Of a stretch of 61,221 nucleotides of DNA, positions 1 through 61,221 are shown in pieces. The notes below the pieces were generated by a model. It worked only from the letters and a program-made list of their open reading frames with translations, searched no databases and was not told the DNA's origin. Made by a program: the position numbers and the translations under genes. The first letter of the stretch is position 1, and each line of letters starts with the position of its first letter. This DNA is from a virus: the IMG/VR virus record IMGVR_UViG_3300031631_000002, positions 1 through 61,221 of that record. One strand, 5' to 3'.

Positions 1-1330
1 CTCTAACAGAATCCAGCACCTTCCATTCATCAGCCTGATCTCTATTCTTGATAACCACATGGTCAGCTTTGTTCGTTGTCTCAATAGTTCTAGCTGTAGC
101 GTTCCCCGTATAGAGGTTAATATCAAAGTATTCCTGAGAGTTCTTTATAGCTACATCTGGTAGGTTCTTAGACGTTAGTGCCTTGAATGTTCCGTCAGTT
201 GGTGTTATATCAAACTCACACACACAAGCTGCTTTTACCAGCGGAGTGTAAGTACCAACAGGCATACCACTAGCAACAACCTCAGAAACACCTCCATCAA
301 CTATCTTGTTTAATGTCCCTGCTGACACATCTAGTTCAAACTCAACAACCTCTCCAGCAGCGTCATCTGCCAGATACTCTGTACCCGAGTCTGTATCCAT
401 CACACCAAAGCTTCCACCTGTTGTCACGTTTACAATCCATGCAAACTTTAGATTATCTACAGAAATTGTTCCTACCCTATCTGTAGTCCCTGTTACACTT
501 AGGTTCCCACCAGAAAGTGTTCCAGAGCCTGCGTCAACACTATTCAAAGTACATACATTATTACTAGGTGTATCTGTACTCTGCATATCTGTGGTGATGG
601 TAAGGTAAGGGGTGAAGTGGTTATCATTCCCTGATACATCATACCCAAGTGTCGTTGAACTAGTAGCGTCCTTAAAGTCTAGGTGGAAGCTATTAACTCC
701 AGAGTAATCTAATCCACTGACATCTATAGGTCGCCATACCTTGTCATTATCGGGATGCCATTCGCCAAAGGATTCTGGAGTAAGTATCTGCCCTTCTATG
801 TGCGCATATTCAGCGTAGTATGCCCCTGACATCGTAAACAATCTACTTCGAAGACCGCAGATGTACTTAGTACCTGCACTCGTCATAGCATTATAGCCAT
901 GGGCCACGCTAGTGTCCTGTAATACTCCATCAACATATATGTAGGACTCACCAGAACCGTCAGGATCGTAGGAGATTACAATATTTATCCATGCTGAAGG
1001 GTCATTATATGTTCCGGGGGTATTGCCTTGATAAACTATGCTTCCGCCTATCCGTATATACGTCATTATGATACCATTGCTGGTGATCTCATGCTCATTC
1101 CACCACTCACTAGAGCTACCCACACGGGTGCCTATACTGTATGTTGAGATTATTCCGTCCAACCCTGTAACCAACCCCCTCTTTATCCAACAAGATATAG
1201 TGTATGCCTCTGTCCCCCCATCGAGGAAGGCTCTCTGTAAGCATCCAAGCATATTACAGTTAATACTATTCTCAACCTGATACCCCTCTGCTCCCCCAGC
1301 ACTTCTAGCTGGGTATATTAAATTAGACAA
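1..1330 (-). CDS. LamG-type tail fibre or receptor-binding protein (3' end outside window)
   Basis: About 443 codons are visible and the frame is still open at the left edge, so the C terminus is missing. I start it at a TTG at 1330: the frame opens after a TGA just upstream, GGGAGG lies about 10 bases before the TTG, and the first in-frame ATG is only codon 27. Residues about 20-230 look like a concanavalin/LamG sandwich (segments TISCWIKRG, WINIVISYDPDG, YIYVDGVLQD). They are followed by the DVSGNDNHFTP and KNLPDVAIK..YFDINLYTGN..R signatures that I know from marine phage fibres. It is the last gene seen of the late operon and overlaps the preceding gene by 8 bases. Likely role: carbohydrate or receptor binding at the tail tip. 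The family call is good; the exact role is inferred. Confidence 0.8.
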   Translation of the reverse strand, partial: MSNLIYPARSAGGAEGYQVENSINCNMLGCLQRAFLDGGTEAYTISCWIKRGLVTGLDGIISTYSIGTRVGSSSEWWNEHEITSNGIIMTYIRIGGSIVYQGNTPGTYNDPSAWINIVISYDPDGSGESYIYVDGVLQDTSVAHGYNAMTSAGTKYICGLRSRLFTMSGAYYAEYAHIEGQILTPESFGEWHPDNDKVWRPIDVSGLDYSGVNSFHLDFKDATSSTTLGYDVSGNDNHFTPYLTITTDMQSTDTPSNNVCTLNSVDAGSGTLSGGNLSVTGTTDRVGTISVDNLKFAWIVNVTTGGSFGVMDTDSGTEYLADDAAGEVVEFELDVSAGTLNKIVDGGVSEVVASGMPVGTYTPLVKAACVCEFDITPTDGTFKALTSKNLPDVAIKNSQEYFDINLYTGNATARTIETTNKADHVVIKNRDQADEWKVLDSVR

Positions 1331-2303
1331 TGTTCAGTGACCTCCCAATCTCGTACAGGTTCGTACCATCAGAGCGGAAGACAAACTCATCCCTAGCTGC
1401 TGCACCTGTACTCAAGGTTGGTGCTGTAGCGTCAGGCCACTTGAATACTGTATTCCATACCAAAGTCTGACCACCTGCTCCTTGTACTACTGTAAGCGCA
1501 TAGAAGCCTCCATCAACTAGGTTAGTTGGTGTGCCCATTATCCTATTAGCTGTGAGAGTAACTGAAGTCACTTGGTTGCTCTCTGTATCCCAAGCAACTG
1601 TAGTAGCATCTGTGAGTGTTGTTGCGTTGAAGTTCTGAGTCTTTGTCCATTCGTTTGCTGTCGTGGGCTTCAAAAGGGACGTGAACTCGTATCCATCAAG
1701 AGCAGGATTTGCAACAAGGGCTTGTCCTTCTGTTCCTGTAGACGGGTCGGGGATAACTAGAGACGCTGCTAATGATGCGAACCCCTCTGCCGCATTAGAG
1801 CTATCTAATGCGGCAGCCTCGTAAGTAGCAGCGTTTGTTTCTGATATTCCGGAAGCTGTTGCGTAGTTTGCTGAAGAAACAGCTGATGCTGCGGCGGCAG
1901 TAGCTGATGCATCGGCAGACGCCGCTGCGGTTGAAGCCACAACAGGGTCAACAAGGTAATTCCACCCACTATCTAGATCTGGATTGCCAGTCATTAGGTA
2001 AGGGACATCACCGTAAACAGCTATAACAAACGGCTCAGTTGGTTGAGGTGTAAAAGCGGTCCAAGCTGTACCTATACCTAGCATATTACCTGTTGTGCCT
2101 CCAGACAGCGCAATGTAAGCCATTGCGACATCAAGCTCAGGATTCAACCTTGACCAAGCTGTTCCGTCGTTTGCCCACAGCTCTGGCTGTGATCCGACAG
2201 TAACATCAAAGTTCATGGCAATCTCACCAACATTGTTGAAGCCAGTGTCTGGTGCTCCTTTACCGCCTGTTGTTCTATGTAACAGCTGTAATGTGAATGC
2301 CAT
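1323..2303 (-). CDS. Tail fibre-like protein
   Basis: The protein has 326 residues and GGGGAG stands before its ATG. The N terminus (TLQLLHRTTGGKGAPDTGFNNVGEIAMNFD, here split as TLQLLHR..GAPD..GEIAMNFD) resembles phage fibre N-terminal blocks that describe peptides and parameters of the particle. Residues about 125-185 are Ala/Ser-rich (ASADASATAAAASA), typical of an extended collagen-like or coiled fibre shaft, and the C-terminal part is beta-rich with VDGGFYALTVVQGAGGQTL. It sits between an 84-residue structural protein and the LamG fibre, all on one strand with gaps of 2 bases or overlaps. It is probably part of the side or tip fibre. No enzymatic motif is visible. Confidence 0.7.
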   Translation of the reverse strand: MAFTLQLLHRTTGGKGAPDTGFNNVGEIAMNFDVTVGSQPELWANDGTAWSRLNPELDVAMAYIALSGGTTGNMLGIGTAWTAFTPQPTEPFVIAVYGDVPYLMTGNPDLDSGWNYLVDPVVASTAAASADASATAAAASAVSSANYATASGISETNAATYEAAALDSSNAAEGFASLAASLVIPDPSTGTEGQALVANPALDGYEFTSLLKPTTANEWTKTQNFNATTLTDATTVAWDTESNQVTSVTLTANRIMGTPTNLVDGGFYALTVVQGAGGQTLVWNTVFKWPDATAPTLSTGAAARDEFVFRSDGTNLYEIGRSLNIV

Positions 2304-2305
2304 GA

Positions 2306-2560
2306 TTAATACTCCCCTGCGTTAAATGAGCTAGCAAGAGCCCAGTTATTTGAAGCGTCAGCTACCAACATCTGGGTTTCAACTGCAGGTTCTGGGACAC
2401 ATGCATTTTCAGATCTTAATTGCACTGCTATGAATGTCAACATAGCGGCAAGGGTAACGTCCTTACTTGCGTCAGAGTCTGTGTCATCCGCTATCAACAG
2501 TTGATCATCTATTGTTATTACAGGTATTGCTGTAGTATCAGTTGGAAAGCTAACTGGCAT
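2306..2560 (-). CDS. Small tail fibre-associated protein
   Basis: This 84-residue protein is preceded by AGGAG. It contains VITIDDQLLIADDTDSDASKDVTL and MLVADASNNWALASSF, short phrases that resemble the repeated connector modules of phage fibres. The same type of text (FDGYVLTYNSASEEFSWEDM) occurs in the collar protein next door. It may be an adaptor, or a fibre N-terminal domain that has become a separate gene. Its position between two fibre genes supports a structural role. I cannot name the family. Confidence 0.6.
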   Translation of the reverse strand: MPVSFPTDTTAIPVITIDDQLLIADDTDSDASKDVTLAAMLTFIAVQLRSENACVPEPAVETQMLVADASNNWALASSFNAGEY

Positions 2561-2563
2561 AAC

Positions 2564-3571
2564 CTACTCCTTTATGCAGTAAAGCACGTTTATATTTGTT
2601 GGTCTCGATTCTCGAGAACCAGAGTTTCCAGATGAGAATGATGGAATATCAACTGAGTGCCCATGTGCTCCGGCTGAACCAGTAGATGAACCATAATACA
2701 TTCCTATATTTCTAGGTGAGTAAGAGCTTACAAATGTGTGAGAGCCTGTACCTCCTCCTGTGCTATGCGCATGAGAACCAGTTGAGCTAGTATTAGAATT
2801 AGGGGGATTAACAGAGTGGGCATGAGTTATGTTAGCACTTGTCTGAACTGTACCTACATGGTCTCCTACTGCTCCGTCTCCTCTATCTGTACGAGTAGTT
2901 GAATCAGGATCTACTCCCTTACCAGCATCCAGCCCTCTAAGGAATCTTCCTCTATAATCTGGTATATTGAATGTTGTTGTTGTGTCCCCTTCTCCGTACA
3001 GGACTCCTATTGTAGCAAACAATTTTGCGTGGGCTGCTCTGTCTATAGCTCTACCATCGCATACAAGCCAACCTGTAGGTACAGTTGTCTGAGCGAAAGG
3101 GGCAATCATACCAGAAGGAAGCAACGAATCAATTGCTTGAGATGTTCTCTCCGGAGTCATTAGCTTCTCAGTGTTGGTACCTTCTTCAGCTTCCAGTTGG
3201 GTGGCAACAAAGTCAGTTAGAAAAGCAGAACCACCATTGACGTTCCATTTAGTTTGGTAGGTATCCGCCCCAATTACTGCGGCCATGTCCTCCCAACTAA
3301 ACTCCTCGCTTGCCGAGTTGTAAGTAAGAACATACCCGTCAAACGCAGTGTTATTAGCTAGGATTTTAGCAGGGTATATCGTAGAATCCAGCACTAAGCC
3401 ACCAGGCATTGTGTTTGGAGAAAATGCTGACCAATCTTCGACAGCTAAAAGTCTTGTCTCTTCGTCTTTGTTGTTGTCTGTGTTGTGGGATAGGCTCTCT
3501 CTTGCTAAGAACTCAAAATTTGATGTTCCTGTGCAGGGGTAAGTCTTCCATGTGTATGCCGCGTGTGTCAC
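2564..3571 (-). CDS. Tail collar-domain fibre protein
   Basis: The protein has 335 residues. Its start is GTG at 3571, with GAGGTG five bases before it and a one-base overlap with the preceding stop. Residues about 155-215 carry the phage tail collar domain (GMIAPFAQTTVPTGWLVCDG, then YRGRFLRGLDAG), and the C-terminal half is His/Ser/Gly-rich (THAHSVNPPNS, GSHAHSTGGGTGSH, AGAHGHSVD), ending in NVLYCIKE. His-rich short-fibre tips of this type bind metal ions inside an intertwined trimer in related proteins such as T4 gp12. It is likely a receptor-binding short fibre. The domain call is firm; the receptor is unknown. Confidence 0.88.
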   Translation of the reverse strand: MTHAAYTWKTYPCTGTSNFEFLARESLSHNTDNNKDEETRLLAVEDWSAFSPNTMPGGLVLDSTIYPAKILANNTAFDGYVLTYNSASEEFSWEDMAAVIGADTYQTKWNVNGGSAFLTDFVATQLEAEEGTNTEKLMTPERTSQAIDSLLPSGMIAPFAQTTVPTGWLVCDGRAIDRAAHAKLFATIGVLYGEGDTTTTFNIPDYRGRFLRGLDAGKGVDPDSTTRTDRGDGAVGDHVGTVQTSANITHAHSVNPPNSNTSSTGSHAHSTGGGTGSHTFVSSYSPRNIGMYYGSSTGSAGAHGHSVDIPSFSSGNSGSRESRPTNINVLYCIKE

Positions 3572-4416
3572 TATAACACCTCAATTAATTGAAAGTTAAT
3601 TCTAGATCTAGTGTGTTCTGAGTGTGTCCCAGAGGGTAGTTCTACTGCTCTGGCGTATACGAACCACTTCTCAGAATCTAAATTTGTTATCTGCCAAAAT
3701 AAAGGGGCCTTTCCTTTAGCTTTGAATATTGTGTACATGAATTCATAGAAGTCTGGCTCCCTACTGAGTAGTACACTACCGGTAAACACTCTTACTATGT
3801 CACGTTTTTTGTAGTAGAAAGATCCATTTGACATCTGCTTTCCAATACTGTAGTCATTCTGGTCTTCACTCAATCCTATAAGAGCATCACTAGAGGTTGT
3901 AAATAAGGCCCCTGCCTGAATCAGGCCAACGTACACATCCTCTGTGTTTCCAGTACTAAGTCTTATTTTTATGGTGTGGTTTGGTGTTTGGTAAGGGTAA
4001 GTTATACTGGTATAGTTTAGTTTAAGTCCACTATCAAGGATAAATCTTTGGTAGGAAGCTATTCCTCCGAGATCTGTTATTTCTGAGTATATATTTTCTC
4101 CTGCTGCGTTGAACACGTTGAACTCAGCAGTACGTGCATTGGTACCTCCAAGCAAAACAGTAGATCCAGTTCCCTCTACAGCTAACGTCCACTCTCCTAC
4201 TGGCCATGATATCTTAGATACTCTCTTTGGGTGTTCGTCAAGTACATTCTCAGGCGGATACTCGCTATCTACTAAGGTTACATCATCTGAAAATACCTCT
4301 ATTTGATCTCCGTCAACTGTTTGCAATTCATCTAAATTAACGTCATTTAATATGTTAGGAACATTCGTAGCCTTTGCAGTAACAGCTGTCACGTTTGAAT
4401 CAAGTAAACATTTCAT
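3571..4416 (-). CDS. Tail tip / baseplate protein
   Basis: The protein has 281 residues, and its ATG overlaps the preceding stop as ATGA (4413-4416). It follows the tape measure and the 323-residue tail tip gene, the place where siphoviruses put distal tail and hub proteins. The C-terminal third (EFMYTIFKAKGKAPLFWQITNLDSEKW, here read as EFMYTIFKAKGKAPLFWQ) resembles phage proteins that close the distal tube. The N-terminal part contains a beta-rich FNVFNAAGENIYSEITDLGG stretch. No enzyme motif is seen. The role is inferred from position. Confidence 0.65.
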   Translation of the reverse strand: MKCLLDSNVTAVTAKATNVPNILNDVNLDELQTVDGDQIEVFSDDVTLVDSEYPPENVLDEHPKRVSKISWPVGEWTLAVEGTGSTVLLGGTNARTAEFNVFNAAGENIYSEITDLGGIASYQRFILDSGLKLNYTSITYPYQTPNHTIKIRLSTGNTEDVYVGLIQAGALFTTSSDALIGLSEDQNDYSIGKQMSNGSFYYKKRDIVRVFTGSVLLSREPDFYEFMYTIFKAKGKAPLFWQITNLDSEKWFVYARAVELPSGTHSEHTRSRINFQLIEVL

Positions 4417-5384
4417 ACAAACTCACCTTCACCTTCTACAACACACTCATAGTCATTAAAATTCCACGTTATAGATCTCACCTTAGCCTTTACATCCAAA
4501 GTTATCTCCTGCGATTCATCAACCAACAGTAACGCTATTCCAGGTTTGTAAACATCAACAAGAGGAAACTTTAGTCTTATGTTAGGGCTTTCAAATATTG
4601 TCTTCCTATCAGCCAGAGCAGTTTCAGAATTAGCCACTGTTACGTGGCACTGTGGAGACACTGAATCCTCATCACCGTAACCATAAAGTCCATCTACTGA
4701 AGCCTCTGTTGTGTCAGATCCAGTCTTAAAGATAGAAACTGGTTTATCGTAGGTGTAGCCTGACGGTGCTATATCAAACTCTGTTATCTCCACAACCGAC
4801 GTCTCTGTCAACATGTCAATAAGGTACAGTATACTGTCCTCAATGTAAAATAAATGAGAAAAAAATCTCGCCATGTCAGATAGATTGTCTATTAAAACCT
4901 TCTCGCCTGTGGCTGTGTATGACACAGCAGGAGATACAACTCTTGCGTTAGTTGCATCTAAGGTAAGGCCTAGAGTTGTGCATGCTGTTGTAAATATACT
5001 CTCCAATGTTCCAGAGTAAGCAATGTCTGTTACCTTGTCTTCGTACTCTGTGGCGTAGATAACGTATGTTACTCCGTCGCGCTCTATATTAGATAGGTGA
5101 GCTGTCCCTTCTAATATTGTCGTAGCACTGGCTTCATCACTATCTGTGAACAGCAGTTTTATAGGGCACGATATTGGATACTCAGTCTCTCCGCTAAATA
5201 GAGAAGGTAAGAATGTAAGTGAACCAAAAGATGGTTCGACGTAACCTCCTCCTCTATTTCTTATTGAGTATTTTATATCAGAAGCCACAGACACTTGGGC
5301 ATCCCAAAAATGTTCTAATGGCAGCATCTCATCACTTACTCTGTGAAGGGTGCTGTTGAAAGTTACCTCTACTAAAAGAGCCAT
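4413..5384 (-). CDS. Distal tail / tail tip protein
   Basis: The protein has 323 residues, and its start overlaps the tape measure stop as TAATG. It begins MALLVEVTFNSTLHRVSDEMLPLEHFWDAQV and looks beta-rich throughout, with regular short strands and Asp-rich turns, as expected for distal-tail or hub proteins. It is directly downstream of the tape measure in the operon. It ends with VRSITWNFNDYECVVEGEG. No large lambda J-type hub gene is seen in the window, so this and the next gene may form a minimal tip. The function rests on position and fold impression only. Confidence 0.65.
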   Translation of the reverse strand: MALLVEVTFNSTLHRVSDEMLPLEHFWDAQVSVASDIKYSIRNRGGGYVEPSFGSLTFLPSLFSGETEYPISCPIKLLFTDSDEASATTILEGTAHLSNIERDGVTYVIYATEYEDKVTDIAYSGTLESIFTTACTTLGLTLDATNARVVSPAVSYTATGEKVLIDNLSDMARFFSHLFYIEDSILYLIDMLTETSVVEITEFDIAPSGYTYDKPVSIFKTGSDTTEASVDGLYGYGDEDSVSPQCHVTVANSETALADRKTIFESPNIRLKFPLVDVYKPGIALLLVDESQEITLDVKAKVRSITWNFNDYECVVEGEGEFV

Positions 5385-8300
5385 TAGAAGACCACCCTTT
5401 GAGTTCCTTGACCACGCTGCAGTTTGTCTGTTACGTGGATGTCTGCTTCTACCCTAATGAATCGCTTAAGGCCTCCCTCATCGCCGACTATGTTGACCAC
5501 TACAGGTCTGTCGGAGAGAGCGTCAATCTTATCATCCATTAATTTTAGTGTGTTTGGTCCATTGTGCAGCGGCATGATTGCCTCTGAGCCTGCTTCTCCA
5601 CCGACATGGAATACTGTCGGACGATCCATTACTCCTCCTCTTGCGTGGTATGACATTACCGCGCCATTAGCGTTGTAGCTTGTGTGGCCTTCCTGGTTAG
5701 GAAGCTGTATTCCTTGTCCCATGGCAGATACCGCACTCATGATGTCGTGAGATGCTCCTATCGCTCCTGATCCTAATGATCCAAGAACACCTTCCAATTC
5801 TTCAAATGTGCCGGCTGTCGATGAGGCAGCAGATCCAAATGCCACCATAGGTTGGTGTGCTCGTAGTAACTCGTAACCCATTTCACTGGATACAACGGTA
5901 GTCTCACCAAGAACTTCTCCCAATCCTTCAAATGTGCCATCAAGTTTCATTACCCTCATAGAAGTGTCCGCTGCTCCTGACGCCAGTGAAGCAAATGAAG
6001 CTTCTACTAGTCCTAGGCCGCCCTTGAAGCTTTCAACCGCCTGGCCACTTTGGTTCAAGTTGTTAGATAGACCATCTATACTTCCGCCTAATGATCCTAC
6101 CGCACCGTAAAGGCCACTGATGTGTTCACTAAAGTCTATCACGGCCATTGAAGTGTCCGCTGCTCCTGACGCCAGTGAAGCAAATGAAGCTTCTACTCCA
6201 CCTGTTGAATCGCTTAATGCTCCGACAACACCTTTCTGTGACTCTATTTCTTTAAGTCTTGCTATCTCCAGATCTGTTACAGTTTCCAGTGCAGTCTTTC
6301 CAAATATTTTAGTGCCGCTCGTCATCTCGTCAAGTGCTACCACTGAACCTTTCATTAGGTCTGTGAAGTTAAGAACGTATCCTGAGTCAAATATACCATC
6401 CCCATATACACTACGGTCAACATCTGTTGGCGCCTTCTGCCATTCTACTTTACGTTGTTCTTCAGTCATGTATTCAGCGGTCTCACCCATTGCTCCGGCC
6501 ATACCAACAGCAGCAAGTGTGGCGTCAGGTATTGACATACCAAGAGAGATTAGGCTTGCTTCAAGGGCTTCGAGTTCCTTTGTGTTGCCGAACGAAGCAG
6601 ACAGTGCGCTGTTCATTGTCATGCTCAGTTGTTCAGCAGAAAGTCCAACACCAGTGGTAGATGCTATAAAGTTACCAAATGACGCCATGGTTGGCTCTAT
6701 CGCCAAGGCCATATTTGCCATAGCATAATTAAACTCTTCGCCCATTGACGCTAGGTACTGGTTAGCTTTCTCGGTGTACTCATCACTGGTTCTTGAAGTC
6801 TTCCAAGGTGCGAAGGTATCTCCGTGACCCCTCTCAGTTACAGAGTTAAGCTCATTGGGTTGGACCCAAGAGGATAGCTTCTCCATAGCACCATACAGCG
6901 CCTGAATCCTTGTCTCACCACGATCCTTTAACTCAAAGTCTCCGTAAGCAGTAGTGTTGTAATCGTGTCTTTTTGAGCCTTCAAATGCAGAGGTAGCAAC
7001 CGCTGTGAGCATAGCTAGTGGGATGAGTACACCAGTACTTGAAAGTCCAGCCGCAACGCCCCCGGTGCCAGAAGACATACCCGCCGTAGCAGCACCACCA
7101 GCAACTCCCATACCTCCGGCTCCACCGGCTACAGTGGCAGAAGCTATGTTTGCCGCTGCTATCTCAGCGTACAGCGTTGCACCGGCAAGACCAGTTTGGA
7201 TAGCGCTACTTGTAGCCCCTATGTAGTCCTCGTTAGCTAACCCTTGATAAACTCCATACGCTCCACCAACAGCTCCAAGGCCTGCGCCGGCAACACCGAT
7301 AGCACTGCTGTAGTCCTTTAAGGCAGGGATTAGCTTCTGTACAATCTCGTTGCCTGCAAGTGAAGTTACACCACCAGCTGTCTGGAGTGCTCCACCTACT
7401 CCTCCCTGCTGTATTCCTGAGTATACACTGTAGGCTCCTGTTGCGGCTCCGACGTAAGGCTTAACAGACTCCCAAGTGGCTTTCAGAGGAGCCATTGTCT
7501 CTTTTACAGAATTCCAAGTGTCGCTCATCCCGTCAGTTAAACCTTCGTACCATGAATCATCAGCAAAGATTCCTGTTATCGTCTCTCCTGCTCCAGAGTC
7601 TCCCCAGACACTTCCGTCTAGTTGAACAGCGGACTCAATTCCTCTGGATACAACGTCTGTGAAGTCACTCCAAGCCTGACTTGTCTCATGAGCTGTCATC
7701 CCTGAGAACAAACCACCTGAATCATCGTTGAACACCCCTGTTATACTCTCACCTACTCCAGAATCCCCAAATATTTTCCCATCAGCCATGGTTGCATCAG
7801 CTAAGTTGTCATATACATCCAGCCACTTGTCCCAGCCATCGACCACATCTAAGATTCCTCCACTCTCACCAACGCCACCACCTTCCATTGTTACGTGTAC
7901 AGGGTCCCCTGCGTTTCCGGAGGGGCCTGAGCCTAGCCCCATCTTAGCTGCTGATCCTTCTCCGAAGAGGAAGTCAATGCTCTGCTCCATAACGAAATTA
8001 GTGGCCGCTTCTGCCGCCCAGTCGATAACTGAGTCAAGCATGGAATTTAAGGTAGCGTCCCATATGTCACCGATCTTGTCGAACTCTCCTTTGAAGATAG
8101 CAACGAAAGAATCTTTAATTCCAGACTTCAAAAACCCAAATGACTCGTAGCCTACTTCGCTGAATGTTTTGAGATCCCTTGTAGAGTCCTTAACCGCAGC
8201 CCCAAACCCTCTCCAAAAATCACCGCTAAGTTTATCCAACTTAGTTGAGTCTGCTATGGCTCTCTCTCTGTAGCCCTCTATAAGTTTAAGATCTGCTATT

Positions 8301-11300
8301 GCCTGAGGGTCTACTCTATCTCCGTACTTTGACGCCTTCTTGTCAAATATTAGGTTTATTCTCTCTAACTCAGCAGCATAAGCTGACACCCCTTTTGTCA
8401 CATTAAGATAGTCTTTCTCAAGGTCTGTAAGGAGTTTGCTCTGTTCTTTGCTTCTTGCTAAGTCCCTGCCTTGTTTATTTATGTCTCTTAACTTCTCTGT
8501 TAACAAAACCTCATCATTAAGTAACTTAATTTTATCGTACTGGGCTTTTATAGCGGCATCACCTGCGGTGCTGTCGTACTTTGCTGAGCCCCCCATAATT
8601 CGTTTTACTTCAAGCAAATAGCTTAACTCCTTCTTAGCTACTGACTGCTTGTCTTGCATTATTGCTTCTGATATAGCTAACGATTGTTTAGCATAGGCAC
8701 TTTCTGAGATGAGTTTATTCTTTAAAGTAGCATCTAACACCTTCTGCTCAATCTCGTATACAGCAGTTAGCTCTTTGCTTGAGTTGCGCTTTATATTTAC
8801 TTCCTCTAAAGAGGCCGCGATCAAGTACTGGCTGTGTTTCTCTCTGTCGGCCATTAACTTAGCGTAGCCCTTCATAGACTCACGCTCCATTAAAGCCCAA
8901 GAATCGGACGCTGATCCAGATGTTGAGTGTGTAGTTGATGCGCTCATCACAAGTGAGTCAAGGGCACTGGGAGCAGATGTTGGCATCTTTATGACCCTCT
9001 GGGCAAGTAATTCTACCTCTGCTTGTGCAGCTTTTGCTTTGGCTATCTCGTCCTCTGGAGGAATCAACCAATTAAGTACAGCCTTCCACACTGGTAGTGA
9101 TGCCGCTATTGTTCCCCCGCCTGGAATTGACGACAGTATAGCTGTGGCACCTAGCTGTTCGCCAAGGTCCATGTCTCTCAAAGAAGTAACAGCTCCAGGT
9201 CCTGCTGCTACAATACTTGCCATGGCAACTGCTATGTTTCCCATTGCAGTAGCTACCATTACAAGTCCTTGTCCGAATTCAGGGGACTCTACAACAGTCC
9301 TCAACTCGTGTAGGGTCTTTAGTAGCCCTTCGTCAGCTCCTTGATCAAAAGCGTTGATGAGCGCGTCTTCCCAAGCAACCTTTAACTCCTCTGCTGCTCT
9401 TGTTACTGTCTGAGATGTTTCTGACATCATGTCTTTAAGAAACATTGTTTCGTCTTTAGCTTTACTTATTGACTTAGTCAACCCCTCAAACTTTGAAGAG
9501 CCGTCACCTATTGCTTTAATGAAATCTTCAACAACAGTTACCCCTCCCTTCATAGCTCTAAGACCAAACAACTCCTTGTAGACCTCTACCTTCTGCTGGT
9601 CTGTCATGTCGTCCATGATGCCAGCTAACTCAGTCATAAGTTGACTGTAGTCTTTTAACCCCCCTCCTGATGTGAATGGAGAGAACTCTGCGTTCATGTT
9701 GTGCATCATCTTTGATAGCTTAGATGATGGGTCCAACAGCCTCACCATAGACGTTCTCAACGCAGTACCTGCCTTTGATCCTTTGACACCAACGTCCGCT
9801 AACAGGGCTAGTGAGGCGCTCACATCTACAAACGACATGTTTGCTATCTTACTTAACTCAGTGGTGTATGAATAAGCGTTTCCAAGTTCACCTATAGAAG
9901 TGGCAGAGGATAGCGCTGTCTTTGCTATTACGTTTGCTACCTGAGAAAGATTCAAACCGTCGGAGGCAAAGGCGTTCATTGCCGTAACTGTTAGTTTTGT
10001 AGCCTCGGCCATATCTATCTGGCCTATAACTGAGAGTCTAGATATATCTGCTATACCAATGAAAGCAGACTTCACATCTACACCAGCCTTCGTAAGCTCA
10101 CGCATCCCCCCAGCAAGCTCTGATACGTTGTGGGTAACCCCCTCAACATCGAATAACTCAGTCTTAAACTCACCTATATTAATACCGCCGCCTGTTAACC
10201 TATCAAGCGTAACAGCATAGGTTGAGTTGTACTCGAACGCAGCTCCAAGGTCATACATAGACGTTGTCAACGCCTTTACTCCTGCTACAGCAGCGTAAGT
10301 AGCGGCCATAGCTCCAACAGTAGCAAATGAACCATAAGCCAACCACAGCTTGCCAAATGAGGCAGCTGAGCCTCTTACCACCCCACTCAATAACTTCTGC
10401 TGTGTAGTTAGTTTTTTAGTTTCAGCAGTGAGCCTTTTTGTAGACCTAACCTGCTTATCAAGGGCAGCAGTTCTAAGATCCTTACCAGCCTTATCCGCAG
10501 CGGCCCTCATGGAGGCTAGGCCTTTCTCCAGGCTGTTTGTTTCGTTGAGGAGACGTATCTGTTTCTTTAAAGCCTCTGATCTTAGGTCTTTACCTGCTTT
10601 ATCCGCGGCTGCCCTTGTAGCTGCTATACCCTTCTCAAGTGTGTTTGTGGTGGTTAGTAGAACCACTTGCTTTCTTAATTCAGATGTTCTTAGGTCTTTA
10701 CCTGCTTTATCCGCGGCTGCCCTTGTAGCTGCTATACCCTTCTCAAGTGTGTTGGTTTCATGTAGTATTGCTAGTTGTTTCTTCAGTGCAGCGTAACTTT
10801 TACCTTCAGCAGATGTCTTTATGCCAATAACCCCTAACTGTTTTTCCAGTTCTAGAGTCTGTGCCTCTGCAATTCTTAGCTTTCTAGCTTCTGCTCTAAG
10901 TACTGCTCCGCCTTGACCAGAAACAACTGCCAGTTCTTTTACTACCGCTGCTTGTTTTTCTATCTCCCTGTTTAGTTGCTTCTCTACAAGAAGCAGTGCT
11001 TTGGCCTCACGCGTTGTTTTCATGAAAGAAGTATCTTTTAAGGCCTTACTTCCTTCACTATAGTATTTTTTTGTTTCTGTTGTCAGTTCTTTGAATGCTG
11101 CTTTGGCTTTTCCTGTGTTTTTTGCTAGATTTTTGAATGGGTCTTGGGTTGTTATCTTCGCCATTGCGGCGATAGCACCTTCTAACGACTTCTTAAGAGA
11201 TCTAATTTGCTTGTCTGTCAGATTGGCCTTGACGCCAATCTCTTCTATATGTTTGTATCCGTCTTTCAGACTTCTTATATCCGATGGATCTATTCCGAGA

Positions 11301-11317
11301 CTGATGAATTCTGACAT
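5384..11317 (-). CDS. Tape measure protein
   Basis: At 1977 residues this is the largest gene in the window. Tape measure length scales with tail length at roughly 0.15 nm per residue, which would give a tail near 300 nm (inference). Residues about 1-330 are Lys/Ala-rich coiled coil with 36-residue repeats around LEKGIAATRAAADKAGKDLR. Residues about 395-535 match the PhageMin_Tail core (GGMRELTKAGVDVKSAF, ISRLSVIGQIDMAEATKL, DVGVKGSKAGTALRTSM). Gly/Ala-rich hydrophobic segments follow at about 1330-1440. The C terminus has the usual RGGVMDRPTVFHVGGEAGSEAIMPL signature (given here in part). It lies downstream of the frameshifted chaperone, as in lambda-like tails. Duplicated blocks are listed separately. 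Confidence 0.95.
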   Translation of the reverse strand: MSEFISLGIDPSDIRSLKDGYKHIEEIGVKANLTDKQIRSLKKSLEGAIAAMAKITTQDPFKNLAKNTGKAKAAFKELTTETKKYYSEGSKALKDTSFMKTTREAKALLLVEKQLNREIEKQAAVVKELAVVSGQGGAVLRAEARKLRIAEAQTLELEKQLGVIGIKTSAEGKSYAALKKQLAILHETNTLEKGIAATRAAADKAGKDLRTSELRKQVVLLTTTNTLEKGIAATRAAADKAGKDLRSEALKKQIRLLNETNSLEKGLASMRAAADKAGKDLRTAALDKQVRSTKRLTAETKKLTTQQKLLSGVVRGSAASFGKLWLAYGSFATVGAMAATYAAVAGVKALTTSMYDLGAAFEYNSTYAVTLDRLTGGGINIGEFKTELFDVEGVTHNVSELAGGMRELTKAGVDVKSAFIGIADISRLSVIGQIDMAEATKLTVTAMNAFASDGLNLSQVANVIAKTALSSATSIGELGNAYSYTTELSKIANMSFVDVSASLALLADVGVKGSKAGTALRTSMVRLLDPSSKLSKMMHNMNAEFSPFTSGGGLKDYSQLMTELAGIMDDMTDQQKVEVYKELFGLRAMKGGVTVVEDFIKAIGDGSSKFEGLTKSISKAKDETMFLKDMMSETSQTVTRAAEELKVAWEDALINAFDQGADEGLLKTLHELRTVVESPEFGQGLVMVATAMGNIAVAMASIVAAGPGAVTSLRDMDLGEQLGATAILSSIPGGGTIAASLPVWKAVLNWLIPPEDEIAKAKAAQAEVELLAQRVIKMPTSAPSALDSLVMSASTTHSTSGSASDSWALMERESMKGYAKLMADREKHSQYLIAASLEEVNIKRNSSKELTAVYEIEQKVLDATLKNKLISESAYAKQSLAISEAIMQDKQSVAKKELSYLLEVKRIMGGSAKYDSTAGDAAIKAQYDKIKLLNDEVLLTEKLRDINKQGRDLARSKEQSKLLTDLEKDYLNVTKGVSAYAAELERINLIFDKKASKYGDRVDPQAIADLKLIEGYRERAIADSTKLDKLSGDFWRGFGAAVKDSTRDLKTFSEVGYESFGFLKSGIKDSFVAIFKGEFDKIGDIWDATLNSMLDSVIDWAAEAATNFVMEQSIDFLFGEGSAAKMGLGSGPSGNAGDPVHVTMEGGGVGESGGILDVVDGWDKWLDVYDNLADATMADGKIFGDSGVGESITGVFNDDSGGLFSGMTAHETSQAWSDFTDVVSRGIESAVQLDGSVWGDSGAGETITGIFADDSWYEGLTDGMSDTWNSVKETMAPLKATWESVKPYVGAATGAYSVYSGIQQGGVGGALQTAGGVTSLAGNEIVQKLIPALKDYSSAIGVAGAGLGAVGGAYGVYQGLANEDYIGATSSAIQTGLAGATLYAEIAAANIASATVAGGAGGMGVAGGAATAGMSSGTGGVAAGLSSTGVLIPLAMLTAVATSAFEGSKRHDYNTTAYGDFELKDRGETRIQALYGAMEKLSSWVQPNELNSVTERGHGDTFAPWKTSRTSDEYTEKANQYLASMGEEFNYAMANMALAIEPTMASFGNFIASTTGVGLSAEQLSMTMNSALSASFGNTKELEALEASLISLGMSIPDATLAAVGMAGAMGETAEYMTEEQRKVEWQKAPTDVDRSVYGDGIFDSGYVLNFTDLMKGSVVALDEMTSGTKIFGKTALETVTDLEIARLKEIESQKGVVGALSDSTGGVEASFASLASGAADTSMAVIDFSEHISGLYGAVGSLGGSIDGLSNNLNQSGQAVESFKGGLGLVEASFASLASGAADTSMRVMKLDGTFEGLGEVLGETTVVSSEMGYELLRAHQPMVAFGSAASSTAGTFEELEGVLGSLGSGAIGASHDIMSAVSAMGQGIQLPNQEGHTSYNANGAVMSYHARGGVMDRPTVFHVGGEAGSEAIMPLHNGPNTLKLMDDKIDALSDRPVVVNIVGDEGGLKRFIRVEADIHVTDKLQRGQGTQRVVF
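5961..6197 (-). repeat. 48-bp direct repeat inside the tape measure gene
   Basis: Identical 48-base blocks lie at 5961-6008 and 6150-6197, 189 bases (63 codons) apart. Both encode EASFASLASGAADTSM in the tape measure. The exact nucleotide identity suggests a recent in-frame duplication. Confidence 0.85.
10581..10753 (-). repeat. 65-bp direct repeat encoding a 36-residue coiled-coil unit
   Basis: Bases 10581-10645 and 10689-10753 are identical over 65 bases, with a 108-base period (36 codons). A third, diverged copy lies at about 10470-10540. They encode the LEKGIAATRAAADKAGKDLR units near the N terminus of the tape measure. Gain or loss of units would change tail length in small steps. Confidence 0.85.
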
Positions 11318-11380
11318 TAGGAGGCCTTTGAATTTGTTATATTGGTATACCTGTGATCAGCGTACTACACAGAACAAAAA

Positions 11381-11405
11381 AGGCAAGCCTTTTGTAGGCT
11401 TGCCT
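11381..11405 (-). terminator. Rho-independent terminator between tail chaperone and tape measure
   Basis: Read on the minus strand, a 9-bp stem AGGCAAGCC / GGCTTGCCT with a 7-base loop is followed by TTTTTT. It overlaps the stop codon of the chaperone frameshift product. It would lower expression of the tape measure relative to the tube and chaperone genes by partial termination. Confidence 0.8.
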
Positions 11406-12155
11406 ATTTCTTAGATCTTGCTTTTGCCGCAGCAACAGCCTTAGCTTCAGCGTATTGAAAGGACAGTGACGAACTCTCTATGTGCTGTACTTTAGTTATC
11501 AATTCCAACCTGTCTTCATCGTAAGGAACTCCATAACAATCTAAGGTTTTATGTATTGCCATGACATTAAGTGAAACTGCTCCGCTCATTGACATTACAT
11601 ACTGCCCTGCCAGTTGAGAGTGTACTTCGAAAGCAGCAGTGTTGTACTCATGTACTCCCGGGAAGCAGGTTATGCACGGTGGATCCTCCATCGTGCGGGA
11701 GTGGGCGTCCCTGCAGTCTCTGCAGGAAAGCCTATTTACCTCGCTGTTAAACTCCCCGAGATCCCTTAGTTTTTTGCTACTGCCTCGCCTTGAGACTCGA
11801 TCTTCTCGGCCATTCCTTCCTGCTTCTCTACTACCCAGTCAACGAACTCGTCACTCTCATCAATCATCTTGGCAAGATTGTTACGAGTAAACTTCATTGG
11901 CTCACTGTCTGAATTTGTAAAGCCAGACCACTTCTTCACGCAAGCAAATACGATGTCACGGTTTTTCTTTGTGAGGTTGAATGAGATCTCAGATCTCATA
12001 TCAGCAGTATCGTGCTGCTTTGCAGAGAGTTGCATTGAGGATTGAGTGATAGTGTTCAGTACGCCAGGCCGCAAGTACTTGATAACTACTTTAGCGTCTG
12101 ATTCTTCAACTTCAAAAGTCTCTTCAATGTCAGCGGTGAGTGTAGGTGTAAACAT
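11404..12155 (-). CDS. Tail assembly chaperone fusion made by -1 frameshift (G-T type)
   Basis: The short chaperone (11766-12155) ends in GCA AAA AAC TAA, so the classic slippery heptamer AAAAAAC (11775-11769) lies directly before the stop. A -1 slip joins a frame that stays open through to 11404 and adds 121 residues, giving about 250 residues in all. The extension begins LRDLGEFNSEVNRL and carries two Cys pairs, SCRDC and PCITC, 17 residues apart, a probable zinc site that exists in full only in the fusion. This is the equivalent of lambda gpGT, which binds the tape measure during tail assembly. An ATG at 11691 lies inside this extension but has no good ribosome site and would split the Cys pairs, so I do not take it as an independent start. 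Confidence 0.85.
11766..12155 (-). CDS. Tail assembly chaperone, unshifted product (G type)
   Basis: The protein has 129 residues and is preceded by CAGGAGG. It starts MFTPTLTADIEETFEVEE and has the C-terminal pattern FTRNNLAKMIDESDEFVDWVVEKQ (shown here as NLAKMIDESDEFVDWVV), typical of gpG-like tail chaperones. It lies between the tail tube (beyond the inserted cassette) and the tape measure, the usual place. Its gene ends at a slippery heptamer and so also yields the longer fusion listed separately. It is likely needed in excess over the fusion for tail assembly, and is absent from the mature tail in known relatives. Confidence 0.85.
   Translation of the reverse strand: MFTPTLTADIEETFEVEESDAKVVIKYLRPGVLNTITQSSMQLSAKQHDTADMRSEISFNLTKKNRDIVFACVKKWSGFTNSDSEPMKFTRNNLAKMIDESDEFVDWVVEKQEGMAEKIESQGEAVAKN
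11769..11775 (-). promoter_or_regulatory. -1 ribosomal frameshift site
   Basis: The heptamer is A AAA AAC in the zero frame of the tail chaperone, with the UAA stop as the next codon. A 7-bp hairpin CCTGCAG / CTGCAGG lies further downstream at 11726-11710. That is farther than usual, so the main stimulator may be the heptamer and the stop itself. Confidence 0.8.
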
Positions 12156-12159
12156 AATG

Positions 12160-12236
12160 GTGCCTCCTGTGTCGGCGGTTGAATTAATAGTCCGTCACCA
12201 TACCAACCGCCACCGGAGGGTATGGATCAGGACTGA
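12160..12236 (-). promoter_or_regulatory. Leader of tail chaperone mRNA with two competing hairpins
   Basis: On the minus strand, CCATACC can pair with GGTATGG, and the overlapping GGCGGTTG can pair with CAACCGCC close to the ribosome site CAGGAGG. The two stems share bases and cannot form together, so the leader could control translation of the chaperone. Confidence 0.45.
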
Positions 12237-12240
12237 AAAG

Positions 12241-12269
12241 ATGATAGCATAGAAAATAACAATTGACAA
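12241..12269 (-). promoter_or_regulatory. Promoter for tail chaperone and tape measure genes
   Basis: Read leftward: TTGTCA, 17 bases, TATCAT (five of six matches in each box). It gives the downstream tail genes their own start point beyond the inserted plus-strand cassette. Its -35 box overlaps that of the divergent promoter at 12263-12291. Confidence 0.7.
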
Positions 12270-12291
12270 GCACTAGTAGTGGATGTATAAA
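12263..12291 (+). promoter_or_regulatory. Promoter of the inserted RHH-lipoprotein-nuclease cassette
   Basis: TTGACA (12263-12268), a 17-base spacer and TATAAA (12286-12291) make a near-consensus sigma70 promoter. The spacer contains the palindrome CACTA-G-TAGTG, a plausible operator for the RHH protein encoded just downstream. The -35 box is shared, base for base in part, with the leftward promoter. Confidence 0.8.
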
Positions 12292-12313
12292 GAGGTTAAA
12301 GGAGGTGATTCAA

Positions 12314-12484
12314 ATGAGAAAGACTCTATACCTAGAAAGAGAGCATGATGATTGGGTTAGTGGTGAGATGAAAAAATCAGGTAGATCTTACCCGGCTGTT
12401 ATAAGAAGGTTAATAGAGAAGGAGATTGAAAAAGATGAGGTACTTAATAATATTTTACCTGCTAACAGTGACAGGCTGCGCTAA
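12314..12484 (+). CDS. Ribbon-helix-helix (CopG/Arc-type) regulator of the cassette
   Basis: The protein has 56 residues and starts at an ATG preceded by AAAGGAGGTG. The pattern RKTLYLEREHDDWVSGEMKK and SGRSYPAVIRRLIEKEIEKD is that of an RHH DNA-binding protein: a beta strand with alternating residues, then two helices with a Ser-containing turn. It is the first gene after a strong promoter with a palindrome in its spacer, so negative autoregulation is likely. Its 3' end overlaps the lipoprotein gene by 50 bases. An antitoxin role is conceivable but no toxin is recognised beside it. Confidence 0.75.
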   Translation: MRKTLYLEREHDDWVSGEMKKSGRSYPAVIRRLIEKEIEKDEVLNNILPANSDRLR

Positions 12485-12659
12485 GCAATACTCAGACACA
12501 CAGTGTTTAGAGATGCAACCTAGAGTAGACACAGTTCAGAAGGTATTATGGTTTAACACACATTGCAAGGCTCACAAGATGGTTGGAAAGAGAAACGTAA
12601 AGTACATAAAAGTAAAGCGAGTAGGTGGAAGGTCCTCTACTTACAGGGTGAGTTGGTAA
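12435..12659 (+). CDS. Small lipoprotein, possible superinfection exclusion factor
   Basis: The protein has 74 residues. A hydrophobic signal (MRYLIIFYLLTVTGC) ends in the lipobox TVTGC, so signal peptidase II should cleave before Cys15 and leave a mature lipoprotein of about 60 residues with three further Cys residues and a basic, beta-like tail (VKYIKVKRVGGRSSTYRVSW). AAGGAG lies 11 bases before the ATG, inside the RHH gene. Phages such as T5 carry small lipoproteins that block the receptor against further infection. Size and type fit that role but no sequence likeness is claimed. It could also be an Rz1-like spanin, but no partner or lysis gene is adjacent. Confidence 0.65.
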   Translation: MRYLIIFYLLTVTGCAKQYSDTQCLEMQPRVDTVQKVLWFNTHCKAHKMVGKRNVKYIKVKRVGGRSSTYRVSW

Positions 12660-12672
12660 TGGGAGCTAAATT

Positions 12673-13275
12673 ATGCATATAACAGAGTTTGAAAAATCAG
12701 AAGCGTACTTAACCGAGGAGAAGTTAGGTGACATCCTCATCACACTCTACCCAAGTAATGAATTCATACACAATAGGGTGGTGCCAAACTCTGGGCTAAA
12801 GAACAGGCCTGACTACAGATGCGACGATTTAATGCTGATAGTGGAGTTTGATGGTCACTACCACTTCACCAGCCCTAAGACCATACTAGCAGACGTTAAG
12901 AAGGATGTTGTTTACGCATCTATGGGGTACAAGATAATTAGGGTGCCATACTTCATACAGATAAACCGCTGGTCCGCAGGCCTGTTCTTTGACAGCAACT
13001 ATTGTGACAAACTTAAGGTGGAGGACTTCCCTCATGGCTTTATCACTCTAAATTCAGTGTTACCAGCAAGTTACTGTTCCATGGGTGTTGTATTGTTCGA
13101 GAAGTGGTGGGGTACTTTATGTCTGGCTGAGATGGGAGAATTCGTTACAGAAAGAAACATATGGTTGCAGGTTGTACACTACGGCAGGGACCCGGCAGAG
13201 GTGTTTCCATTGTCATTCATTGAAAATAATAAAGAAGTGATGAAAGCGGTAATAGAGTACGGGTACCCGACCTAG
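12673..13275 (+). CDS. DUF559/Vsr-like PD-(D/E)XK nuclease
   Basis: The protein has 200 residues. The core NRPDYRCDDLMLIVEFDGHYHF followed by DVKKD and GYKIIRVPYF (given in pieces) matches the Vsr/DUF559 endonuclease fold: Asp in PDY, Glu in VEFDG with a His two residues on, then a Lys/Asp helix and the IIRVPY strand. The C-terminal part (LFEKWWGTLCLAEMGEF and onward) is not recognised. It is the last gene of a three-gene plus-strand cassette inside the minus-strand tail operon, ending in a hairpin terminator. It may attack host or rival DNA, or act as a homing-type or repair enzyme. The fold is fairly secure and the target unknown. Confidence 0.75.
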   Translation: MHITEFEKSEAYLTEEKLGDILITLYPSNEFIHNRVVPNSGLKNRPDYRCDDLMLIVEFDGHYHFTSPKTILADVKKDVVYASMGYKIIRVPYFIQINRWSAGLFFDSNYCDKLKVEDFPHGFITLNSVLPASYCSMGVVLFEKWWGTLCLAEMGEFVTERNIWLQVVHYGRDPAEVFPLSFIENNKEVMKAVIEYGYPT

Positions 13276-13287
13276 TAATAAGTAGGT

Positions 13288-13314
13288 GTGCCCGTGACAA
13301 AGTGTCACGGGCAC
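13288..13314. terminator. Strong hairpin between convergent genes
   Basis: A perfect 12-bp stem GTGCCCGTGACA / TGTCACGGGCAC with a 3-base loop stands between the nuclease gene and the oppositely directed tail tube gene. There is no clear T-run on either side, so it may block both transcripts by structure alone or with a cofactor. Confidence 0.6.
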
Positions 13315-13335
13315 TGGGAGAGGAGAGATGGTACT

Positions 13336-14085
13336 TTATACGCAGGTAGTGGCAGAAGTGTCAAATGCCATCGCCTCACCGCTGGAGATTTTGGTGGTTG
13401 CAATACCAGAGAAATCAGGTACAGATGCTTCGTCGCCGACTGCCTGTTCGAAAGTCAGCTGACCAGCAACTACTGCACTGATCTTTAGTACAAGTGGATC
13501 AAGACCACCAACATAATCAGCGTAACAGACCTGACCTACAGTAAAACCATTTTCAATAAACAGAGATGCTGAATCAGTACAAGTTGCACCAGTACCAGTA
13601 TCAGCAACAAAAGTAAGATCAGTTCCTCCGCGATGGTTTTCGAATATTGTAGACTGACCTGCGGGTGCGATGTCGAGTGTGAAACTGTAGGCTTCAGACT
13701 TAGTGGCAGTAGGGGCAGACATTGTCCCTATCTGCATGTAACCTCCAGGATTACTTATCAAATCTAAACAACAAAATGAGCAGTTGTCCAGATAGAACCT
13801 CATATCAGTGACTTTGGTTGCATTAAGCGCCCACTTACGGAAAGCTGCCTGAGTTGGATCCTTCAGGGTAAAATTACCCCCACAGCTTACGGTATCATAA
13901 GTAAGTCCGGAGGACACCTGAATATCAACAGGCACACCAAACTCCGAAATGATAGTCATTGAGCTCGTCCAACCAACTGGAAGAGTCATGCTATTCAGAC
14001 CACGTACAAGAACTTCATCAGACTTACCAGCATAGATCATCAGCTTGGATGCCTGGGCTACTACAAAATTTCCTTCCTGAGCCAT
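13336..14085 (-). CDS. Major tail tube protein
   Basis: The protein has 249 residues. I choose the ATG at 14085 (MAQEGNFVVAQASKL) because TTTTAGGAGAT stands before it; the longer frame from 14136 overlaps the preceding gene and has no ribosome site. The protein is beta-rich with many Thr/Ser and Gly turns, and is followed, after the inserted cassette, by the tail chaperone, as in other siphoviruses. Residues about 80-110 contain CSFCCLDL, unusual for tube proteins. The C-terminal half (VGQVCYADYVGGLDPLVLKI) may form an added domain. The call rests mainly on gene order. Confidence 0.75.
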   Translation of the reverse strand: MAQEGNFVVAQASKLMIYAGKSDEVLVRGLNSMTLPVGWTSSMTIISEFGVPVDIQVSSGLTYDTVSCGGNFTLKDPTQAAFRKWALNATKVTDMRFYLDNCSFCCLDLISNPGGYMQIGTMSAPTATKSEAYSFTLDIAPAGQSTIFENHRGGTDLTFVADTGTGATCTDSASLFIENGFTVGQVCYADYVGGLDPLVLKISAVVAGQLTFEQAVGDEASVPDFSGIATTKISSGEAMAFDTSATTCV

Positions 14086-14096
14086 AATAATATCTC

Positions 14097-14501
14097 CTAA
14101 AATTTGAATGGGAGGAGTATCGTGTTGACAGTCCACCCTTTAAAGTCTTTATCGGACAGCGGCCTTGGAGATCCATACAAGACACCGTTAACAGTATTAA
14201 TTGCTAAGGTGTCTACGAAGTCCTCGAACTCACTTGTCTCTTTCATTCCAGAATACTCTCTTGTCCATAAAGATATATCTAGGAACTTGTCTGTGATGAA
14301 TTCCCTCAAACCCATACCAGCTTGTTCTTTACCTATACCAGTTATATTCAAAAGAATAAACGAATTTTCTTTACTTTCCAGATCTGGTTCTTTTTCTCTT
14401 GGGTAGATAACGTCGTGAGCTAGAGTGTAGTTACTTTCAAAATAAGCTACAACCTCTTGTCTTGCTTCCTCAACAGTTAGTCCACCAATAAGACAACTCA
14501 T
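14097..14501 (-). CDS. Tail terminator protein (gpU type)
   Basis: The protein has 134 residues and its ATG overlaps the preceding stop (TAATG). The text LTVEEARQEVVAYFESNYTLA, FILLNITGIGKEQAG and LFITDKFLDISLWTR-type strands fits the alpha/beta fold of tail terminators that cap the tube and join it to the head. It sits between the tail completion gene and the tube gene, the expected place. No other function is suggested. Confidence 0.7.
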   Translation of the reverse strand: MSCLIGGLTVEEARQEVVAYFESNYTLAHDVIYPREKEPDLESKENSFILLNITGIGKEQAGMGLREFITDKFLDISLWTREYSGMKETSEFEDFVDTLAINTVNGVLYGSPRPLSDKDFKGWTVNTILLPFKF

Positions 14502-15031
14502 TATATCATACCTCCAGTACTGGTGCCGTACAGCCAGCCACTCCTATTCCAGTGGATCTTCTCTTTAGCTGTGGCTAGGGCTCTTCCCGGGGCGTTTACG
14601 TCCCTTAGTTTTACTCCTGCTTCTGCAGTTCTCCAGTGTGGGGCATTTATGTACTTAATTTCAACTCTGTCACTCATACTAAAAGCAGGATCTGTAGCAA
14701 AATTATTGAACCATCTGTTGTAAGTTGACGCTATTCCAATGGCGTATTCGTCACCTTTCTGCTTGATTCCGCCGTAAGACTTACCTAGTTCGTGCCAATT
14801 GTTGTGGGCCTCCTCTAGATCAGTAGCTACTCCGTCTCCTATACCGTTGACCTGAATTCTCAAGTTAGATACAAGATAACCAGAATATTGTGGGGTCTCG
14901 TAAGCTGCTACGGTGTAGGCGTTTATAACCTCTTCACGCAGTACTTCCTTAACGCGCTTATCAGATATTTTACTTTTCGCTATCCTCAAGTGCCGCATAA
15001 GGCCAGGCATATCAAAAGAGAAATTTGCCAT
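14501..15031 (-). CDS. Tail completion / head-tail joining protein (HK97 gp10-like)
   Basis: The protein has 176 residues. It begins MANFSFDMPGLMRHLRIAKSKISDKRVKEVLREEVI and has ETPQYSGYLVSNLR, followed later by EEAHNNWHELGKSYGG, a layout seen in HK97 gp10-like proteins (helix, then TP..TG.L..S). GGAGTT stands before the start. It lies between the connector genes and the tail terminator, consistent with a role at the head-tail joint. Confidence 0.7.
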   Translation of the reverse strand: MANFSFDMPGLMRHLRIAKSKISDKRVKEVLREEVINAYTVAAYETPQYSGYLVSNLRIQVNGIGDGVATDLEEAHNNWHELGKSYGGIKQKGDEYAIGIASTYNRWFNNFATDPAFSMSDRVEIKYINAPHWRTAEAGVKLRDVNAPGRALATAKEKIHWNRSGWLYGTSTGGMI

Positions 15032-15034
15032 GGT

Positions 15035-15847
15035 TTAACTCCTCCGGCAGTGCAAAACATTTACTGCACCGTCTAAGTACTTATGTACTACGCTAAATAC
15101 TCCTACAGTATCACCTACCTCACACGGATGCAGTGTGTTTACTGTGTAGTCTCCATCCTCTATCTTAACGTAGTCCATCCTTGTGTTCTCGAAAGACTTA
15201 AGCCTCTCTTCAACAACACATAGAGAAGAAGTTGTTACATCAGCACTTGTCTCAGTTACAGGGTCGTACAATCCTTTAACTGTTATGTCAAGAGTCTGTA
15301 AGGCAGAAGGGATATTGACTAACTCTGTAACAGCAAACCCAAACTCATCAATGTGGGAGTCTGAACTTGCTCTGTAATAATTTGCGCCGTTTACCAGATA
15401 CGTCCCAGCAGTAACCGGCGCAGATGATGGTAGCATTGCAGTGTATCCACCTAGGTAATCAGATGAATCTGACAGGACCTCTCGTCTGGTATAATGTATT
15501 GTGCCCCACTCAGTAACACCTGCTGAAGAGTCAAGGATCTGCTCTACAGTCTTTACCGCGTAGTTTCCATCCGTTGGTATTATTGGTCGCTTTGTTCTGA
15601 CGACGTAGTCTCTGAAGAAGTCTACAGATTCTTTAGCTGTCAGGAACACCTCACCTGTCTCGACTTGAATTACAACGTCAGGTACTGCGACGTCAGCAGA
15701 TGTTTCTAATATCCTGCGTCTAGAAGTTTCCCCAGATCTAAGACTGTCGTTAAACGGCAACACCTGCCCTGCGAATTCATTCTCACTATTTATATCAGTG
15801 AAGATTGTTTTATTGAATGAGGCTGCTGCTTCTTTAAGCGAAATCAT
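15035..15847 (-). CDS. Virion structural protein near the head-tail joint
   Basis: The protein has 270 residues and its start overlaps the preceding stop (TAATG). I do not recognise a family. It is Ser/Thr/Val-rich with probable beta strands and two C-terminal Cys residues. The position between a connector and the tail completion gene suggests a head-tail stopper or a neck protein. The VFLTAKESVDFFRDYVVRTKR segment in the middle looks helical. Confidence 0.55.
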   Translation of the reverse strand: MISLKEAAASFNKTIFTDINSENEFAGQVLPFNDSLRSGETSRRRILETSADVAVPDVVIQVETGEVFLTAKESVDFFRDYVVRTKRPIIPTDGNYAVKTVEQILDSSAGVTEWGTIHYTRREVLSDSSDYLGGYTAMLPSSAPVTAGTYLVNGANYYRASSDSHIDEFGFAVTELVNIPSALQTLDITVKGLYDPVTETSADVTTSSLCVVEERLKSFENTRMDYVKIEDGDYTVNTLHPCEVGDTVGVFSVVHKYLDGAVNVLHCRRS

Positions 15848-16326
15848 TAGCCTGTTACCGGGTCGTAAGTTGGCTTCACTGCAGTTAAGTACGGGGTTGC
15901 CGCGGCAGCAGTTTGATCACCAATAGACTCAAGATCATCTTTTAACTGTTTGAGTTTCTCTGTTATCGCCTCTATTACAGAGGAATAGGTTGAAGCGTCA
16001 GAAAATCTAGTTAAAGTCACCTTGGAGTCGCTCAGGGTTTTAGGCGCTCTCATACTTAGTGACACGGCAACCTCTAAGGCCACTGAGTAAGTAGAGAACA
16101 GTCTTGTCAGGTTATACGCTGTAGAATCAGCAGACGGGTCCAAAGTCAAAAACACTGTCTTTATAGGATTAAGGGATGCCTCTGCTATATCTATGCCGTC
16201 AAGAGCCAGCTCAAGAGAGTTAGCGTATAACTCCAAGGAGAGCACAGTATCGGGTAATGTGTCAGTTGACATCCCAATAGTACTTCTGACCTCGGCGTAT
16301 GACGTGTAGTCTGCTATATCAATCAT
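15847..16326 (-). CDS. Head-tail connector (adaptor-like)
   Basis: The protein has 159 residues, mostly helical (VLSLELYANSLELALDGI, AVALEVAVSLSMRAPKTLS-like), and is placed two genes after the major capsid, where adaptor proteins that dock under the portal are usual. Its start overlaps the stop of the preceding gene (TAATG). It ends in a flexible Ala/Pro tail. The call is from position and helical character. Confidence 0.6.
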   Translation of the reverse strand: MIDIADYTSYAEVRSTIGMSTDTLPDTVLSLELYANSLELALDGIDIAEASLNPIKTVFLTLDPSADSTAYNLTRLFSTYSVALEVAVSLSMRAPKTLSDSKVTLTRFSDASTYSSVIEAITEKLKQLKDDLESIGDQTAAAATPYLTAVKPTYDPVTG

Positions 16327-16541
16327 TACTTCGCAGGCTTAATAAGGCCTGCTGAGATTTGCGATTTGAGCCAGCTGTCCATTTTACATGGCACAGGCTG
16401 CCCGGGGTTAAACCTTACGTTTTGAAAAGGGTGTACCATAACTGCTATTACGCACAAGAAAAGCTCTGGTTCAGCAACTTTTGGTTTTGGTTCAGCAACT
16501 TTTGGTTTGGTCTTTGCTTGTGTGGTTCTCTTAACAGGCAT
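16326..16541 (-). CDS. Small structural protein with KPKVAEP repeat
   Basis: The protein has 71 residues and is preceded by GAGGAGAT. The N terminus holds two direct copies of KPKVAEP, and the C-terminal half (FQNVRFNPGQPVPCKMDSWLKSQISAGLI, here NPGQPVP..LKSQISAGLI) resembles small head-joining proteins found after the capsid gene in many siphoviruses. It is the first gene after the capsid terminator. Confidence 0.65.
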   Translation of the reverse strand: MPVKRTTQAKTKPKVAEPKPKVAEPELFLCVIAVMVHPFQNVRFNPGQPVPCKMDSWLKSQISAGLIKPAK

Positions 16542-16582
16542 TGTATATCTCCTCTGTAATGTGTATTTTAGTTTCTACTGAC

Positions 16583-16614
16583 TTAAGCCCTTACTCGAAA
16601 GAGTAAGGGCTTAA
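16583..16614 (-). terminator. Terminator-like hairpin after the major capsid gene
   Basis: A perfect 14-bp stem TTAAGCCCTTACTC / GAGTAAGGGCTTAA closes on a GAAA tetraloop (TTTC on the other strand). It lies 22 bases after the capsid stop. There is no long T-run, so it may act as an attenuator or an mRNA end stabiliser that keeps capsid expression high. Confidence 0.65.
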
Positions 16615-16635
16615 TAACCGCTTTAAACTACTAAC

Positions 16636-17847
16636 TTAAGTAGTTGTCAAGGAAAGCGTATTGAAGGCTTCTGAATAATTTCTGTACAGGAGCATCCCAC
16701 GGTCGAAACGGTAGGAAGTGCTGCGCTTGGTTGGTTCCGCAAGAATCCCCGCGTAATCAACAGCAGAACTGGTTACCTTTGTGAGAGCACTACGAGATTG
16801 AAGTCCCATCATAGTATTAGCAGGCCATCCAGAGTTCTCATCCATAACCACGATTCCAACATCTTCAGCCATTGCTGGATAAAGGATCTTGTACGGTACG
16901 TCAAGGCGATCTGTGGAGTTGTTCATAACATTCGTTGGGCGTCCGTCACGAACCTCAACAGCCTGCACTGCAGCGTAATCAGTTACAATCTTATCAGGAG
17001 TCATGGTGCGAGACTTAGAATAAAAGTACTTATTCCATGCAATCTGACTAACCGTACCATTAGCAGTAATGGTAGCGTCGAGGGTGTCAATCTTTGTCTG
17101 AGCAAGGGCAGCAGTGCCGTCATCCATTGGAGTATTTACACCGTCAGCGGAGCCGTTCAAAATAACAAGCATCTGAGCAATCCACTCATTATAATCGGCT
17201 TGGCGATAAAATTCCGCCATCGTCATGGTGAGTTTATCAATACCCATGAACATAGCCTGGTCGCTTACTTCAAGCATGAAGGCTGATGCTGGGATGGTGC
17301 GCTGAATATCTTTTGAGGTGATAGAGAGGACAACATTAGGCTCAGCGTTCTGGGCTACTCGTCCAAACTCAGCGTCTCGTGGACCGCCTTTTCCGTTAAA
17401 GTTAATTACAGGTTGCTCGATACGGGTTCCTGCTACAGTCTCACGAAATCCTACCAAGGATTCAAAGGCAGAGAGTGCGCCAGTTGTTTCCATTCGCATA
17501 TCGGATTCAACAGCTTCCATAATTGCAGCTGGGAACAGGATACGAGAATCTGGGGTGCCCGGGGCAGAGGTAAAAGTACCGCCAGTCTGATTAGTATCAG
17601 CAGCGATAGGATCAAGAATCTCTTTAAGGGTAGAAGCTGGTTGGCCGGTCTCGGCATCAGCTTTAAACCGCATACCTGCTGATACACACATCTGACGAAA
17701 AGTAGATGGTTGATCAGAGGCAGTAGGGTATTTCTGGTTAACAAGCTGATTGAAGGTGAGCTTCTTCTCAGCTGCTTCTTTGTGCAGGGCGATTCCGTTC
17801 AAGTCAAGCTCGAACTTGTCACCTTTTTTGTCTTTTAAATTAAGCAT
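16636..17847 (-). CDS. Major capsid protein
   Basis: The protein has 403 residues. It follows scaffold and decoration genes and is followed by a strong hairpin, as expected for the most expressed late gene. The N-terminal ~90 residues (LNLKDKKGDKFELDLNG, ILDPIAADTNQTGGTF) are followed by FPAAIMEAVESDMRM and a long alpha/beta body, compatible with an HK97 fold without strong sequence signatures. The C terminus TSYRFDRGMLLYRNYSEAF is typical of phage capsids. I find no sign of a separate fused protease. Confidence 0.85.
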   Translation of the reverse strand: MLNLKDKKGDKFELDLNGIALHKEAAEKKLTFNQLVNQKYPTASDQPSTFRQMCVSAGMRFKADAETGQPASTLKEILDPIAADTNQTGGTFTSAPGTPDSRILFPAAIMEAVESDMRMETTGALSAFESLVGFRETVAGTRIEQPVINFNGKGGPRDAEFGRVAQNAEPNVVLSITSKDIQRTIPASAFMLEVSDQAMFMGIDKLTMTMAEFYRQADYNEWIAQMLVILNGSADGVNTPMDDGTAALAQTKIDTLDATITANGTVSQIAWNKYFYSKSRTMTPDKIVTDYAAVQAVEVRDGRPTNVMNNSTDRLDVPYKILYPAMAEDVGIVVMDENSGWPANTMMGLQSRSALTKVTSSAVDYAGILAEPTKRSTSYRFDRGMLLYRNYSEAFNTLSLTTT

Positions 17848-17862
17848 TATGTCAAGTCTCCT

Positions 17863-18363
17863 TTAATCTTTTGCGATGACAATGTCAACGCCGGTTGTAC
17901 CACCAGTTATGGCTCGCCATACTTGAGTACCAGCTGCAGCATCAGCAATCAAAGCGTTAACAGCCGTAGCTATTTGGGCACCAGTTGCGGCGTCAATAAG
18001 ATCTGCGATTACCGCTTTGGTTGATACTACTCCCCAAGAAGTAGGAGCAGTTCCAGCCGCTGCGTTTGCACCAGCTTCAACAACATCACCTATGGCTACT
18101 GCGCCAGAGGTTGTTACACGGCAGGTGCCTTTTTCAAGGATAGCTGCTACTACCCTGCCGTTTGAGGTTGATGTTTCGATAGAATCGATCCAACCATAAA
18201 TGGCGTCTCCATCTGCGCACAGATCTACTGCATTGGCAGTGGCTGAGAGCTTGACAGGTTTTCCTACGTCGGCATCAGCAGTTGCTGCTGTGAGTCCTAC
18301 CACTTCCCAAGGACGTCTATGCTGGGATGCTCCCCCTTGTGGGGCAATTACTACGTTAGGCAT
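17863..18363 (-). CDS. Head decoration / capsid cement protein
   Basis: The protein has 166 residues and is Ala/Gly/Val-rich with small beta strands (VGKPVKLSATANAVDLC, GDAIYGWIDSIE, GDVVEAGANAAAG). Such proteins upstream of the capsid gene act as cement on the outside of the expanded head. It lies 15 bases before the capsid gene and is preceded by an AAGGAGG site. The assignment is by composition and neighbours. Confidence 0.75.
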   Translation of the reverse strand: MPNVVIAPQGGASQHRRPWEVVGLTAATADADVGKPVKLSATANAVDLCADGDAIYGWIDSIETSTSNGRVVAAILEKGTCRVTTSGAVAIGDVVEAGANAAAGTAPTSWGVVSTKAVIADLIDAATGAQIATAVNALIADAAAGTQVWRAITGGTTGVDIVIAKD

Positions 18364-18387
18364 CTTGTGCCTCCTTATAAGTTAAGT

Positions 18388-19011
18388 TTACCAGAGCTTA
18401 TTGAAGGCATTAGCCTCAGCACGGGTTTGTGTTGACTTTTTCTCTGACTTGTCCTCTTCAGGAACCACACCACCAACTGGCATAGACTTCTGAAAAGTGT
18501 CTGAGATTGATTCATACTCTTTCATAATAGCCTCAGGTTTCCAATCTGACATATCTACAGCCGTGAGGGACAGCGCGATACGCATTACAGAAATCTGATC
18601 ATTAATTACAGCTACCAAAGGTTTTGCTTCTTCAGCCTTAGCTTCAAGGTCTGATGCCAGCTTAACTACTTTAGCCTCAAGAGATTCAATACTCTCAGCT
18701 GCTGACGCTAGGTCAACTTGAGACTTATCGAAATCTTCTTGGAGTTGAACAAGAGATTCGTCAGTTGCCTTCGTCTCTTCTTCCTCTTCAACTTTCTCAA
18801 CTGGTTTCTCAAGAGATTCCAGTTTAGCCAGAAGCTCTTCAGAAGGTTTCCCTTCAGCAGCTTCGAACTCTCCCATGAGAGCTGTTGCTTCATCGCTAGA
18901 CTCCAAAGCTTCAAGTCTTACAGTGATCGCACCTTTCTCTTCCGGGGCGCTTTCGTTTTTCTTGATTACAAGTGCAGCAAGTGCAGTCTTGTCCAATTTC
19001 TTACCAGGCAT
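18388..19011 (-). CDS. Capsid scaffolding protein
   Basis: The protein has 207 residues, very acidic and Lys-rich, with long coiled-coil prediction (ELLAKLESLEKPVEKVEEEEE, SIESLEAKVVKLASDLEAKAE). The C-terminal ~60 residues (WKPEAIMKEYESISDTFQK and TRAEANAFNKLW) could bind the capsid. It stands between protease and decoration genes, the usual place for a scaffold that is cleaved or expelled during head maturation. Confidence 0.8.
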   Translation of the reverse strand: MPGKKLDKTALAALVIKKNESAPEEKGAITVRLEALESSDEATALMGEFEAAEGKPSEELLAKLESLEKPVEKVEEEEETKATDESLVQLQEDFDKSQVDLASAAESIESLEAKVVKLASDLEAKAEEAKPLVAVINDQISVMRIALSLTAVDMSDWKPEAIMKEYESISDTFQKSMPVGGVVPEEDKSEKKSTQTRAEANAFNKLW

Positions 19012-19063
19012 GTTAGGTCCTCCTATTAGCCATTATTCCCAGCTATCGTCTTTGACAGCCTGG

Positions 19064-19897
19064 TTATCTATTATAAAACATATTATTACTGTCGGCTGCT
19101 TCAAAGTCAAGCACTTTCTGCGCTGCGACCATTGCCGCCGCCATTACTTGATTAAAATCTGCTATACCATCAACAAGTCCAATACTCACAGCTTGTTCAC
19201 CTATAAATGTGCGACCGGACTTGATCTCGCTGAGGCCAGTAAACCGCAAACCGCGCATCTCAGAAACGAAATCATAAAATTTATTTGCCATATACATTAC
19301 CTGAGCCTGGATGTAAGTCTCATTCTCTTTGGAAAGCGGCTCGTACTCGTTGCCAGCCATTTTCTTTGCTCCGGACTTTATCACCTTAACGTCATACCCA
19401 GCTTCTTTCAACATCCGTGCTCTTGAAGCTACTATCCTAACCACCCCGACGGATCCAACGGTTGTGAGGTCGTCTATATGGAAGGTGTCTGTTGAGATTG
19501 CTTGGAACAATGCAGCGCTAGCAGTTGTTGAAGAAGAGTGAGAGAAGGTTGGAATATCCAATGAACGTACAAAATCAGAGTGCCCTCTCATCCCACTCAC
19601 ATGACCACCTGGCGAATTCCAGTCGTAAACAAGTGATTTAACTCCGTATTCTTCGATAGCTTCCAAAGCAGCCTGCTTCAATTCATTGTAAGATACAAGT
19701 CCTGCCCAACGGTTGTATTCCGAGTCTCTGTTGGTGAGCATCCCACTTGCGGAAATTATACCTACGTTCTCATGCACTGTAAGGAGGCAAGACTCAGGAG
19801 CTTCTTTTCCTGAAGTCTCATAGGCGACTACGTCGTCGTGAGCTTGGAAGAAATCCCCGTCATACCCTTTCATGATTGCTAATATTTCTTTGCTCAT
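19064..19897 (-). CDS. Head maturation protease (S49, SppA-like)
   Basis: The protein has 277 residues. I start at the ATG 19897 (MSKEILAIMKGYD): an AGGAAAA site lies just before it and only one base separates it from the portal stop. Motifs are LVYDWNSPGGHVSG (oxyanion hole), SSSTTASAALFQA with the likely nucleophile Ser, and KSGAKKMAGNEYEPLS with the catalytic Lys, the Ser-Lys dyad of the S49 family. It would cleave scaffold and portal-associated chains in the prohead. Confidence 0.9.
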   Translation of the reverse strand: MSKEILAIMKGYDGDFFQAHDDVVAYETSGKEAPESCLLTVHENVGIISASGMLTNRDSEYNRWAGLVSYNELKQAALEAIEEYGVKSLVYDWNSPGGHVSGMRGHSDFVRSLDIPTFSHSSSTTASAALFQAISTDTFHIDDLTTVGSVGVVRIVASRARMLKEAGYDVKVIKSGAKKMAGNEYEPLSKENETYIQAQVMYMANKFYDFVSEMRGLRFTGLSEIKSGRTFIGEQAVSIGLVDGIADFNQVMAAAMVAAQKVLDFEAADSNNMFYNR

Positions 19898-19898
19898 A

Positions 19899-21365
19899 TT
19901 ATTTTCCTGAGTTCTTTCCTGGTACTCCTGTAGGTGCATCACTTTGGGTATCTTTAGTATTTTGAGTGCTGTCTGATTTTCCTGATGCTGTGTCCACGCT
20001 AGTGTTTGAATAACTGTTGTTTTTTGTGTCTACTGGGCCAACGTCAAACATTGTCCCAGAAAGCGGTTTATACCCTACTGGAGGAAGAGTCCCTGTAAGT
20101 TCGATTGCTACTTCCTCGTCTGAACGTAAGCCAAGAGACAGCTCTTTTAAAAGTCTAGCCTGCCTCATTACAAAAAATGATTCTAATTCGATAGACGGCC
20201 TCAGATCGATGGCAGCAAATTCAAATTTAACATTCGCATCTTGCCCCATCAGTTTTATGGCTAAGGTGAATGCCCGGGAAAGCAGTATGTTCAACTCATT
20301 CTGAGCCGCAGTCATAGCTTTCAGGAACAGCAGTGACTCAGTACTCCCGTTTGCACTTGACTCCCCTCTGCCGATAATAGACGGAAGAATCTTAGCTCCG
20401 GAAGATAGCTGACCTGAAATTAATGACTGCAGGACTGCTATGCTTCTGTCTTCTGATCTGTTGGCATTGCTTATGTCTGAGGCTTTAATGGTGTCGAAAA
20501 GTACTAGTGAGCTTTCCGGGGATAAGGTCTCTAATTGCGCTTCAAGTGATGCCACAGTTTCTTTAGCTCTTTCAGCAAGTTTCTTAGTGTCGTTCTGATC
20601 TTCTAAGGATAGCGTCTTGACCCACGCTTCAGAATCAATAGTGATAGTGAGTCGTTGAAGGAGATTCTTTGTTGCAGCACGTCTCAACGTATCAGCAAAT
20701 TCAACATCCCACATGGAGGGCTGCAGTGCAGTTTGCAGGGGACTCTCTGCATACGGAGTATCGCCAGTCTGCTGAGTGGCCGAATAAAATATAGTTGGGT
20801 AGTTTAGATGAACTTCAGAATCTTGCTTTGTCTTATATACTGGATATGTCGTTGTTTTATTGTCAGCCCATTTAATCTGTGATGTGTCAACAGATTTAAT
20901 ATATGAAGGTAGTCTTGACTTATCTAACACTAACTCTGCCATCATCCCACCATACCTGAAGGAATCAAATAGAAGTGAGGCCGACAAGGAACGAATATCT
21001 GTTGATCTCGTAAACATCGTGTAGTCAGGAGATTCTCTATCCCAGTGAGCTGACAGCAATTGCGCAGCTTCTGTTCCTGGAACGGAGATCCTGCCTAAAG
21101 AGTCGTAAGCTACTACGGTATAATTTTTGGATATGGTTGTTGATATCTTTGTGGCTACTGCTTGGGATAGATCAGGAGAGACTCGACAAAGCCTAGCTAC
21201 TGCTTCACCCATATCTCTTGAGCTACGGGCGAAATTAGATCTGTCAAGTGATAATGTGTTCTGAGATGAATTTGTTACAAGAGCTGACTTAACACCACCA
21301 AGGTACGGTGGCGGAGCCTGCGCTCCTGGCTTTACTTTTATTTTAGCCTTCTCAGTTGTTGCCAT
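19899..21365 (-). CDS. Portal protein
   Basis: The protein has 488 residues. It begins with a Lys/Pro-rich arm, then SRDMGEAVARLCRVSPDLSQAVA and FRYGGMMAELVLD, and ends in a disordered Ser/Thr/Asp tail (SNTSVDTASGKSDSTQNTKDTQ in part). Size, gene order (terminase-portal-protease) and the middle segment NLLQRLTITIDSEAWVKTL plus later LLSRAFTLAIKLMG agree with a dodecameric portal of the SPP1/lambda B type. It forms the DNA gate and the docking site for terminase. Confidence 0.85.
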   Translation of the reverse strand: MATTEKAKIKVKPGAQAPPPYLGGVKSALVTNSSQNTLSLDRSNFARSSRDMGEAVARLCRVSPDLSQAVATKISTTISKNYTVVAYDSLGRISVPGTEAAQLLSAHWDRESPDYTMFTRSTDIRSLSASLLFDSFRYGGMMAELVLDKSRLPSYIKSVDTSQIKWADNKTTTYPVYKTKQDSEVHLNYPTIFYSATQQTGDTPYAESPLQTALQPSMWDVEFADTLRRAATKNLLQRLTITIDSEAWVKTLSLEDQNDTKKLAERAKETVASLEAQLETLSPESSLVLFDTIKASDISNANRSEDRSIAVLQSLISGQLSSGAKILPSIIGRGESSANGSTESLLFLKAMTAAQNELNILLSRAFTLAIKLMGQDANVKFEFAAIDLRPSIELESFFVMRQARLLKELSLGLRSDEEVAIELTGTLPPVGYKPLSGTMFDVGPVDTKNNSYSNTSVDTASGKSDSTQNTKDTQSDAPTGVPGKNSGK

Positions 21366-21430
21366 GTTTTCGCCCGTTTAATTAATTATAGTGTTACTTC
21401 TACACCTGGGGTTTGTAAAAGTCAAGTGGA

Positions 21431-23137
21431 TTAAACTTTGCTATTTTTTATATTATATACAGCCATTGGTGGGCCAGCAGCGAAAGTATTTTTAGACAGC
21501 AGCCTCGATGCCATGCTGCAGTAAAGGCTTGAGTGGTGAATATGATCCTCCGCCTTCCCGTTAGGCTTCATCCATCTGTAACTTACGAACTCGTCTTCAC
21601 TGCCTCTGTAATCCCTCTGCCTGGACATAACAGACAGTTGGTCAAGCACCAGGTTGTCCATTGAAGATGCCTTGTACGCTATGAGCCCATTTACTACCTG
21701 GTCTGCGAAGTAATCAAAGGCTGGAGTCATGTTGATGTTTATTATTTTAATGTTTCCTACTGCTTCATCTTCTTTTGACTTCAATGAGAACAACTCTAAC
21801 TTTTTCGCTGACTGTGATGAGTTTGCATAAACAGCTGCCCAGGTGTTTGGGACTGTGTTTACAAAGTGAGCTGTTAACTCTGTGTAAGGTAGTAGATCTA
21901 TAACTCCTGACACACACCTGTACTCCCTTAGGAGCTTTGGCAAATCTATTCGAATAGATTTAAGTGGTAGAAACTCCACCCGGTGAATGTATAATCTTCC
22001 TTCTATTATGGATCCAATGGTAAGGCATGAGTGCTTGCCGACATCCAGGCCAAATACGTTAAGTTGTCCGGCTTCGTGGTTCTCGAACTTCACTTGGGTT
22101 ATATCTAATGCGTTCTCACGGGCTGATATTGGTTCAGCCAAGAACTGACACTTGAACTCATTCCTGTCGTCCATTTTTACCATATCTGTGATCAGATCAG
22201 ATGGTTTAACGTAGTGAGGTAAGTCAAAAGGGCCTATTTTCATGCCACGTTTTGGTAGATTTGGAGACTCTGCTACGTTAACCCACTCAGTGTGAGGGTG
22301 GCCGAATGGTGTAGGTTTGTGGCATCTTGGGCACTCTAAGTAGGATTTTGACACGTCAAGCTCTAGGTTAGTTATTTTACTGAGTGTCAGTGCCTGAAGT
22401 GGGTCGTTGTAACCCGGCAACTTAACATTCTCCCAGAAGTTTGGGAAAAATTCGTGATTGCACCGCTCACATTTCAGTATAGCCTGCCAGATGTGACCGC
22501 ACTTCTGAATTTCCAAATCTATATCTGAGTCTTTAAATCTTGGTGAGCTGAAGTATATGGTGGATTTGTGTTCCTGATGACGTTGACGAGCTGCCATGCT
22601 GGAGAGTGTCTTCATTGAGATGTATTGCAGTTCGTCAGCAACTATACATCGAAGAGGTCTTGAGATTGTTGTTGATTTTGACGTTCCGGACCCTGACAAA
22701 CCAAATATACAGGAGCCGTTTATGAGCCGCTTAAGTGATGCTGAGTCCACCTTCCTATCTTTCATGGCCTTAAGTGTAGGAGACCCGTCGATTATACTAG
22801 CTAGGCGTATTTTGAAGGTTTCAGAGGTCTGAGTTAGAGACGGCATCACAAGAGCAGCTGAAAAACCAGGTATCGTGGCGGCGTAAGCCATTAATACGCG
22901 GTATATAATCTCACTGGCTCCAGCTTGTGCTACTTTATGGCATACAAACTGCACGTCTGGATCTACCAACTCTTCCATCATCTTTAATTGATACTCATGG
23001 TGAAGAGTTGTGAAGGGTCTACCAAGTAAGAAGGTTTCCTCGGTTACAAATTTCTTTATCACGTCTTTCTGTGGTCTGATTGCAGTAGTTATTCTAGATA
23101 AAGATTGTTTTAATATTGGATTATCCGAGCAGTTCAT
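21431..23137 (-). CDS. Terminase large subunit
   Basis: The protein has 568 residues. The ATPase part has a degenerate Walker A (VCHKVAQAGASEII) and Walker B with RCIVADELQYIS. A zinc ribbon is inserted at about 225-275 (KCERC, then ECPRC), as in the GpA-type terminases. The nuclease half carries VFGLDVGKHSCLTIG, GVIDLLPYTE and KAEDHIHHSSLYC, matching the three acidic positions of the RNase H fold. It drives DNA packaging and cuts concatemers. It overlaps the small upstream gene by 17 bases. Confidence 0.93.
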   Translation of the reverse strand: MNCSDNPILKQSLSRITTAIRPQKDVIKKFVTEETFLLGRPFTTLHHEYQLKMMEELVDPDVQFVCHKVAQAGASEIIYRVLMAYAATIPGFSAALVMPSLTQTSETFKIRLASIIDGSPTLKAMKDRKVDSASLKRLINGSCIFGLSGSGTSKSTTISRPLRCIVADELQYISMKTLSSMAARQRHQEHKSTIYFSSPRFKDSDIDLEIQKCGHIWQAILKCERCNHEFFPNFWENVKLPGYNDPLQALTLSKITNLELDVSKSYLECPRCHKPTPFGHPHTEWVNVAESPNLPKRGMKIGPFDLPHYVKPSDLITDMVKMDDRNEFKCQFLAEPISARENALDITQVKFENHEAGQLNVFGLDVGKHSCLTIGSIIEGRLYIHRVEFLPLKSIRIDLPKLLREYRCVSGVIDLLPYTELTAHFVNTVPNTWAAVYANSSQSAKKLELFSLKSKEDEAVGNIKIININMTPAFDYFADQVVNGLIAYKASSMDNLVLDQLSVMSRQRDYRGSEDEFVSYRWMKPNGKAEDHIHHSSLYCSMASRLLSKNTFAAGPPMAVYNIKNSKV

Positions 23138-23402
23138 TCAACTTTTCCGTGAATATGTGGTATTTATCTGAGGGAAATATCTCTTTTGCCGCCTCTATTA
23201 GGGCTTGTTCTGTCTTTAGGATCAATTCCATATTTATTACTTCTGCTTGTGTTTTGGTAAGCTCTTTTATTATTGCAGTCAGCGCTGTCATTGCTGAAGC
23301 ACGGGAGCTGAAGGACTCATCTTGATCTTTAGATGCTTGCTCAGCAAGTCCCTCTATCCTAGTGAAATGAGCTGTTATCTCTTTGTTTAGGTCTATTTGC
23401 AT
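23121..23402 (-). CDS. Possible terminase small subunit
   Basis: The protein has 93 residues, all helical by pattern (EITAHFTRIEGLAEQASKD, SAMTALTAIIKELTKTQAEV, ELILKTEQALIEAAKEIFP). Small size, coiled-coil nature and position immediately before the large terminase fit a small subunit's oligomerisation region, but no DNA-binding HTH is seen. An alternative is a helper of the RHH regulator two genes upstream. Confidence 0.5.
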   Translation of the reverse strand: MQIDLNKEITAHFTRIEGLAEQASKDQDESFSSRASAMTALTAIIKELTKTQAEVINMELILKTEQALIEAAKEIFPSDKYHIFTEKLNELLG

Positions 23403-23626
23403 CGATGGATGTAACTCCTGGAGGATTTAACGGTCATTGCATTTATCTCGGCTAAGACTGCTAGGACTTCTGAGGTAACTTGATTCCCACCCCTGTGAAG
23501 TGCCATGTGCAGGTTGTTAGTTAGCTGAGATAGGTCGCCTAGCATTTCGTTAGTGTTTCTGTATTTCCCATCTCTGTGGGTTAAGTTCTTGAATTCCTCG
23601 TCTGAGAGGTTATTTGGTATTTGCAT
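23393..23626 (-). CDS. Small protein of unknown function at the head of the late operon
   Basis: The protein has 77 residues (MQIPNNLSDEEFKNLTHRDG, then LSQLTNNLHMALHRGGNQV), probably helical. It overlaps the RHH gene upstream by 17 bases and the next gene downstream by 10, so it is translated with them. No known motif. Confidence 0.6.
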   Translation of the reverse strand: MQIPNNLSDEEFKNLTHRDGKYRNTNEMLGDLSQLTNNLHMALHRGGNQVTSEVLAVLAEINAMTVKSSRSYIHRCK

Positions 23627-23768
23627 TTGGGTATTCCTTGTCGATAGCTCTGCGAATAAGTTCTGACACAGTTAGACCTGTTGATGCTGAGATTGATCTT
23701 AATCTTTCTCGTTGAGGCGGTGTTATCGTCACCCCTACCTTAATTACTTTTAGTTTTGTACGTTTCAT
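23610..23768 (-). CDS. Ribbon-helix-helix regulator of the late operon
   Basis: The protein has 52 residues. KRTKLKVIKVGVTITPPQRERLRSIS followed by GLTVSELIRRAIDKEYP (in pieces) is a clear RHH/CopG pattern: a basic beta strand, then two helices. It is the first gene of the large minus-strand operon. Its promoter holds a 13-base sequence twice, once between the -35 and -10 boxes, so it is a strong candidate autorepressor and a timer for late gene expression. Confidence 0.8.
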   Translation of the reverse strand: MKRTKLKVIKVGVTITPPQRERLRSISASTGLTVSELIRRAIDKEYPNANTK

Positions 23769-23777
23769 ATTGGTAGT

Positions 23778-23805
23778 ATTACAGTACGGAATACCTCTTT
23801 GTCAA
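23778..23805 (-). promoter_or_regulatory. Promoter of the late (morphogenesis) operon
   Basis: Read leftward: TTGACA (23805-23800), 16 bases, TGTAAT (23783-23778), a near-consensus sigma70 promoter 10 bases before the RHH start codon. Confidence 0.75.
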
Positions 23806-23840
23806 TATCTTTTTGGAAAATATTTCTGGAATACCTCTTT
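23788..23840. promoter_or_regulatory. Two direct operator-like repeats over the late promoter
   Basis: GGAATACCTCTTT occurs at 23788-23800 and 23828-23840, exactly 40 bases (about four helical turns) apart. The first copy fills the promoter spacer and the second lies upstream. This is the geometry expected for co-operative binding by the RHH protein. Confidence 0.7.
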
Positions 23841-23908
23841 ACAGTTTGGTATCTGAGTCGAACAGTGCTCTAATGAGGGCCTGGTTCCATAAGTACCACA
23901 AAGCGGTA

Positions 23909-23960
23909 CCCGTCAACCGTAAACTTTGTTTACGCCAGTGTAAACTTTGTTACCGTCAAC
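23909..23960. repeat. Iteron-like pair with flanking repeats
   Basis: GTAAACTTTGTT occurs at 23919-23930 and 23940-23951, 21 bases apart (two helical turns). The first copy extends to the palindrome GTAAAC-TTT-GTTTAC. CGTCAAC flanks the pair on both sides. From 23841 to about 24220 I see no gene; this is the main element there. Confidence 0.7.
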
Positions 23961-24223
23961 GTTGTTCACACTTTAAGCGTTTCACTTTTTCGTCTCAAAA
24001 CATTTATAACGTAATGGCACGGTAATTGTTGCAAGCTATTATCATGTAATACCTAACACATTGATAGAGTGTAAAAATTTTTACGCGCTGGCGATGCAGA
24101 TTGAAGCAATCAAATCTTCATTATGATGAATAAAAGTAGTGCAATATTTGGCAAGGCATGTTAATATTGCATTGTTCCATTTAGATTAGATAAGATTTAT
24201 TCAACTTCACAAAGGCGGACCCA

Positions 24224-24319
24224 ATGCAAGAATTCTTTTCTCAGTCAATTTATGTAGCACTACTTGGAATTAATATATGTGTGTATTCTATAGTGTTAGC
24301 TATCATAAGCACTATATAA
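24224..24319 (+). CDS. Micro-protein, one membrane segment
   Basis: The protein has 31 residues (MQEFFSQSIYVALLGINIC then VYSIVLAIISTI), preceded by AAAGGCGG. It is hydrophobic and would span the membrane once. It opens the plus-strand leader region and is followed by a second micro-ORF after 21 bases. Whether it is made is uncertain; the ribosome site and codon content support it moderately. Confidence 0.45.
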   Translation: MQEFFSQSIYVALLGINICVYSIVLAIISTI

Positions 24320-24340
24320 CAGCTAAACAGGAGACGCACA

Positions 24341-24478
24341 ATGTACGCATATAAAAATCTTTATTCTGCTATTGCAGAAGCTTACCAACAAGGCGCCATA
24401 TCCACGCGCCTTTCGGGGTGGATAAATCTAGACGTCTGCACGTGCGGTGCGCCCACTCACGTGGGTTGTTGTTGGTAG
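24341..24478 (+). CDS. Micro-protein with Cys-rich end
   Basis: The protein has 45 residues (MYAYKNLYSAIAEAYQQGAI, later VCTCGAP..VGCCW), preceded by CAGGAG. The N-terminal half is an amphipathic helix and the end has four Cys residues (CTC, CC) that could bind a metal. No family known. The strong hairpins that follow may control its mRNA. Confidence 0.45.
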   Translation: MYAYKNLYSAIAEAYQQGAISTRLSGWINLDVCTCGAPTHVGCCW

Positions 24479-24490
24479 TCAAGCTTTAAA

Positions 24491-24608
24491 GCCGACTAAC
24501 TTTTGATAGTCGGTTGATCTTCTCTACATGCTAGATTATAAGCAAACGGAATTACAGCTCTGTGACAAGGGTATCACCCTTGTGATTCTTATAACTCCCA
24601 TATCTAGC
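24491..24608 (+). ncRNA. Structured leader RNA: two nested hairpin blocks
   Basis: GCCGACTA (24491-24498) pairs with TAGTCGG (24507-24513). Next, GCTAGA plus TATAAG (24530-24542) pairs with CTTATA (24588-24593) and TCTAGC (24603-24608), enclosing a perfect 8-bp hairpin ACAAGGGT / ACCCTTGT (24565-24583). This compound fold is not explained by any ORF. It could be a small RNA or a 5' control element. From 24609 to 24926 I see no gene, only another short inverted repeat GTAAGTA/TACTTAC and a pyrimidine-rich run before the next gene. Confidence 0.5.
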
Positions 24609-24926
24609 CTTCACGCTTGTCGTGGTCACATAAAATAGTTGAACGGCTAGTTAGTAAGTAGTCAAGCAAGATACTTACTGGTTAGATCATCAAGATACCA
24701 CATTGTTTTAACCTTCAGTAATTTCAAATTTGCAGGCATTAACACAAAGAAAAAGCGCACTTATCCCTTCTCTTTCCCTTGTGCCTGTACCTCTTTCACA
24801 TAACATTTATTTTCTCATTATCTTGGTAGAATAAAGCCCGACTATTTTCGTGATAATTATTCTGTTTATTTTCTTTTTCTTGTTCTTTTTCCTAGTTAAT
24901 AAAAAATTTTTCTTGGAGAAATAAAA

Positions 24927-25577
24927 ATGTCAAACAATCAATTTAGTAAAGCAGTAGAAAGTTTTAAAACTTATTCCCTCACAACCGCTAATTTTTTCTC
25001 TTCATGCCGCCGACAGGGTATGACTAGAAAAGATTATGAAACGTGGTCGGTGCAAGAGTTGTGTGCTATGTCAGACGTTATAAAGGAGTACGCGTTTAAA
25101 AAAGACGGTTCGGTCAAAACCGTCTCTGCCGTCTGGAAAAACTTTACTCCCGCTAAAAATAAGGCGGACCGCGGTACATTAGACTGGTCTATAGCTTTCG
25201 CGAATAGCAGTATGGTAGGTTATTCAAACTATCTGAAAGCAAACGGCCTTGATCCAAAAACTTGTAAAGCGGCACCTGTATTATTGTATCCAGTACTTGA
25301 GGCCGTTGTTAACGAGGCCGCTGTGAACGAGGCCGCTGTGAACGAGGCCGCTGTGAACGAGGCCGCTGTGAACGAGGCCACCGTGAACGAGGCCGCTGTG
25401 AACGAGGCCGCTGTGAACGAGCTAACAAGCTTAAAAGAACAGGTAATGGGTAAAGAAGAGCATTTCTTGACCGTACAAAAAGCGGTACTTGCTATCATAT
25501 CGGGAGTCAACGAGAAGAAGACAAAAGCTCAATTGCTCGAAGCAATCAATGAGATTGAAAAAATCGTTAATTGTTAA
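24927..25577 (+). CDS. Leader-region protein with VNEAA repeats
   Basis: The protein has 216 residues and is preceded by TTGGAG. Residues 1-125 form an unrecognised basic domain (FSKAVESFKTYSLTTANFF, TRKDYETWSVQELCAMSDV). Residues about 125-165 are eight tandem copies of VNEAA, predicted to be a rigid acidic helix. The C terminus is another helix (LTSLKEQVMGKEEHFLTVQ). A set of TTTACTAAA palindromes follows the gene, so it could be their binding protein, but no HTH is evident. Function unknown. Confidence 0.65.
   Translation: MSNNQFSKAVESFKTYSLTTANFFSSCRRQGMTRKDYETWSVQELCAMSDVIKEYAFKKDGSVKTVSAVWKNFTPAKNKADRGTLDWSIAFANSSMVGYSNYLKANGLDPKTCKAAPVLLYPVLEAVVNEAAVNEAAVNEAAVNEAAVNEATVNEAAVNEAAVNELTSLKEQVMGKEEHFLTVQKAVLAIISGVNEKKTKAQLLEAINEIEKIVNC
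25299..25418 (+). repeat. Eight tandem 15-bp repeats
   Basis: The unit GAGGCCGCTGTGAAC repeats eight times without gaps (first and sixth units slightly diverged), encoding VNEAA units. Because the period is a multiple of three, other frames also stay open here. Unit number may vary between isolates by slippage. Confidence 0.95.
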
Positions 25578-25594
25578 TACTAACTATAGTAAAA

Positions 25595-25624
25595 ATTCAA
25601 GTTACTAATTTTAGTAACTTGAAT
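25595..25624. repeat. Perfect 30-bp palindrome
   Basis: Arms ATTCAAGTTACTAA and TTAGTAACTTGAAT with TT between them, 18 bases after the stop of the repeat protein. The core TTACTAA..TTAGTAA is the same as in the palindromes at 25660-25841. There is no T-run, so an operator or replication element is as likely as a terminator. Confidence 0.85.
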
Positions 25625-25659
25625 AGCCGGACAAAGAACAAGAAAAAGAAAATAAACGA

Positions 25660-25841
25660 TTTTACTAAAATTTAGTAAAAATAACCGTTAAGCGATTAGT
25701 TCAGAATCGTTAACGGAATTTTTGCGTTTACTGGATTTTAGTAAGTTTTCAGAATTTACTAAAATTTAGTAAAATTTGCTAGTATCCACGCCTTGATTGG
25801 AAAGGATAACCAGCAATTACATTTTACTAAATTTTAGTAAA
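25660..25841. repeat. Cluster of three TTTACTAAA/TTTAGTAAA palindromes
   Basis: Perfect palindromes with one central base occur at 25660-25680, 25755-25773 and 25823-25841 (core TTTACTAAAATTTAGTAAA or with a central T). A half site is at 25736-25744. A further full copy is at 31988-32004 in front of an early gene. The region 25842-26012 holds no gene that I can see. Confidence 0.9.
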
Positions 25842-26012
25842 CGATATTACGTAATTCACTTGTGAGTGAATGTATCGGAAAATGAAATAAACAGAATATG
25901 CTAAAATGATTGGGTAATATTTTGGGTTAACAAAACTGAAATACTTGGAATGTTGAGCCGTAAGAATGTTTTCTATGAAAATGTTTGAGGCATGTCACTC
26001 GATCTAGCGAAA

Positions 26013-26105
26013 AGAACCAGCCTAGCAAGCTGGTTCTGATTTGCCAGCACAATTGCGTGGTGGCAAATTGGAACCAACTAACTTTTACTCTCTCCAGAGA
26101 GTAAA
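26013..26105 (+). promoter_or_regulatory. Three consecutive hairpins before a leader-region gene
   Basis: AGAACCAGC / GCTGGTTCT (26013-26037), ATTTGCCA / TGGCAAAT (26039-26068), then TTTACTCTCT / AGAGAGTAAA with a 2-base centre (26084-26105). The last is repeated, with its flanks, at 26660-26681. They could be attenuator, processing or protein-binding sites. Confidence 0.65.
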
Positions 26106-26149
26106 CATTTAAAGAAGTGATGTCAAGAATCCTAAACTATAAAAGGAGA

Positions 26150-26521
26150 ATGATGATGACAAAATTCTTAGCAGTATGCAAAACAATAAGAAAGAACGAG
26201 AAATTCAAACGTGCCGCATTAGTAAGTAGCATGGACGGCCTACAGGACGCCCTGTGTGTCCCTTACAAAGAAGGCGTGAATTTGTATGCCTTAGTATGCC
26301 TTCATCCGTTTGAAGGCGTGAGCGGACAGCAATGGGCAGCAAGACACCTATTTGGCGGCGGATCGTCGGCAATGAAGAAATTGACAAAATTTGAAGTGGA
26401 AATAACGCCAATAATTGTGAAAGAGGAATCACGCTCGATAAGAGCAGAATTTGAGCGTTCATGCGATCCTAGGATGATCGGCTTGGGAAGTAAAGAAACA
26501 AGACTATGTAATATCTTATAA
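26150..26521 (+). CDS. Leader-region protein of unknown function
   Basis: The protein has 123 residues. AAAAGGAG precedes a run of three ATG codons (26150, 26153, 26156); any of them can be the start, and the frame is open from 26117 upstream. It is Lys/Arg-rich at the N terminus (TKFLAVCKTIRKNEKFKRAA) with LYALVCLHPFEGVSGQQWAA in the middle. No family recognised. It is framed by two copies of the same 22-bp palindrome together with the next gene. Confidence 0.6.
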   Translation: MMMTKFLAVCKTIRKNEKFKRAALVSSMDGLQDALCVPYKEGVNLYALVCLHPFEGVSGQQWAARHLFGGGSSAMKKLTKFEVEITPIIVKEESRSIRAEFERSCDPRMIGLGSKETRLCNIL

Positions 26522-26533
26522 AGGAGAAAACGT

Positions 26534-26656
26534 ATGGAAATAACATTTGAGTATTATTGTGTGCTGAGATCACACTCATGGAGCCGTCACAAAGCATATG
26601 CAAAGAGAAACAAGAGAACACATTACCCGTTCTTCTCCTATTACTTATCGACCTAA
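26534..26656 (+). CDS. Small basic protein
   Basis: The protein has 40 residues (MEITFEYYCVLRSHSWSRHK, AYAKRNKRTHYPFF) with AAGGAG before it and a 12-base gap from the previous gene. It is strongly basic and aromatic. Probably a host-takeover peptide by its place, but this is a guess. Confidence 0.5.
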   Translation: MEITFEYYCVLRSHSWSRHKAYAKRNKRTHYPFFSYYLST

Positions 26657-26659
26657 CTT

Positions 26660-26681
26660 TTTACTCTCTCTGGAGAGTAAA
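26660..26681. repeat. Second copy of the TTTACTCTC palindrome
   Basis: TTTACTCTC / GAGAGTAAA arms with 4 bases between, 3 bases after a stop codon. The flanks CTAACTTTT and the following TTTAA are shared with the copy at 26084-26105. From 26682 to 26831 I see no gene. Confidence 0.75.
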
Positions 26682-26831
26682 CTTTAATAAAGACAATGTA
26701 AAGTAGAAAATACATTAATTTCAGAAACAAGCCCTAACAAATTAACCTAGCAAATCACTATCCAACAATTACAGTTAGTTAGAAATAATTCTAACTAGTA
26801 TCACCACCTAACACACTCAAGGAGAAATAAA

Positions 26832-26930
26832 ATGTCACTAGAAGATGTAATCCGGGAAGTTCAAAAAGAAATTGATGAAGAATTCAACTGGGATCTTGAA
26901 CCTGAAACCGAACTTGACTTCGAATCTTAA
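26832..26930 (+). CDS. Acidic micro-protein
   Basis: The protein has 32 residues (MSLEDVIREVQKEIDEEFNW then DLEPETELDFES), preceded by AAGGAGAAATAAA. It is very acidic, DNA-mimic-like in charge. A terminator-like hairpin follows after 4 bases. Confidence 0.5.
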   Translation: MSLEDVIREVQKEIDEEFNWDLEPETELDFES

Positions 26931-26934
26931 ACAA

Positions 26935-26966
26935 AACAGCCGATTAAACCCACCTAATCGGCTGTT
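26935..26966 (+). terminator. Terminator-like hairpin
   Basis: A 12-bp perfect stem AACAGCCGATTA / TAATCGGCTGTT with an 8-base loop, between two micro-genes. No long T-run follows. Confidence 0.6.
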
Positions 26967-26979
26967 CACGAGGAAAACT

Positions 26980-27132
26980 ATGAAATGTCTTGCCCTAGTA
27001 TACTGGATCGTTTTATTTGCTGTAGCAGGCCAATTTGACTACAACGAGGAAATAGAATGCGAAACGCAATCAGAATTGCAATCGAATCTCCAACCTACTG
27101 GCTTTTCAAGCCAACAATCCGCTTGGAAATAG
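26980..27132 (+). CDS. Small secreted or membrane protein
   Basis: The protein has 50 residues with GAGGAAAA before it. The first 18 residues (MKCLALVYWIVLFAVAGQ) form a signal or anchor segment; the rest is Gln/Glu/Ser-rich. It ends 10 bases from the stop of the convergent helicase-domain gene, with no clear terminator between. Confidence 0.5.
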   Translation: MKCLALVYWIVLFAVAGQFDYNEEIECETQSELQSNLQPTGFSSQQSAWK

Positions 27133-27142
27133 TAAAGCACAT

Positions 27143-27505
27143 CTACTCAGGAATAAAAAATCTTCCGTTAGATTCCCGTTTATATTCAATAAAAGGAAGT
27201 TTACTAACCTTATCATAGAAATGATTTCTAGTCTCAGCCTCAAGATCATTTTCCAAGCAATATCCTTGATATTTAAAATATGCTTCAGATCTAAGAACTT
27301 TGTTCTGAAACGTCTGCATGATGTAAACTATAACTGAAACTGGTTTATGCTTTATTTCTGATTTCAGTATCTCTGAGTAGCACCTGATACTTATGTTTGC
27401 AGCTTTAGAAGTAACACTCATTTTACCAGCATCATCAACAGCCAATTTATGATAGTGATCGCCCATGTCTTTCAGCTTGTCTAAAACTTCATCTCGATAT
27501 TCCAT
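27143..27505 (-). CDS. Stand-alone copy of the primase-helicase C-terminal domain
   Basis: The protein has 120 residues and is preceded by AAAGGAAA. Residues about 55-120 (KVLRSEAYFKYQGYCLENDL, RNHFYDKVSKL, ESNGRFF) align with the C terminus of the 887-residue primase-helicase (KVLRTGMWDKYKEFCIDGS, RNEFYNKVEEV, KEDGRYF). In D5-type helicases this part is a winged-helix region thought to bind DNA. It lies just past the candidate origin. I infer a regulator or loader that binds the same DNA or the same partner. The homology is seen directly; the role is inference. Confidence 0.75.
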   Translation of the reverse strand: MEYRDEVLDKLKDMGDHYHKLAVDDAGKMSVTSKAANISIRCYSEILKSEIKHKPVSVIVYIMQTFQNKVLRSEAYFKYQGYCLENDLEAETRNHFYDKVSKLPFIEYKRESNGRFFIPE

Positions 27506-27569
27506 GTAATTTCCTTTAGTTACAAATTAAAATTCACTCCCAGCCGAGTTAGGCTACCCTAATGCCAAG

Positions 27570-27888
27570 TGGCTGACACTTTCCGGCACTTTCCTGACAG
27601 TGGGATAACCAATGTCAGTATGTCTAAGATCCAGATTCCTGACACTTTTTACAAACAATCCTCCTATAGAAAAATTTTTTCAAGGGGTATGCGACAAACA
27701 GTCCGATAACGGCAAAAACAACCGTTTCACTACAATGTGGTATCTTTTTAAAAAATATTTTTCATATAATAGTATTTAGTAATAAAGTGTCAGGATTCTG
27801 GATCTTAACCATACTACCATTAACTATCCAACTGTCAGGAAAGTGTCGGAAAGTGTCAGCCAAGGGCTTTGTCAGCAAAGTGTCAGGA
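27570..27888. other. Candidate replication origin: 79-bp inverted repeat with GTGTCAG iterons and AT-rich spacer
   Basis: Bases 27570-27648 and 27784-27862 are an imperfect inverted repeat of 79 bases. The outer 32 bases match at 31 positions and the inner 24 at 23; the middle is looser. Each arm carries several CTGACACTTT/AAAGTGTCAG units and one more stands at 27877-27888. The 135-base spacer is AT-rich, with A/T runs at 27670-27680 and 27743-27780. The whole lies in the 400-bp gap between the primase-helicase gene and its small paralogue, with no gene of its own. An origin is the best reading; a regulatory region for the downstream gene is the alternative. Confidence 0.6.
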
Positions 27889-27909
27889 CTCTCTAACACA
27901 TGGAGCAAC

Positions 27910-30573
27910 TTAAATCTCCAAACAGATCCCATTAAAGTACCTCCCATCTTCCTTACGTTCTGCGAACACATTATTGACCTCTTCAACCTTATTATAAAAC
28001 TCGTTTCTTGATACTTGCTCCATGCTACCATCAATACAAAACTCTTTATATTTATCCCACATCCCTGTCCTTAGAACTTTCATACCGTGACCAATTCTAC
28101 ACTTATCAAGTATGAACGTTTCAACTGAGTCTACAGACTGAGCCCAAGACCGAAACAATTCTCCACTATGTGCATCAACCGACTTGTTTTCAATCCACAT
28201 CTTAACACCGTTTATCAGCCAAGCAAGAACTCCAGGTAATTCATGAGCAATTATCCCTACCTCCATCCCATCTATAACTTCATTGTGGTTATGTTGAAAT
28301 TCAACTATAAACCCAGACAAACGTCTTTCAATCTCACTAGAGAATGAATCCAACCTAGGCCAAGCATTCATACTAACAACAAAACTACAGGGACACTCAA
28401 ACTCAACCGTATCCCTGAATAAATTCCTTCCGGACATCAAGTCCCGACCTGTAGCCATTTTGAATCCGGCCGTGTTCACTGGCTTATCATTTCTACCTGT
28501 GTTTTTCTTAACCTCCGGAATGAAATTAATAACTGAGTCCTTCAAACCAATAACCCGCTCCAAAACATTAAGCATACCAAAACTCAAAGCAGTAACGCGA
28601 CCTCTGGGTAGGATGCTCAACATGATTCTTTGTAGAGTTCCTTTACCAACTCCACCTGGACCCTTCATTACAATAGCCTGTTGGAGATCAGTAAGGCTTC
28701 CACACATAGCCAACCCAAGTCCTTTTTGCAGACATTCAACATTAACCACATTATGTAATAACTGATCAAACATTGGAGTTTTCATTTCAAAATCAGGTTC
28801 GAAGGTCAATTTGAATCTGGCCCCTAAATCCTTATCATATGGAATACTATCAACAGAAGGTTTGTCACCTACAACCTCTGTCCTCCAGAAGCTATTAGAA
28901 CATGGGAAGCCGTGAGAGCCTCTCCACGCGTCAACTTTATTTCCAGCGGTAGCTAGGGTGTGTTTTACTACTTGAGCATACTGAGAGCCGGTACGGCACA
29001 GCTTGACCCCTTCATACTTAGTGCCGACAGCCTTTAATAAGATTCCATTATCCTTTTTATTCCAGATAGTCTTATCAAAAGCATACATTTCACCGCCAAA
29101 AACTCTGTAGTCTTTAAACCCTTTAAGTATATCAACAGATAAACGATGGTGGGTTGACTCTGGATTAATTGTGTTAGCATCATCTTCCTCTTTTATATCT
29201 TCAGCTCTGGAAACAACAGCATCCTTTAAATCCAAACGTATGTCTGTTTTAGTGAGGTCTAATTTATCAGCTATCCTACCAGCCAGCTTACTTTCAGAGG
29301 CCTTGCTGAGTTCAGTCTTAAGTAAAAACTCCTCATACCAATCCTCAATCTCATCTCTGGGAGAGTCCTTAATCCACTGTAACAGGTCAGTAGGGTCGAA
29401 CTTAAGCTCATAAACTTCGCCGCCGTGAGCAAATGAATTAAGTATGGTACGGTCGTCATTAACAAATATCTTACACTTACCTGCACCGTATTCTGGCTCT
29501 AAAGGAGGGCGGAAACCTCCTACCTCGTTCCAGTCATCACCGTTGAGCAGGACGTCAAGAACACTAACTTCACTCATGTCATCCTTAATAAGAAAGTCAG
29601 TGCTGAGTAAAACTCCAGCCCTTCTACTTTTGACAGTTCTCTTTGCAATAGATCGTTTAACTCCCTTAGCGGTCAGTCCGTCAATACTAAGAGCATCGTA
29701 GTCTTTCTTTACCTTCTGTACTTCAGGAGAGCTCTTGAGGTCATTCAAATAGTCCTTAACCTCGTAGTCATACGCCTCTTTAATGCCGAGCTCGTCAAAC
29801 CTAGACACAGCCAACTCAGCATCCAGAACTCCTCCAGGGACGTACTCACAGCCGCGAGGAATTGTAGAGTAATCACCCTCAACAGTGCAGTCAGATTCAA
29901 AAACCAAACGCTCTGGTGTTTTGACAGCTTCATCAACAACTGTTCTAGCGAGTACATTACCAGATCTTGTGACCATATGACTCTTGAATCTTAACCAAGC
30001 AAGCTTAAATAAGTATTCGATAACAAGCTTGTCAGCGTTTCTTACTGGGAAGAATATGTGGAGGCCGTTACTAGACTTCTTACCTTCAGGATTTAGGACT
30101 CCTGCTGAAGATGATTCTCTAATCCATCTGCATAAGGTATTCCTTGACTCGCCGTCCTTTCCTATTATGCATCCTGAAAGAACTTCTTCTGTGTAGTCTA
30201 TAAATTGCCCAACCTCTTCCTCGCTCCATTCCCCATGGGCAGAGCCACCATCAACATCAAGGTACATAAGACTTACTGAGTCTGAGTTGCAGTATTTAAA
30301 ATACTCCTTAGTGCGGGATATGATTCCGTTTTCTATATCTTCTCTTCCTTTGAGTCTTATCTTAAATTCATCAAGGCCACTAACTCCAAGGACTAGTGCC
30401 TTTGATGGTTGAGCTCCTAGAGAGGTTATATAATCAGACACATCAGTGATCGGGATGTTTACTGTTCTTCCAGTAGCCCCATAAACAGCCGCCTGAGCTT
30501 TCTTACCCGACTCGCTAACACATTTATTTATAGGTCCATTATCATTAGTAATTTCACTTATAATTATATTCAT
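27910..30573 (-). CDS. Primase-polymerase / SF3 (D5-type) helicase
   Basis: The protein has 887 residues. I start at the ATG 30573, which overlaps the HTH gene's stop (TGATG) with GGGGAG before it. The N-terminal third shows an archaeo-eukaryotic primase pattern: YLDVDGG (metal-binding DxD) and SSNGLHIFFPV (SxH type). A linker of about 250 residues follows. The C-terminal part is an SF3 helicase: KGPGGVGKGTLQR (Walker A), SVINFIPEVKK (Walker B region) and CSFVVSMNAWPR (motif C). The end is a winged-helix-like domain also found as a separate gene at 27143-27505. It would prime and unwind DNA at the adjacent origin. Confidence 0.9.
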   Translation of the reverse strand: MNIIISEITNDNGPINKCVSESGKKAQAAVYGATGRTVNIPITDVSDYITSLGAQPSKALVLGVSGLDEFKIRLKGREDIENGIISRTKEYFKYCNSDSVSLMYLDVDGGSAHGEWSEEEVGQFIDYTEEVLSGCIIGKDGESRNTLCRWIRESSSAGVLNPEGKKSSNGLHIFFPVRNADKLVIEYLFKLAWLRFKSHMVTRSGNVLARTVVDEAVKTPERLVFESDCTVEGDYSTIPRGCEYVPGGVLDAELAVSRFDELGIKEAYDYEVKDYLNDLKSSPEVQKVKKDYDALSIDGLTAKGVKRSIAKRTVKSRRAGVLLSTDFLIKDDMSEVSVLDVLLNGDDWNEVGGFRPPLEPEYGAGKCKIFVNDDRTILNSFAHGGEVYELKFDPTDLLQWIKDSPRDEIEDWYEEFLLKTELSKASESKLAGRIADKLDLTKTDIRLDLKDAVVSRAEDIKEEDDANTINPESTHHRLSVDILKGFKDYRVFGGEMYAFDKTIWNKKDNGILLKAVGTKYEGVKLCRTGSQYAQVVKHTLATAGNKVDAWRGSHGFPCSNSFWRTEVVGDKPSVDSIPYDKDLGARFKLTFEPDFEMKTPMFDQLLHNVVNVECLQKGLGLAMCGSLTDLQQAIVMKGPGGVGKGTLQRIMLSILPRGRVTALSFGMLNVLERVIGLKDSVINFIPEVKKNTGRNDKPVNTAGFKMATGRDLMSGRNLFRDTVEFECPCSFVVSMNAWPRLDSFSSEIERRLSGFIVEFQHNHNEVIDGMEVGIIAHELPGVLAWLINGVKMWIENKSVDAHSGELFRSWAQSVDSVETFILDKCRIGHGMKVLRTGMWDKYKEFCIDGSMEQVSRNEFYNKVEEVNNVFAERKEDGRYFNGICLEI

Positions 30574-30776
30574 CAACAATCTCCCCAAAGCAATTCTGGG
30601 TAGTCAACAATGCCAAAAGTCTTCGAGACAATTATGTGAGCGTTCCTTAAAGTGACGCACTTTATATTTTCCTTGCAGATGTTGTAAGTTGTAGCTCTTG
30701 AGATTCCTAAATACTCTGACAATTGGTCGTAATTTAACTTCTTGTTTTTGCGGTAAGTTTCAAGCTTCATGGTCAC
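30573..30776 (-). CDS. HTH regulator upstream of the primase gene
   Basis: The protein has 67 residues. KLNYDQLSEYLGISRATTYNICKE is a helix-turn-helix of Cro/XRE or excisionase type (Q-x3-A-like, then G-I-S-x-A-T-x-Y). GAGGTG precedes the ATG. It is co-transcribed with the primase-helicase and faces the early plus-strand operon across a region with symmetric promoter-like boxes, so it may switch between the two. An origin-binding accessory role is also possible. Confidence 0.75.
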   Translation of the reverse strand: MTMKLETYRKNKKLNYDQLSEYLGISRATTYNICKENIKCVTLRNAHIIVSKTFGIVDYPELLWGDC

Positions 30777-30802
30777 CTCTGTTTTATATATAGAATATTT
30801 TG

Positions 30803-30843
30803 TTGACTTCTGTGAACCTACAAGGTAGTTTAGCTGAAGTCAA
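30803..30843. promoter_or_regulatory. Face-to-face promoter-like boxes in the divergent control region
   Basis: TTGACTTC (30803-30810) and its mirror GAAGTCAA (30836-30843) frame CTACAAGGTAG. Read rightward, TTGACT is 17 bases before TAGTTT; read leftward, TTGACT is 17 bases before TAGGTT. The -10 boxes are weak, so these are candidate promoters or a palindromic operator for the early operon and the HTH-primase operon. Confidence 0.5.
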
Positions 30844-30906
30844 GTGTAAATGTTGAATATGCAGCAAACCATTCGTCAACGAATGGAAAACTAAAAGGAG
30901 AGCAAA

Positions 30907-31188
30907 ATGAGAATGGAAATGAAGTGCGTGAAATGTGGCGGAGATGACCTCTCAGTAGAGGACACTTCAGTAGAGTACGTTGAGCATAAAGAGGCCTTAG
31001 GAAGTGTGGTAGCTGTGTATCAAGACTCCTCATTCAAAGCAGCTCACATAGAGCCAAAGGATACCTTCTTTGCTGGTGAAGAAGGCACCCACATACTAGT
31101 AAACTTAACTTGTTACTCTTGTGGCGCTGAGATGACTCTGTATGTGTCAGCACCAACTGGTTATGGGGTGGAGGTTGGGCTAGATTAA
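30907..31188 (+). CDS. Zinc-ribbon protein, first gene of the early plus operon
   Basis: The protein has 93 residues with AAAGGAG before the start. Two Cys pairs, KCVKCGG and TCYSCGA, about 65 residues apart, frame an acidic middle part. It may bind a metal and act on host transcription or repair, but no family is recognised. Confidence 0.65.
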   Translation: MRMEMKCVKCGGDDLSVEDTSVEYVEHKEALGSVVAVYQDSSFKAAHIEPKDTFFAGEEGTHILVNLTCYSCGAEMTLYVSAPTGYGVEVGLD

Positions 31189-31226
31189 TCGTCTATTGCT
31201 CAACTTATTTCGTGAGGTTGGCTGAG

Positions 31227-31397
31227 ATGGTGGCGGAAGAGTGCGAGGCATCCGTTGAGAGCCTCGACTTACTTTCTCAGATGCTGCAGGACATCCAACA
31301 CAAATTAGAGGGTACTGATTTTCAAGCTGAATCTGAATTAGCTTCAGAGAACATTAAGAAGTTGAACGCTTTAACAAAACTATTCGTAGGCGAATAG
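31227..31397 (+). CDS. Small helical protein
   Basis: The protein has 56 residues from ATG 31227, with GAGG nine bases before it (a GTG at 31212 is possible but lacks a ribosome site). It is acidic and helical (ASVESLDLLSQMLQDIQHKL). Function unknown. Confidence 0.55.
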   Translation: MVAEECEASVESLDLLSQMLQDIQHKLEGTDFQAESELASENIKKLNALTKLFVGE

Positions 31398-31410
31398 AAA
31401 GGAGAACAAA

Positions 31411-31647
31411 ATGGACGTAAATATATCAGAGACGAGATTAGTAAAGAGAGGAAATAAGAATCTGTTCAATAAGCACTTGTTTATGTCTGGTGATAGGGAA
31501 GAAATCTACAGCGGGGACATAATTGAGTTTAATATCGCAGATGAAGTATATCCCTACTCTGGTACCGTCTCAACATTGCAAGGACTAAGAGTAGAGTGTT
31601 TTAACACGATTTTAAACCAATGGGTGTATCATAACTTGGTAGCATAA
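31411..31647 (+). CDS. Early protein of unknown function
   Basis: The protein has 78 residues with AAAGGAGAACAAA before the ATG. The text SGDREEIYSGDIIEFNIADE followed by a short beta section suggests an SH3-like or OB-like small barrel (as in YopX-type phage proteins), but the match is weak. Confidence 0.6.
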   Translation: MDVNISETRLVKRGNKNLFNKHLFMSGDREEIYSGDIIEFNIADEVYPYSGTVSTLQGLRVECFNTILNQWVYHNLVA

Positions 31648-31653
31648 TTAACG

Positions 31654-31700
31654 TTCACCCAGGTTGCTGGGAAACAAGGCAAAATAAATGAAAAGGAGAA
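31654..31700 (+). repeat. 47-bp direct repeat, first copy
   Basis: Identical over 47 bases with 32223-32269. Here it is untranslated leader in front of the next gene and includes its ribosome site. The related phrase ATTAACGTTCACCC recurs at 31967-31980. Confidence 0.9.
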
Positions 31701-31705
31701 ACAAA

Positions 31706-31957
31706 ATGAAAACTTACATCACGGTAGAGTGTCCAGAGCAGGATAATATACACAGGTTCATATTGAATGCTGTGTCTTTACAGTCAGGGCGGTTGAGAGT
31801 AGACAGAGCGTTTATGAAGTTTGGTATCGAACCAATGGTTATTACATCTGACTTGCGTCCTGATTGGCACTTTAATAAATACGGAGTCCTCCATACTGTA
31901 ACTATAAATAACAAGTATGAACTACGTGGCAACATGCACACAAAGGCATTCTACTAG
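31706..31957 (+). CDS. Early protein of unknown function
   Basis: The protein has 83 residues from ATG 31706, chosen because AAAAGGAG precedes it. It begins MKTYITVECPEQDNIHRFI and has no recognised motif. Its leader carries the 47-bp repeat. Confidence 0.6.
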   Translation: MKTYITVECPEQDNIHRFILNAVSLQSGRLRVDRAFMKFGIEPMVITSDLRPDWHFNKYGVLHTVTINNKYELRGNMHTKAFY

Positions 31958-31987
31958 ATTTAGAATATTAACGTTCACCCAGATCTT

Positions 31988-32004
31988 TTACTAAATTTTA
32001 GTAA
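31988..32004. promoter_or_regulatory. Distant copy of the TTACTAAA palindrome
   Basis: TTACTAAATTTTAGTAA stands 20 bases before an early gene, the same palindrome as the cluster at 25660-25841 about 6 kb away. A protein that binds the cluster should also bind here. Confidence 0.75.
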
Positions 32005-32023
32005 TCTTCAAAGGAGAATCAAA

Positions 32024-32260
32024 ATGGCATTTCAAACACATTCAGAACCATGTGGTTTCAACCCACACTATAGGCAGGGGTTCGGTGAAGAAGTATCACG
32101 AAAGTATGCCTTACTGTGTAAAAATAACAGAGGGCTTACGAGAGCTCTCAGGAAGAGAGCTTATAGAGTTATAGCAGACTTAATCGAAGACGATTTCCCA
32201 ACAACCGTACAGCTTGGTACGTTTCACCCAGGTTGCTGGGAAACAAGGCAAAATAAATGA
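32024..32260 (+). CDS. Early protein of unknown function
   Basis: The protein has 78 residues and is preceded by AAAGGAG and the TTACTAAA palindrome. It is basic in the middle (NRGLTRALRKRAYRVIADLI). Its last 13 codons (FHPGCWETRQNK) are part of the second 47-bp repeat copy. Confidence 0.6.
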   Translation: MAFQTHSEPCGFNPHYRQGFGEEVSRKYALLCKNNRGLTRALRKRAYRVIADLIEDDFPTTVQLGTFHPGCWETRQNK

Positions 32261-32269
32261 AAAGGAGAA
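32223..32269 (+). repeat. 47-bp direct repeat, second copy
   Basis: Identical to 31654-31700. Here most of it is coding, the 3' end of the gene before it, plus the ribosome site of the gene after it. The first copy therefore looks like a gene-end fragment left by recombination. Confidence 0.9.
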
Positions 32270-32274
32270 TCAAA

Positions 32275-32574
32275 ATGAAAATTAAATTAGCTTTAATTAT
32301 CCTACTTATGGCCTCGACAGTACAAGCAGGCACCCCAGAAGAGGCATGTAAATCCTACCATGAGTTAGCAACTTCATTAATGGACGCCAGACAGTCAGGA
32401 GTATCACTAGTAAAAGCTATGAGCATAACAGATCGCAAATTCCTGCAGGACTTAACTATCAAGGCATACAAGCAGCCAAGATACAGCATGGAAGAAAATA
32501 AAAAGCGAACTACAGAGGATTTTGCTAACAGAATATATCTGGAATGCTACGAAGCGCTCTCAAAGGAGAAATAA
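32275..32574 (+). CDS. Exported protein with signal peptide
   Basis: The protein has 99 residues from ATG 32275 (AAAAGGAG before it). MKIKLALIILLMASTVQAG is a clear Sec signal with a predicted cut after VQA. The mature part is helical with two Cys residues (EEACKSYHEL, YLECYEALSK) and would be periplasmic. Early exported phage proteins can interfere with later infection; the true role is unknown. Confidence 0.7.
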   Translation: MKIKLALIILLMASTVQAGTPEEACKSYHELATSLMDARQSGVSLVKAMSITDRKFLQDLTIKAYKQPRYSMEENKKRTTEDFANRIYLECYEALSKEK

Positions 32575-32576
32575 AA

Positions 32577-32672
32577 ATGCTGATGTTCATAATACTGGCA
32601 GCAATATCAATCTCAGATATTCAAGAAGCTGTAACAACGCAGGATGTTCAAGTTGAAATAACACAGGAGTAA
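32577..32672 (+). CDS. Micro-protein with hydrophobic start
   Basis: The protein has 31 residues (MLMFIILAAISISDIQEAVT), preceded by AAAGGAGAAATAA, 2 bases after the stop of the exported protein gene. The N terminus could anchor it in the membrane. It may work with the exported protein encoded before it. Confidence 0.5.
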   Translation: MLMFIILAAISISDIQEAVTTQDVQVEITQE

Positions 32673-32675
32673 CAA

Positions 32676-32930
32676 ATGTATAAAGAAGGAATGACAGTAA
32701 AGGAAGCAGCAGACATGAAGGGACTTAACTCTTACGACACGGCTCTACCTCAGGCATGGGTGGATACAGTGTGTAAAGTACTTCCTGATAACTTGAGCAA
32801 TCTAATGGGTAACGTAGTCTGGTGTTATCGATGGGAGGCCGTCGATTTCGACGACATTTGGGGACGACCTGTAGCAATATCTCCCCATGGTGAGTTGATT
32901 ATAGGCTGGTTAGCCGCGGCACTCAAATAG
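32676..32930 (+). CDS. Early protein of unknown function
   Basis: The protein has 84 residues with CAGGAG before the start. Trp-rich (AWVDTVCKVLP, VVWCYRWEAVDFDDIWGRP). No family recognised. Confidence 0.6.
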   Translation: MYKEGMTVKEAADMKGLNSYDTALPQAWVDTVCKVLPDNLSNLMGNVVWCYRWEAVDFDDIWGRPVAISPHGELIIGWLAAALK

Positions 32931-32935
32931 GAGAA

Positions 32936-33331
32936 ATGAAGATGAAATTGTACACAATCACAGCACATAAATTCGATTTTATAGTATTCGCTGAGACTCA
33001 CCACGAGTTTAAAGAGTTGATGCAAAAAGCATGGAGAATACACCTTGAGGAACACAATATGCAACCCTTCGAATTAGCTCTTGATTGCATGAAAGGGGCA
33101 GGGGTAGAGGTTGGTAAAGGGGTACTCCGTAACGGATCCTACATGAACTTAGAGCCTGACAATAGAGAGTACTTCATATGCAAAGTGAGTGGCGTCACTA
33201 GCACAGAGGACTTCAGTTACTTCAGTGTAAATAATGGTTTTTCAGATGGTGACGTAGAGAATGTGAGAGAACTACATGTTCCAGAGTCCCTGAGTATAGC
33301 CGAAGGCTTAACAATCGTGAGGATAAGATAA
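32936..33331 (+). CDS. Early protein of unknown function
   Basis: The protein has 131 residues with AGGAGA before the start (ATG 32936 or 32942). The first part is His-rich (ITAHKFDFIVFAETHHEFKE). It overlaps the next gene by one base (TAATG). No family recognised. Confidence 0.6.
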   Translation: MKMKLYTITAHKFDFIVFAETHHEFKELMQKAWRIHLEEHNMQPFELALDCMKGAGVEVGKGVLRNGSYMNLEPDNREYFICKVSGVTSTEDFSYFSVNNGFSDGDVENVRELHVPESLSIAEGLTIVRIR

Positions 33332-33621
33332 TGAATGAAATAAGACGTTACAGAGAAACTGAGTCGAGAATCAAAAGGTTGAAAGAGATAATCAAAGACG
33401 GCAACTATAAAGTAGAGGGCCTGTCTGTTGGCATATCAGTGGGAGCTGTTGGGGAAGATTACTGTAACGAACTCGATTGCCAGATAACTGACGAAAACCA
33501 CTCAGAGCAGATACTTAGTCATTTAGTAGATGGCCTTGAAAAGTCTCTTGAGTTTAAATTGCAGATGATGATTAACACTCACAGAACCCTCGGAGAATTC
33601 TTAAACGGAGAAATAAAATGA
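33331..33621 (+). CDS. Early helical protein of unknown function
   Basis: The protein has 96 residues. It opens with a basic helix (YRETESRIKRLKEIIKDGNY) and ends in another (LEKSLEFKLQMMINTHRTL). It overlaps its neighbours by 1 and 4 bases, so translation is coupled. Confidence 0.6.
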   Translation: MNEIRRYRETESRIKRLKEIIKDGNYKVEGLSVGISVGAVGEDYCNELDCQITDENHSEQILSHLVDGLEKSLEFKLQMMINTHRTLGEFLNGEIK

Positions 33622-33875
33622 CAAGATGGGATGATGAAGGATTACTCGAAGTAGTTGAGATGGTGGCAGAAAATGAGGCAATGATATCCTCAGAAGAAGA
33701 ATTATCTGAGAATTTCGACAACATGTTAGAAGATATAAACTGTTGTCCGGAGAGGCTTACTGAAACCGACGTCAACTGCATGTTCAACGACTGGAAGGAC
33801 GGAGAAGCAAAAGACGGAAACATCCACCAAATCCAAGACAATCAATACTGCTACGTAGGAAAATACGGAGAGTGA
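33618..33875 (+). CDS. Acidic early protein
   Basis: The protein has 85 residues and very high Glu/Asp content (EVVEMVAENEAMISSEEELS), starting in an ATGA overlap with GGAG before it. A DNA mimic or inhibitor role would fit the charge, but this is inference. Confidence 0.55.
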   Translation: MTRWDDEGLLEVVEMVAENEAMISSEEELSENFDNMLEDINCCPERLTETDVNCMFNDWKDGEAKDGNIHQIQDNQYCYVGKYGE

Positions 33876-33876
33876 T

Positions 33877-34098
33877 ATGAAAATATACGGAATAATGTCA
33901 GCCGAGTTCTCACAGACAAAAAGAGGTAAGAAAGTCTCTAACGGCAGCTTCAAACTTGGTCAACAGGTTAGGATAGAAGATGTAGTGAGGGACAACTGCA
34001 GTTGTGTTGAAGTAACACCAACTGAAGCCGGAAGCTACGTCAGTTTCATCGACTACGGAACAGCAGAAGGATTCAAAAACAGTTACTGTGAGGGGTGA
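33877..34098 (+). CDS. Early protein of unknown function
   Basis: The protein has 73 residues with GGAGAG before the ATG. Beta-rich (GSFKLGQQVRIEDVVRDNCS). Overlaps the next gene by 11 bases. Confidence 0.55.
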   Translation: MKIYGIMSAEFSQTKRGKKVSNGSFKLGQQVRIEDVVRDNCSCVEVTPTEAGSYVSFIDYGTAEGFKNSYCEG

Positions 34099-34384
34099 TA
34101 TGAAACTGAATACTAAAGTAACCGCGAGTTATGCCGGAAAGCCATGTGGGGAATACACAGTATCACTGCACGCATCAGAAAGTGGTAACCTACTTAGGAT
34201 TACCCCAACAGAAGGAACGGCCGGACATTGGCAATGGTACCTGGCTACACTAATGGGGTTAGGAGACTACAGCAGCGGACCACCCTCTGACGTGCTGGCT
34301 CTAGACTTTGGGATGCGTTGGGAAGTATCCGGGATGATAAATGTTTACAAAGAGATTTTAGACCTCATAAAGGTAGAGGAGTAA
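34088..34384 (+). CDS. Early protein of unknown function
   Basis: The protein has 98 residues; the frame allows a start at 34088 or, better supported by GAGGGGTGAT, the ATG at 34100 (MKLNTKVTASYAGKPCGEYT). No family recognised. Confidence 0.55.
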   Translation: MRGDMKLNTKVTASYAGKPCGEYTVSLHASESGNLLRITPTEGTAGHWQWYLATLMGLGDYSSGPPSDVLALDFGMRWEVSGMINVYKEILDLIKVEE

Positions 34385-34387
34385 ATA

Positions 34388-35341
34388 ATGTGTAATTTCT
34401 GGAGTTGTATCGTACTAAAAGACAAGACAGTTATAAGTGAGATTGGCATTGACAACCACCACGAGTTGGTTGAGATGTTTAATCTGGAGGACAGCAGTGA
34501 CATAAGATCACAATTAAAGTTTGCCAAGGTAGAAATAGTACCACCTGAGAACGATCCATTCAAACCCATTAGTGAGTGGAAGTTTGAAGTTGATGAAAGG
34601 GTAAAGCCTGAGTGGTTTTCACCTGCGCATGAAGACGTTTGTTGGATTAGGCTGAAAGAAGTATTGAAAGAGGTTTTGATAACCGAAGACGTTGCTGAGT
34701 TAACAGGAAGAAAAGGATTGTTTCTGAAAGATTGTGTAGTAGGCAAACTAACAAATTCAGTTGTTCAGAAGATGTTCAACTCTTCAGTTGTTCAGAATAT
34801 GTCCGACTCTTCAGTTGTTCAGAATATGTCCGACTCTTCAGTTGTTAAGAGGATGTCCGGCTCTTCAGTTGTTCAGGAGATGTTCGACTCTTCAGTTGTT
34901 CAGAATATGTTCGACTCTTCAGTTGTTCAGAGGATGTACGGCTCTTCAGTTGTTCAGAGGATGTACGGCTCTTCAGTTGTTCAGAGGATGTACGGCTCTT
35001 CAGTTGTTCAGAATATGTTCGACTCTTCAGTTGTTCAGAATATGTTCGACTCTTCAGTTGTTAAGAGGATGTCCGGCTCTTCAGTTGTTCAGGAGATGTT
35101 CGACTCTTCAGTTGTTCAGAATATGTTCGACTCTTCAGTTGTTCAGAAGATGTTCAACTCTTCAGTTGTTCAGGAGATGTTCGACTCTTCAGTTGTTCAG
35201 GAGATGTTCGACTCTTCAGTTGTTCAGGATATGTCCGGCTCTTCAGTTGTTGTTAGACACATAGGACATACAACTATAAAAGACAACGCAGTGACACTAA
35301 CGTGGGACACAGGCACAGCTAACCTAACAAGGAGTAAATAA
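34388..35341 (+). CDS. Nonapeptide-repeat protein (SSVVQxMxx)
   Basis: The protein has 317 residues and is preceded by GAGGAG. Residues 1-120 are a conserved-looking phage domain beginning MCNFWSCIVLKDKTVISEIG, which I have met in other phage proteins that carry similar tails. Residues about 122-290 are 18 to 19 tandem nonapeptides of the form S-S-V-V-Q/K-x-M-F/S/Y-D/G/N. The regular small and hydrophobic positions suggest a solenoid such as a beta-helix. The C terminus returns to unique sequence (HIGHTTIKDNAVTLTWDTG). The function is unknown; a binding or DNA-mimicking rod is possible. Confidence 0.75.
   Translation: MCNFWSCIVLKDKTVISEIGIDNHHELVEMFNLEDSSDIRSQLKFAKVEIVPPENDPFKPISEWKFEVDERVKPEWFSPAHEDVCWIRLKEVLKEVLITEDVAELTGRKGLFLKDCVVGKLTNSVVQKMFNSSVVQNMSDSSVVQNMSDSSVVKRMSGSSVVQEMFDSSVVQNMFDSSVVQRMYGSSVVQRMYGSSVVQRMYGSSVVQNMFDSSVVQNMFDSSVVKRMSGSSVVQEMFDSSVVQNMFDSSVVQKMFNSSVVQEMFDSSVVQEMFDSSVVQDMSGSSVVVRHIGHTTIKDNAVTLTWDTGTANLTRSK
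34754..35258 (+). repeat. 27-bp tandem repeat array (18-19 units)
   Basis: Units begin TCTTCAGTTGTTCAG and differ mainly at the codons for residues 5, 6, 8 and 9 of the nonapeptide. Identical unit pairs and triplets occur in different orders, which points to unequal recombination. Another frame is also open across the array because 27 is a multiple of three. Confidence 0.95.
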
Positions 35342-35502
35342 TGTCAATTTTCAAAACAGTAGATGAAACCCACAGATCCTGCAACATAGACGCTGTCATG
35401 TGGGAGCCTGCTGATGGTATGATAGAGGTAAAAGGATGGTTTGTTGACCGGGCTATTGATAGATTCAACAGTAGTTTACCCAAGGAGAACAAAAATGATT
35501 AA
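35341..35502 (+). CDS. Small early protein
   Basis: The protein has 53 residues (MSIFKTVDETHRSCNIDAVM) with AAGGAG before it and a one-base overlap with the repeat protein's stop. It ends inside the start of the next gene. No family known. Confidence 0.55.
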   Translation: MSIFKTVDETHRSCNIDAVMWEPADGMIEVKGWFVDRAIDRFNSSLPKENKND

Positions 35503-35737
35503 GCCAGTAGATATACAAGCAAGTGAGCCAGAGTACATAAAGATGTCAGATATGAAACCCCTTGATATTGGAGTAACGCGGGAAACCAGTAGAACTGTAA
35601 TGAGAACGGCAAGCCGCAGTAAATTCGAAGTAATGGACTTGTCAATTCCTAGTCCCGGCAGTTGTTGGGGGCGAGACTGTGGTATGTTAGTAAAACTACT
35701 CAAATCAGGAACCAAAATAACACTTGAGGTACAATAG
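35495..35737 (+). CDS. Small early protein
   Basis: The protein has 80 residues from ATG 35495 (AAGGAGAACAAAA before it; the longer frame from 35441 has no ribosome site). It contains SRTVMRTASRSKFEVMDLS and a Cys-containing GSCWGRDCG turn. Function unknown. Confidence 0.55.
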   Translation: MIKPVDIQASEPEYIKMSDMKPLDIGVTRETSRTVMRTASRSKFEVMDLSIPSPGSCWGRDCGMLVKLLKSGTKITLEVQ

Positions 35738-35783
35738 AGTCTTAGGGTTAAAGAACTTGAAAATGATGAAATAGGAGAGGCAT

Positions 35784-36038
35784 ATGTCCACAACACCAAT
35801 AGTTTCAAAAGTACTGAATATGTTGAATAACGGTTATTCCTTGGATGAGATCGAAACTAACTTGGAAGAATCAGCTGCTGCCAGGCAGATAGATTTGACT
35901 AATGAAGTTAACAAAGCAATACATGAGATTTCAGAAGTAGAAAATGACCTCATACACACACTACATGACATAGAGGAGATTGTATCGAAGAATTCAAGAG
36001 TAAAATCAGCACTTCTTGACATAAAATCAAGACTTTAG
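35784..36038 (+). CDS. Coiled-coil early protein
   Basis: The protein has 84 residues with AGGAG before it, almost entirely helical with heptads (NEVNKAIHEISEVENDLIHT). It may dimerise. A tRNA-like element follows. Confidence 0.6.
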   Translation: MSTTPIVSKVLNMLNNGYSLDEIETNLEESAAARQIDLTNEVNKAIHEISEVENDLIHTLHDIEEIVSKNSRVKSALLDIKSRL

Positions 36039-36050
36039 GATGATAAAACT

Positions 36051-36105
36051 TTGGTGCGAATGGTGGCGCTTGCGCTGGGAAGGGTTCGACTCTCTCCCGC
36101 ACCAA
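36051..36105 (+). ncRNA. tRNA-like three-way junction (55 nt)
   Basis: TTGGTGCG (36051-36058) pairs perfectly with CGCACCAA (36098-36105). Inside lie a short GC hairpin (GGCG/CGCT) and a longer arm GGGAAGG..CTCTCCC whose loop contains GTTCGACT, like a T-arm. There is no anticodon arm, so it cannot be a working tRNA. It may be a decayed tRNA gene or a tRNA mimic. It fills the gap between two early genes. Confidence 0.4.
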
Positions 36106-36130
36106 CTAACCACCAAACAAGGAGAACAAA

Positions 36131-36274
36131 ATGACAAATTGGAGAAAGTGCATAGATATTCTTAGAAGATCTAACTTAAATGATTTTCGCCTGATCGTCT
36201 TCGAGCTAGCCAAAACAGACCCGACAGTATTGGTGAAAGTAGTTAAGATAATTCAAGAGAGGAGAGAGGAATGA
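36131..36274 (+). CDS. Small early protein
   Basis: The protein has 47 residues (MTNWRKCIDILRRSNLNDFR), preceded by AAGGAGAACAAA, and overlaps the next start as ATGA. Basic and helical; function unknown. Confidence 0.55.
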   Translation: MTNWRKCIDILRRSNLNDFRLIVFELAKTDPTVLVKVVKIIQERREE

Positions 36275-36846
36275 AAACTATACTAAATAAAAACCAAAAG
36301 ATAACCAGAAGAAGAACCCTAGGAAAAGAAACCGTGGTCGTTGAAATAAGCCACAACGATTCCTGCGGTAACGGCCACAACACCTTCCACATAACAGCAG
36401 ACCTTATGGTTGGTCGCAGGCTAGAATCATGTGGCTGCATACACACAGAGGTCGTGAAGTTCTTTCCTGAGCTTGAGCCACACATTAAATGGCACGGTTG
36501 CTCAACAGATGGGCCCCTATACTACCTAGAAAACACAATGTATCACGCAAAGTACATACCAAAAGACAACGGGAAGAGATATTTCTACCTGGAGAACAGC
36601 TTAATTAAGATAGTTGAACGTGCTGAAATGGCACAGATGATTGATAAGTACGGAGACAATGCTGTATTCAAACCCTATGATGATCCGATGGCGAAGAAGC
36701 CTAACTTAGAGAATGCCAGAAGTAGCGCAATTTGGCCAGAAGCGACCCTGGAAGATCTGGTAAGTAAAGAGAGGTTATTGGCTAGGTTGCCTGCACTTAT
36801 GGTTGAGTTTCAAGAGGCTGTTGAGAGTTTAGGATTAATTTATTGA
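36271..36846 (+). CDS. Conserved phage protein of unknown function (HNDSCGNGHNTF family)
   Basis: The protein has 191 residues. The segments VVEISHNDSCGNGHNTFHIT, ESCGCIHTEVVKFFPELEPH and IKWHGCSTDGPLYYLENTMY are features I know from hypothetical proteins of many phages and plasmids. The run of His, Asp and Cys suggests a metal site. The start is in an ATGA overlap. It lies among early genes. The family is known to me only as conserved hypothetical. Confidence 0.65.
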   Translation: MKTILNKNQKITRRRTLGKETVVVEISHNDSCGNGHNTFHITADLMVGRRLESCGCIHTEVVKFFPELEPHIKWHGCSTDGPLYYLENTMYHAKYIPKDNGKRYFYLENSLIKIVERAEMAQMIDKYGDNAVFKPYDDPMAKKPNLENARSSAIWPEATLEDLVSKERLLARLPALMVEFQEAVESLGLIY

Positions 36847-36859
36847 GGAGATATTTAAA

Positions 36860-37198
36860 ATGGACTTTCAAGTGTATTACAGATCTGGAGTAGTGAGAAA
36901 TCTGCTGGGTATGAGGGTGGATAACTTTAACGCTTGGGTGAAGAAAGGTTACTTAGTCCCCACAGAGAGGAGGCTGAACGGAAACTTGTGGTGGGACTTC
37001 GAAGCTATAGTGAAGGCCTACACAGTAAAAAGCGTAGCAACACACATAGGACTGCCGCCAGCAGAGGCAGCCAAGACATTAAGGGCCCTGCACCCTAGAA
37101 CAAGTACATTCAAAAATGTATACGCTGAAAGTATGGTATTAAGTATAGACGTAAAGCAGATGAGAGAGAGAGTAACAAAACTTATTGAGGAGTTATGA
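36860..37198 (+). CDS. Winged-helix (excisionase/MerR-like) protein
   Basis: The protein has 112 residues with GAGGAG before it. GVVRNLLGMRVDNFNAWVKK and GYLVPTERRLNGNLWWDFEA read as a helix-turn-helix plus wing, as in MerR/Xis-type proteins: a specificity helix followed by a wing with a G-polar turn. It would bind DNA as a small regulator. It overlaps the next gene by 4 bases. Confidence 0.6.
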   Translation: MDFQVYYRSGVVRNLLGMRVDNFNAWVKKGYLVPTERRLNGNLWWDFEAIVKAYTVKSVATHIGLPPAEAAKTLRALHPRTSTFKNVYAESMVLSIDVKQMRERVTKLIEEL

Positions 37199-37596
37199 AA
37201 ATGTTAGAACCTTACTGCAGTATATGTCATAAGCCAATGGATTTCGAAGAGGCTCCAATAGTAGCAGGAACGAACGGCCCTATGATAATAGTAGAGCCTT
37301 GCTGCTGCCCAGAAGAGGAAGAGGAAGTCCTAGACTTCCTAAAGACAGTAGATACTGATTCCGAAGAAGATCTCGAGGACGGCCTCAACTATCTGAGCAG
37401 AGTTAAGAGAGACCTTAATAAATTTATGGATTTAGTAGGGGAGACAGATAACAAAGAGCTGCACGACAGAGCTGATGAGTTGCTAGTGTTTGAAATGGAG
37501 TTTGATGAAATTGAGAGGATCCTGCGTAAAACTAATAAAGTAATGGCTGAGTTAGAGGGTTTAAGAGAAGAGCTCATAACTGAACATAAATTCTAA
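37195..37596 (+). CDS. Cys-rich and coiled-coil early protein
   Basis: The protein has 133 residues. YCSICHKPM and EPCCCPEEEEE near the N terminus look like a zinc site followed by a strongly acidic stretch, and the rest is coiled coil (ELHDRADELLVFEMEFDEIE). GAGG precedes the start. Function unknown. Confidence 0.6.
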   Translation: MKMLEPYCSICHKPMDFEEAPIVAGTNGPMIIVEPCCCPEEEEEVLDFLKTVDTDSEEDLEDGLNYLSRVKRDLNKFMDLVGETDNKELHDRADELLVFEMEFDEIERILRKTNKVMAELEGLREELITEHKF

Positions 37597-37609
37597 GGAG
37601 ATATTTAAA

Positions 37610-38227
37610 ATGACAAAAAATTACGGAATAGAAGGTACTGTACTACACGATGACGACCCATTGGATCCTACAGTAGAGTATGATTCTCTTGGAACCATGA
37701 TATGCAACCACAGCAGGTACAACCTTGGGCACGTCCAAGGAAACCCTGCTGACCACCTACAAAAAGGAGATATTGTACTACCTCTGTATCTAATGGATCA
37801 CAGCGGTCTCTCAATATCAACGAAACCATTCTCCTGTGCGTGGGACTCCGGGAGACTCGGTGTAATTTATGTCACCCAAGAAGACCTGAAGAAAGAAGGA
37901 ATGTCGAAAGAACAGGCGTTACTATGCATGGAAGGAGAGGTAGAGACGTACAACGACTATCTTACAGGTAATTGCTTTGGCTACGTGATAGAAGATGCTG
38001 ACGGGGAGATACTGGATACGTGTTGGGATTTCTTAGGGGGTGAGGAGCACTGTGAGTCTGAGATGAACATTTCCTTAAACTACTATATAAAGAAGAGAAA
38101 GGTAGAGATCGAAGCCCGGGATTTGAAATACACCGTAGACGACTGGATCCATGAAGTATTGAGCCACTCCACAATTCTTGGACTTGAGGAATGGAGACAG
38201 CACATAGAGGAGAGCAATGAAGGTTAA
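37610..38227 (+). CDS. Conserved phage protein of unknown function
   Basis: The protein has 205 residues with AAGGAGAT before the ATG. The order DIVLPLYLMDHSGLSIST, CAWDSGRLGVIYVT, ETYNDYLTGNCFGYVIEDAD and DTCWDFLGG is familiar from conserved phage hypothetical proteins. No catalytic motif is clear. It overlaps the next gene by 11 bases. Confidence 0.65.
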   Translation: MTKNYGIEGTVLHDDDPLDPTVEYDSLGTMICNHSRYNLGHVQGNPADHLQKGDIVLPLYLMDHSGLSISTKPFSCAWDSGRLGVIYVTQEDLKKEGMSKEQALLCMEGEVETYNDYLTGNCFGYVIEDADGEILDTCWDFLGGEEHCESEMNISLNYYIKKRKVEIEARDLKYTVDDWIHEVLSHSTILGLEEWRQHIEESNEG

Positions 38228-38480
38228 AATAGATCCGAGAGACTTTAACATAAATGTTATTGAGGTGTTAAGCAAACTCTCTGAGAATTGGCTGGCAATA
38301 AAGAAAGAGTTGAGCCGCACCAAGGCATTTTGGGAGGGGAACGATAGGTGGCACGCTATGTACGGGCTTGACTTTCATTACGACGACGGGAAAGTGTTTG
38401 CCTACAGAGTTTATGCAAACTCAATAGGTCTTGAGGGCACAGATACTCAGACAGAAGTTGAAATAGTAAAGGAGAATTGA
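38217..38480 (+). CDS. Early protein of unknown function
   Basis: The protein has 87 residues with GAGGAG before it. It contains KTKAFWEGNDRWHAMYGLDF-type text (FWEGNDRWHAMYGLDFHYDD) and is acidic. No family recognised. Confidence 0.55.
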   Translation: MKVKIDPRDFNINVIEVLSKLSENWLAIKKELSRTKAFWEGNDRWHAMYGLDFHYDDGKVFAYRVYANSIGLEGTDTQTEVEIVKEN

Positions 38481-38481
38481 G

Positions 38482-38667
38482 ATGGAAGGAGATTGGGACC
38501 ACGTTGGAAGATACTGCTATGACCTGCTGTGTGATAAGTGTGGATATACTTGGTATAAAGACTCAGACCGGATTTACCAAGTTGGTAAAGCGTTTATATG
38601 CCCAAACTGTGACAGCAGAGAAACCAGAGTTACTGTTGCAACTGACTTATTGGAGGGAGAGAGATGA
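38482..38667 (+). CDS. Zinc-ribbon micro-protein
   Basis: The protein has 61 residues. LCDKCGYTWYK and FICPNCDSRE make a standard four-Cys zinc ribbon. The start at 38482 is favoured over an overlapping open frame at 38477 because of AAGGAG and the Cys pattern. May bind nucleic acid or a host protein. Confidence 0.7.
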   Translation: MEGDWDHVGRYCYDLLCDKCGYTWYKDSDRIYQVGKAFICPNCDSRETRVTVATDLLEGER

Positions 38668-38906
38668 AACGTGACTTTATAAGAGAGGTATACGAACTCT
38701 TGAGAGATCGGGACATTCACCCATCCGGAGCATTCGATAACGCAGGCCGCTGGTATGCAAAGAATTCCAATCTGATATCAGTTAGGACTCCATCAAGGAG
38801 ATTCCCATATTCGGAGTTGACAGCCTGCCGCACATTAAAATACGTTAAAGCTGTTGTGGCAGAATTCAAATGTAAATCTTATAAAACTCTACTGAGGTCT
38901 GTGTGA
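38664..38906 (+). CDS. Small basic early protein
   Basis: The protein has 80 residues, starting in an ATGA overlap with GGAGGGAGAG before it. Basic, with the segments SVRTPSRRFPYSELTACRTL and KYVKAVVAEFKCKSYKTL. Function unknown. Confidence 0.6.
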   Translation: MKRDFIREVYELLRDRDIHPSGAFDNAGRWYAKNSNLISVRTPSRRFPYSELTACRTLKYVKAVVAEFKCKSYKTLLRSV

Positions 38907-39136
38907 TGAAAATTCAAGAAGGAAAAGTAGTATTGATCCAACTGGACACTAGGACCTCATTGGATGGGTTGCTTCACGCAGGAGACTGTTACACTAGGGC
39001 TGACTCATATGATGACCTTATTATCGACGTTGACATCATGGACGGTAGTGATGAGCTTCAGAAGGCGTTTAAGGAGGCAACAGGGCTGGAGTTCTCAACC
39101 GTATCTGAATACCAATACATAGTATGCTGGAGTTAG
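38903..39136 (+). CDS. Early protein of unknown function
   Basis: The protein has 77 residues; the ATG is at 38903 or 38906 in an overlap with the gene before. Beta/alpha, acidic (SYDDLIIDVDIMDGSDELQK). No family recognised. Confidence 0.55.
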   Translation: MMKIQEGKVVLIQLDTRTSLDGLLHAGDCYTRADSYDDLIIDVDIMDGSDELQKAFKEATGLEFSTVSEYQYIVCWS

Positions 39137-39137
39137 T

Positions 39138-39350
39138 ATGAGATACACAAAATACGAATCGTGGGAAGCTAAGAGGATAACAGTAAAGGAAGCCCTGGAA
39201 AATTGGGAAGCCTACGAGGATAAACTATTTATATTTAACGCTGATGACGATCCTTGGCCGTTTAACTATGCCTACTTGGAGTCGCTGAACAAAAATAAGA
39301 AGCTATACGTACTGTCTTTCTTGGACGAGAACAGTAAACTGGAGGAGTGA
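39138..39350 (+). CDS. Early protein of unknown function
   Basis: The protein has 70 residues and begins MRYTKYESWEAKRITVKEAL. No clear ribosome site beyond a weak GGAG in the gene before; a single base separates it from the previous stop. Ends next to the membrane protein gene. Confidence 0.5.
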   Translation: MRYTKYESWEAKRITVKEALENWEAYEDKLFIFNADDDPWPFNYAYLESLNKNKKLYVLSFLDENSKLEE

Positions 39351-39351
39351 C

Positions 39352-39531
39352 ATGGTTAATATACTTTTGAAAAATATATGGCTGCCATCACCTATCTACT
39401 ACAGCCTCCCTTGGGTATGCCTGATTCTAGCCATGCCTTACTTGGCTCTAGGTAGGGGGTGGTTGATAATCGCAGGATTTTTAGTTGTGTATGGGATGGC
39501 AATAATCCATCAAAGACTTAAATGGAGATGA
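39352..39531 (+). CDS. Small membrane protein, two segments
   Basis: The protein has 59 residues with GGAGGAG before it. Two hydrophobic stretches (LPWVCLILAMPYLALG and GWLIIAGFLVVYGMAI) separated by a short RG turn suggest a hairpin in the inner membrane. Holin-like in shape, but its place among early genes makes a lysis role doubtful. Confidence 0.6.
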   Translation: MVNILLKNIWLPSPIYYSLPWVCLILAMPYLALGRGWLIIAGFLVVYGMAIIHQRLKWR

Positions 39532-39533
39532 TG

Positions 39534-39716
39534 ATGGCAACTTTAGTAATTGAGAACGTGGACTTCGAAGAGTTGGAGAGGCATAGACTGATATTAATAC
39601 AGGTACATCATGACCTACCTGACGGTCCTGAGAGGGAAGCCGTACTTGGAATACAGAATATGCTGGATGACTGGAGTGACAAAATTTACTTTGAGGAGAA
39701 TGAAAATGGGAAATAA
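39534..39716 (+). CDS. Small early protein
   Basis: The protein has 60 residues from ATG 39534, seven bases after GGAG (ATGs at 39522, 39528 and 39531 are too close to or before the site). Acidic and helical (VDFEELERHRLILIQVHHDL). It overlaps the membrane protein gene upstream only if an earlier start is used. Confidence 0.5.
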   Translation: MATLVIENVDFEELERHRLILIQVHHDLPDGPEREAVLGIQNMLDDWSDKIYFEENENGK

Positions 39717-39945
39717 AATAACATCTCCGAATGAGCTAAGGGCTGTGTTACTGTCAACAATGGAGGGAATTATAGAAGGTAAAGTGTCAGTGTCACAAGG
39801 TAACGCTATTGCATCTATATCACAGGAAGTCCACAAGAGCATCAGGCAGGAGTGGGATATGAGATGTTTTGCTGCTGAGAATTTATCAATAGCTGACGGT
39901 AAAATAGTTAACGTACTGTTGGAGGGGGATGCATGCACGTCTTAG
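39706..39945 (+). CDS. Small early protein
   Basis: The protein has 79 residues from ATG 39706, chosen for the GAGGAG before it; it overlaps the previous gene by 11 bases. TSPNELRAVLLSTMEGIIEG and VSVSQGNAIASISQEVHKSI resemble small phage proteins whose helices start with a N-terminal SPNELR-like cap. Function unknown. Confidence 0.55.
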   Translation: MGNKITSPNELRAVLLSTMEGIIEGKVSVSQGNAIASISQEVHKSIRQEWDMRCFAAENLSIADGKIVNVLLEGDACTS

Positions 39946-40397
39946 ATAGATTGAGATGTAAGGTACTGTATGGGATGCCCCACGATGAGGCATTAGAGAT
40001 GAGGAGGCAAGGATTTTATAGCTGGCCGGTTGGTAGTGTATCTTCTTCTATAAGGTCAGTAGCAAGTAGATTTTTACGGAGGTACGGAGACAGGCTGAAA
40101 GGGGATGGCGTAGCGAAGCTGAGAGTAACAACACCAAGACAAGTGTCAGGCGGCGTGGAAGAAGCAATAAGATACTTGGTAGCAAGAAGGTACAAAGACA
40201 GAGGACACTACCTACACATCAACACTCTATATGCATTAGGTAAATACCTAGACGAAGGGTGGAAAGGCACATTCTGCGTGGCAGTGGATAACTGTCTTTT
40301 CATAACTTCCAGCAGAGAGAAATTCAATTCGCTGTGTGCAAATTCAGAAGTCTTAATCAGCATGCACTTCGATAAATTAAAGGAGGATTCAAAATGA
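39933..40397 (+). CDS. Basic early protein of unknown function
   Basis: The protein has 154 residues with GGAGGGG before it, and overlaps both neighbours. Very basic N-terminal half (SSIRSVASRFLRRYGDRLKG) suggests nucleic acid binding. A C-terminal helix ends the chain. No family recognised. Confidence 0.6.
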   Translation: MHVLDRLRCKVLYGMPHDEALEMRRQGFYSWPVGSVSSSIRSVASRFLRRYGDRLKGDGVAKLRVTTPRQVSGGVEEAIRYLVARRYKDRGHYLHINTLYALGKYLDEGWKGTFCVAVDNCLFITSSREKFNSLCANSEVLISMHFDKLKEDSK

Positions 40398-40600
40398 ACG
40401 GTAATTCAAAGGAAGATCTGTGGGCATGGGCTACAAAGGCTGTTAGCGAGTCAGACAGAGTATCCACTAAGGGACAGCAGCTGCTGCTTGGTGTGGCTTC
40501 TAAGGTCATAAGCAGCGGAGGACTCAGAGGAAATATATCAGATGAATGGCGTAAGTTTGAGTGGGTAACTATACAGTTGGTTCCAGATCTATACATTTAA
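40394..40600 (+). CDS. Small early protein
   Basis: The protein has 68 residues with AAAGGAG before it. Trp-rich start (DLWAWATKAVSESDRVSTKG). Function unknown. Confidence 0.55.
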   Translation: MNGNSKEDLWAWATKAVSESDRVSTKGQQLLLGVASKVISSGGLRGNISDEWRKFEWVTIQLVPDLYI

Positions 40601-40615
40601 TTTAGGGGATTCAAA

Positions 40616-40804
40616 ATGTCAATAGATATTAGTTCAGACGCTACAATTTATGAAGGTTTATCAGATCACGTAGGCCACAACATGACAGTGCACTGGTACG
40701 GAGATCCTGCGTCTCCAGTGTGTTACTCTCTAGAGTGTGAGACTTGCGGAGAGGTAATAATTTCAGCGGATAAACAAGAGGAGAATGAAAATGACAATAC
40801 ATAG
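40616..40804 (+). CDS. Small Cys-pair protein
   Basis: The protein has 62 residues with AGGGGAT before it. A single ECETCGE pair near the end and a TVHWYGDP turn are the only features. It overlaps the start of the GP88-like gene by 14 bases. Confidence 0.5.
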   Translation: MSIDISSDATIYEGLSDHVGHNMTVHWYGDPASPVCYSLECETCGEVIISADKQEENENDNT

Positions 40805-41372
40805 AATTAATATAAGTGAGGGGAATTCAAAGCTTGGTAAGATACCAAACTTAAACCTACCGCCGGTAACAACTTGTGGGAAAGGGCTGCCGTGTTATGA
40901 TGATTGCTACGCTCAAAAAGCCTTCAGACAGTACCCCAACGTAAGGAGTGCATGGGGAGGCAACCTTGAGTACTATAACTACAGCCCGGAGTGCTTCTTT
41001 GAGGACCTTGATGGTTACCTGACCTACAAGAAACCAGAACTCTTCAGAATACATTCAGCAGGAGACATGCCAGATGGATACTACTTCGACCTGTTGAATG
41101 AGACCGCTATAGGAAACCCACAAACAACCTTCCTCATGTTCACCAAGAGATATGACTTCGACTTCTCAGGGATTCCTGATAACTTAAAGGTATATCTGAG
41201 TACTTGGCCGGGGCTAGCACTACCTGAGAATAAACATGGTCTGCCACTTGCTTGGTTAGAGAGTGACGAAAGAAAGCCCGAAGAGTACTTCAGATGCCCT
41301 GGAAATTGTGGTGACTGCCGGCAATCTTGTTGGAGAATGACAAATACAGATGTATGCTTCCCACTTCACTAA
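40791..41372 (+). CDS. GP88-like protein with Cys-rich ends
   Basis: The protein has 193 residues; I use ATG 40791 since GAGGAG lies seven bases before it. KLGKIPNLNLPPVTTCGKG, CYDDCYAQKAFRQYPNV and FRIHSAGDMPDGYYFDLL match the pattern I associate with phage gene product 88 (GP88) proteins, and FRCPGNCGDCRQSCWR adds a C-terminal Cys cluster. The Cys pattern suggests an iron-sulphur or zinc site. The biochemical role is unknown. Confidence 0.7.
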   Translation: MTIHRINISEGNSKLGKIPNLNLPPVTTCGKGLPCYDDCYAQKAFRQYPNVRSAWGGNLEYYNYSPECFFEDLDGYLTYKKPELFRIHSAGDMPDGYYFDLLNETAIGNPQTTFLMFTKRYDFDFSGIPDNLKVYLSTWPGLALPENKHGLPLAWLESDERKPEEYFRCPGNCGDCRQSCWRMTNTDVCFPLH

Positions 41373-41383
41373 GGAGATAGTAA

Positions 41384-41644
41384 ATGAAATCAGGAATATA
41401 CCCATTGACGATAAGGCTTTACGATGATGAAGACAACCTCACAAAGATAACCTCTGTGAAGTTCTACAGAGGGTTCACTCAGACTCTGGAAGAGCCTGGG
41501 GAGGAGGCGTATGTTAAAGCACACACAGCAGAAGATAAGGACGGTGTTGAGATAGAGACAGAGGAAGAACTAGATGATCTTGACATCAACAATGCAGACG
41601 AAATAGACAGGGCTTGGAATGATAAGTATGGGGATATGACATGA
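41384..41644 (+). CDS. Acidic early protein
   Basis: The protein has 86 residues with AAGGAGAT before it. The C-terminal half is nearly all acidic (TEEELDDLDINNADEIDRAW). Overlaps the next start by 4 bases (ATGA). Function unknown. Confidence 0.55.
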   Translation: MKSGIYPLTIRLYDDEDNLTKITSVKFYRGFTQTLEEPGEEAYVKAHTAEDKDGVEIETEEELDDLDINNADEIDRAWNDKYGDMT

Positions 41645-41793
41645 AGAATAGTAAGAAACAATTCTCTGTGTTCGAAAGGTTCAGAGGGAAGCTGTTGGAT
41701 ACGAGGAAGGTCTCTAAAACTGAGGCCATTAAGATCGTAAAAGAAAACCTAGGAGAATCTAATGGATGTAAAAGAGATCGCAAACGATATTAA
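41641..41793 (+). CDS. Small basic early protein
   Basis: The protein has 50 residues (MKNSKKQFSVFERFRGKLLD), Lys/Arg-rich. It starts in an ATGA overlap and its end overlaps the next gene by 32 bases. The long overlap makes it less certain. Confidence 0.45.
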   Translation: MKNSKKQFSVFERFRGKLLDTRKVSKTEAIKIVKENLGESNGCKRDRKRY

Positions 41794-41992
41794 CGAAGTG
41801 AAAGGAAGAGTTAAATCTGGGAGGATTATAGCGCATACAATTATAAATTATAAAGAGTTGGAGAGTATGACCGGTTACGAAGTAGCAGAAGCTTTCGATC
41901 TTTCACCAAACACAGCCCCGGAGATAGCAAAGGGCAAAGCAACAGCACGGCAGCTGAAGGAGCTAGGATGGACTCTAACGAAGACAGCGTAA
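41762..41992 (+). CDS. Possible HTH protein
   Basis: The protein has 76 residues with AGGAG before it. TGYEVAEAFDLSPNTAPEIA followed by GKATARQLKELGWTL looks like a helix-turn-helix scaffold, similar to small regulators. It overlaps both neighbours. Confidence 0.5.
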   Translation: MDVKEIANDINEVKGRVKSGRIIAHTIINYKELESMTGYEVAEAFDLSPNTAPEIAKGKATARQLKELGWTLTKTA

Positions 41993-42210
41993 AAATTGTT
42001 GGGTTCTGTCAGCGCGTAGCTGACGACCTTGAAGATAAGAACTCAGGGGTAGATATAGAGAGAGAGAGAGCGTGCAGAAAAGTACCTTACGACACTGTTC
42101 AAGACGCCTACAGGATTATCAGGCAGGTGAACGGAAGAAAGAAAAGAAAAGAGAGTAAGGTATACAAATGTGCTTGCGGGAAATATCACTTAACATCACA
42201 GAGGAGTTAG
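41968..42210 (+). CDS. Small Cys-containing early protein
   Basis: The protein has 80 residues with AAGGAG before its start inside the previous gene. It ends in KVYKCACGKYHLTSQ, the short C-x-C-G..H-LTS signature that I know from many small phage proteins and that may bind zinc. The middle is basic. Confidence 0.6.
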   Translation: MDSNEDSVKIVGFCQRVADDLEDKNSGVDIERERACRKVPYDTVQDAYRIIRQVNGRKKRKESKVYKCACGKYHLTSQRS

Positions 42211-42213
42211 TTT

Positions 42214-42651
42214 ATGACACTATTTTCACCAGAACCAAAATCATTTTACAGAAGCCACGGATTTGGAGTCGGCAACACTGAGTGCAGTTTCGAGATGTGG
42301 CAGCTACTCTCTTTAAGCAACAGGTCTATGTTTGCTTTCGAGAATGGGCTGCTGTCCGACAGACTGCCGGCAAAGTTCGACCAGTCACTTTACGCCGCCG
42401 CCGAACAGACAATAAACCAGCCTCTTGGGGATAAGCGAGTCAGTAACTTCATGAAGCTGGAGAGTCCGTGGGATTTTTACGAGGCATTGAAGGTGGAGGA
42501 CCACTCACACTTGAAGCTTGATATATGGCATCAAGAAGGTTTGCAGGGTTTGGCGCATGCAAGGTGTCTCGCATGGTCTGCCACAAACAGGAAGCTAACA
42601 AAGGACGAGAAAGGTTTTGTTCTTTTGCACTCAGAGGATTATCAACCGTAA
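42214..42651 (+). CDS. Early protein of unknown function
   Basis: The protein has 145 residues with GAGGAG before it. It is the last gene before the promoter at 42659. Segments such as SFEMWQLLSLSNRSMFAFEN and LKLDIWHQEGLQGLAHARCL show an alpha-rich protein without known motifs. Confidence 0.6.
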   Translation: MTLFSPEPKSFYRSHGFGVGNTECSFEMWQLLSLSNRSMFAFENGLLSDRLPAKFDQSLYAAAEQTINQPLGDKRVSNFMKLESPWDFYEALKVEDHSHLKLDIWHQEGLQGLAHARCLAWSATNRKLTKDEKGFVLLHSEDYQP

Positions 42652-42658
42652 ATAGTTC

Positions 42659-42704
42659 TTGACTATTACTTCTACGTTGGTGTATAACCCTTACGTAGAA
42701 GTAA
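42659..42704 (+). promoter_or_regulatory. Promoter of the replication genes with an inverted repeat
   Basis: TTGACT (42659-42664), 18 bases, TATAAC (42683-42688). A perfect 12-bp inverted repeat, TTACTTCTACGT (42666-42677) and ACGTAGAAGTAA (42693-42704), lies on both sides of the -10 box, a clear operator arrangement. Confidence 0.75.
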
Positions 42705-42729
42705 CACTAATTTAATGGGGGAGCGTGTG

Positions 42730-43416
42730 ATGGAAATAATAGACCAACTTGTAAGGAAAGATGAGTACATACCAAGTCTGATGGCAGATCTGGAAGAAAT
42801 AAGCTCTTACGATGACATCGTGGAGAAGACTGACGACATGGAGGGATGCTTCCTCAGGGTGAAAGCAGCCCGTCAGTGGTGGCATGGTGCTGCCTACGGT
42901 AAGCTTGAAACGAATGAAGAGAAGAAGATGTACCGGGAGAGGTATGGTCTGAAGGCTGGATCTATCAACGACTGGGCATCAGCAACTACAAAGATCACGG
43001 AAAACCGTGATCTTTCAACTCTAGCTCAAGATCCAGCATTAAACTTTTCCCATGCGCAAGCGATTGCTCCTTTAGTAAAGGATCATCCGGAGGATGCTGA
43101 AAGGTTACTGCAGGATGCTATTGATAACGAACTGACAGCTACGGCGATTAAGAGAGAAGCCGAAAAGATAGTACCACCCAAACCCAAGCCACCTAAACTC
43201 AAACCTCCAAAGGCTGGAATGAGTATGGTAGAGGCGTTTAAAATGGTAGGTATCATAGCGGGAACTTCTTGCCCGGTGATAACTAAAGGAAGCCTGTCAG
43301 TGCTGTACAAACATTACGCTAGACTGTATCACCCAGATATGGGGGGAAACACAGAGAAGATGGCTAAGCTTGCTGAAGCCAAATCAGTAATCGAAAAAGG
43401 AGGTTACACCAAATGA
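42730..43416 (+). CDS. ParB-like helix-turn-helix fused to a J-domain
   Basis: The protein has 228 residues; start ATG 42730 with GGGGGAG before it. Residues about 95-140 (LNFSHAQAIAPLVKDHPEDA, then ELTATAIKREAEK) resemble the SHA-x-AL helix of ParB/KorB proteins. A Pro/Lys linker (PPKPKPPKLKPPKAG) follows. Residues about 180-228 (SVLYKHYARLYHPDMGGNTE, AEAKSVI) form a J-domain with the HPD motif. It is the first gene after a strong promoter and before the helicase genes. I infer an adaptor that brings host DnaK to replication or partition complexes. Confidence 0.7.
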   Translation: MEIIDQLVRKDEYIPSLMADLEEISSYDDIVEKTDDMEGCFLRVKAARQWWHGAAYGKLETNEEKKMYRERYGLKAGSINDWASATTKITENRDLSTLAQDPALNFSHAQAIAPLVKDHPEDAERLLQDAIDNELTATAIKREAEKIVPPKPKPPKLKPPKAGMSMVEAFKMVGIIAGTSCPVITKGSLSVLYKHYARLYHPDMGGNTEKMAKLAEAKSVIEKGGYTK

Positions 43417-43823
43417 ATCAGATAGCAAAGCTGCCAAAGAAAGAAATCATGGTATCGAATGTCTCATACGAGCCGTTCGACATGGACAAACACCCAGATT
43501 ACCGGACGCTGGCTGAGATATGGTTAAGTTTGACCGGGGCACCTTACAACTCTCAAACTTTTTTCATCCTACCTCAGGGAGGCACTTGGTCAGAGTACGG
43601 AGCGTTCTCTGAAGTCACAGCGATTAAAGTGGCAGTAACAAGGAAAAAGTTGAAGGAGAAACTTCTCCGTCACTTGGAAGAAATACAGGCCCACCCTAAG
43701 ATAGGTACACAGTACAAAGGGAAATTTTTCTATTATCCAGTCAAGGAGACCAAGGTGTTTCTAATAAAGCATATTGATGAAGAGATAGCAGGGCAGTTGG
43801 AGGATACAGATGAAGAAGCTTAA
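43413..43823 (+). CDS. Unknown protein of the replication operon
   Basis: The protein has 136 residues and its start overlaps the previous gene by 4 bases with AAAGGAGG before it. It contains a glycine-rich LPQGGTWSEYGAFSEVTAIK loop and a basic helix. No family recognised. Confidence 0.55.
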   Translation: MNQIAKLPKKEIMVSNVSYEPFDMDKHPDYRTLAEIWLSLTGAPYNSQTFFILPQGGTWSEYGAFSEVTAIKVAVTRKKLKEKLLRHLEEIQAHPKIGTQYKGKFFYYPVKETKVFLIKHIDEEIAGQLEDTDEEA

Positions 43824-43950
43824 ATGCCTAAGATGCCACTACGAGTGGTGGCCGAAGAATCCAGAAGTGAGGCCAAAGGTATGCCCTGTATGCAAACACA
43901 GGAAGTGGGACGAACCAAGACCCAAACCCCAACCAGAGGAACACAAATGA
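43810..43950 (+). CDS. Zinc-ribbon micro-protein (paralogue A)
   Basis: The protein has 46 residues. LKCLRCHYEWWPK and KVCPVCKHRKW form a four-Cys zinc ribbon. It resembles the 39-residue protein at 55939. It overlaps both neighbours, with GGAG before the start. Confidence 0.65.
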   Translation: MKKLKCLRCHYEWWPKNPEVRPKVCPVCKHRKWDEPRPKPQPEEHK

Positions 43951-44156
43951 AAAAGCAATTCGAGGATATAATAAAAGCTGGGATAGCTGACGGGGAGTTG
44001 GAGGGGGCGATTAAGACCTTCACGTCTGTAGCCAAACTGCAGAAAATCAAGTTCGACACCCTCATAAAGGAAGGCTTCACGGAGGATCAGGCTTTGAAGT
44101 TGTGCGCCCACTCTATAGTGCCAAACTTTAGAGGGGGTGGAAATGGAGCCGGTTAA
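43947..44156 (+). CDS. Small helical protein
   Basis: The protein has 69 residues from ATG 43947 in an ATGA overlap with GAGG before it. EDIIKAGIADGELEGAIKTF and GFTEDQALKLCAHS are helices of a UBA-like or small binding domain type. The frame also opens upstream at 43824 but without a ribosome site. Confidence 0.55.
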   Translation: MKKQFEDIIKAGIADGELEGAIKTFTSVAKLQKIKFDTLIKEGFTEDQALKLCAHSIVPNFRGGGNGAG

Positions 44157-45561
44157 TGAAGTATTGGAGCACATAACACTCCCATTCAAACTCCACCAGT
44201 ACCAAGTAGATGATGTAAATAGGTTCGCCAAATTAAGGACTTGTGGTGTCTATTGGGATATGGGACTCGGAAAAACCAACTGCGCTACTATGTTAGGTGT
44301 CTACAAACTTTTACATGGGTTCAATTCCTGTATAGTAATCTGCCCGGCTAGTCTGATAACTCAGTGGTGTCAATGGTTAGAGTCCATTGACCTAGAAGTA
44401 ACGGACTACCGAGGTAGCCCGAAGAAGAGGGAGAAGATTAGCTTGGATTCAGATTTTATAGTGATGTCTCCACAAATCTTTCAAAATGACTACGAGAAGT
44501 TTAAAGGACTTAAAGACATCTACTACATCGTAGACGAGGCCACCAACTTATGCTCCCACAATAACATTATCTTCAAACTGCTGCGAGGAGGGATAGTAAA
44601 GAAAACACAAAAGATAAAACTTTCTCACGGCACCATAATACCAATCACAAAGGATTACCGTTATGAGAAGATAATGCATGACTGCTGTCTACTGACCGGC
44701 ACCCCGTTGTCTGGGGATCCTATAGCAGCATACGGTTTGATATCGATAACATCTCCCGAAGCTTACCCGAACTACGGAAACTTCTACAGGAAGCATGTTC
44801 TCGCAGAAGATAACTTCGGAAGCCCGGTCGCTTTCAAAGATCTTGACGTACTGCATGACAACCTTGTAGAGAACGCCGTGATAAGGGAAGTATCAGATCA
44901 CCTAGACATGCCTGAGAAGGTGGTGAAGGTGGTGAAGTACGATCTGTCGCCTGCTCATATGAAACTCTACAGGAAGTTGATACAGGAGCAACTGCTGGTG
45001 CTTGAAGACGGCTCTGTGATAGACGCTACTGAAGCTACGAAGCTCTTCCACATGAGTCAGCAGTTTATCTTCTGCCCTCTGGAGTTTAAAGGAAAAGTGG
45101 AGGGGCTGGAAGTGCTTGACTCTCTGGTGACAGCCACCAAGACAAGGATCCTATTCAATAATTACATAGCAACCAATGAACTGATGATGGAGAGGTACGA
45201 CGCCGGAGGTTGCTTTGGATCCGTCAGCAGGAAGGACAAAGACAGGTACGTTGAGGAGTTCAAGGCAGGAGATTTAGACACCATTACCATTCACCCTAAA
45301 TCAGGAGGCTACGGATTAAATCTATTCAACTGCAACCAAGTTATATTTCCTGAGATGCCGCTGGCACCGAGAGATTACAAGCAGTGCTTGGCGCGCAGCT
45401 GGAGGCAGGGCCAAACCAAGACAGTGGTTATAACAATCTTGGTAGCAAGGAAAACAATTCAAGAGTCTTTACTGAGGAACACTATGAAGCGGGACGACGT
45501 GGTATCCAAAGTCTTGCACACCAAGGAGACAATTAGAAAGATGTTGGAGGGAGAGTTATGA
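44143..45561 (+). CDS. SNF2-like DNA helicase/translocase
   Basis: The protein has 472 residues; the ATG at 44143 follows GAGGGGG. Motifs in order: HQYQVDDVNRFAK (Q-like), VYWDMGLGKTNCATM (I), VICPASLITQWCQW (Ia), YYIVDEATNLC (II, DEAT rather than DEAH), LLTGTPLSGDP (III), then TIHPKSGGYGLNLFNCNQVI (V) and CLARSWRQGQTKTVV (VI). These are the SNF2/SWI2 order. It probably remodels or reverses forks during phage replication. It ends just before the SSB-like gene promoter. Confidence 0.9.
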   Translation: MEPVNEVLEHITLPFKLHQYQVDDVNRFAKLRTCGVYWDMGLGKTNCATMLGVYKLLHGFNSCIVICPASLITQWCQWLESIDLEVTDYRGSPKKREKISLDSDFIVMSPQIFQNDYEKFKGLKDIYYIVDEATNLCSHNNIIFKLLRGGIVKKTQKIKLSHGTIIPITKDYRYEKIMHDCCLLTGTPLSGDPIAAYGLISITSPEAYPNYGNFYRKHVLAEDNFGSPVAFKDLDVLHDNLVENAVIREVSDHLDMPEKVVKVVKYDLSPAHMKLYRKLIQEQLLVLEDGSVIDATEATKLFHMSQQFIFCPLEFKGKVEGLEVLDSLVTATKTRILFNNYIATNELMMERYDAGGCFGSVSRKDKDRYVEEFKAGDLDTITIHPKSGGYGLNLFNCNQVIFPEMPLAPRDYKQCLARSWRQGQTKTVVITILVARKTIQESLLRNTMKRDDVVSKVLHTKETIRKMLEGEL

Positions 45562-45571
45562 AAAATAACTA

Positions 45572-45600
45572 TTGACAGTTAAGAACTCAGGAAGTATATT
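45572..45600 (+). promoter_or_regulatory. Promoter of the SSB-like gene
   Basis: TTGACA, a 17-base spacer, TATATT: a near-consensus sigma70 promoter in the gap before the SSB-like gene. It would boost this abundant product separately from the operon. Confidence 0.8.
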
Positions 45601-45693
45601 CATCATGATAACAATTAGCGGCAAGGAGGACCGACATTAATCTACAATCGACAATCAAAAACTAACAATCAAAATTCAGCAGGAGAATCCATC

Positions 45694-46482
45694 ATGGGTT
45701 TAAGAAGCAAAGAGAACAAAACTACCGTACCAGCCGACCAAAAAGAAACCGCCGCAGAGGAAAAAGTTGAGGTAGAGGCTGAAGTTAAAGAGGAAGCAAA
45801 GCCTGAGAAGGCAGTTGCGCTTAAGAAGCAAGCAGCCGTCCCGGCAAGTGTGGAAGGAGCTGCACCAACTCTGATGTCACTGCGTAACGCAATGAATGGT
45901 GAGGAGTTCGGCACTAACCTTACCCGCCTTGTACCAGCATCCGGCTCAGTAAAGGTAGCAGGAACGCCAAAAGTACTTGGAAAGTTCGTCGATGTTCAGT
46001 TGGTATCAAGTTCTGATCGTTGGTTCATCACCCCTGTAGCAGACCCTAAAGACAAGGACGCTAAGAAGTTCTGCCGCCCGAGTTATGACGGTAAGACAAT
46101 TCCAAGTAGAGACGGAGAAGCTCAGACCATTGAAGAGTACACTAACTCTGTTGAGGAGTACGATGAGTTTGACGTTAAGAAATATCTTGATCTCTACGTA
46201 CTTGTTATCCGTGCCGGTGATCCTGACATGCAGGAAATCGTTGAGGCATTCGACCTTATCCAAGTGTCTGTGTCTCCAACAGCAGCCCCTATGTACAGAA
46301 CGTTTGAGAAGCTTGGTAAGCTGCGTGTAATGCGTGGACTATCTAAAGCTGAAACTCAGAACTGTTTTCGTATTACGGCTACCGCTAAGTCAAACGATTC
46401 AAGCGATTGGACAGTGTTTGAGTTCAACCCAATCCCACTCAATGATCTTGAGGGTTACGTACCTGTAGATCTGTCTGAGTAG
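45694..46482 (+). CDS. SSB-like DNA-binding protein
   Basis: The protein has 262 residues with CAGGAG before the ATG. A charged Lys/Glu/Ala N terminus (about 1-60) leads into a beta-rich body (TKVAGTPKVLGKFVDVQLVS-type strands, SVSPTAAPMYRTFEKLGKLR) and the end FNPIPLNDLEGYVPVDLSE is acidic, as in single-strand DNA-binding proteins that hold partners by their tails. It has its own promoter and terminator, as expected for an abundant protein. The OB fold is not proven by motif. Confidence 0.65.
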   Translation: MGLRSKENKTTVPADQKETAAEEKVEVEAEVKEEAKPEKAVALKKQAAVPASVEGAAPTLMSLRNAMNGEEFGTNLTRLVPASGSVKVAGTPKVLGKFVDVQLVSSSDRWFITPVADPKDKDAKKFCRPSYDGKTIPSRDGEAQTIEEYTNSVEEYDEFDVKKYLDLYVLVIRAGDPDMQEIVEAFDLIQVSVSPTAAPMYRTFEKLGKLRVMRGLSKAETQNCFRITATAKSNDSSDWTVFEFNPIPLNDLEGYVPVDLSE

Positions 46483-46489
46483 CACCGCC

Positions 46490-46516
46490 ATGCCTCCCTC
46501 TTCCTGAGGGAGGCAT
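46490..46516 (+). terminator. Terminator after the SSB-like gene
   Basis: An 11-bp perfect stem ATGCCTCCCTC / GAGGGAGGCAT with a 5-base loop, followed by TTTA, 7 bases after the stop. With the promoter at 45572 it makes the gene a separate unit. Confidence 0.8.
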
Positions 46517-46541
46517 TTACAACCGCCAATAGGAGTAACCT

Positions 46542-47186
46542 GTGAAACTCATTATCATAGATTTTGAAACAACTGGATTAAAAGACCCAATAGGTGTGGT
46601 CGAAGTGGCATGGGTAGAAGTTGACCATTCACTTAGCATAATCTCTGAGTTTGACTCGCTTGTTAAGCCTGGGATACCAATCGCAGAAGGCGCAGAAGGC
46701 GTTCACGGAATATCAGACGACATGGTAGCTGAAGAGCCATCCATTGAGGACATCAAGTTCCCAACTGGAGAGGTTTGTCTTATAGGACACAACGTCATTA
46801 ACTATGACAAGGCACTAGCCGACCCTCACATGAATATTGTAGCGTGTTGTGACACTTTGGTACTGGCAAGAAGGTTATTGCCTAACTGTGAAAACCACCA
46901 ACTGTCGACTCTGCAGGCATACTGCGAGTTACCCAAGACGTTGGCACACAGGGCACCTGGAGACGTAAGAACTGTACTTAACCTGCTTGAATACCTGATT
47001 GAGGGCTCTGGTATGAGTCTGATTCAGCTGATCAACTACAGCAACACCCCACAGCTACTTGAGTACGTCAGCTTCGGGAAGCATAAAGGTAAGAAGTTTT
47101 CAGAGTTACCAAAGTCCTATCTTCACTGGATGAGGAACGCTGGAGACTGGGACATCGATATAACTCACACAATAAATTCTTTATAG
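46542..47186 (+). CDS. DnaQ-type 3'-5' exonuclease with C-terminal DUF3820 domain
   Basis: The protein has 214 residues, started by GTG with AGGAGTAACCT before it. The exonuclease motifs are IIDFETTGL (Exo I), GHNVINYDKAL (Exo II) and HRAPGDVRTV (Exo III with H-x3-D-like spacing). The C-terminal ~50 residues (FGKHKGKKFSELPKSYLHWM) match DUF3820. It may proofread or process ends beside the polymerase, which has its own exonuclease domain as well. Confidence 0.85.
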   Translation: MKLIIIDFETTGLKDPIGVVEVAWVEVDHSLSIISEFDSLVKPGIPIAEGAEGVHGISDDMVAEEPSIEDIKFPTGEVCLIGHNVINYDKALADPHMNIVACCDTLVLARRLLPNCENHQLSTLQAYCELPKTLAHRAPGDVRTVLNLLEYLIEGSGMSLIQLINYSNTPQLLEYVSFGKHKGKKFSELPKSYLHWMRNAGDWDIDITHTINSL

Positions 47187-47196
47187 GAGAAGTAGA

Positions 47197-47358
47197 ATGG
47201 AAAAGCTTATTAACGAAATGAGAGAAGTAATGGATCTTATCAACAACGACATCGACACTACCACAAAAGCCGCTGAAGCCCGGGTAAGAAAGAACACTCT
47301 ACTGATGGACAAACTGAATAAACGTTACCGGAAAGAGTCTATCGCTCAACATAAGTAA
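47197..47358 (+). CDS. Small coiled-coil protein
   Basis: The protein has 53 residues (MEKLINEMREVMDLINNDID, then ARVRKNTLLMDKLNKRYRKE) with AGGAGAAG before it. Probably a dimerising helix with a basic end. Function unknown. Confidence 0.55.
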   Translation: MEKLINEMREVMDLINNDIDTTTKAAEARVRKNTLLMDKLNKRYRKESIAQHK

Positions 47359-47477
47359 GAGCCTTGCTGTGAAGCAAAGAACAATACATCGGCGTTAGCC
47401 AAACTATAAAACAACAGCCCCTGTGTGAGGCGTCTCCGTAGACAGAAACCAATATAGGTATCGAAGGAGAAAATCTT

Positions 47478-47501
47478 GTGTGGCTCCTTCGGGAGCCATA
47501 C
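47478..47501 (+). terminator. Terminator before the polymerase gene
   Basis: A 10-bp stem GTGTGGCTCC / GGAGCCATAC (one G-T pair) with a TTCG tetraloop, followed by TTGTTTT. It lies 20 bases before the polymerase start, so it may limit read-through. 47359-47477 holds no gene. Confidence 0.8.
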
Positions 47502-47520
47502 TTGTTTTGAGGAGAAGTAG

Positions 47521-50500
47521 ATGAAGAGAATAAATAAATTGCTGGTCGACGCCAGTTCAGTACTGATGGCATGCTTGCATGCAGCAAAAGGACAAGAGAA
47601 CAGCTTTCTCGATCCAGAGCCTGAAGAGGGGAAAGATCCTGAAGTTATTCCAAGTGCCTTAGATGGGTACGAGATTTTCTTAGGTAGTCTAGAGAAAACC
47701 ATGGATGAGTTTGGGTTTGTGCCAAGCCAAGTTATTCTTGTGAAGGATGGGAAAGGTTCAAGAGGGTTAAGGCAGGCGGTCTTCCCACCTTATAAGAAGC
47801 ACAGATCAAGCAGTATGTCCTTCTTAAACGAGTTCAACAGCCTGCAGGCCAGAGCTGAAGAGATGTTGTGGAGTTACGGAGCCCTCAGTGTGGTCAAGGA
47901 CGGCTACGAAGCTGACGATTTGCTAGCAGCTATATGGAAGAAAGGGGATTGGATCTGGAGCCGTGACGGGGATCTTATAGCAGCCGGTGATTGGTTTTAC
48001 GGAGGTGAGAGGAACCCAGACAAGTTCCTAGGCATAACAAAAGAACGCATAGTTGTTTACAAATCTCTTGTAGGTGACACTTCTGACGGTTTCAAGGGCT
48101 GCCCCTCGTTTGGACCAAAGGCGTTCGAGAACATGATCATTAAATATGGTGATGATGTGTGTGACGACATCCTTGAAATGCTGAAGAACGAAACGCTTCA
48201 CGAGCTTGGTGAGTACGCAGAAGAATTCAAACCGTTCGCTAAGGTGGTTGAACTTAAAGAGAAGGTATACCAGAGTTACTACTGCGCCCAGTTCCACCAC
48301 CCAGGCTGGGCCCTCAACTGGCAGAGTAGATTCCCGTCAACAAACGGAGACCTCCCTAAGTGGAACACTTCCGACACCTTAGTAACAACACAAAACTATG
48401 CGGCTGTCTTGTCAGATGTTGAGCATTCAACCTTTTCTTATAGCGTTATTGACTACGAGACAGACACTTGTCAAGAATCAAAAGACTGGTGTGAAACGTC
48501 GGGCGTCAGTGTTGACGTGATAGGATCTGAGATCACTGGTATGGGTCTCAGAATTAATTATTCAAACTATTACTTCTGTGTCAACCATGCGGACACTGAC
48601 AACATCACGGAAGCCCAACTATTGGCCGTGCTCACGGCAATAGAGGGAAAACCTATCTACGCTCACAACTCTACAGGGTTCGAGAACGTGATCACTCACA
48701 ACACTTTCGGAGATTTTCTCGACGGCGTGATAGACACGCAGCTCATGGCCAGCTATGTGAATGAAAATGACATGCTAGGGCTTAAGCATCTGTCTAAAAG
48801 AGATCTTAAATACAGCCAAGCAAGCTATGAAGATACCACTACCAAGACAGAAATTCTGCTTGATGAGAATGGAGAGGGGGAGTACGTCTACACCCAGCTA
48901 GGGATGAGTGAGCTCACCGGCAACGAGGTGGTGAAATATGGAATAGATGACGTGGTAGTCACAGATATACTGCAGAGACGTTTCACTTGCATCATGGAGT
49001 ACGAAGGAACCTTGGACGCATTTCATAACGTAGAGGACGACGCGAGTTACTTCACATCCCTTTGCTTTATCAATGGTGTGGACTTTGACAAAGAAGCTTA
49101 CACCAAGCTCAAGGCAGACAACGACAAGCACACTGACGAGGCTTGGAAGGTGCTGAACACAGCGCTACTTGAAGTTGGGTGGGAAGGTGGAAAGTTTATC
49201 CCTGTGAGACGAAAGAACGCCGGAGTATTCAACAAGATACACGAGGCTCTATACGGGAAGCCCTCGGAGTACTCATCGGTCCAGGGGGCTAAGAAGGGCA
49301 TGCCTAACGATGCCATTGTGCAAGCATTCGATGGCACCCTTGACGATGTCAATGCCCTGTACGAGAAGTATTGGAAGCCGAAGGCAGAGTTTAATGTGAG
49401 ATCTCCCAAGCAGATGTGCAGGCTCCTTTATGAAATTCTAGGGATGAAGATCAGAATCAGAAACAAACCTACCAATAACATGAGGGCCCAAGGGAAGGAA
49501 GGAAACCCCGCCAGCTCTGAAACGGCCATACAGAACAGCCTCACTTACCAAGACACTGACAAGCCTGAAGTTCTTAAGCTACTCTTGGAGTACAAAGGGT
49601 ACCTTACCAAGGAAAGCTTATTCTTTTCTAAATGGCCGAACTATGTCCACTGGAAGACAGGAAAGATCCACTGCTCGATGAAGCAGAGCTCCACCAGTAC
49701 CCGCAGATTCTCCCATTCAAAACCAAACATGGCCCAGCTACCTAAGAGGAAAGGAAAAGAAGTAAGGGACATGATGGTGTCTCCTGAGGAAGATTGGTAC
49801 ATATGGGCCTTGGACATCGACTCACAAGAGCTGATACTTCAAGCTTGGGCTTCCAAAGACCCTGACTTCTTGGCCTGTTATCAAGGGGACGTAAAGAAGG
49901 ATGTTCACTCATCGACAGGTTTTCAAGTGGCAAAAAAGCAAGGAGTTGATTTTGAATCTTATGAGAATTTCATGACACAAAAGGATGGGGAAGCTAAACC
50001 GTACAGGGTGCTAGGGAAGGCAACCAACTTTGCGACTGCCTATCTATGTGGTGCCCCTAAACTTTCTCAGATGCTGTGTGTTGTGGAGAAAGAAGCCCAA
50101 GCATTTATGGATGCCAAGGCAGTGGCTTTCCCGGGGCTGATGCCGGCTGTTGAAGAGTACATCAAAATCTGTAAGGCTAGGGGATACGCAGAGACCTTTG
50201 AAGGGGCGAGGAGACACCTTGGTGGTCACCAACACTTTGGAAGCTCTAAGAAGTATGAAATATCTGCTGCTGGAAGGTTAGCTTGGAGCTTTAGGATCCA
50301 AAGTTCAGCAGCATCACAGATTAAATTAAGTACGGGTAGAATGTACCGTGAAGGGTTGTTTGATGATTCGTTGTGCATGCCTGTAACCATTATCCATGAC
50401 GAGGCAGTAGGGATCATCCATAAATCTGTGCTGGAGGAGCGCATGCCGAAGTTGATAGCTTGCATTTGCCAGAAATACGAGGACATGGAAATCAAGACAT

Positions 50501-50556
50501 CCACTACCCCTGAAATCGGGAGGAATTTTGGATCGTTGACAGAGTGGAAGGGATGA
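47521..50556 (+). CDS. Family A DNA polymerase with 5' nuclease and proofreading domains
   Basis: The protein has 1011 residues with GAGGAGAAG before it. Residues 1-300 are a FEN-type 5' nuclease: KLLVDASSVLMA, DGYEADDLLAAI, WSRDGDLIAA and LVGDTSDGFKGCPSFGPKAF (helix-hairpin-helix). The 3'-5' exonuclease part has VIDYETDTC (Exo I), YAHNSTGFENVI (Exo II) and YGIDDVVVTD (Exo III). The polymerase part has WALDIDSQELILQAW (A), YRVLGKATNFATAYLCG (O-helix, Phe at position 762) and IIHDEAVG (C). It is the replicative enzyme; a full three-domain form like bacterial Pol I is uncommon in phages. Confidence 0.92.
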   Translation: MKRINKLLVDASSVLMACLHAAKGQENSFLDPEPEEGKDPEVIPSALDGYEIFLGSLEKTMDEFGFVPSQVILVKDGKGSRGLRQAVFPPYKKHRSSSMSFLNEFNSLQARAEEMLWSYGALSVVKDGYEADDLLAAIWKKGDWIWSRDGDLIAAGDWFYGGERNPDKFLGITKERIVVYKSLVGDTSDGFKGCPSFGPKAFENMIIKYGDDVCDDILEMLKNETLHELGEYAEEFKPFAKVVELKEKVYQSYYCAQFHHPGWALNWQSRFPSTNGDLPKWNTSDTLVTTQNYAAVLSDVEHSTFSYSVIDYETDTCQESKDWCETSGVSVDVIGSEITGMGLRINYSNYYFCVNHADTDNITEAQLLAVLTAIEGKPIYAHNSTGFENVITHNTFGDFLDGVIDTQLMASYVNENDMLGLKHLSKRDLKYSQASYEDTTTKTEILLDENGEGEYVYTQLGMSELTGNEVVKYGIDDVVVTDILQRRFTCIMEYEGTLDAFHNVEDDASYFTSLCFINGVDFDKEAYTKLKADNDKHTDEAWKVLNTALLEVGWEGGKFIPVRRKNAGVFNKIHEALYGKPSEYSSVQGAKKGMPNDAIVQAFDGTLDDVNALYEKYWKPKAEFNVRSPKQMCRLLYEILGMKIRIRNKPTNNMRAQGKEGNPASSETAIQNSLTYQDTDKPEVLKLLLEYKGYLTKESLFFSKWPNYVHWKTGKIHCSMKQSSTSTRRFSHSKPNMAQLPKRKGKEVRDMMVSPEEDWYIWALDIDSQELILQAWASKDPDFLACYQGDVKKDVHSSTGFQVAKKQGVDFESYENFMTQKDGEAKPYRVLGKATNFATAYLCGAPKLSQMLCVVEKEAQAFMDAKAVAFPGLMPAVEEYIKICKARGYAETFEGARRHLGGHQHFGSSKKYEISAAGRLAWSFRIQSSAASQIKLSTGRMYREGLFDDSLCMPVTIIHDEAVGIIHKSVLEERMPKLIACICQKYEDMEIKTSTTPEIGRNFGSLTEWKG

Positions 50557-50565
50557 GCTATACTT

Positions 50566-50669
50566 TCCACAGGACGTGAGAATCCTGTGGAGTAATACAA
50601 TTTAGGCAGTTGATGACAAGCGTGTCCCTATTACTCGGGAATTCTCACCACGTTATGTCATCAGCTGCC
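50566..50669 (+). promoter_or_regulatory. Hairpin-rich intergenic attenuator or terminator
   Basis: TCCACAGGA / TCCTGTGGA (50566-50591) forms one hairpin. GGCAGTTGATGACA (50605-50618) pairs with TGTCATCAGCTGCC (50656-50669, one wobble), followed by TTTCTTGTTTCT. A part of the first loop (GTGAGAAT) can pair with ATTCTCAC at 50640-50647 instead, so two folds compete. It stands between polymerase and the Rha-like gene. Confidence 0.65.
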
Positions 50670-50692
50670 TTTCTTGTTTCTAGGAGAATAAA

Positions 50693-51325
50693 ATGGATTT
50701 AGTGTTGAAAAAGAGCATGACGATGACCAGCACTCAGTTTGCGGAGATGACTGGTAAGGCAAAGGGACACATTCACAGAACAGTGCGTGACAATTTCGAC
50801 GCTGAATTAAGGGAATCCATTATTGGATCCTCTATAGGAAGTAACGGAATGATCTCGGATTACCATCTACCAGAGACAGAGAGCATCATGCTTGCTGCCA
50901 TGTTGGACAAGTCTTATTTAAGGAAAATAGCAGAATTCTGGAAGAATAGAAACGAGCTACTACCTAAAGACTTGCCGTCAGCCTTGAGGTCTTTGGCCGA
51001 CAGGGAAGAAGCCCTTCAGATAGCCTTAGACACTAAAGCGGAAATAGGGAGTAGGCGAGAAGCAACTTCAATGAACACGGCTTCCACCGCCACTAAGAAG
51101 GCAAATAAACTAGAGATAGAGCTGGATCAATCTAAGACCTACTGCACTATGAAGAGGATGGAGATGCTGTGCCACGGGCAGAAATTTGATTGGAGGTTAC
51201 TAAAAACAACACTAATTGAGATGAACATCCCAGCACTGGACGTCTTTGATGTCAATTATGGGACCGTTAAAGCTTACCATAAAGACGTTTGGATGGAAGC
51301 TTATGGATTAATGGTGGAGATATAA
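50693..51325 (+). CDS. Rha/antirepressor-type regulator
   Basis: The protein has 210 residues with TAGGAG before it. MTSTQFAEMTGKAKGHIHRT followed by DYHLPETESIMLAAMLDKSY is the Rha/KilA type N-terminal module seen in phage regulators, and the C-terminal part (FDWRLLKTTLIEMN, DVNYGTVKAYHKDVWMEAYG) occurs in the same family. It would act on early transcription or host functions. It has its own leader with competing hairpins. Confidence 0.7.
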   Translation: MDLVLKKSMTMTSTQFAEMTGKAKGHIHRTVRDNFDAELRESIIGSSIGSNGMISDYHLPETESIMLAAMLDKSYLRKIAEFWKNRNELLPKDLPSALRSLADREEALQIALDTKAEIGSRREATSMNTASTATKKANKLEIELDQSKTYCTMKRMEMLCHGQKFDWRLLKTTLIEMNIPALDVFDVNYGTVKAYHKDVWMEAYGLMVEI

Positions 51326-51340
51326 GCCGTGGAGGACTTA

Positions 51341-51487
51341 ATGATTAACAACGACAATGATTTAACGATGCTTGGTAGGCAGTTAGTATTACTACCTGTT
51401 GCTATGGCTAATCTTGGACACACAAACATAAGTGGACACAAGAGGTATGTAAGAGGGCAGCCAATGCTTGAAGCTTACCTGGCTTGA
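51341..51487 (+). CDS. Small protein
   Basis: The protein has 48 residues (MINNDNDLTMLGRQLVLLPV) with GGAGG before it. Its stop overlaps the TTG start of the next gene (TTGA). No family recognised. Confidence 0.5.
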   Translation: MINNDNDLTMLGRQLVLLPVAMANLGHTNISGHKRYVRGQPMLEAYLA

Positions 51488-51837
51488 TAGCAAGCCAGAC
51501 AGATTCTACCCTTGATAACTTAATCACGGCATGCTGGGGACGAGGAGAATTTGAGGGCATGCAGAGACAGTTGTTTGATAAAGCCTGCGAAGCAATGACG
51601 ATACATGGAGCTAAGAAACGAATGAACGAACCAAAAGTGAAAGGACTAAGCAGTATAAATATACCAACAGAAGACTTTTTAGGGTTTGGTGAACTTATTC
51701 ACATTGATAGAAAGTTCAAAGACGATGAGGATTATCTCGGGACACTGACATTATCATTTGAAGAATTATTCGGAGATTTAGATAAAGAGGCCTTGATACA
51801 ACTCAGGGATGAGATAGACAGGAGGATAGAGAAATGA
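51484..51837 (+). CDS. Unknown protein, likely TTG start
   Basis: The protein has 117 residues if started at the TTG 51484, which overlaps the previous stop. A later ATG at 51559 after GAGGAG is an alternative. Acidic C-terminal half (FKDDEDYLGTLTLSFEELFG). It overlaps the nuclease gene by 4 bases. Function unknown. Confidence 0.5.
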   Translation: MIASQTDSTLDNLITACWGRGEFEGMQRQLFDKACEAMTIHGAKKRMNEPKVKGLSSINIPTEDFLGFGELIHIDRKFKDDEDYLGTLTLSFEELFGDLDKEALIQLRDEIDRRIEK

Positions 51838-52235
51838 TTAACAACGGTGCATATCTTGAAGATATGTTTCAGAAACAATTCGACAGAGAAGATACTCCTT
51901 CGGTGTGGTGCCATAGATTCCCAGACTCAAAGTCAGCAAGGAACCTAATTGAAAAGCAGCCATCTGACTTCATCCTAGTCGTGGTAGGAGAAGTTACACT
52001 GGTAGAGTGTAAGAGCGTTAAGCACCTGTACCGCCTCCCTAAATTTGCACAGCACAGCAGGATGGTAAAAGCTGCTATGGCTGGAGTAGGAGGAAAGATA
52101 CTTGTACATCACTGGCATTCAGATACCTTCAGGGTGATTCTAGTAAAGGACCTGAGGTTAGGGGCAGCCTCTCATGACTTGAGAAAGCTGTGTGAGGAGT
52201 TGACATGGACGGAGGCAACGGAGAGAATATTATGA
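51834..52235 (+). CDS. PD-(D/E)XK nuclease, Holliday-junction resolvase type
   Basis: The protein has 133 residues. NLIEKQPSDFILVVVGEVTL and LVECKSVKHL show the PD..(D/E)xK core (Asp in PSD, Glu-Cys-Lys). The size and later KAAMAGVGGKILVHHWHS match RecU/Hjc-like resolvases. It is followed by SbcD/SbcC, so a recombination role is likely. Confidence 0.75.
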   Translation: MINNGAYLEDMFQKQFDREDTPSVWCHRFPDSKSARNLIEKQPSDFILVVVGEVTLVECKSVKHLYRLPKFAQHSRMVKAAMAGVGGKILVHHWHSDTFRVILVKDLRLGAASHDLRKLCEELTWTEATERIL

Positions 52236-52405
52236 CACCGAAAGAGAAATTATCTAGAGAAATAGTGAACCTTGTTACTGAGTTCTACGAAAAGACAGGT
52301 GTCGCTATAGAGGACATTAACATAGGATGGTACGAAACATCTGAACCAAAAAATATTTCAAAACAGTACACAGTTACTGGGATTGCTATAGGGATGAAGC
52401 CATGA
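52232..52405 (+). CDS. Small protein of the recombination operon
   Basis: The protein has 57 residues from ATG 52232 (GGAGAG before it, four-base overlap with the nuclease). MTPKEKLSREIVNLVTEFYE is helical, then a short beta end. Function unknown. Confidence 0.55.
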   Translation: MTPKEKLSREIVNLVTEFYEKTGVAIEDINIGWYETSEPKNISKQYTVTGIAIGMKP

Positions 52406-52857
52406 AAAGAACATACAGAGAAGCAATAACAGAATGGATTGAAAGTAAGAAGCACTACAACGTAAGGTACTTGGATTTCTCAGAGGATAAGAGGAGACTT
52501 GCAACAAGCTTCATCATGTATGGTTCTCAAGACGATGAGAGCTTTGACGTAAAAATGTTTTCACTTGGCTATAGGCTAGTAGACAAGAAAATCTCTGTTT
52601 CACTGGATGGCGATATAGTGCAGGCCCACCTGTGGGATTACCCAGAGAAAAATAAAGAACCACTGTTCGAAACAATACTGAACCTGTGCGGAGTGGAAGA
52701 CACTGAACACGTCAACCATGTAGTGATAGCCTTACCTCCAGTAGAGATCGCAGTCGATGTAACTTACAACGTAACAACCTCGGATGGTCTGATTATACTT
52801 GGGGATGATTGTATAGCGCAGGTAACAAAGAAATTCGAATTGGTGGAGGTTGACTGA
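52402..52857 (+). CDS. Unknown protein of the recombination operon
   Basis: The protein has 151 residues; its start overlaps the gene before (ATGA) and its end overlaps the SbcD start by one base. Mixed alpha/beta, acidic. No family recognised. Confidence 0.55.
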   Translation: MKRTYREAITEWIESKKHYNVRYLDFSEDKRRLATSFIMYGSQDDESFDVKMFSLGYRLVDKKISVSLDGDIVQAHLWDYPEKNKEPLFETILNLCGVEDTEHVNHVVIALPPVEIAVDVTYNVTTSDGLIILGDDCIAQVTKKFELVEVD

Positions 52858-53810
52858 TGAAAACTTTAATACTGAACGACATCCACTTGAACTGCCGTAG
52901 GGCTGGAGGCACTACAAAACAATCGAGGAAAGACTTAGAGGTGTGGATGCTGGGCCGATTTAAGGGATTGCTAGAGATACCTCATGAGAAGCTAATAATA
53001 TTAGGTGATCTGTACGACAGGAGACATGTAGATGAGCACATCATGAAAGATGTGATAGAGTTATTAGATAAAGAGAACTGTGCGATAGCTGTAGGGAATC
53101 ATGACGTTGGTAAAGGGGAGGACGGAAACACTATATCTTCTTGTGAATTTACCTCACTAATGTCAGACTCTACGCTTATTAAGGCTCCTATATTCTCAGG
53201 AGGCCTGTATATTATCCCGCATGTTTCAGATCAGAAGCTATTCGACCATGCCGTCCAACTGTGCCCTGATAATACAATAATGTTAACTCACGCCAACATA
53301 GATTCACCATTTGCTCACGGTGACCACAGTTTGAATCTGTCATTACAGCAGATGAAAGATCTGACAGACAGAGGAGTTGATGTGATTGCCGGACACGAAC
53401 ATACTAGGAGAGATGTTATGAACGTCTCAATACTGGGTAACCAATTTCCATCGTCTATTGCAGATTGTCTTGGAGGGGATAAGTTCGCTCATGTACTTGA
53501 GGATGGGGTACTAACCTCGATACCTACATGGACTACTGATTCATACTACGAAGGTTCTGAGATACCCAAAGGACACTACGACTTCATAAACATAACAGGT
53601 GAGTGTGAGTTGGTAGAGTATCCCGCGGTAGTTAAAGCGGTAGCGGAACTAAGAAAAAATTCCGATGCCTTTATTGTGAAGAACTCCACAAAGGTTAAAG
53701 AATTCGAAGTAGCAAAAATGACAGAAGAGATCACAAGGTTCAACATAGTAGATATGTTGTTGGAAGAAATAAACCCTGATTACAGAGACGAGGTGCGGTC
53801 TTGCATATAG
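52857..53810 (+). CDS. sbcD: SbcD/Mre11-like nuclease
   Basis: The protein has 317 residues. Motifs in order: LNDIHLNC (metal site I), LGDLYDRRH (II), AVGNHDVGKG (III), MLTHANIDSPF and VIAGHEHTRRD (IV/V), the calcineurin-like phosphoesterase set as in T4 gp47 and T5 D12. It acts with the SbcC-like ATPase encoded next, cutting DNA ends and hairpins. The start overlaps the preceding gene (TGATGA). Confidence 0.9.
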   Translation: MKTLILNDIHLNCRRAGGTTKQSRKDLEVWMLGRFKGLLEIPHEKLIILGDLYDRRHVDEHIMKDVIELLDKENCAIAVGNHDVGKGEDGNTISSCEFTSLMSDSTLIKAPIFSGGLYIIPHVSDQKLFDHAVQLCPDNTIMLTHANIDSPFAHGDHSLNLSLQQMKDLTDRGVDVIAGHEHTRRDVMNVSILGNQFPSSIADCLGGDKFAHVLEDGVLTSIPTWTTDSYYEGSEIPKGHYDFINITGECELVEYPAVVKAVAELRKNSDAFIVKNSTKVKEFEVAKMTEEITRFNIVDMLLEEINPDYRDEVRSCI

Positions 53811-55891
53811 AACAAGTAACTACAAAGAACTTTGGAGTTCTTGAAAACGGAACTTACAATTTCGTTGACGGAATGAACGTAATACGTGGCCGCAACGAGA
53901 GCGGAAAAACCTCATTAATAGAGGCGGCACTATACGGGATGTTCGGTTCAGGGGCTATACGCGGTACGTTGGAAGACGCTGTCAAGGAGCCCCTCAAAGA
54001 CTCCGAACTATCCGTTGAGGTCAGGTACGGCGGCTACACAGCCAAGAGAAGAAAGTCCTCTGCTTCTGTTGTCGGACCGGACACAAAGATAAACGGCCAG
54101 TCCGCTGTGTCACAATTCTTCTATGACCTTCTTGGAGTTAGAAAGGGAAACGAAAACAGCACTCTAGTGTCTGAGCAAGGAGAGACTGCGGGGATCTTGA
54201 AGGGGAAGCCCGGGGAAGTGTCAGCACTCATTGAAGGTCTAGCAGACTTCAACCAGATAGACGACTTAGTAGAGAATGCCAAGGCTAGGTTCCCTGCCGG
54301 TAACGCTACCTTATTGCAGGAGCTTCTTGAAGAGACAACGGAGAAGCTGAAGATAAAGGAAGGTATAAAATTAACCCCTGCTGCAACCTACATTGCAAAA
54401 GTAACACAGGCAGAGGCTAACCTGAAGGTATCTGAAGCAGCCATCAGGGAACTGAACGACTCAATCAACAGCAAGAAGAGCGAAATAATAAAGATAGAAG
54501 CAGGAGCCACCCTCAAGAGCAAGCTGGCTCATGACATTGACACCCTTAAGAAATCAAGGAAGGAGGCAGAGGTCGAGTTAGAGACGGCAACTGCAGCATC
54601 ACTTGAAGACCTGCAGGCAGTATCGGCTGAGAAGGAGCTTGTAGGTGGATGGCCGGAGGCGGTGCAGAGGTGGGACCTATACAAGGACGTGACGTCATTT
54701 GGTTACTGGAAGGGCGAAGAGTGGGAGGGAGACGTTGAATCACTCGAAGCCGAACTCTCCAAGAACAACGGAAAGAAAGAAGACATAACAACCATACTCA
54801 ACGATGCAAATGCAGAGATAAGAAGCCTCACAAGGAAACTCAACAACGAGGACAAGTGCCCCACTTGTGGTCAGGACACCAAACATATTCACGAAGAGAT
54901 GAACGCAAAGATCAGCAGCGACCTTTCTTACGAGGAAGTCACGGCTAAGAAGGCCGGGGCTGACTTGAAAGAAGTAGAAGAGACTCTACTCGTCTTGAAG
55001 GCTATCAAGTGCGAGCAGGAGAAACGACAGCAGTACGAAAGGTACACAGACAACGCAGAGATTCTACCATTCAACCTTGATTGGACAGCTGCTGAACCAA
55101 TTGAACCTTCAACCGAGAGATTTAACGAAGCAAGAGACCTTATACTGGTCTCAGAGACTCAAGACCGAAGAGTGAAGAAGGCTAAGGATGATGTCGTTAA
55201 ACTCACAGTAGCTGATGCTCTGGCAGAAGAGAAACTCGAAACATTGCAGCAGGAGTACAACTCTACCTTCGTACAAGATGCCTCAGATCTTAAAGGTATA
55301 GTCAATGCCCTTGAGAGGGCGCACAAAGATAGTTCAGAAGAACATGATGTACTGAGCAGTGTAGTGAAAGAAGCTCAGAGAGAGGCAGATAGAGCCGCTA
55401 CAGAGGCAGCCGCGTTAAAGAGTGATCTTGTTGAGTTGAAGAGTGAGGTAGAATCAATAAACAACAGACTGCAGAAGGACTCAAGAAACAGCGAGATTCT
55501 TAAGCAAGTACGTAAGGCGAGACCAAAAGTTCTGAATAGGGTATGGGACAACGTGTTGATGACTGTGTCTGCTACCTTCTCAGACTTGAGAGGTGTTGAG
55601 TCAGTGGTTGCTAAGTCTGACAAAGGCTTCACAGTAAATGGATTACCGGTACATAGACTATCTGGGTCCGGCAAGAGCATCCTGGGGATATCGCTGCGAG
55701 TGGCCTTGAGAAACATTTTCTCTCCTGAAGCAGGCTTTATAATCTTTGACGAACCAGCGGATTCTGCGGATAAGATAAGGACTGCCGCGGTTGTAGCGGC
55801 GCTAGCTAGCGTACGTCAACAGGTTATCATTGTAACTCACGAGGAAGTATCAGGGATGTCTGCTGATAATATCATTGACTTAGACGATTAG
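53801..55891 (+). CDS. sbcC: SbcC/Rad50-like ATPase
   Basis: The protein has 696 residues, started by TTG at 53801: AGGTG stands before it, the frame opens there, and the start overlaps the SbcD stop by 10 bases. NVIRGRNESGKTSLIEAALY (Walker A), a long coiled coil with the zinc hook KCPTCGQDT near the middle, VHRLSGSGKSILGISLRVAL (signature) and FIIFDEPADSAD (Walker B). It forms a clamp with SbcD for end processing, replacing T4 gp46 functions. Confidence 0.9.
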   Translation: MHIEQVTTKNFGVLENGTYNFVDGMNVIRGRNESGKTSLIEAALYGMFGSGAIRGTLEDAVKEPLKDSELSVEVRYGGYTAKRRKSSASVVGPDTKINGQSAVSQFFYDLLGVRKGNENSTLVSEQGETAGILKGKPGEVSALIEGLADFNQIDDLVENAKARFPAGNATLLQELLEETTEKLKIKEGIKLTPAATYIAKVTQAEANLKVSEAAIRELNDSINSKKSEIIKIEAGATLKSKLAHDIDTLKKSRKEAEVELETATAASLEDLQAVSAEKELVGGWPEAVQRWDLYKDVTSFGYWKGEEWEGDVESLEAELSKNNGKKEDITTILNDANAEIRSLTRKLNNEDKCPTCGQDTKHIHEEMNAKISSDLSYEEVTAKKAGADLKEVEETLLVLKAIKCEQEKRQQYERYTDNAEILPFNLDWTAAEPIEPSTERFNEARDLILVSETQDRRVKKAKDDVVKLTVADALAEEKLETLQQEYNSTFVQDASDLKGIVNALERAHKDSSEEHDVLSSVVKEAQREADRAATEAAALKSDLVELKSEVESINNRLQKDSRNSEILKQVRKARPKVLNRVWDNVLMTVSATFSDLRGVESVVAKSDKGFTVNGLPVHRLSGSGKSILGISLRVALRNIFSPEAGFIIFDEPADSADKIRTAAVVAALASVRQQVIIVTHEEVSGMSADNIIDLDD

Positions 55892-55938
55892 GCATAGTAA
55901 GTTATCTCATCATCATAATAATAACAAAGGAGGAAAAG

Positions 55939-56058
55939 ATGAAAGAATACAAATGTAAGAAGTGTGGGCACGAGTGGGTGCCAAGAATTTCAAAGCCGAA
56001 GGCGTGCCCCAGGTGTAATTCAAGAACATGGGACAAAGACAGCAAACCTAAGAAGTAA
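55939..56058 (+). CDS. Zinc-ribbon micro-protein (paralogue B)
   Basis: The protein has 39 residues with AAAGGAGGAAAAG before it. EYKCKKCGHEWVPR and KACPRCNSRTWDK form a four-Cys ribbon, closely alike to the protein at 43810 in Cys spacing and the following W-D. It stands alone between SbcC and ligase. Perhaps a partner of these enzymes. Confidence 0.65.
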   Translation: MKEYKCKKCGHEWVPRISKPKACPRCNSRTWDKDSKPKK

Positions 56059-56091
56059 TTCACCTACCAACCGCCAAAGGAGCACAACCAA

Positions 56092-57342
56092 ATGAATTAC
56101 GTAACAGTTCTGAACTACTTCGACAAAATAGCAGAAGCCAAAGGAAAACTTAAACAACCTCTTATCCTAGAGGCCTTAAAAGACAAAGACTTCATCAGAG
56201 TAATACAATATGTTCTAGACACCAGCAGAACATTCAACGTCAAGAAGTTGGTTCGTATGGTTGAGTCTCCATTAGACCAAGACCTATTTGAGTTTCTTGA
56301 CTACCTCAATAGTAAACGAGGTGCCACGGCAAAGGACAAAAATTATCTGGCTGCCATTGCCTCGGAGTCTGAGGCTAAGTTCACTATAGTGAACAAGATC
56401 TTACGTGGAAAGACCGACGCCGGGTTTACAAACCAAACCATGAACAAGCTGGTCCCTGGATTGATTCCATACTTCTCGTACATGAGATGTAAGGGACCAG
56501 CCCACCTCCACAAGGTTAAATTTCCGTGCTACAGCCAACTAAAGGCAGATGGAATGTACCATGAAGAGAGAGAAGGATCCTACCGCACCCGCAATGGAAA
56601 GATTCTTGATTTCTCGTTGGTACCTCAGGAACACAAAGTATCTCCTGAGATGGTATGTGAGCTGATGGGTGAGATAACGATGCTCTACGCCTCTGGAGAG
56701 GTAATGAACAGGAGAGCAGCCAACGCCATCATCAATAAAGCTCAGGACTCTGACTTGTCACAGGAAGAGGCAGACAGAATACGTTTCCAGTACTGGGATG
56801 TAAACGCCGGCTTCGCCCACCAAATACCTTATAAAGAGAGATTCAAGGGAGTTGTTTACTTGGCAGGTGTTAACGTCATAGAATCAAAAATAGTGAACAA
56901 CATGGAAGAAGCATGGGCCCACTACGATGACGTTAGAGCAAGGGGACTTGAGGGAACCATCCTGAAGAATTTTGACGGGCTCTGGAAAGACGGTGACTCT
57001 ATGGACCAAGTTAAACTTAAATCTGTGCTGTCTGGAGAGTTAGAAGTAATAGGAACAACAGAGGGGGAGGACAAGAACGTTGGGAAAGTAGGAGCACTCA
57101 TATGTAGATCATCCTGCGGCGGCTTGGTAACAAACATTGGGATGGGATTGTCAGGCGAGGACAGAGAGAGAACTGACTGGGTTGGGTGTATCATAGAGGC
57201 AATGTTTAACGAGGTGTCAAAGTCAAAGAACAAAAAAACCTACGCCCTCTCCCACGCAAGACTAGTTGAAGAGCGCAAGGACAAAACAGTAGCAGATGAT
57301 CTTGAGTACTTTCTTAATGCGAAGGAGGTTAAGAGGAAATGA
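56092..57342 (+). CDS. ATP-dependent DNA ligase
   Basis: The protein has 416 residues with AAAGGAG before it. The adenylation Lys lies in SQLKADGMY (K151), followed by YRTRNGKILDFS (motif Ia/III region), EGTILKNFDGLWKDG (motif IV) and MDQVKLKSVLSGELEVIG (motif V). The N-terminal ~130 residues are helical, as in phage ligases. It seals nicks after the polymerase 5' nuclease has removed primers. Confidence 0.92.
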   Translation: MNYVTVLNYFDKIAEAKGKLKQPLILEALKDKDFIRVIQYVLDTSRTFNVKKLVRMVESPLDQDLFEFLDYLNSKRGATAKDKNYLAAIASESEAKFTIVNKILRGKTDAGFTNQTMNKLVPGLIPYFSYMRCKGPAHLHKVKFPCYSQLKADGMYHEEREGSYRTRNGKILDFSLVPQEHKVSPEMVCELMGEITMLYASGEVMNRRAANAIINKAQDSDLSQEEADRIRFQYWDVNAGFAHQIPYKERFKGVVYLAGVNVIESKIVNNMEEAWAHYDDVRARGLEGTILKNFDGLWKDGDSMDQVKLKSVLSGELEVIGTTEGEDKNVGKVGALICRSSCGGLVTNIGMGLSGEDRERTDWVGCIIEAMFNEVSKSKNKKTYALSHARLVEERKDKTVADDLEYFLNAKEVKRK

Positions 57343-57536
57343 GTGGAGATATAGAGGATTGTAAACGACACAAGGTTGTACTTGACGACGGAAGTAACTT
57401 CTACTTTATGATGGGTGAAGACTTCATCCAGTGCTGTATGCCGTTCGAGAACCATCCAGATAATAAGGAGACTAGAAAATTACTTAACAATTTCTGTGAT
57501 GCAATAACCAAAGCGATGGGTGGAAGTAATGAGTAG
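57339..57536 (+). CDS. Small protein between ligase and kinase genes
   Basis: The protein has 65 residues; its start overlaps the ligase stop (ATGA) with AGGTTAAGAGGA before it. CKRHKVVLDDGSNFYFMMGE then helix. It overlaps the kinase start. Function unknown. Confidence 0.6.
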   Translation: MSGDIEDCKRHKVVLDDGSNFYFMMGEDFIQCCMPFENHPDNKETRKLLNNFCDAITKAMGGSNE

Positions 57537-58062
57537 ACTGATAGGGCTTGCAGGGCCGGCTAGGGTTGGTAAGAGTACTACAGCAGACACGTTGTGTAGA
57601 GAAGATGGTTATGTAGAGCTTGCTTTCGCTGATCCGTTGAAAGAGTCTCTCATAGCACTAACCGGGTTAGATCGTAAATACTTCTATGACCAAAAGTTCA
57701 AGCATGCCTATGTAGAGCTGATACAAATGTCCCCGAGAGAATTGATGCAGATATTTGGCACTGAGTTTGTAAGAGAAAAGGTAAGGAGAGACTTTTGGGT
57801 TGCTAGGCTGAGAGAGAGGATCCTAGACGCAGAATACATTAACAAGATAGTTGTAAGCGATATCAGGTTCAACGACGAGGCCGCTTTGATAAGGGAGCTT
57901 GGTGGAAATGTTATTATCTTGAGTAGAGACTCAATCGACTACGATCTTGACCACGCTTCTGAGGCTGGAATAACAAAAACAGCCGGAGACATACTTATAA
58001 CTCTACCAGAGGGGTTGGACGAAGCAGAAGAAGCCGTCATTACCATACTTGGTGGATTATAA
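57529..58062 (+). CDS. Deoxynucleoside monophosphate kinase
   Basis: The protein has 177 residues from ATG 57529 (GGTGGAAG before it; a GTG at 57520 is less likely). LIGLAGPARVGKSTTADTLC is the P-loop, then AFADPLKESLIALTGLDRKY and MSPRELMQIFGTEFVREK, as in the T5 Dnk-type kinases. VVSDIRFNDEAALIRELGG is the later Asp/Arg motif. It supplies dNDPs for phage DNA synthesis. Confidence 0.88.
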   Translation: MSRLIGLAGPARVGKSTTADTLCREDGYVELAFADPLKESLIALTGLDRKYFYDQKFKHAYVELIQMSPRELMQIFGTEFVREKVRRDFWVARLRERILDAEYINKIVVSDIRFNDEAALIRELGGNVIILSRDSIDYDLDHASEAGITKTAGDILITLPEGLDEAEEAVITILGGL

Positions 58063-58063
58063 T

Positions 58064-58699
58064 ATGGGAGGAACAAGAGGAGGAAGAAAGGAGGGATGCA
58101 AAGGAAAATCTCTACACATGGTAGACGGGATGTCCTTGTCAGAAGTAGCAGAGAAGCTTGGTTACTCCTATTCAATGTGTTATGAAATGCACAAAAAGGG
58201 ATTCGATACTGTCTACACCATGAAAAAGTATCGTGAGGCAATTGCAACCGGAGAAGTATACAAGCGTGGGGCAGTATCACACCTTACTTCCAGAGGTAGT
58301 CTAACAGTTGATGAATGTGTTGACCTCAACGAGCATGGGATAAGTAGAGGGGCGTTGGAATACCGTGGGCATATCTGGGGATGGAATCATCGCTGCCTGT
58401 GGATGCCACAAATGCAACCAAGAGCCTTCCGGGCAGCAGCGATTGCACTTGATGGGCCACCGAGGGGAAGAGCAAAACCAAGGCAACGGATCGTTATCAA
58501 ACCAGTGTTGATTGATAGATTCCTAGTGTGCCATAGAGATAAGGGAATGGAAATTTGCAAGCACTACGATGAGCGTATGCACACAGATCATGGGTTACCG
58601 AAACAGTGTGAGAAATACGGAACGTCGTGCTGTAACTATGCTGGCATTAGAAACGATGTAACCAGTAAACCTATGAGCACTGTAGCCTGGTATGAGTGA
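58064..58699 (+). CDS. HTH-containing protein of unknown function
   Basis: The protein has 211 residues, ATG at 58064 just after the kinase stop. A basic start (MGGTRGGRKEGCKGKSL) leads to MSLSEVAEKLGYSYSMCYEM, an HTH pattern, then a Cys/His/Arg-rich C-terminal half (GWNHRCLWMPQMQPR, DHGLPKQCEKYGTSCC). It could be a DNA-binding protein or a host-takeover regulator. A homing endonuclease-type HNH was considered but its key residues are not clear. Confidence 0.6.
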   Translation: MGGTRGGRKEGCKGKSLHMVDGMSLSEVAEKLGYSYSMCYEMHKKGFDTVYTMKKYREAIATGEVYKRGAVSHLTSRGSLTVDECVDLNEHGISRGALEYRGHIWGWNHRCLWMPQMQPRAFRAAAIALDGPPRGRAKPRQRIVIKPVLIDRFLVCHRDKGMEICKHYDERMHTDHGLPKQCEKYGTSCCNYAGIRNDVTSKPMSTVAWYE

Positions 58700-58707
58700 G
58701 AGATAAC

Positions 58708-58797
58708 ATGAAACATAAAAACTTAATGAAAGCTATACGTGACAACGGTTTTCAAAACTTATTGCCGAGGTTCGATAAAATAAAATGCCAGATGTGA
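58708..58797 (+). CDS. Possible micro-protein
   Basis: The protein has 29 residues (MKHKNLMKAIRDNGFQNLLP), with GTGAGAGA before it. It overlaps the next gene by 13 bases. Weak evidence. Confidence 0.35.
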   Translation: MKHKNLMKAIRDNGFQNLLPRFDKIKCQM

Positions 58798-58982
58798 CAC
58801 TATGCTCAAACGAAACCTGCCCACTAAGAAACGATTGCTACCGATGGACGGCACGGTCTAGCGAGTACTCTCAATCATGGCAACGATTCAAGTGGATAGA
58901 TACAACAGCCAGTGGCGACGCTCCATTCTGTTTTTACTTTGTCACTCAAAAACAGCGTGATATGCTGGACAAACAAGTTTGA
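58785..58982 (+). CDS. Small Cys-rich protein
   Basis: The protein has 65 residues. TLCSNETCPLRNDCYRWTAR has the C-x4-C-x5-C spacing that I associate with a conserved small phage protein family, ending in FCFYFVTQ. Possibly metal-binding. No function known. Confidence 0.6.
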   Translation: MPDVTLCSNETCPLRNDCYRWTARSSEYSQSWQRFKWIDTTASGDAPFCFYFVTQKQRDMLDKQV

Positions 58983-58991
58983 GGTTAATTG

Positions 58992-59216
58992 ATGAAACTA
59001 AAACCATGCCCATTTTGCGGCGAAGCTGAAGATATCTCAATACGTTTTGATACTTACAATGGGTCATGTATGGAAATTGAAGGACACCTTTATTGCTATA
59101 TTGAGTGCCTACCATGTGACGTGAGGACTGGCCGTTGCTTTGAAGCTGATGCAAAACATAACGGAGCTGATAGCGCAAAACATACGGCAATGAATGCGTG
59201 GAACAGGAGGATATAA
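58992..59216 (+). CDS. Lar-like restriction alleviation protein
   Basis: The protein has 74 residues from ATG 58992 (GAGG before it). KLKPCPFCGEAEDISI at the start and KHTAMNAWNRRI at the end are the Lar family pattern: a Cys pair, then a YIEC-x2-C pair and a terminal A-x2-x-WN-R. Lar relieves type I restriction by affecting host EcoKI. The family call is good; action here is inferred. Confidence 0.78.
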   Translation: MKLKPCPFCGEAEDISIRFDTYNGSCMEIEGHLYCYIECLPCDVRTGRCFEADAKHNGADSAKHTAMNAWNRRI

Positions 59217-59424
59217 TGAAGGAGATGGTAAAATCAGACTCCACATATTATTGACGACATGCTACTTTATGGTAGGCATATTCTTATACAACTATAATCC
59301 AAACGCTATATTTACAGTATTACTCGTAAGCTTTCTTAGTGTATGTGCATATGTGTGGGGAATGGTTGGAATGTATAAAGACATGGAAAATTTAGACAGA
59401 TTAGAGGAGCACCTTATAAAATGA
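59194..59424 (+). CDS. Small membrane protein with uncertain start
   Basis: The frame is open from 59194, but the ribosome site AGGAGG (59206-59211) points to ATG 59216 in another frame, which encodes only 12 residues and stops in TTGA at 59250-59253. A TTG there could restart translation in the main frame, giving 57 residues. Two hydrophobic segments (CYFMVGIFLYNYN, AIFTVLLVSFLSVCAYVWGM) follow either way. A frameshift error or mutation is another explanation. Confidence 0.5.
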   Translation: MRGTGGYNEGDGKIRLHILLTTCYFMVGIFLYNYNPNAIFTVLLVSFLSVCAYVWGMVGMYKDMENLDRLEEHLIK

Positions 59425-59642
59425 AAAGAACATACTGCGATTTTTGCCGCGATGAAATTACGAGTGAGAATAAGATAAGCGGCGGAACAATACGTACAAC
59501 AGGGCATGTAAAAACACTCAATGGATATAGGTTGGTAGTTGTTTTGAATGTTACAGAAGTGGAACCTGTTGATGTGTGTAAATACTGTGCATTGGACGCA
59601 ATTAGCACTGCTGACGACAGACCACTGGTGTGTGAAGAATAA
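59421..59642 (+). CDS. Zinc-binding-type small protein
   Basis: The protein has 73 residues, started in an ATGA-like overlap with GAGGAG before it. TYCDFCRDEI and VDVCKYCALDAI make two Cys pairs about 50 residues apart, joined by a beta sheet section. It may bind a metal; function unknown. Confidence 0.65.
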   Translation: MKRTYCDFCRDEITSENKISGGTIRTTGHVKTLNGYRLVVVLNVTEVEPVDVCKYCALDAISTADDRPLVCEE

Positions 59643-59761
59643 TGACTAAAATAACGATTGAATATGGAGCCTGGTGGGAAGCTGTTATCGAAGTAGAAAT
59701 CAGCGGAAGTAAGAAGATAATTGATAAATTAGATTCAGTATTATTTGAAGGGTGCACATGA
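59642..59761 (+). CDS. Small protein
   Basis: The protein has 39 residues (MTKITIEYGAWWEAVIEVEI), starting in a TAATG overlap with the gene before and ending in an overlap with the next start. Mostly beta. Function unknown. Confidence 0.5.
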   Translation: MTKITIEYGAWWEAVIEVEISGSKKIIDKLDSVLFEGCT

Positions 59762-60339
59762 AAGTAATTAAATTAGATGAAGCAGGATTAGACTCAGCAC
59801 TCTATGGGTTTGGGTTATCGTTTCGTAAGCCGGGCCTTACCAGAGATGAGTGGTGGACTGACGAACAGCGTAACAGGATCTACAAAGCAGCACTTGCTAA
59901 CGCTGGGCGTGACAAAGGACACAATAAATTCCTTGAGCACATACAAGTTTGGATATCAGTCACAGCAACCCTTGAGTTTTTCAAGCAATTTGATACTTAC
60001 CGTATAGGGGTATCAAAACAATCAGAGTCGACTATGCACACGCTCGATAAGGATGATTTATTACCTGAGTATTTCGACCTGAAGAACGAAGACTTTGACA
60101 GCACCTCTGACGCTATGATTTACATTGAATACTTGGATATGCTTTCAAGGCAAACGTCAAGCAGGGTCAAGTCTAAGGCGTTACCGCAGGCATTCTTACA
60201 AGAGCGCGAAGTAAACCTGAACTATAAAGTAATCAGGCACATCAACTCACAGCGATTTGCCCACAAGTTACCTGATTGGATTGAGTTCCTGAAGCAGACT
60301 ATTGAATCTCTGGATAACTCAGAATTGTTGGGATTATAA
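59758..60339 (+). CDS. ThyX-like protein of unclear activity
   Basis: The protein has 193 residues; ATG 59758 follows GAAGGG. HNKFLEHIQVWISVTATLEF and FDTYRIGVSKQSESTMHTL correspond in order to the flavin-dependent thymidylate synthase pattern (H-x2-FLEH, then a segment that in ThyX reads RHR..S....S.R), but the Arg residues of that motif are replaced. It may be a derived enzyme or have lost activity. No dTMP-related gene other than the kinase is near. Confidence 0.5.
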   Translation: MKVIKLDEAGLDSALYGFGLSFRKPGLTRDEWWTDEQRNRIYKAALANAGRDKGHNKFLEHIQVWISVTATLEFFKQFDTYRIGVSKQSESTMHTLDKDDLLPEYFDLKNEDFDSTSDAMIYIEYLDMLSRQTSSRVKSKALPQAFLQEREVNLNYKVIRHINSQRFAHKLPDWIEFLKQTIESLDNSELLGL

Positions 60340-60346
60340 CAAGCTT

Positions 60347-60415
60347 TACCAACCAACCTACAATGCTATCATGGCTGAAAGGGTTGCTTAGTTCCAACGA
60401 ACGGGTTGGTTGGTA
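60347..60415 (+). terminator. Long stem-loop terminator
   Basis: TACCAACCAACC (60347-60358) pairs perfectly with GGTTGGTTGGTA (60404-60415), followed by TTTTAA. The 45-base loop can fold further. It ends the ThyX-like operon. Confidence 0.7.
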
Positions 60416-60437
60416 TTTTAATTGAGAGGAATAAGAA

Positions 60438-60689
60438 GTGAACATAAAACTAAGATTAGAATCAAACAAAGACGGTACGTCTCTGCTGATTAATGAAAAT
60501 AACAGAGTGCTGGCAGTATTAAACAGCGAAGATTTAGGAATAGAACCAATATTTGACGGAGAGTCTAGGTACGTACACCTAACCACCCACAGGGTAGATC
60601 TAGCTAAGATAGAAATTAAGCTGGTAAACGCTTATAAATCTATGGAGCGGATCATAGAGCATGTGGGTATGGAGATGAAAGGAGAATAA
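60438..60689 (+). CDS. Small protein
   Basis: The protein has 83 residues, GTG start at 60438 with GAGGAATAAG before it. Text such as RLESNKDGTSLLINENNRVL and HVGMEMKGE; no family recognised. It is the first gene after the terminator. Confidence 0.55.
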   Translation: MNIKLRLESNKDGTSLLINENNRVLAVLNSEDLGIEPIFDGESRYVHLTTHRVDLAKIEIKLVNAYKSMERIIEHVGMEMKGE

Positions 60690-60690
60690 G

Positions 60691-60867
60691 ATGGAAGACA
60701 AAATAACCGACAAAGCCGAGCCAGAGAAAGACGATAATTGTGGCAATAGTGCAGCGTCTTGTTATGCTGTTTTGTGTTGTGGCTGTACACGCAAATATAA
60801 ATCTTGTCCTGTCATCGGGACGATAGCTGAATACGCTAATGAATGTATACACAGGAGTGCACAGTGA
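60691..60867 (+). CDS. Small Cys-rich protein
   Basis: The protein has 58 residues with AAAGGAG before it. Seven Cys residues (NCGNSAASC, VLCCGCTRKYKSC) could bind zinc or iron. Overlaps the next gene as GTGA. Confidence 0.55.
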   Translation: MEDKITDKAEPEKDDNCGNSAASCYAVLCCGCTRKYKSCPVIGTIAEYANECIHRSAQ

Positions 60868-61034
60868 GGCGACCATGTTTTAATGCTATCTGTAGATACA
60901 AGCGTATTTGCATAAAAAACGAGATGGCATTTAGTGAAATCAATGCTCGGATGGTACTCATGTTTAAAAAAGAGGAGGTCACTGGATGTCTAGTTTTCTG
61001 TCTTGGCATCCAGCAGCATAACAGAACTTTCTAG
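60864..61034 (+). CDS. Small Cys-containing protein
   Basis: The protein has 56 residues from GTG 60864 with AGGAG seven bases before it (an earlier ATG at 60843 overlaps more and lacks a site). CFNAICRYKRICIKNEMAF carries a C-x4-C-x5-C pattern. It ends within the stop of the convergent endolysin gene. Confidence 0.5.
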   Translation: MRRPCFNAICRYKRICIKNEMAFSEINARMVLMFKKEEVTGCLVFCLGIQQHNRTF

Positions 61035-61221
61035 CGCCTATTTTCCCACCGGAAACTGAAATGATTAGCATCTGAAGATATCCTATCAGCACCCCCGATA
61101 GACTTCCAGTAATTGTGGAGCCTATCCCACGCATAGCAGGTTGAATCAGTTATGTATTCACCACCTACAAAAAGGTTAAGATCAACAGCAAGACGTATAA
61201 GGTGGACGCTGTTGTCAGAAC
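61031..61221 (-). CDS. Endolysin of M15 peptidase type, C-terminal part
   Basis: About 62 codons are visible up to the right edge, with the start outside. SDNSVHLIRLAVDLNLFVGG, then DRLHNYWKSIGG and DANHFSFRWENRR, reproduce the M15 (VanY/T5 endolysin) end: Asp of RLAVDL, the WxSxGG turn and the zinc His of NHFSF. It would cut peptide bridges in the cell wall at lysis. It belongs to a further minus-strand late block beyond the window. Confidence 0.8.
   Translation of the reverse strand, partial: SDNSVHLIRLAVDLNLFVGGEYITDSTCYAWDRLHNYWKSIGGADRISSDANHFSFRWENRR

Follow-up and report, generated by a model that had tools for sequence, protein, structure and literature searches.

The window analysed here is the whole of a 61,221-nt stretch of viral DNA (IMG/VR record IMGVR_UViG_3300031631_000002), which had no DNA match in the phage collection. 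Its minus-strand genes run from 23768 to 1323 and begin with a gene for a 52-aa ribbon-helix-helix (RHH) protein, P0001 (23610-23768). This is followed on the same strand by a gene for a 77-aa protein (23393-23626), which has an AAGGA Shine-Dalgarno (SD) sequence and overlaps the RHH gene by 17 nt, a gene for a 93-aa protein (23121-23402), whose ortholog in the distant phage L093 is 37% identical and lies just upstream of terL, the GpA-type terminase large subunit gene terL itself (21431-23137; PF05876, 3.4e-11; phrog_675, 5.4e-43), and then the portal and capsid genes.

The sequence-only reading had this RHH gene opening a 23-kb operon. The run of genes on one strand is there, but it is not an uninterrupted operon. 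A two-gene cassette lies on the plus strand inside the minus-strand late genes at 12.2-13.3 kb (12264-13275); it has a strong promoter, TTGACA-17-TATAAA, whose spacer contains the palindrome CACTAGTAGTG, and encodes a 56-aa RHH/VapB-like protein and then a 200-aa DUF559-type nuclease. Just before the tape-measure gene there is also a strong intrinsic terminator with a perfect 10-bp stem and a T run (11405-11381, minus strand). The transcription unit from the RHH promoter very likely ends or attenuates near 11.4 kb, so this promoter need not control the entire morphogenesis block. Since the cassette and terminator interrupt the block, the genes most plausibly transcribed from this promoter are those for the head and for packaging, and the tail genes would receive attenuated read-through or none. 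The terminator is near-symmetrical and apparently divides head from tail transcription.

P0001 matches the Pfam families RHH_3 (PF12651; 1.2e-6, 28.8 bits, cut-off 21.6) and RHH_1 (PF01402; 1.9e-4, 21.7 bits, cut-off 20.5). The AF2 model (mean pLDDT 84) shows an N-terminal stretch and then two helices, at residues 17-30 and 34-45; being a monomer model, it does not form the strand of the fold, which requires a dimer. A Foldseek search with the model returned ORF56 of pRN1 first, and also NikA, MatP, the PutA DNA-binding domain, CopG and Arc, with weak E-values (best 0.1, probability 0.98), as expected at 52 residues. ORF56 was the top natural match by sequence as well as by fold. The gene thus encodes a genuine RHH protein of the MetJ/Arc/CopG type. 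No RHH relatives were found by tblastn in phages or plasmids, and the one bacterial RHH relative found is distant.

The promoter in front of this gene is of the host sigma-70 type and has a consensus -35 box (TTGACA, 6/6; 23800-23805, minus strand). The -10 region (23775-23783) can be read in two ways, neither of which is a perfect -10. TGTAAT (23783-23778) gives a 16-bp spacer and has G in place of A at position 2, and AATACT (23780-23775), which is TG-extended (TGT-AATACT), gives a 19-bp spacer. The TGTAAT candidate outscores the AATACT alternative, and the promoter is the top-scoring one on the minus strand of the region; it was not listed in a stricter promoter scan, TGTAAT being without the A at position 2. 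Depending on the candidate, the -10 ends 6 or 9 nt before the RHH ATG at 23768, and no SD sequence was found before this ATG. Because of this position and the absent SD the mRNA is probably leaderless, which is the simplest reading of the gene start. Of the 91 window ORFs scanned, two, the RHH gene and one GTG-start ORF, combine a missing SD with a -10-like hexamer at 5-9 nt from the start codon; approximately 10% of random ATGs are preceded by such a hexamer. A GTG inside the gene has a better SD but was rejected as the start: the relative L003 (IMGVR 3300035698_012812) has GTA there, the sole substitution inside the RHH gene, and this abolishes the alternative start. The lambda cI mRNA from PRM offers a precedent, as it is leaderless and encodes a phage repressor. 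The cI protein is however of the HTH type whereas the window protein is RHH, and the leaderless state in the window is deduced only from the -10 position and the missing SD.

Two exact copies of a 13-bp sequence, AAAGAGGTATTCC on the minus strand (GGAATACCTCTTT on the plus strand), lie upstream of the gene at 23788-23800 and 23828-23840, and these are the only copies at 0 or 1 mismatch in the whole 61-kb record. The proximal copy takes in the final base of TTGACA and from there occupies the promoter spacer. That the sequence occurs twice before an RHH gene, once between the -35 and -10 boxes, had been noticed previously, and coordinates, promoter scoring and the Pfam match all agree with it. 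The accompanying claim that the copies are exactly four helical turns apart does not hold; the start-to-start spacing is 40 bp, which corresponds to 3.8 turns (40/10.5), about 70 degrees off the same face. Dinucleotide shuffling gave an exact direct repeat of 13 bp or longer in 0.025% of cases when applied to the last 130 bp before the RHH gene, and in 0.33% when applied to the entire 573-bp intergenic region. The internal symmetry of the sites is poor, and they are direct repeats.

Between the two copies there are two 13-mers that look like degenerate versions of the same sequence. Reading towards the gene, the distal copy (unit 1, 23828-23840, identical in L003) is followed by AGAAATATTTTCC (unit 2, 23815-23827, 8/13 matches to the core), AAAAAGATATTGA (unit 3, 23802-23814, 9/13 matches), which runs into the -35 box, and the proximal copy (unit 4, 23788-23800). 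The units, a pattern noticed post hoc, are at offsets 0, 13, 26 and 40 with 13, 8, 9 and 13 matches of 13; the period is thus around 13 bp, with a last step of 14 from unit 3 to the exact copy. An in-register sum for units 2 and 3 of at least 17/26 was reached at frequencies of 0.00016 in mononucleotide and 0.0005 in dinucleotide shuffles, or 0.005 when any register was allowed, again post hoc, and by 6 of all 122,388 27-mers of the window. This is no more than suggestive of a four-unit array in which the repeat pair forms the strong outer members and the inner two are degenerate. The previously proposed operator pair is upheld as two exact sites, which probably belong to such an array rather than forming a plain pair. 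Two further candidates were rejected as operators. A third near-copy at 23174-23186 is inside the 93-aa gene, where it reads KEIFP; and, in the search across viral contigs, which found the pair in one true relative (L003) and in L019, both copies in L019 lie inside a reading frame as VFP codons.

L003 is the only relative with the same operators, promoter and RHH gene. It is 94% identical over the region with zero changes at 23731-23865, the flanks being much more diverged, and its promoter and RHH gene are conserved as well as terL. Recombination or a recent shared ancestor might account for this operator conservation. No other close relatives were found in the collections searched. Among the top 80 terL relatives in a profile scan, two are near-identical and the others only 22-29% identical and mostly without an RHH gene, so a family-wide operator footprint was not possible.

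More distant RHH homologues were also compared. Inverted repeats with GGTG-type half-sites lie on the gene's own promoter or start in four of them: AGGTGTA-TGAG-TACACCT in L006, ATGTGGTG-N19-CACCACAT in L007, AGGTGCG-N15-CGCACCT and GAGGTGC-N6-GCACCTC in L008, and GTGGTTTAGGT-N21-ACCTAAACCAC, with 11-bp arms, in L093. Individually their p-values are modest (0.03-0.07), with the exception of L093 (0 of 400 shuffles). The half-sites share an AGGT core with the window site, AGGTATT, although they are inverted and those of the window are direct. Taken together they support autoregulation as a habit of the group. Leaderless-like starts are likewise present in three or four of five RHH genes: a perfect TATAAT ends exactly 6 nt ahead of the ATG in L009 and L093, the hexamers of L007 are TAATAT and AATATT (7 and 6 nt, respectively), and L006 has TATGAG at 7 nt with TTGACA at 18 bp. 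Homologues embedded in operons without a promoter of their own (L010-L015, L137-L141 and L146) are uninformative on autoregulation and were left out.

Three observations make autoregulation by P0001 the best-supported inference: the RHH fold, the repeats that overlap the gene's own promoter as in a CopG-like autorepressor, and the repeats seen on the promoters of homologous genes. With moderate confidence we favour P0001 as a negatively autoregulating repressor that heads the head/packaging unit, acts by promoter occlusion and sets a ceiling on the head genes. It may derive from a mobile regulator cassette. The repeats, their overlap with the promoter, the fold, the gene order and the absent SD are present in the sequence, and from these we infer the following course. 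Transcription from the sigma-70 promoter directly before the gene would give an mRNA starting at or within approximately 4 nt of the AUG. RHH dimers would bind strongly to both exact 13-mers and from there extend cooperatively across the degenerate units in between, and coverage of the -35 box and spacer would block RNA polymerase. As the RHH gene is first in a unit with the small packaging genes, terL, portal and capsid, this feedback would cap head-gene transcription, and would not time it.

The sequence-only reading went further, proposing an autoregulated switch for late expression. The autoregulation stands as just described. The late switch is not supported: negative feedback of this kind yields homeostasis or an upper limit and on its own would not delay late genes. 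There is no repressor at infection, so a negatively autoregulated sigma-70 promoter would start unrepressed and then settle. A true late switch would need another input, and the obvious candidate is a second regulatory element of 15-bp palindromes (GTAAACAAAGTTTAC; 23919-23969, minus strand) some 120-170 bp upstream. The window has one perfect copy, one with 2 mismatches and one with 3; this third, degenerate copy is perfect in L003, which has three good copies. These tandem palindromes look like a multi-site operator for another regulator and could be the real control element.

The closest known systems are the CopG and ORF56 autorepressors and the RHH factors F55, SvtR and AvtR of archaeal viruses. 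CopG (pLS1) and ORF56 (pRN1) are plasmid copy-number autorepressors that repress their own promoters. They resemble P0001 in being small RHH proteins (approximately 45-56 aa) with sites overlapping their own promoter, but they control replication genes from compact symmetric operators, whereas the window has spaced direct repeats before phage packaging genes. Arc of P22 is a phage RHH repressor of similar length and a fold match; it differs in controlling the antirepressor and mnt genes from a single inverted operator. F55 of the Sulfolobus virus SSV1 is a 6.3-kDa RHH repressor whose binding sites, tandem direct repeats, lie within or beside promoters, that of F55 included (PMC5569661). It shares with the window a viral RHH protein and tandem direct repeats at its own promoter, but belongs to an archaeal virus, has ATAGATAG repeats and represses early genes to maintain lysogeny. 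SvtR (SIRV1) is self-repressing, and the gene that it represses most strongly encodes a virion structural protein; for viral RHH factors the proposed course is that binding starts at high-affinity sites and then extends across degenerate ones into the promoter (PMC5569661). SvtR and AvtR (AFV6) are viral RHH factors like P0001, and the candidate array, with two strong sites flanking two weak ones, would match the spreading arrangement of the F55/SvtR type. They differ in having archaeal promoters and imperfect inverted repeats, and the best target of SvtR is elsewhere, outside its own operon.

Four other readings were weighed. It is possible, but rather unlikely, that the RHH gene and promoter are a mobile regulator cassette, as found before homing endonucleases, which was inserted or left before the packaging genes. 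RHH would then autoregulate itself with an incidental effect on the head genes, which may also be transcribed from upstream promoters; a promoter-like TTGAGA-17-TAAAGT is present at 23998-23970. Homologous RHH genes do directly precede a GIY-YIG/NUMOD3 endonuclease gene in L009, an HNH endonuclease gene in L007 and an HNH_3-AP2 endonuclease gene in L093, overlapping it in each case, and in L093 the RHH gene is directly after a terL of approximately 26% identity. In L008 it precedes an AAA_24 gene, and in the window itself a second RHH-like gene, that of the plus-strand cassette, precedes the DUF559-type nuclease gene, inserted against the late genes. However, no nuclease gene follows the window RHH gene, which overlaps the next ORF, and between the window and L003 promoter and gene are conserved like terL. 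Furthermore, two distant terL relatives also have a longer RHH-type protein encoded upstream of terL, that of L043 above the RHH_1 cut-off and that of L045 weak.

It is improbable that the repeats bind another protein, either a host factor or another phage regulator, with P0001 binding the upstream palindromes or other DNA. Symmetric half-sites are usual for RHH proteins, and the repeats are direct and only weakly symmetric while the GTAAACAAAGTTTAC palindromes, three of them in L003, lie upstream. Yet RHH factors on tandem direct repeats exist, as F55 illustrates (PMC5569661), and the repeats lie over the promoter of the RHH gene itself and are absent elsewhere in the window. In addition, no HTH repressor family was detected by Pfam in 59 further window ORFs at E up to 0.001.

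Activation by P0001 of its own promoter, where positive feedback would produce a true delayed switch, is very unlikely. AATACT would give a suboptimal 19-bp spacer with a site inside, as for spacer-bound activators, and the viral RHH factor AvtR is an activator at low concentration and a repressor at high concentration (PMC5569661). TGTAAT with its 16-bp spacer nevertheless scores higher, and a site over the -35 box and spacer normally blocks polymerase. We know of no RHH activator that works from a promoter spacer. Lastly, a chance or non-regulatory duplication, conceivable in an AT-rich sequence with a single informative relative, is highly improbable given the shuffle frequencies (0.00025-0.003), the promoter overlap and the restriction of equally close 13-bp repeats in the window to tandem-repeat tiles and other coding regions.

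Negative autoregulation by P0001 would overall be ordinary self-control, and not an established switch for late genes, with P0001 as a new phage example of the RHH autorepressors. Three features raise it slightly above routine: the probable leaderless start, the candidate four-unit array and the association of sister proteins with homing endonucleases. Control of head-gene expression is often obscure in virulent phages without a recognised RNA polymerase or late activator, and a 52-residue autorepressor with a defined candidate operator is an easily tested device. It is possible, but rather unlikely, that phages share a portable module of leaderless RHH autorepressor and operator-promoter, usually placed before homing endonucleases and here recruited to cap the packaging/head unit. 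If it is true that the sister proteins control homing endonucleases, this would illustrate how virion assembly can capture the regulator of a selfish element.

Pairs of RHH and homing-endonuclease-type genes with leaderless-type promoters, possibly a recurrent cassette, are at 2989-3754 in L007, 2956-3893 in L009 and 3404-4064 in L093. In the window, a perfect 14-bp palindrome (GTAAAAATTTTTAC) at 24071-24084 is kept in L003, and a 45-aa ORF in the divergent intergenic region (24341-24478) has a good SD and a cysteine-rich C-terminus, DVCTCGAPTHVGCCW, and is 93% identical in L003. The ORF at 24927-25577 contains 15-bp tandem repeats (GTGAACGAGGCCGCT; 25300-25421), where the L003 alignment breaks. 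A 120-aa protein (27143-27505) shows a resemblance, 37% over 49 aa, to the C-terminal end of the primase encoded nearby, and is perhaps a duplicated domain.

Follow-up and report, generated by a model that had tools for sequence, protein, structure and literature searches.

Does a palindrome repeated in the non-coding leader of a phage form a set of operators for one DNA-binding protein, or does it act in the RNA transcribed from it? The window analysed here is an IMG/VR virus contig of 61,221 bases, classed as linear and carrying no completeness estimate. Leftward structural genes, encoding the tape measure, major head protein, protease, portal and terminase, fill its left arm, and rightward early and replication genes, including those for a family A polymerase, SbcC/SbcD-like proteins and a ligase, fill its right arm. 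We found no near match among 50,697 phage records, and the best matches of the terminase are 22–25% identical, mostly from Vibrio and Pseudoalteromonas phages of 77–85 kb. The phage carrying the palindromes has not been described before and belongs to a lineage without a close cultured relative.

Our comparison of the leader rests on one close relative, the IMG/VR contig 3300035698_012812 (L007/L010, hereafter L010). Three further related contigs, including 3300033153_006491 and 3300033153_010029 from a portal search, stop short of the sites, and searches with the leader hairpins and the leader DNA yielded no additional relatives. In a more distant relative (L053:1-1360), a different first rightward gene replaces the gene for the VNEAA-repeat protein, and the leader is rich in TGCCGCCTGCTGCTTG-type repeats.

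Palindromes in the leader

The palindrome TTTACTAAANTTTAGTAAA occurs in three perfect copies, S2, S3 and S4 (Table 1), each with the design TTTACTAAA-N-TTTAGTAAA, in which two 9-bp arms flank a single central base (9-1-9, 19 bp in total). The three copies span 180 bp of non-coding DNA, uninterrupted by genes. A search of the whole window for the core, as the initial annotation had proposed, returned five matches with up to three mismatches, compared with 0.10 in whole-window shuffles. In 5,000 dinucleotide shuffles of the 300-bp region, the same palindrome arm was never found three times and was found twice in 0.06%, and the repetition thus exceeds chance. The annotation had counted four perfect palindromes within 250 bp, together with a half site, in an even arrangement. 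Three perfect copies of the motif bear out part of that count, the fourth palindrome (S1) being related but different. The supposed half site is a full-length copy with three mismatches here and four in L010, which indicates a decaying copy. The arrangement is uneven, with the perfect copies 94 and 68 bp apart from centre to centre (66, 28 and 68 bp when the decayed copy is counted).

Table 1 Features of the leader, its surroundings and the distant copy (window coordinates)
Feature	Position	Strand	Remark
Terminase large subunit	21431-23137
RHH gene	23610-23768	minus	RHH_3, E 1e-6
29-nt inverted repeat flanking VNEAA gene (97%), left arm	24864..24892	.	kept in L010
VNEAA-repeat protein gene	24927..25577	+	216 aa; upstream neighbour
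S1, 30-bp palindrome	25595..25624	.	ATTCAAGTTACTAATTTTAGTAACTTGAAT; after VNEAA gene; co-varying arms
29-nt inverted repeat flanking VNEAA gene, right arm	25629..25657	.	3 bp before S2
S2, operator-like palindrome	25661..25679	.	TTTACTAAAATTTAGTAAA; identical in L010
Decayed copy	25727..25745	.	TTTACTGGATTTTAGTAAG
S3, operator-like palindrome	25755..25773	.	TTTACTAAAATTTAGTAAA; covers -35 position of weak extended -10 promoter candidate
Candidate extended -10 element	25777..25785	+	TGCTAGTAT; directly behind S3; weak, rank 163 window-wide, not evidence alone
S4, operator-like palindrome	25823..25841	.	TTTACTAAATTTTAGTAAA
First gene downstream of leader	26153..26521	+	122 aa
D5-type primase-helicase	27910-30588	minus
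XRE-type gene	30573-30770	minus
S5, distant copy	31987..32005	.	TTTACTAAATTTTAGTAAT; one mismatch; 19 bp before ATG at 32024
Small early gene behind S5	32024..32260	+	78 aa

Perfect symmetry stops at an arm of 9–10 bp in every copy, unlike in S1. The single arm, TTTA-C-TAAA, is itself a near-palindrome. The site therefore admits a second reading, as a pair of 9-bp units spaced 10 bp apart, or roughly one turn of the helix; within the window, this two-unit arrangement is confined to S2–S5. As RNA, S2–S4 fold weakly (−3.9 to −5.8 kcal/mol). The initial annotation had set terminators aside for want of T-runs, and we likewise found no T-run behind the palindromes on the + strand; S2–S4 have weak, AT-rich stems and are absent from the terminator scan.

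All of S2, S3, S4 and S5 are kept in L010, and the sole change within S2–S4 is a T-to-A substitution at the central base of S4. This is a position that a dimer would not read, and the change therefore counts in favour of operators. Differences between the two phages number 0–4 per 100 bp in the leader (25701–26100) and up to 24 in the VNEAA coding sequence. Loss of the copies in close relatives had been named as grounds for abandoning a common binding protein; S2–S4 are kept in the one relative that allows the comparison, whereas the conservation of S5 says little because the stretch around it is about 99% identical in L010.

Beyond this pair, a scan of 84,980 species genomes for the exact site gave 37 loci, scattered and each with a single copy. 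Most of them are in AT-rich organisms, a single Pantoea locus being the only gammaproteobacterial one. The exact site did not recur within a host genus in these genomes, and this scattered, single-copy distribution indicates that in its exact form it does not mark a host regulon. Among 2.9 million viral contigs, the site cluster was found in L010 only; the cluster is common to no host regulon, database phage or plasmid. Single sites in the viral contigs L005/L008 (T4-like), L006 and L009, which have at most one weak gene match to the window, were judged to be chance occurrences. The sole paper combining TTTACTAAA with the word 'operator' concerns LmrR, and there TTTACTAAA is part of a promoter fragment and is not an operator.

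S1 differs from these sites in several respects. Its common part with the S2–S4 motif is limited to TTACTAA/TTAGTAA, its spacer is 2 nt instead of 3 nt, and its arms are 14 bp long. In L010 it reads ATTCAGATTACTAAAATTAGTAATCTGAAT, with two base pairs outside the shared core altered on both sides and pairing intact, and it folds at −14.9 kcal/mol (z −7.1). A T-run accompanies it on the minus strand only (TTTTTAC) and is broken in L010. Because its arms co-vary between the two phages, we read S1 as most probably a hairpin in the RNA downstream of the VNEAA gene, not an operator copy, and removed it from the set in which it had originally been placed.

Other repeats lie in the same region. The 29-nt inverted repeat flanking the VNEAA gene is polypyrimidine to one side of the gene and polypurine to the other, and could serve long-range RNA pairing or delimit an invertible or mobile cassette. 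Before the 26153 gene, positions 26013–26079 can form two strong, mutually exclusive RNA hairpins (AGAACC / GGTTCT / GGAACC), which are unchanged in L010 and are reminiscent of a switching leader RNA. Around small accessory genes, at 26084–26105 and 26660–26681, there is a second repeated palindrome, TTTACTCTCT-n2-AGAGAGTAAA; L010 has three matching regions, near 11059, 11711 and 12128, around different genes. Repeats also occur within coding sequences: the number of VNEAA pentapeptide repeats (25299–25420) differs strongly between the two phages, the array being longer in the window, and 27-nt tandem repeats in the 34388 gene (34810–35251) encode an SSVVQ-M-D-like nonapeptide array.

The distant copy and the spacers of early genes

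The initial annotation had placed a fifth copy about 6 kb away, before an early gene, and S5 agrees with this description. Both ends of its spacer are common to the spacers before the 31706 and 32275 genes, and the palindrome replaces GTTGCTGGGAAACAAGGCAAAATAAATG in the middle. Inverted repeats with arms of at least 7 nt within 80 nt of the ATG precede six of the nine genes from 26153 to 32275, S5 being counted among the six, where 0.38 were expected; the same test on later genes gave 1 of 33 (0.83 expected). The hairpins before the genes neighbouring S5 are unrelated to it in sequence. Since unrelated inverted repeats stand before neighbouring early genes, S5 may act as an RNA hairpin; its sequence identity with S2–S4, on the other hand, points to a common reader or to the copying of a module. 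Its role is ambiguous on this evidence and may be that of either an operator or a hairpin.

These spacers speak for a different account, in which the palindromes form hairpins in the spacers preceding early genes and act in the transcript, on its stability, its processing or the access of ribosomes. The 14-bp arms of S1, its compensating changes and its folding energy fit this account, as does a second leader hairpin at 24565–24583, both arms of which change in L010; S5 occupies just such a spacer, 19 nt from an ATG, in the stretch at 26.1–32.3 kb where hairpins are frequent. The account is likely for S1 and a serious one for S5, but as an explanation of the whole set we regard it as unlikely. 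S2–S4 are grouped in one non-coding stretch without an intervening gene, their weakly folding sequence is itself kept with no compensating change, and, as the other spacer hairpins are unrelated in sequence, the identity of S5 with S2–S4 would go unexplained unless the palindrome had been copied. A bolder scheme, to which we give little credence, would combine the two: the early region would use interchangeable palindromic spacer modules before its genes, one protein would read the shared module in two forms, as leader DNA and as a hairpin in the RNA ahead of the distant gene, and copying of modules between spacers would rewire early control.

Candidate binding proteins and known systems

If S2–S4 are operators, which protein binds them? 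The initial annotation had listed RHH and HTH proteins among the candidates, but each of the two examined has different repeats before its own gene. Two copies of GGAATACCTCTTT lie upstream of the RHH gene and a 19-nt inverted repeat (30803–30843) lies upstream of the XRE-type gene; both are unlike the 19-bp site and are presumably the operators of the RHH and XRE proteins themselves, and we accordingly rejected these proteins as poor candidates. The Rha/Ant-like 50693 protein (phrog_4936, E 1.5e-39) and an HTH protein at 58049 could also be regulators, and the 41762 and 36860 proteins are further candidates; none of the listed candidates is tied to the 19-bp site. A ParB-like reading of the 42715 gene was discarded, as Pfam gives a weak DnaJ domain only. 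For the VNEAA protein, we found no relatives beyond L010 in phages, plasmids, genomes or solved structures. Neither this protein nor the 26153 protein has a family or a solved relative, and their AlphaFold models (pLDDT 47 and 51) are too poor to use. The 61-kb record, which is possibly a fragment, contains no match to a CI/LexA S24-type repressor (PF00717), an integrase or tyrosine recombinase (PF00589), or the ParA (AAA_31), ParB_N and protelomerase families.

At OL and OR of phage lambda, three near-identical palindromes of 17–19 bp, bound by a dimer, lie adjacent with short spacers and flank the repressor gene. The present leader likewise has three near-identical palindromes in an early control region, but the distances between them are 94 and 68 bp, and the record yielded no S24-type repressor. 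In Cluster A mycobacteriophages (L5, Bxb1), a repressor site at the early promoter is accompanied by distant stoperators within early operons (PMC6550527, PMC9283540), and here, too, copies of a site lie both at an early control region and at a distant place in an early operon. Stoperators, however, are asymmetric 13-bp sites, mostly in one orientation to transcription and many per genome, whereas the present site is a symmetric 19-bp palindrome in four intact or nearly intact copies. In the Bacillus phage SPbeta, the element SPBRE is repeated in several intergenic promoter regions and bound by MrpR (PMC10516654); it was recognized in silico some 24 years ahead of the discovery of its binder, which is not an ordinary HTH repressor (PMC10516654). 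One conserved element repeated in the intergenic regions of one phage is the feature shared with our window. The sequence and host differ, SPBRE has about ten targets as against two loci here, and MrpR is tyrosine-recombinase-like, a family with no PF00589 match in this possibly fragmentary record. By analogy, the site cluster would work like the SPBRE/MrpR and Cluster A arrangements, yet it is a member of neither by sequence, symmetry or binder family.

Proposed operators and the remaining alternatives

As in an operator cluster, several near-identical symmetric sites lie in a non-coding control region, and S2–S4 are kept in a relative, here one close relative. On these grounds we lean towards S2–S4 being a cluster of operators through which a dimeric regulator encoded by the phage would control the rightward leader transcript, S5 being a possible second target. 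A phage-encoded dimer, or dimer of dimers, would bind TTTACTAAA-N-TTTAGTAAA between the VNEAA and 26153 genes. The bound regulator would repress or tune the rightward leader or early transcript, possibly one starting from the weak extended -10 candidate adjoining S3, and through S5 it would also act within the early operon, before the 32024 gene. Repression is the usual role of such site clusters. A promoter scan of the region gave 25 promoter-like sites, compared with 23.8 expected from shuffles, no excess over chance, and revealed no convincing promoter at the sites. Protein binding, the phage origin of the binder, the promoter controlled and the direction of control are what we infer from this pattern. 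For S2–S4, the original proposal that a single DNA-binding protein has several targets fits the evidence best: the copies have a common 9-1-9 palindrome, are symmetrical no further than the core, leave the central base free, keep their sequence in L010 and fold weakly as RNA. The proposal no longer extends to S1, and S5 is ambiguous.

It is improbable that the sites instead serve replication or partition, as origin iterons or as centromere-like sites of a phage persisting as a plasmid. In support of such a role, the palindromes are repeated, the non-coding DNA around them is AT-rich, and the gene for the D5-type primase-helicase and an inverted repeat of 79 nt lie 2 kb away. Their spacing is irregular, however, and a single copy lies 6 kb away. 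No ParB_N or AAA_31/ParA match occurs in the record, so that the ParA and ParB genes that stand beside repeated parS sites in ParABS systems were not found, and DnaA-box-like sites number two in the window, with none in the leader. The large inverted repeat beside the primase would be a better origin candidate: it has 87% identical arms (27570–27648 and 27784–27862) around a 135-nt centre, contains AAAGTGTCAGGA repeats, lies directly beyond the primase-helicase gene and is also present in L010.

AT-rich palindromes are typical host operators, and phages do borrow host regulators. We nevertheless consider use of the sites by a host transcription factor quite improbable, as copies of the exact site in the 84,980 genomes are scattered and single, and a phage with several identical copies more typically has them for a regulator of its own. 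That the palindromes are packaging recognition sites (pac/cosB-like) is very improbable. In favour of this role, the non-coding DNA on the terminase side of the genome is that of the leader. Against it, the sites lie about 2.5 kb from the terminase gene, with the genes for the RHH and VNEAA proteins in between, and one copy stands 6 kb further on, within an operon.

An operator cluster is an ordinary type of switch, plausible and unsurprising to a specialist. If this reading of S2–S4 is right, it yields a specific operator sequence and a handful of candidate regulators for this lineage. The identity of the binder and the pattern of spacer palindromes are the parts worth following. The VNEAA protein, which has no detectable relatives outside this pair of phages, may represent a novel kind of DNA-binding protein, for which the history of SPBRE and MrpR offers a precedent, and the palindromes just before most early genes of the first block pose a testable question about how early genes are controlled in this lineage.
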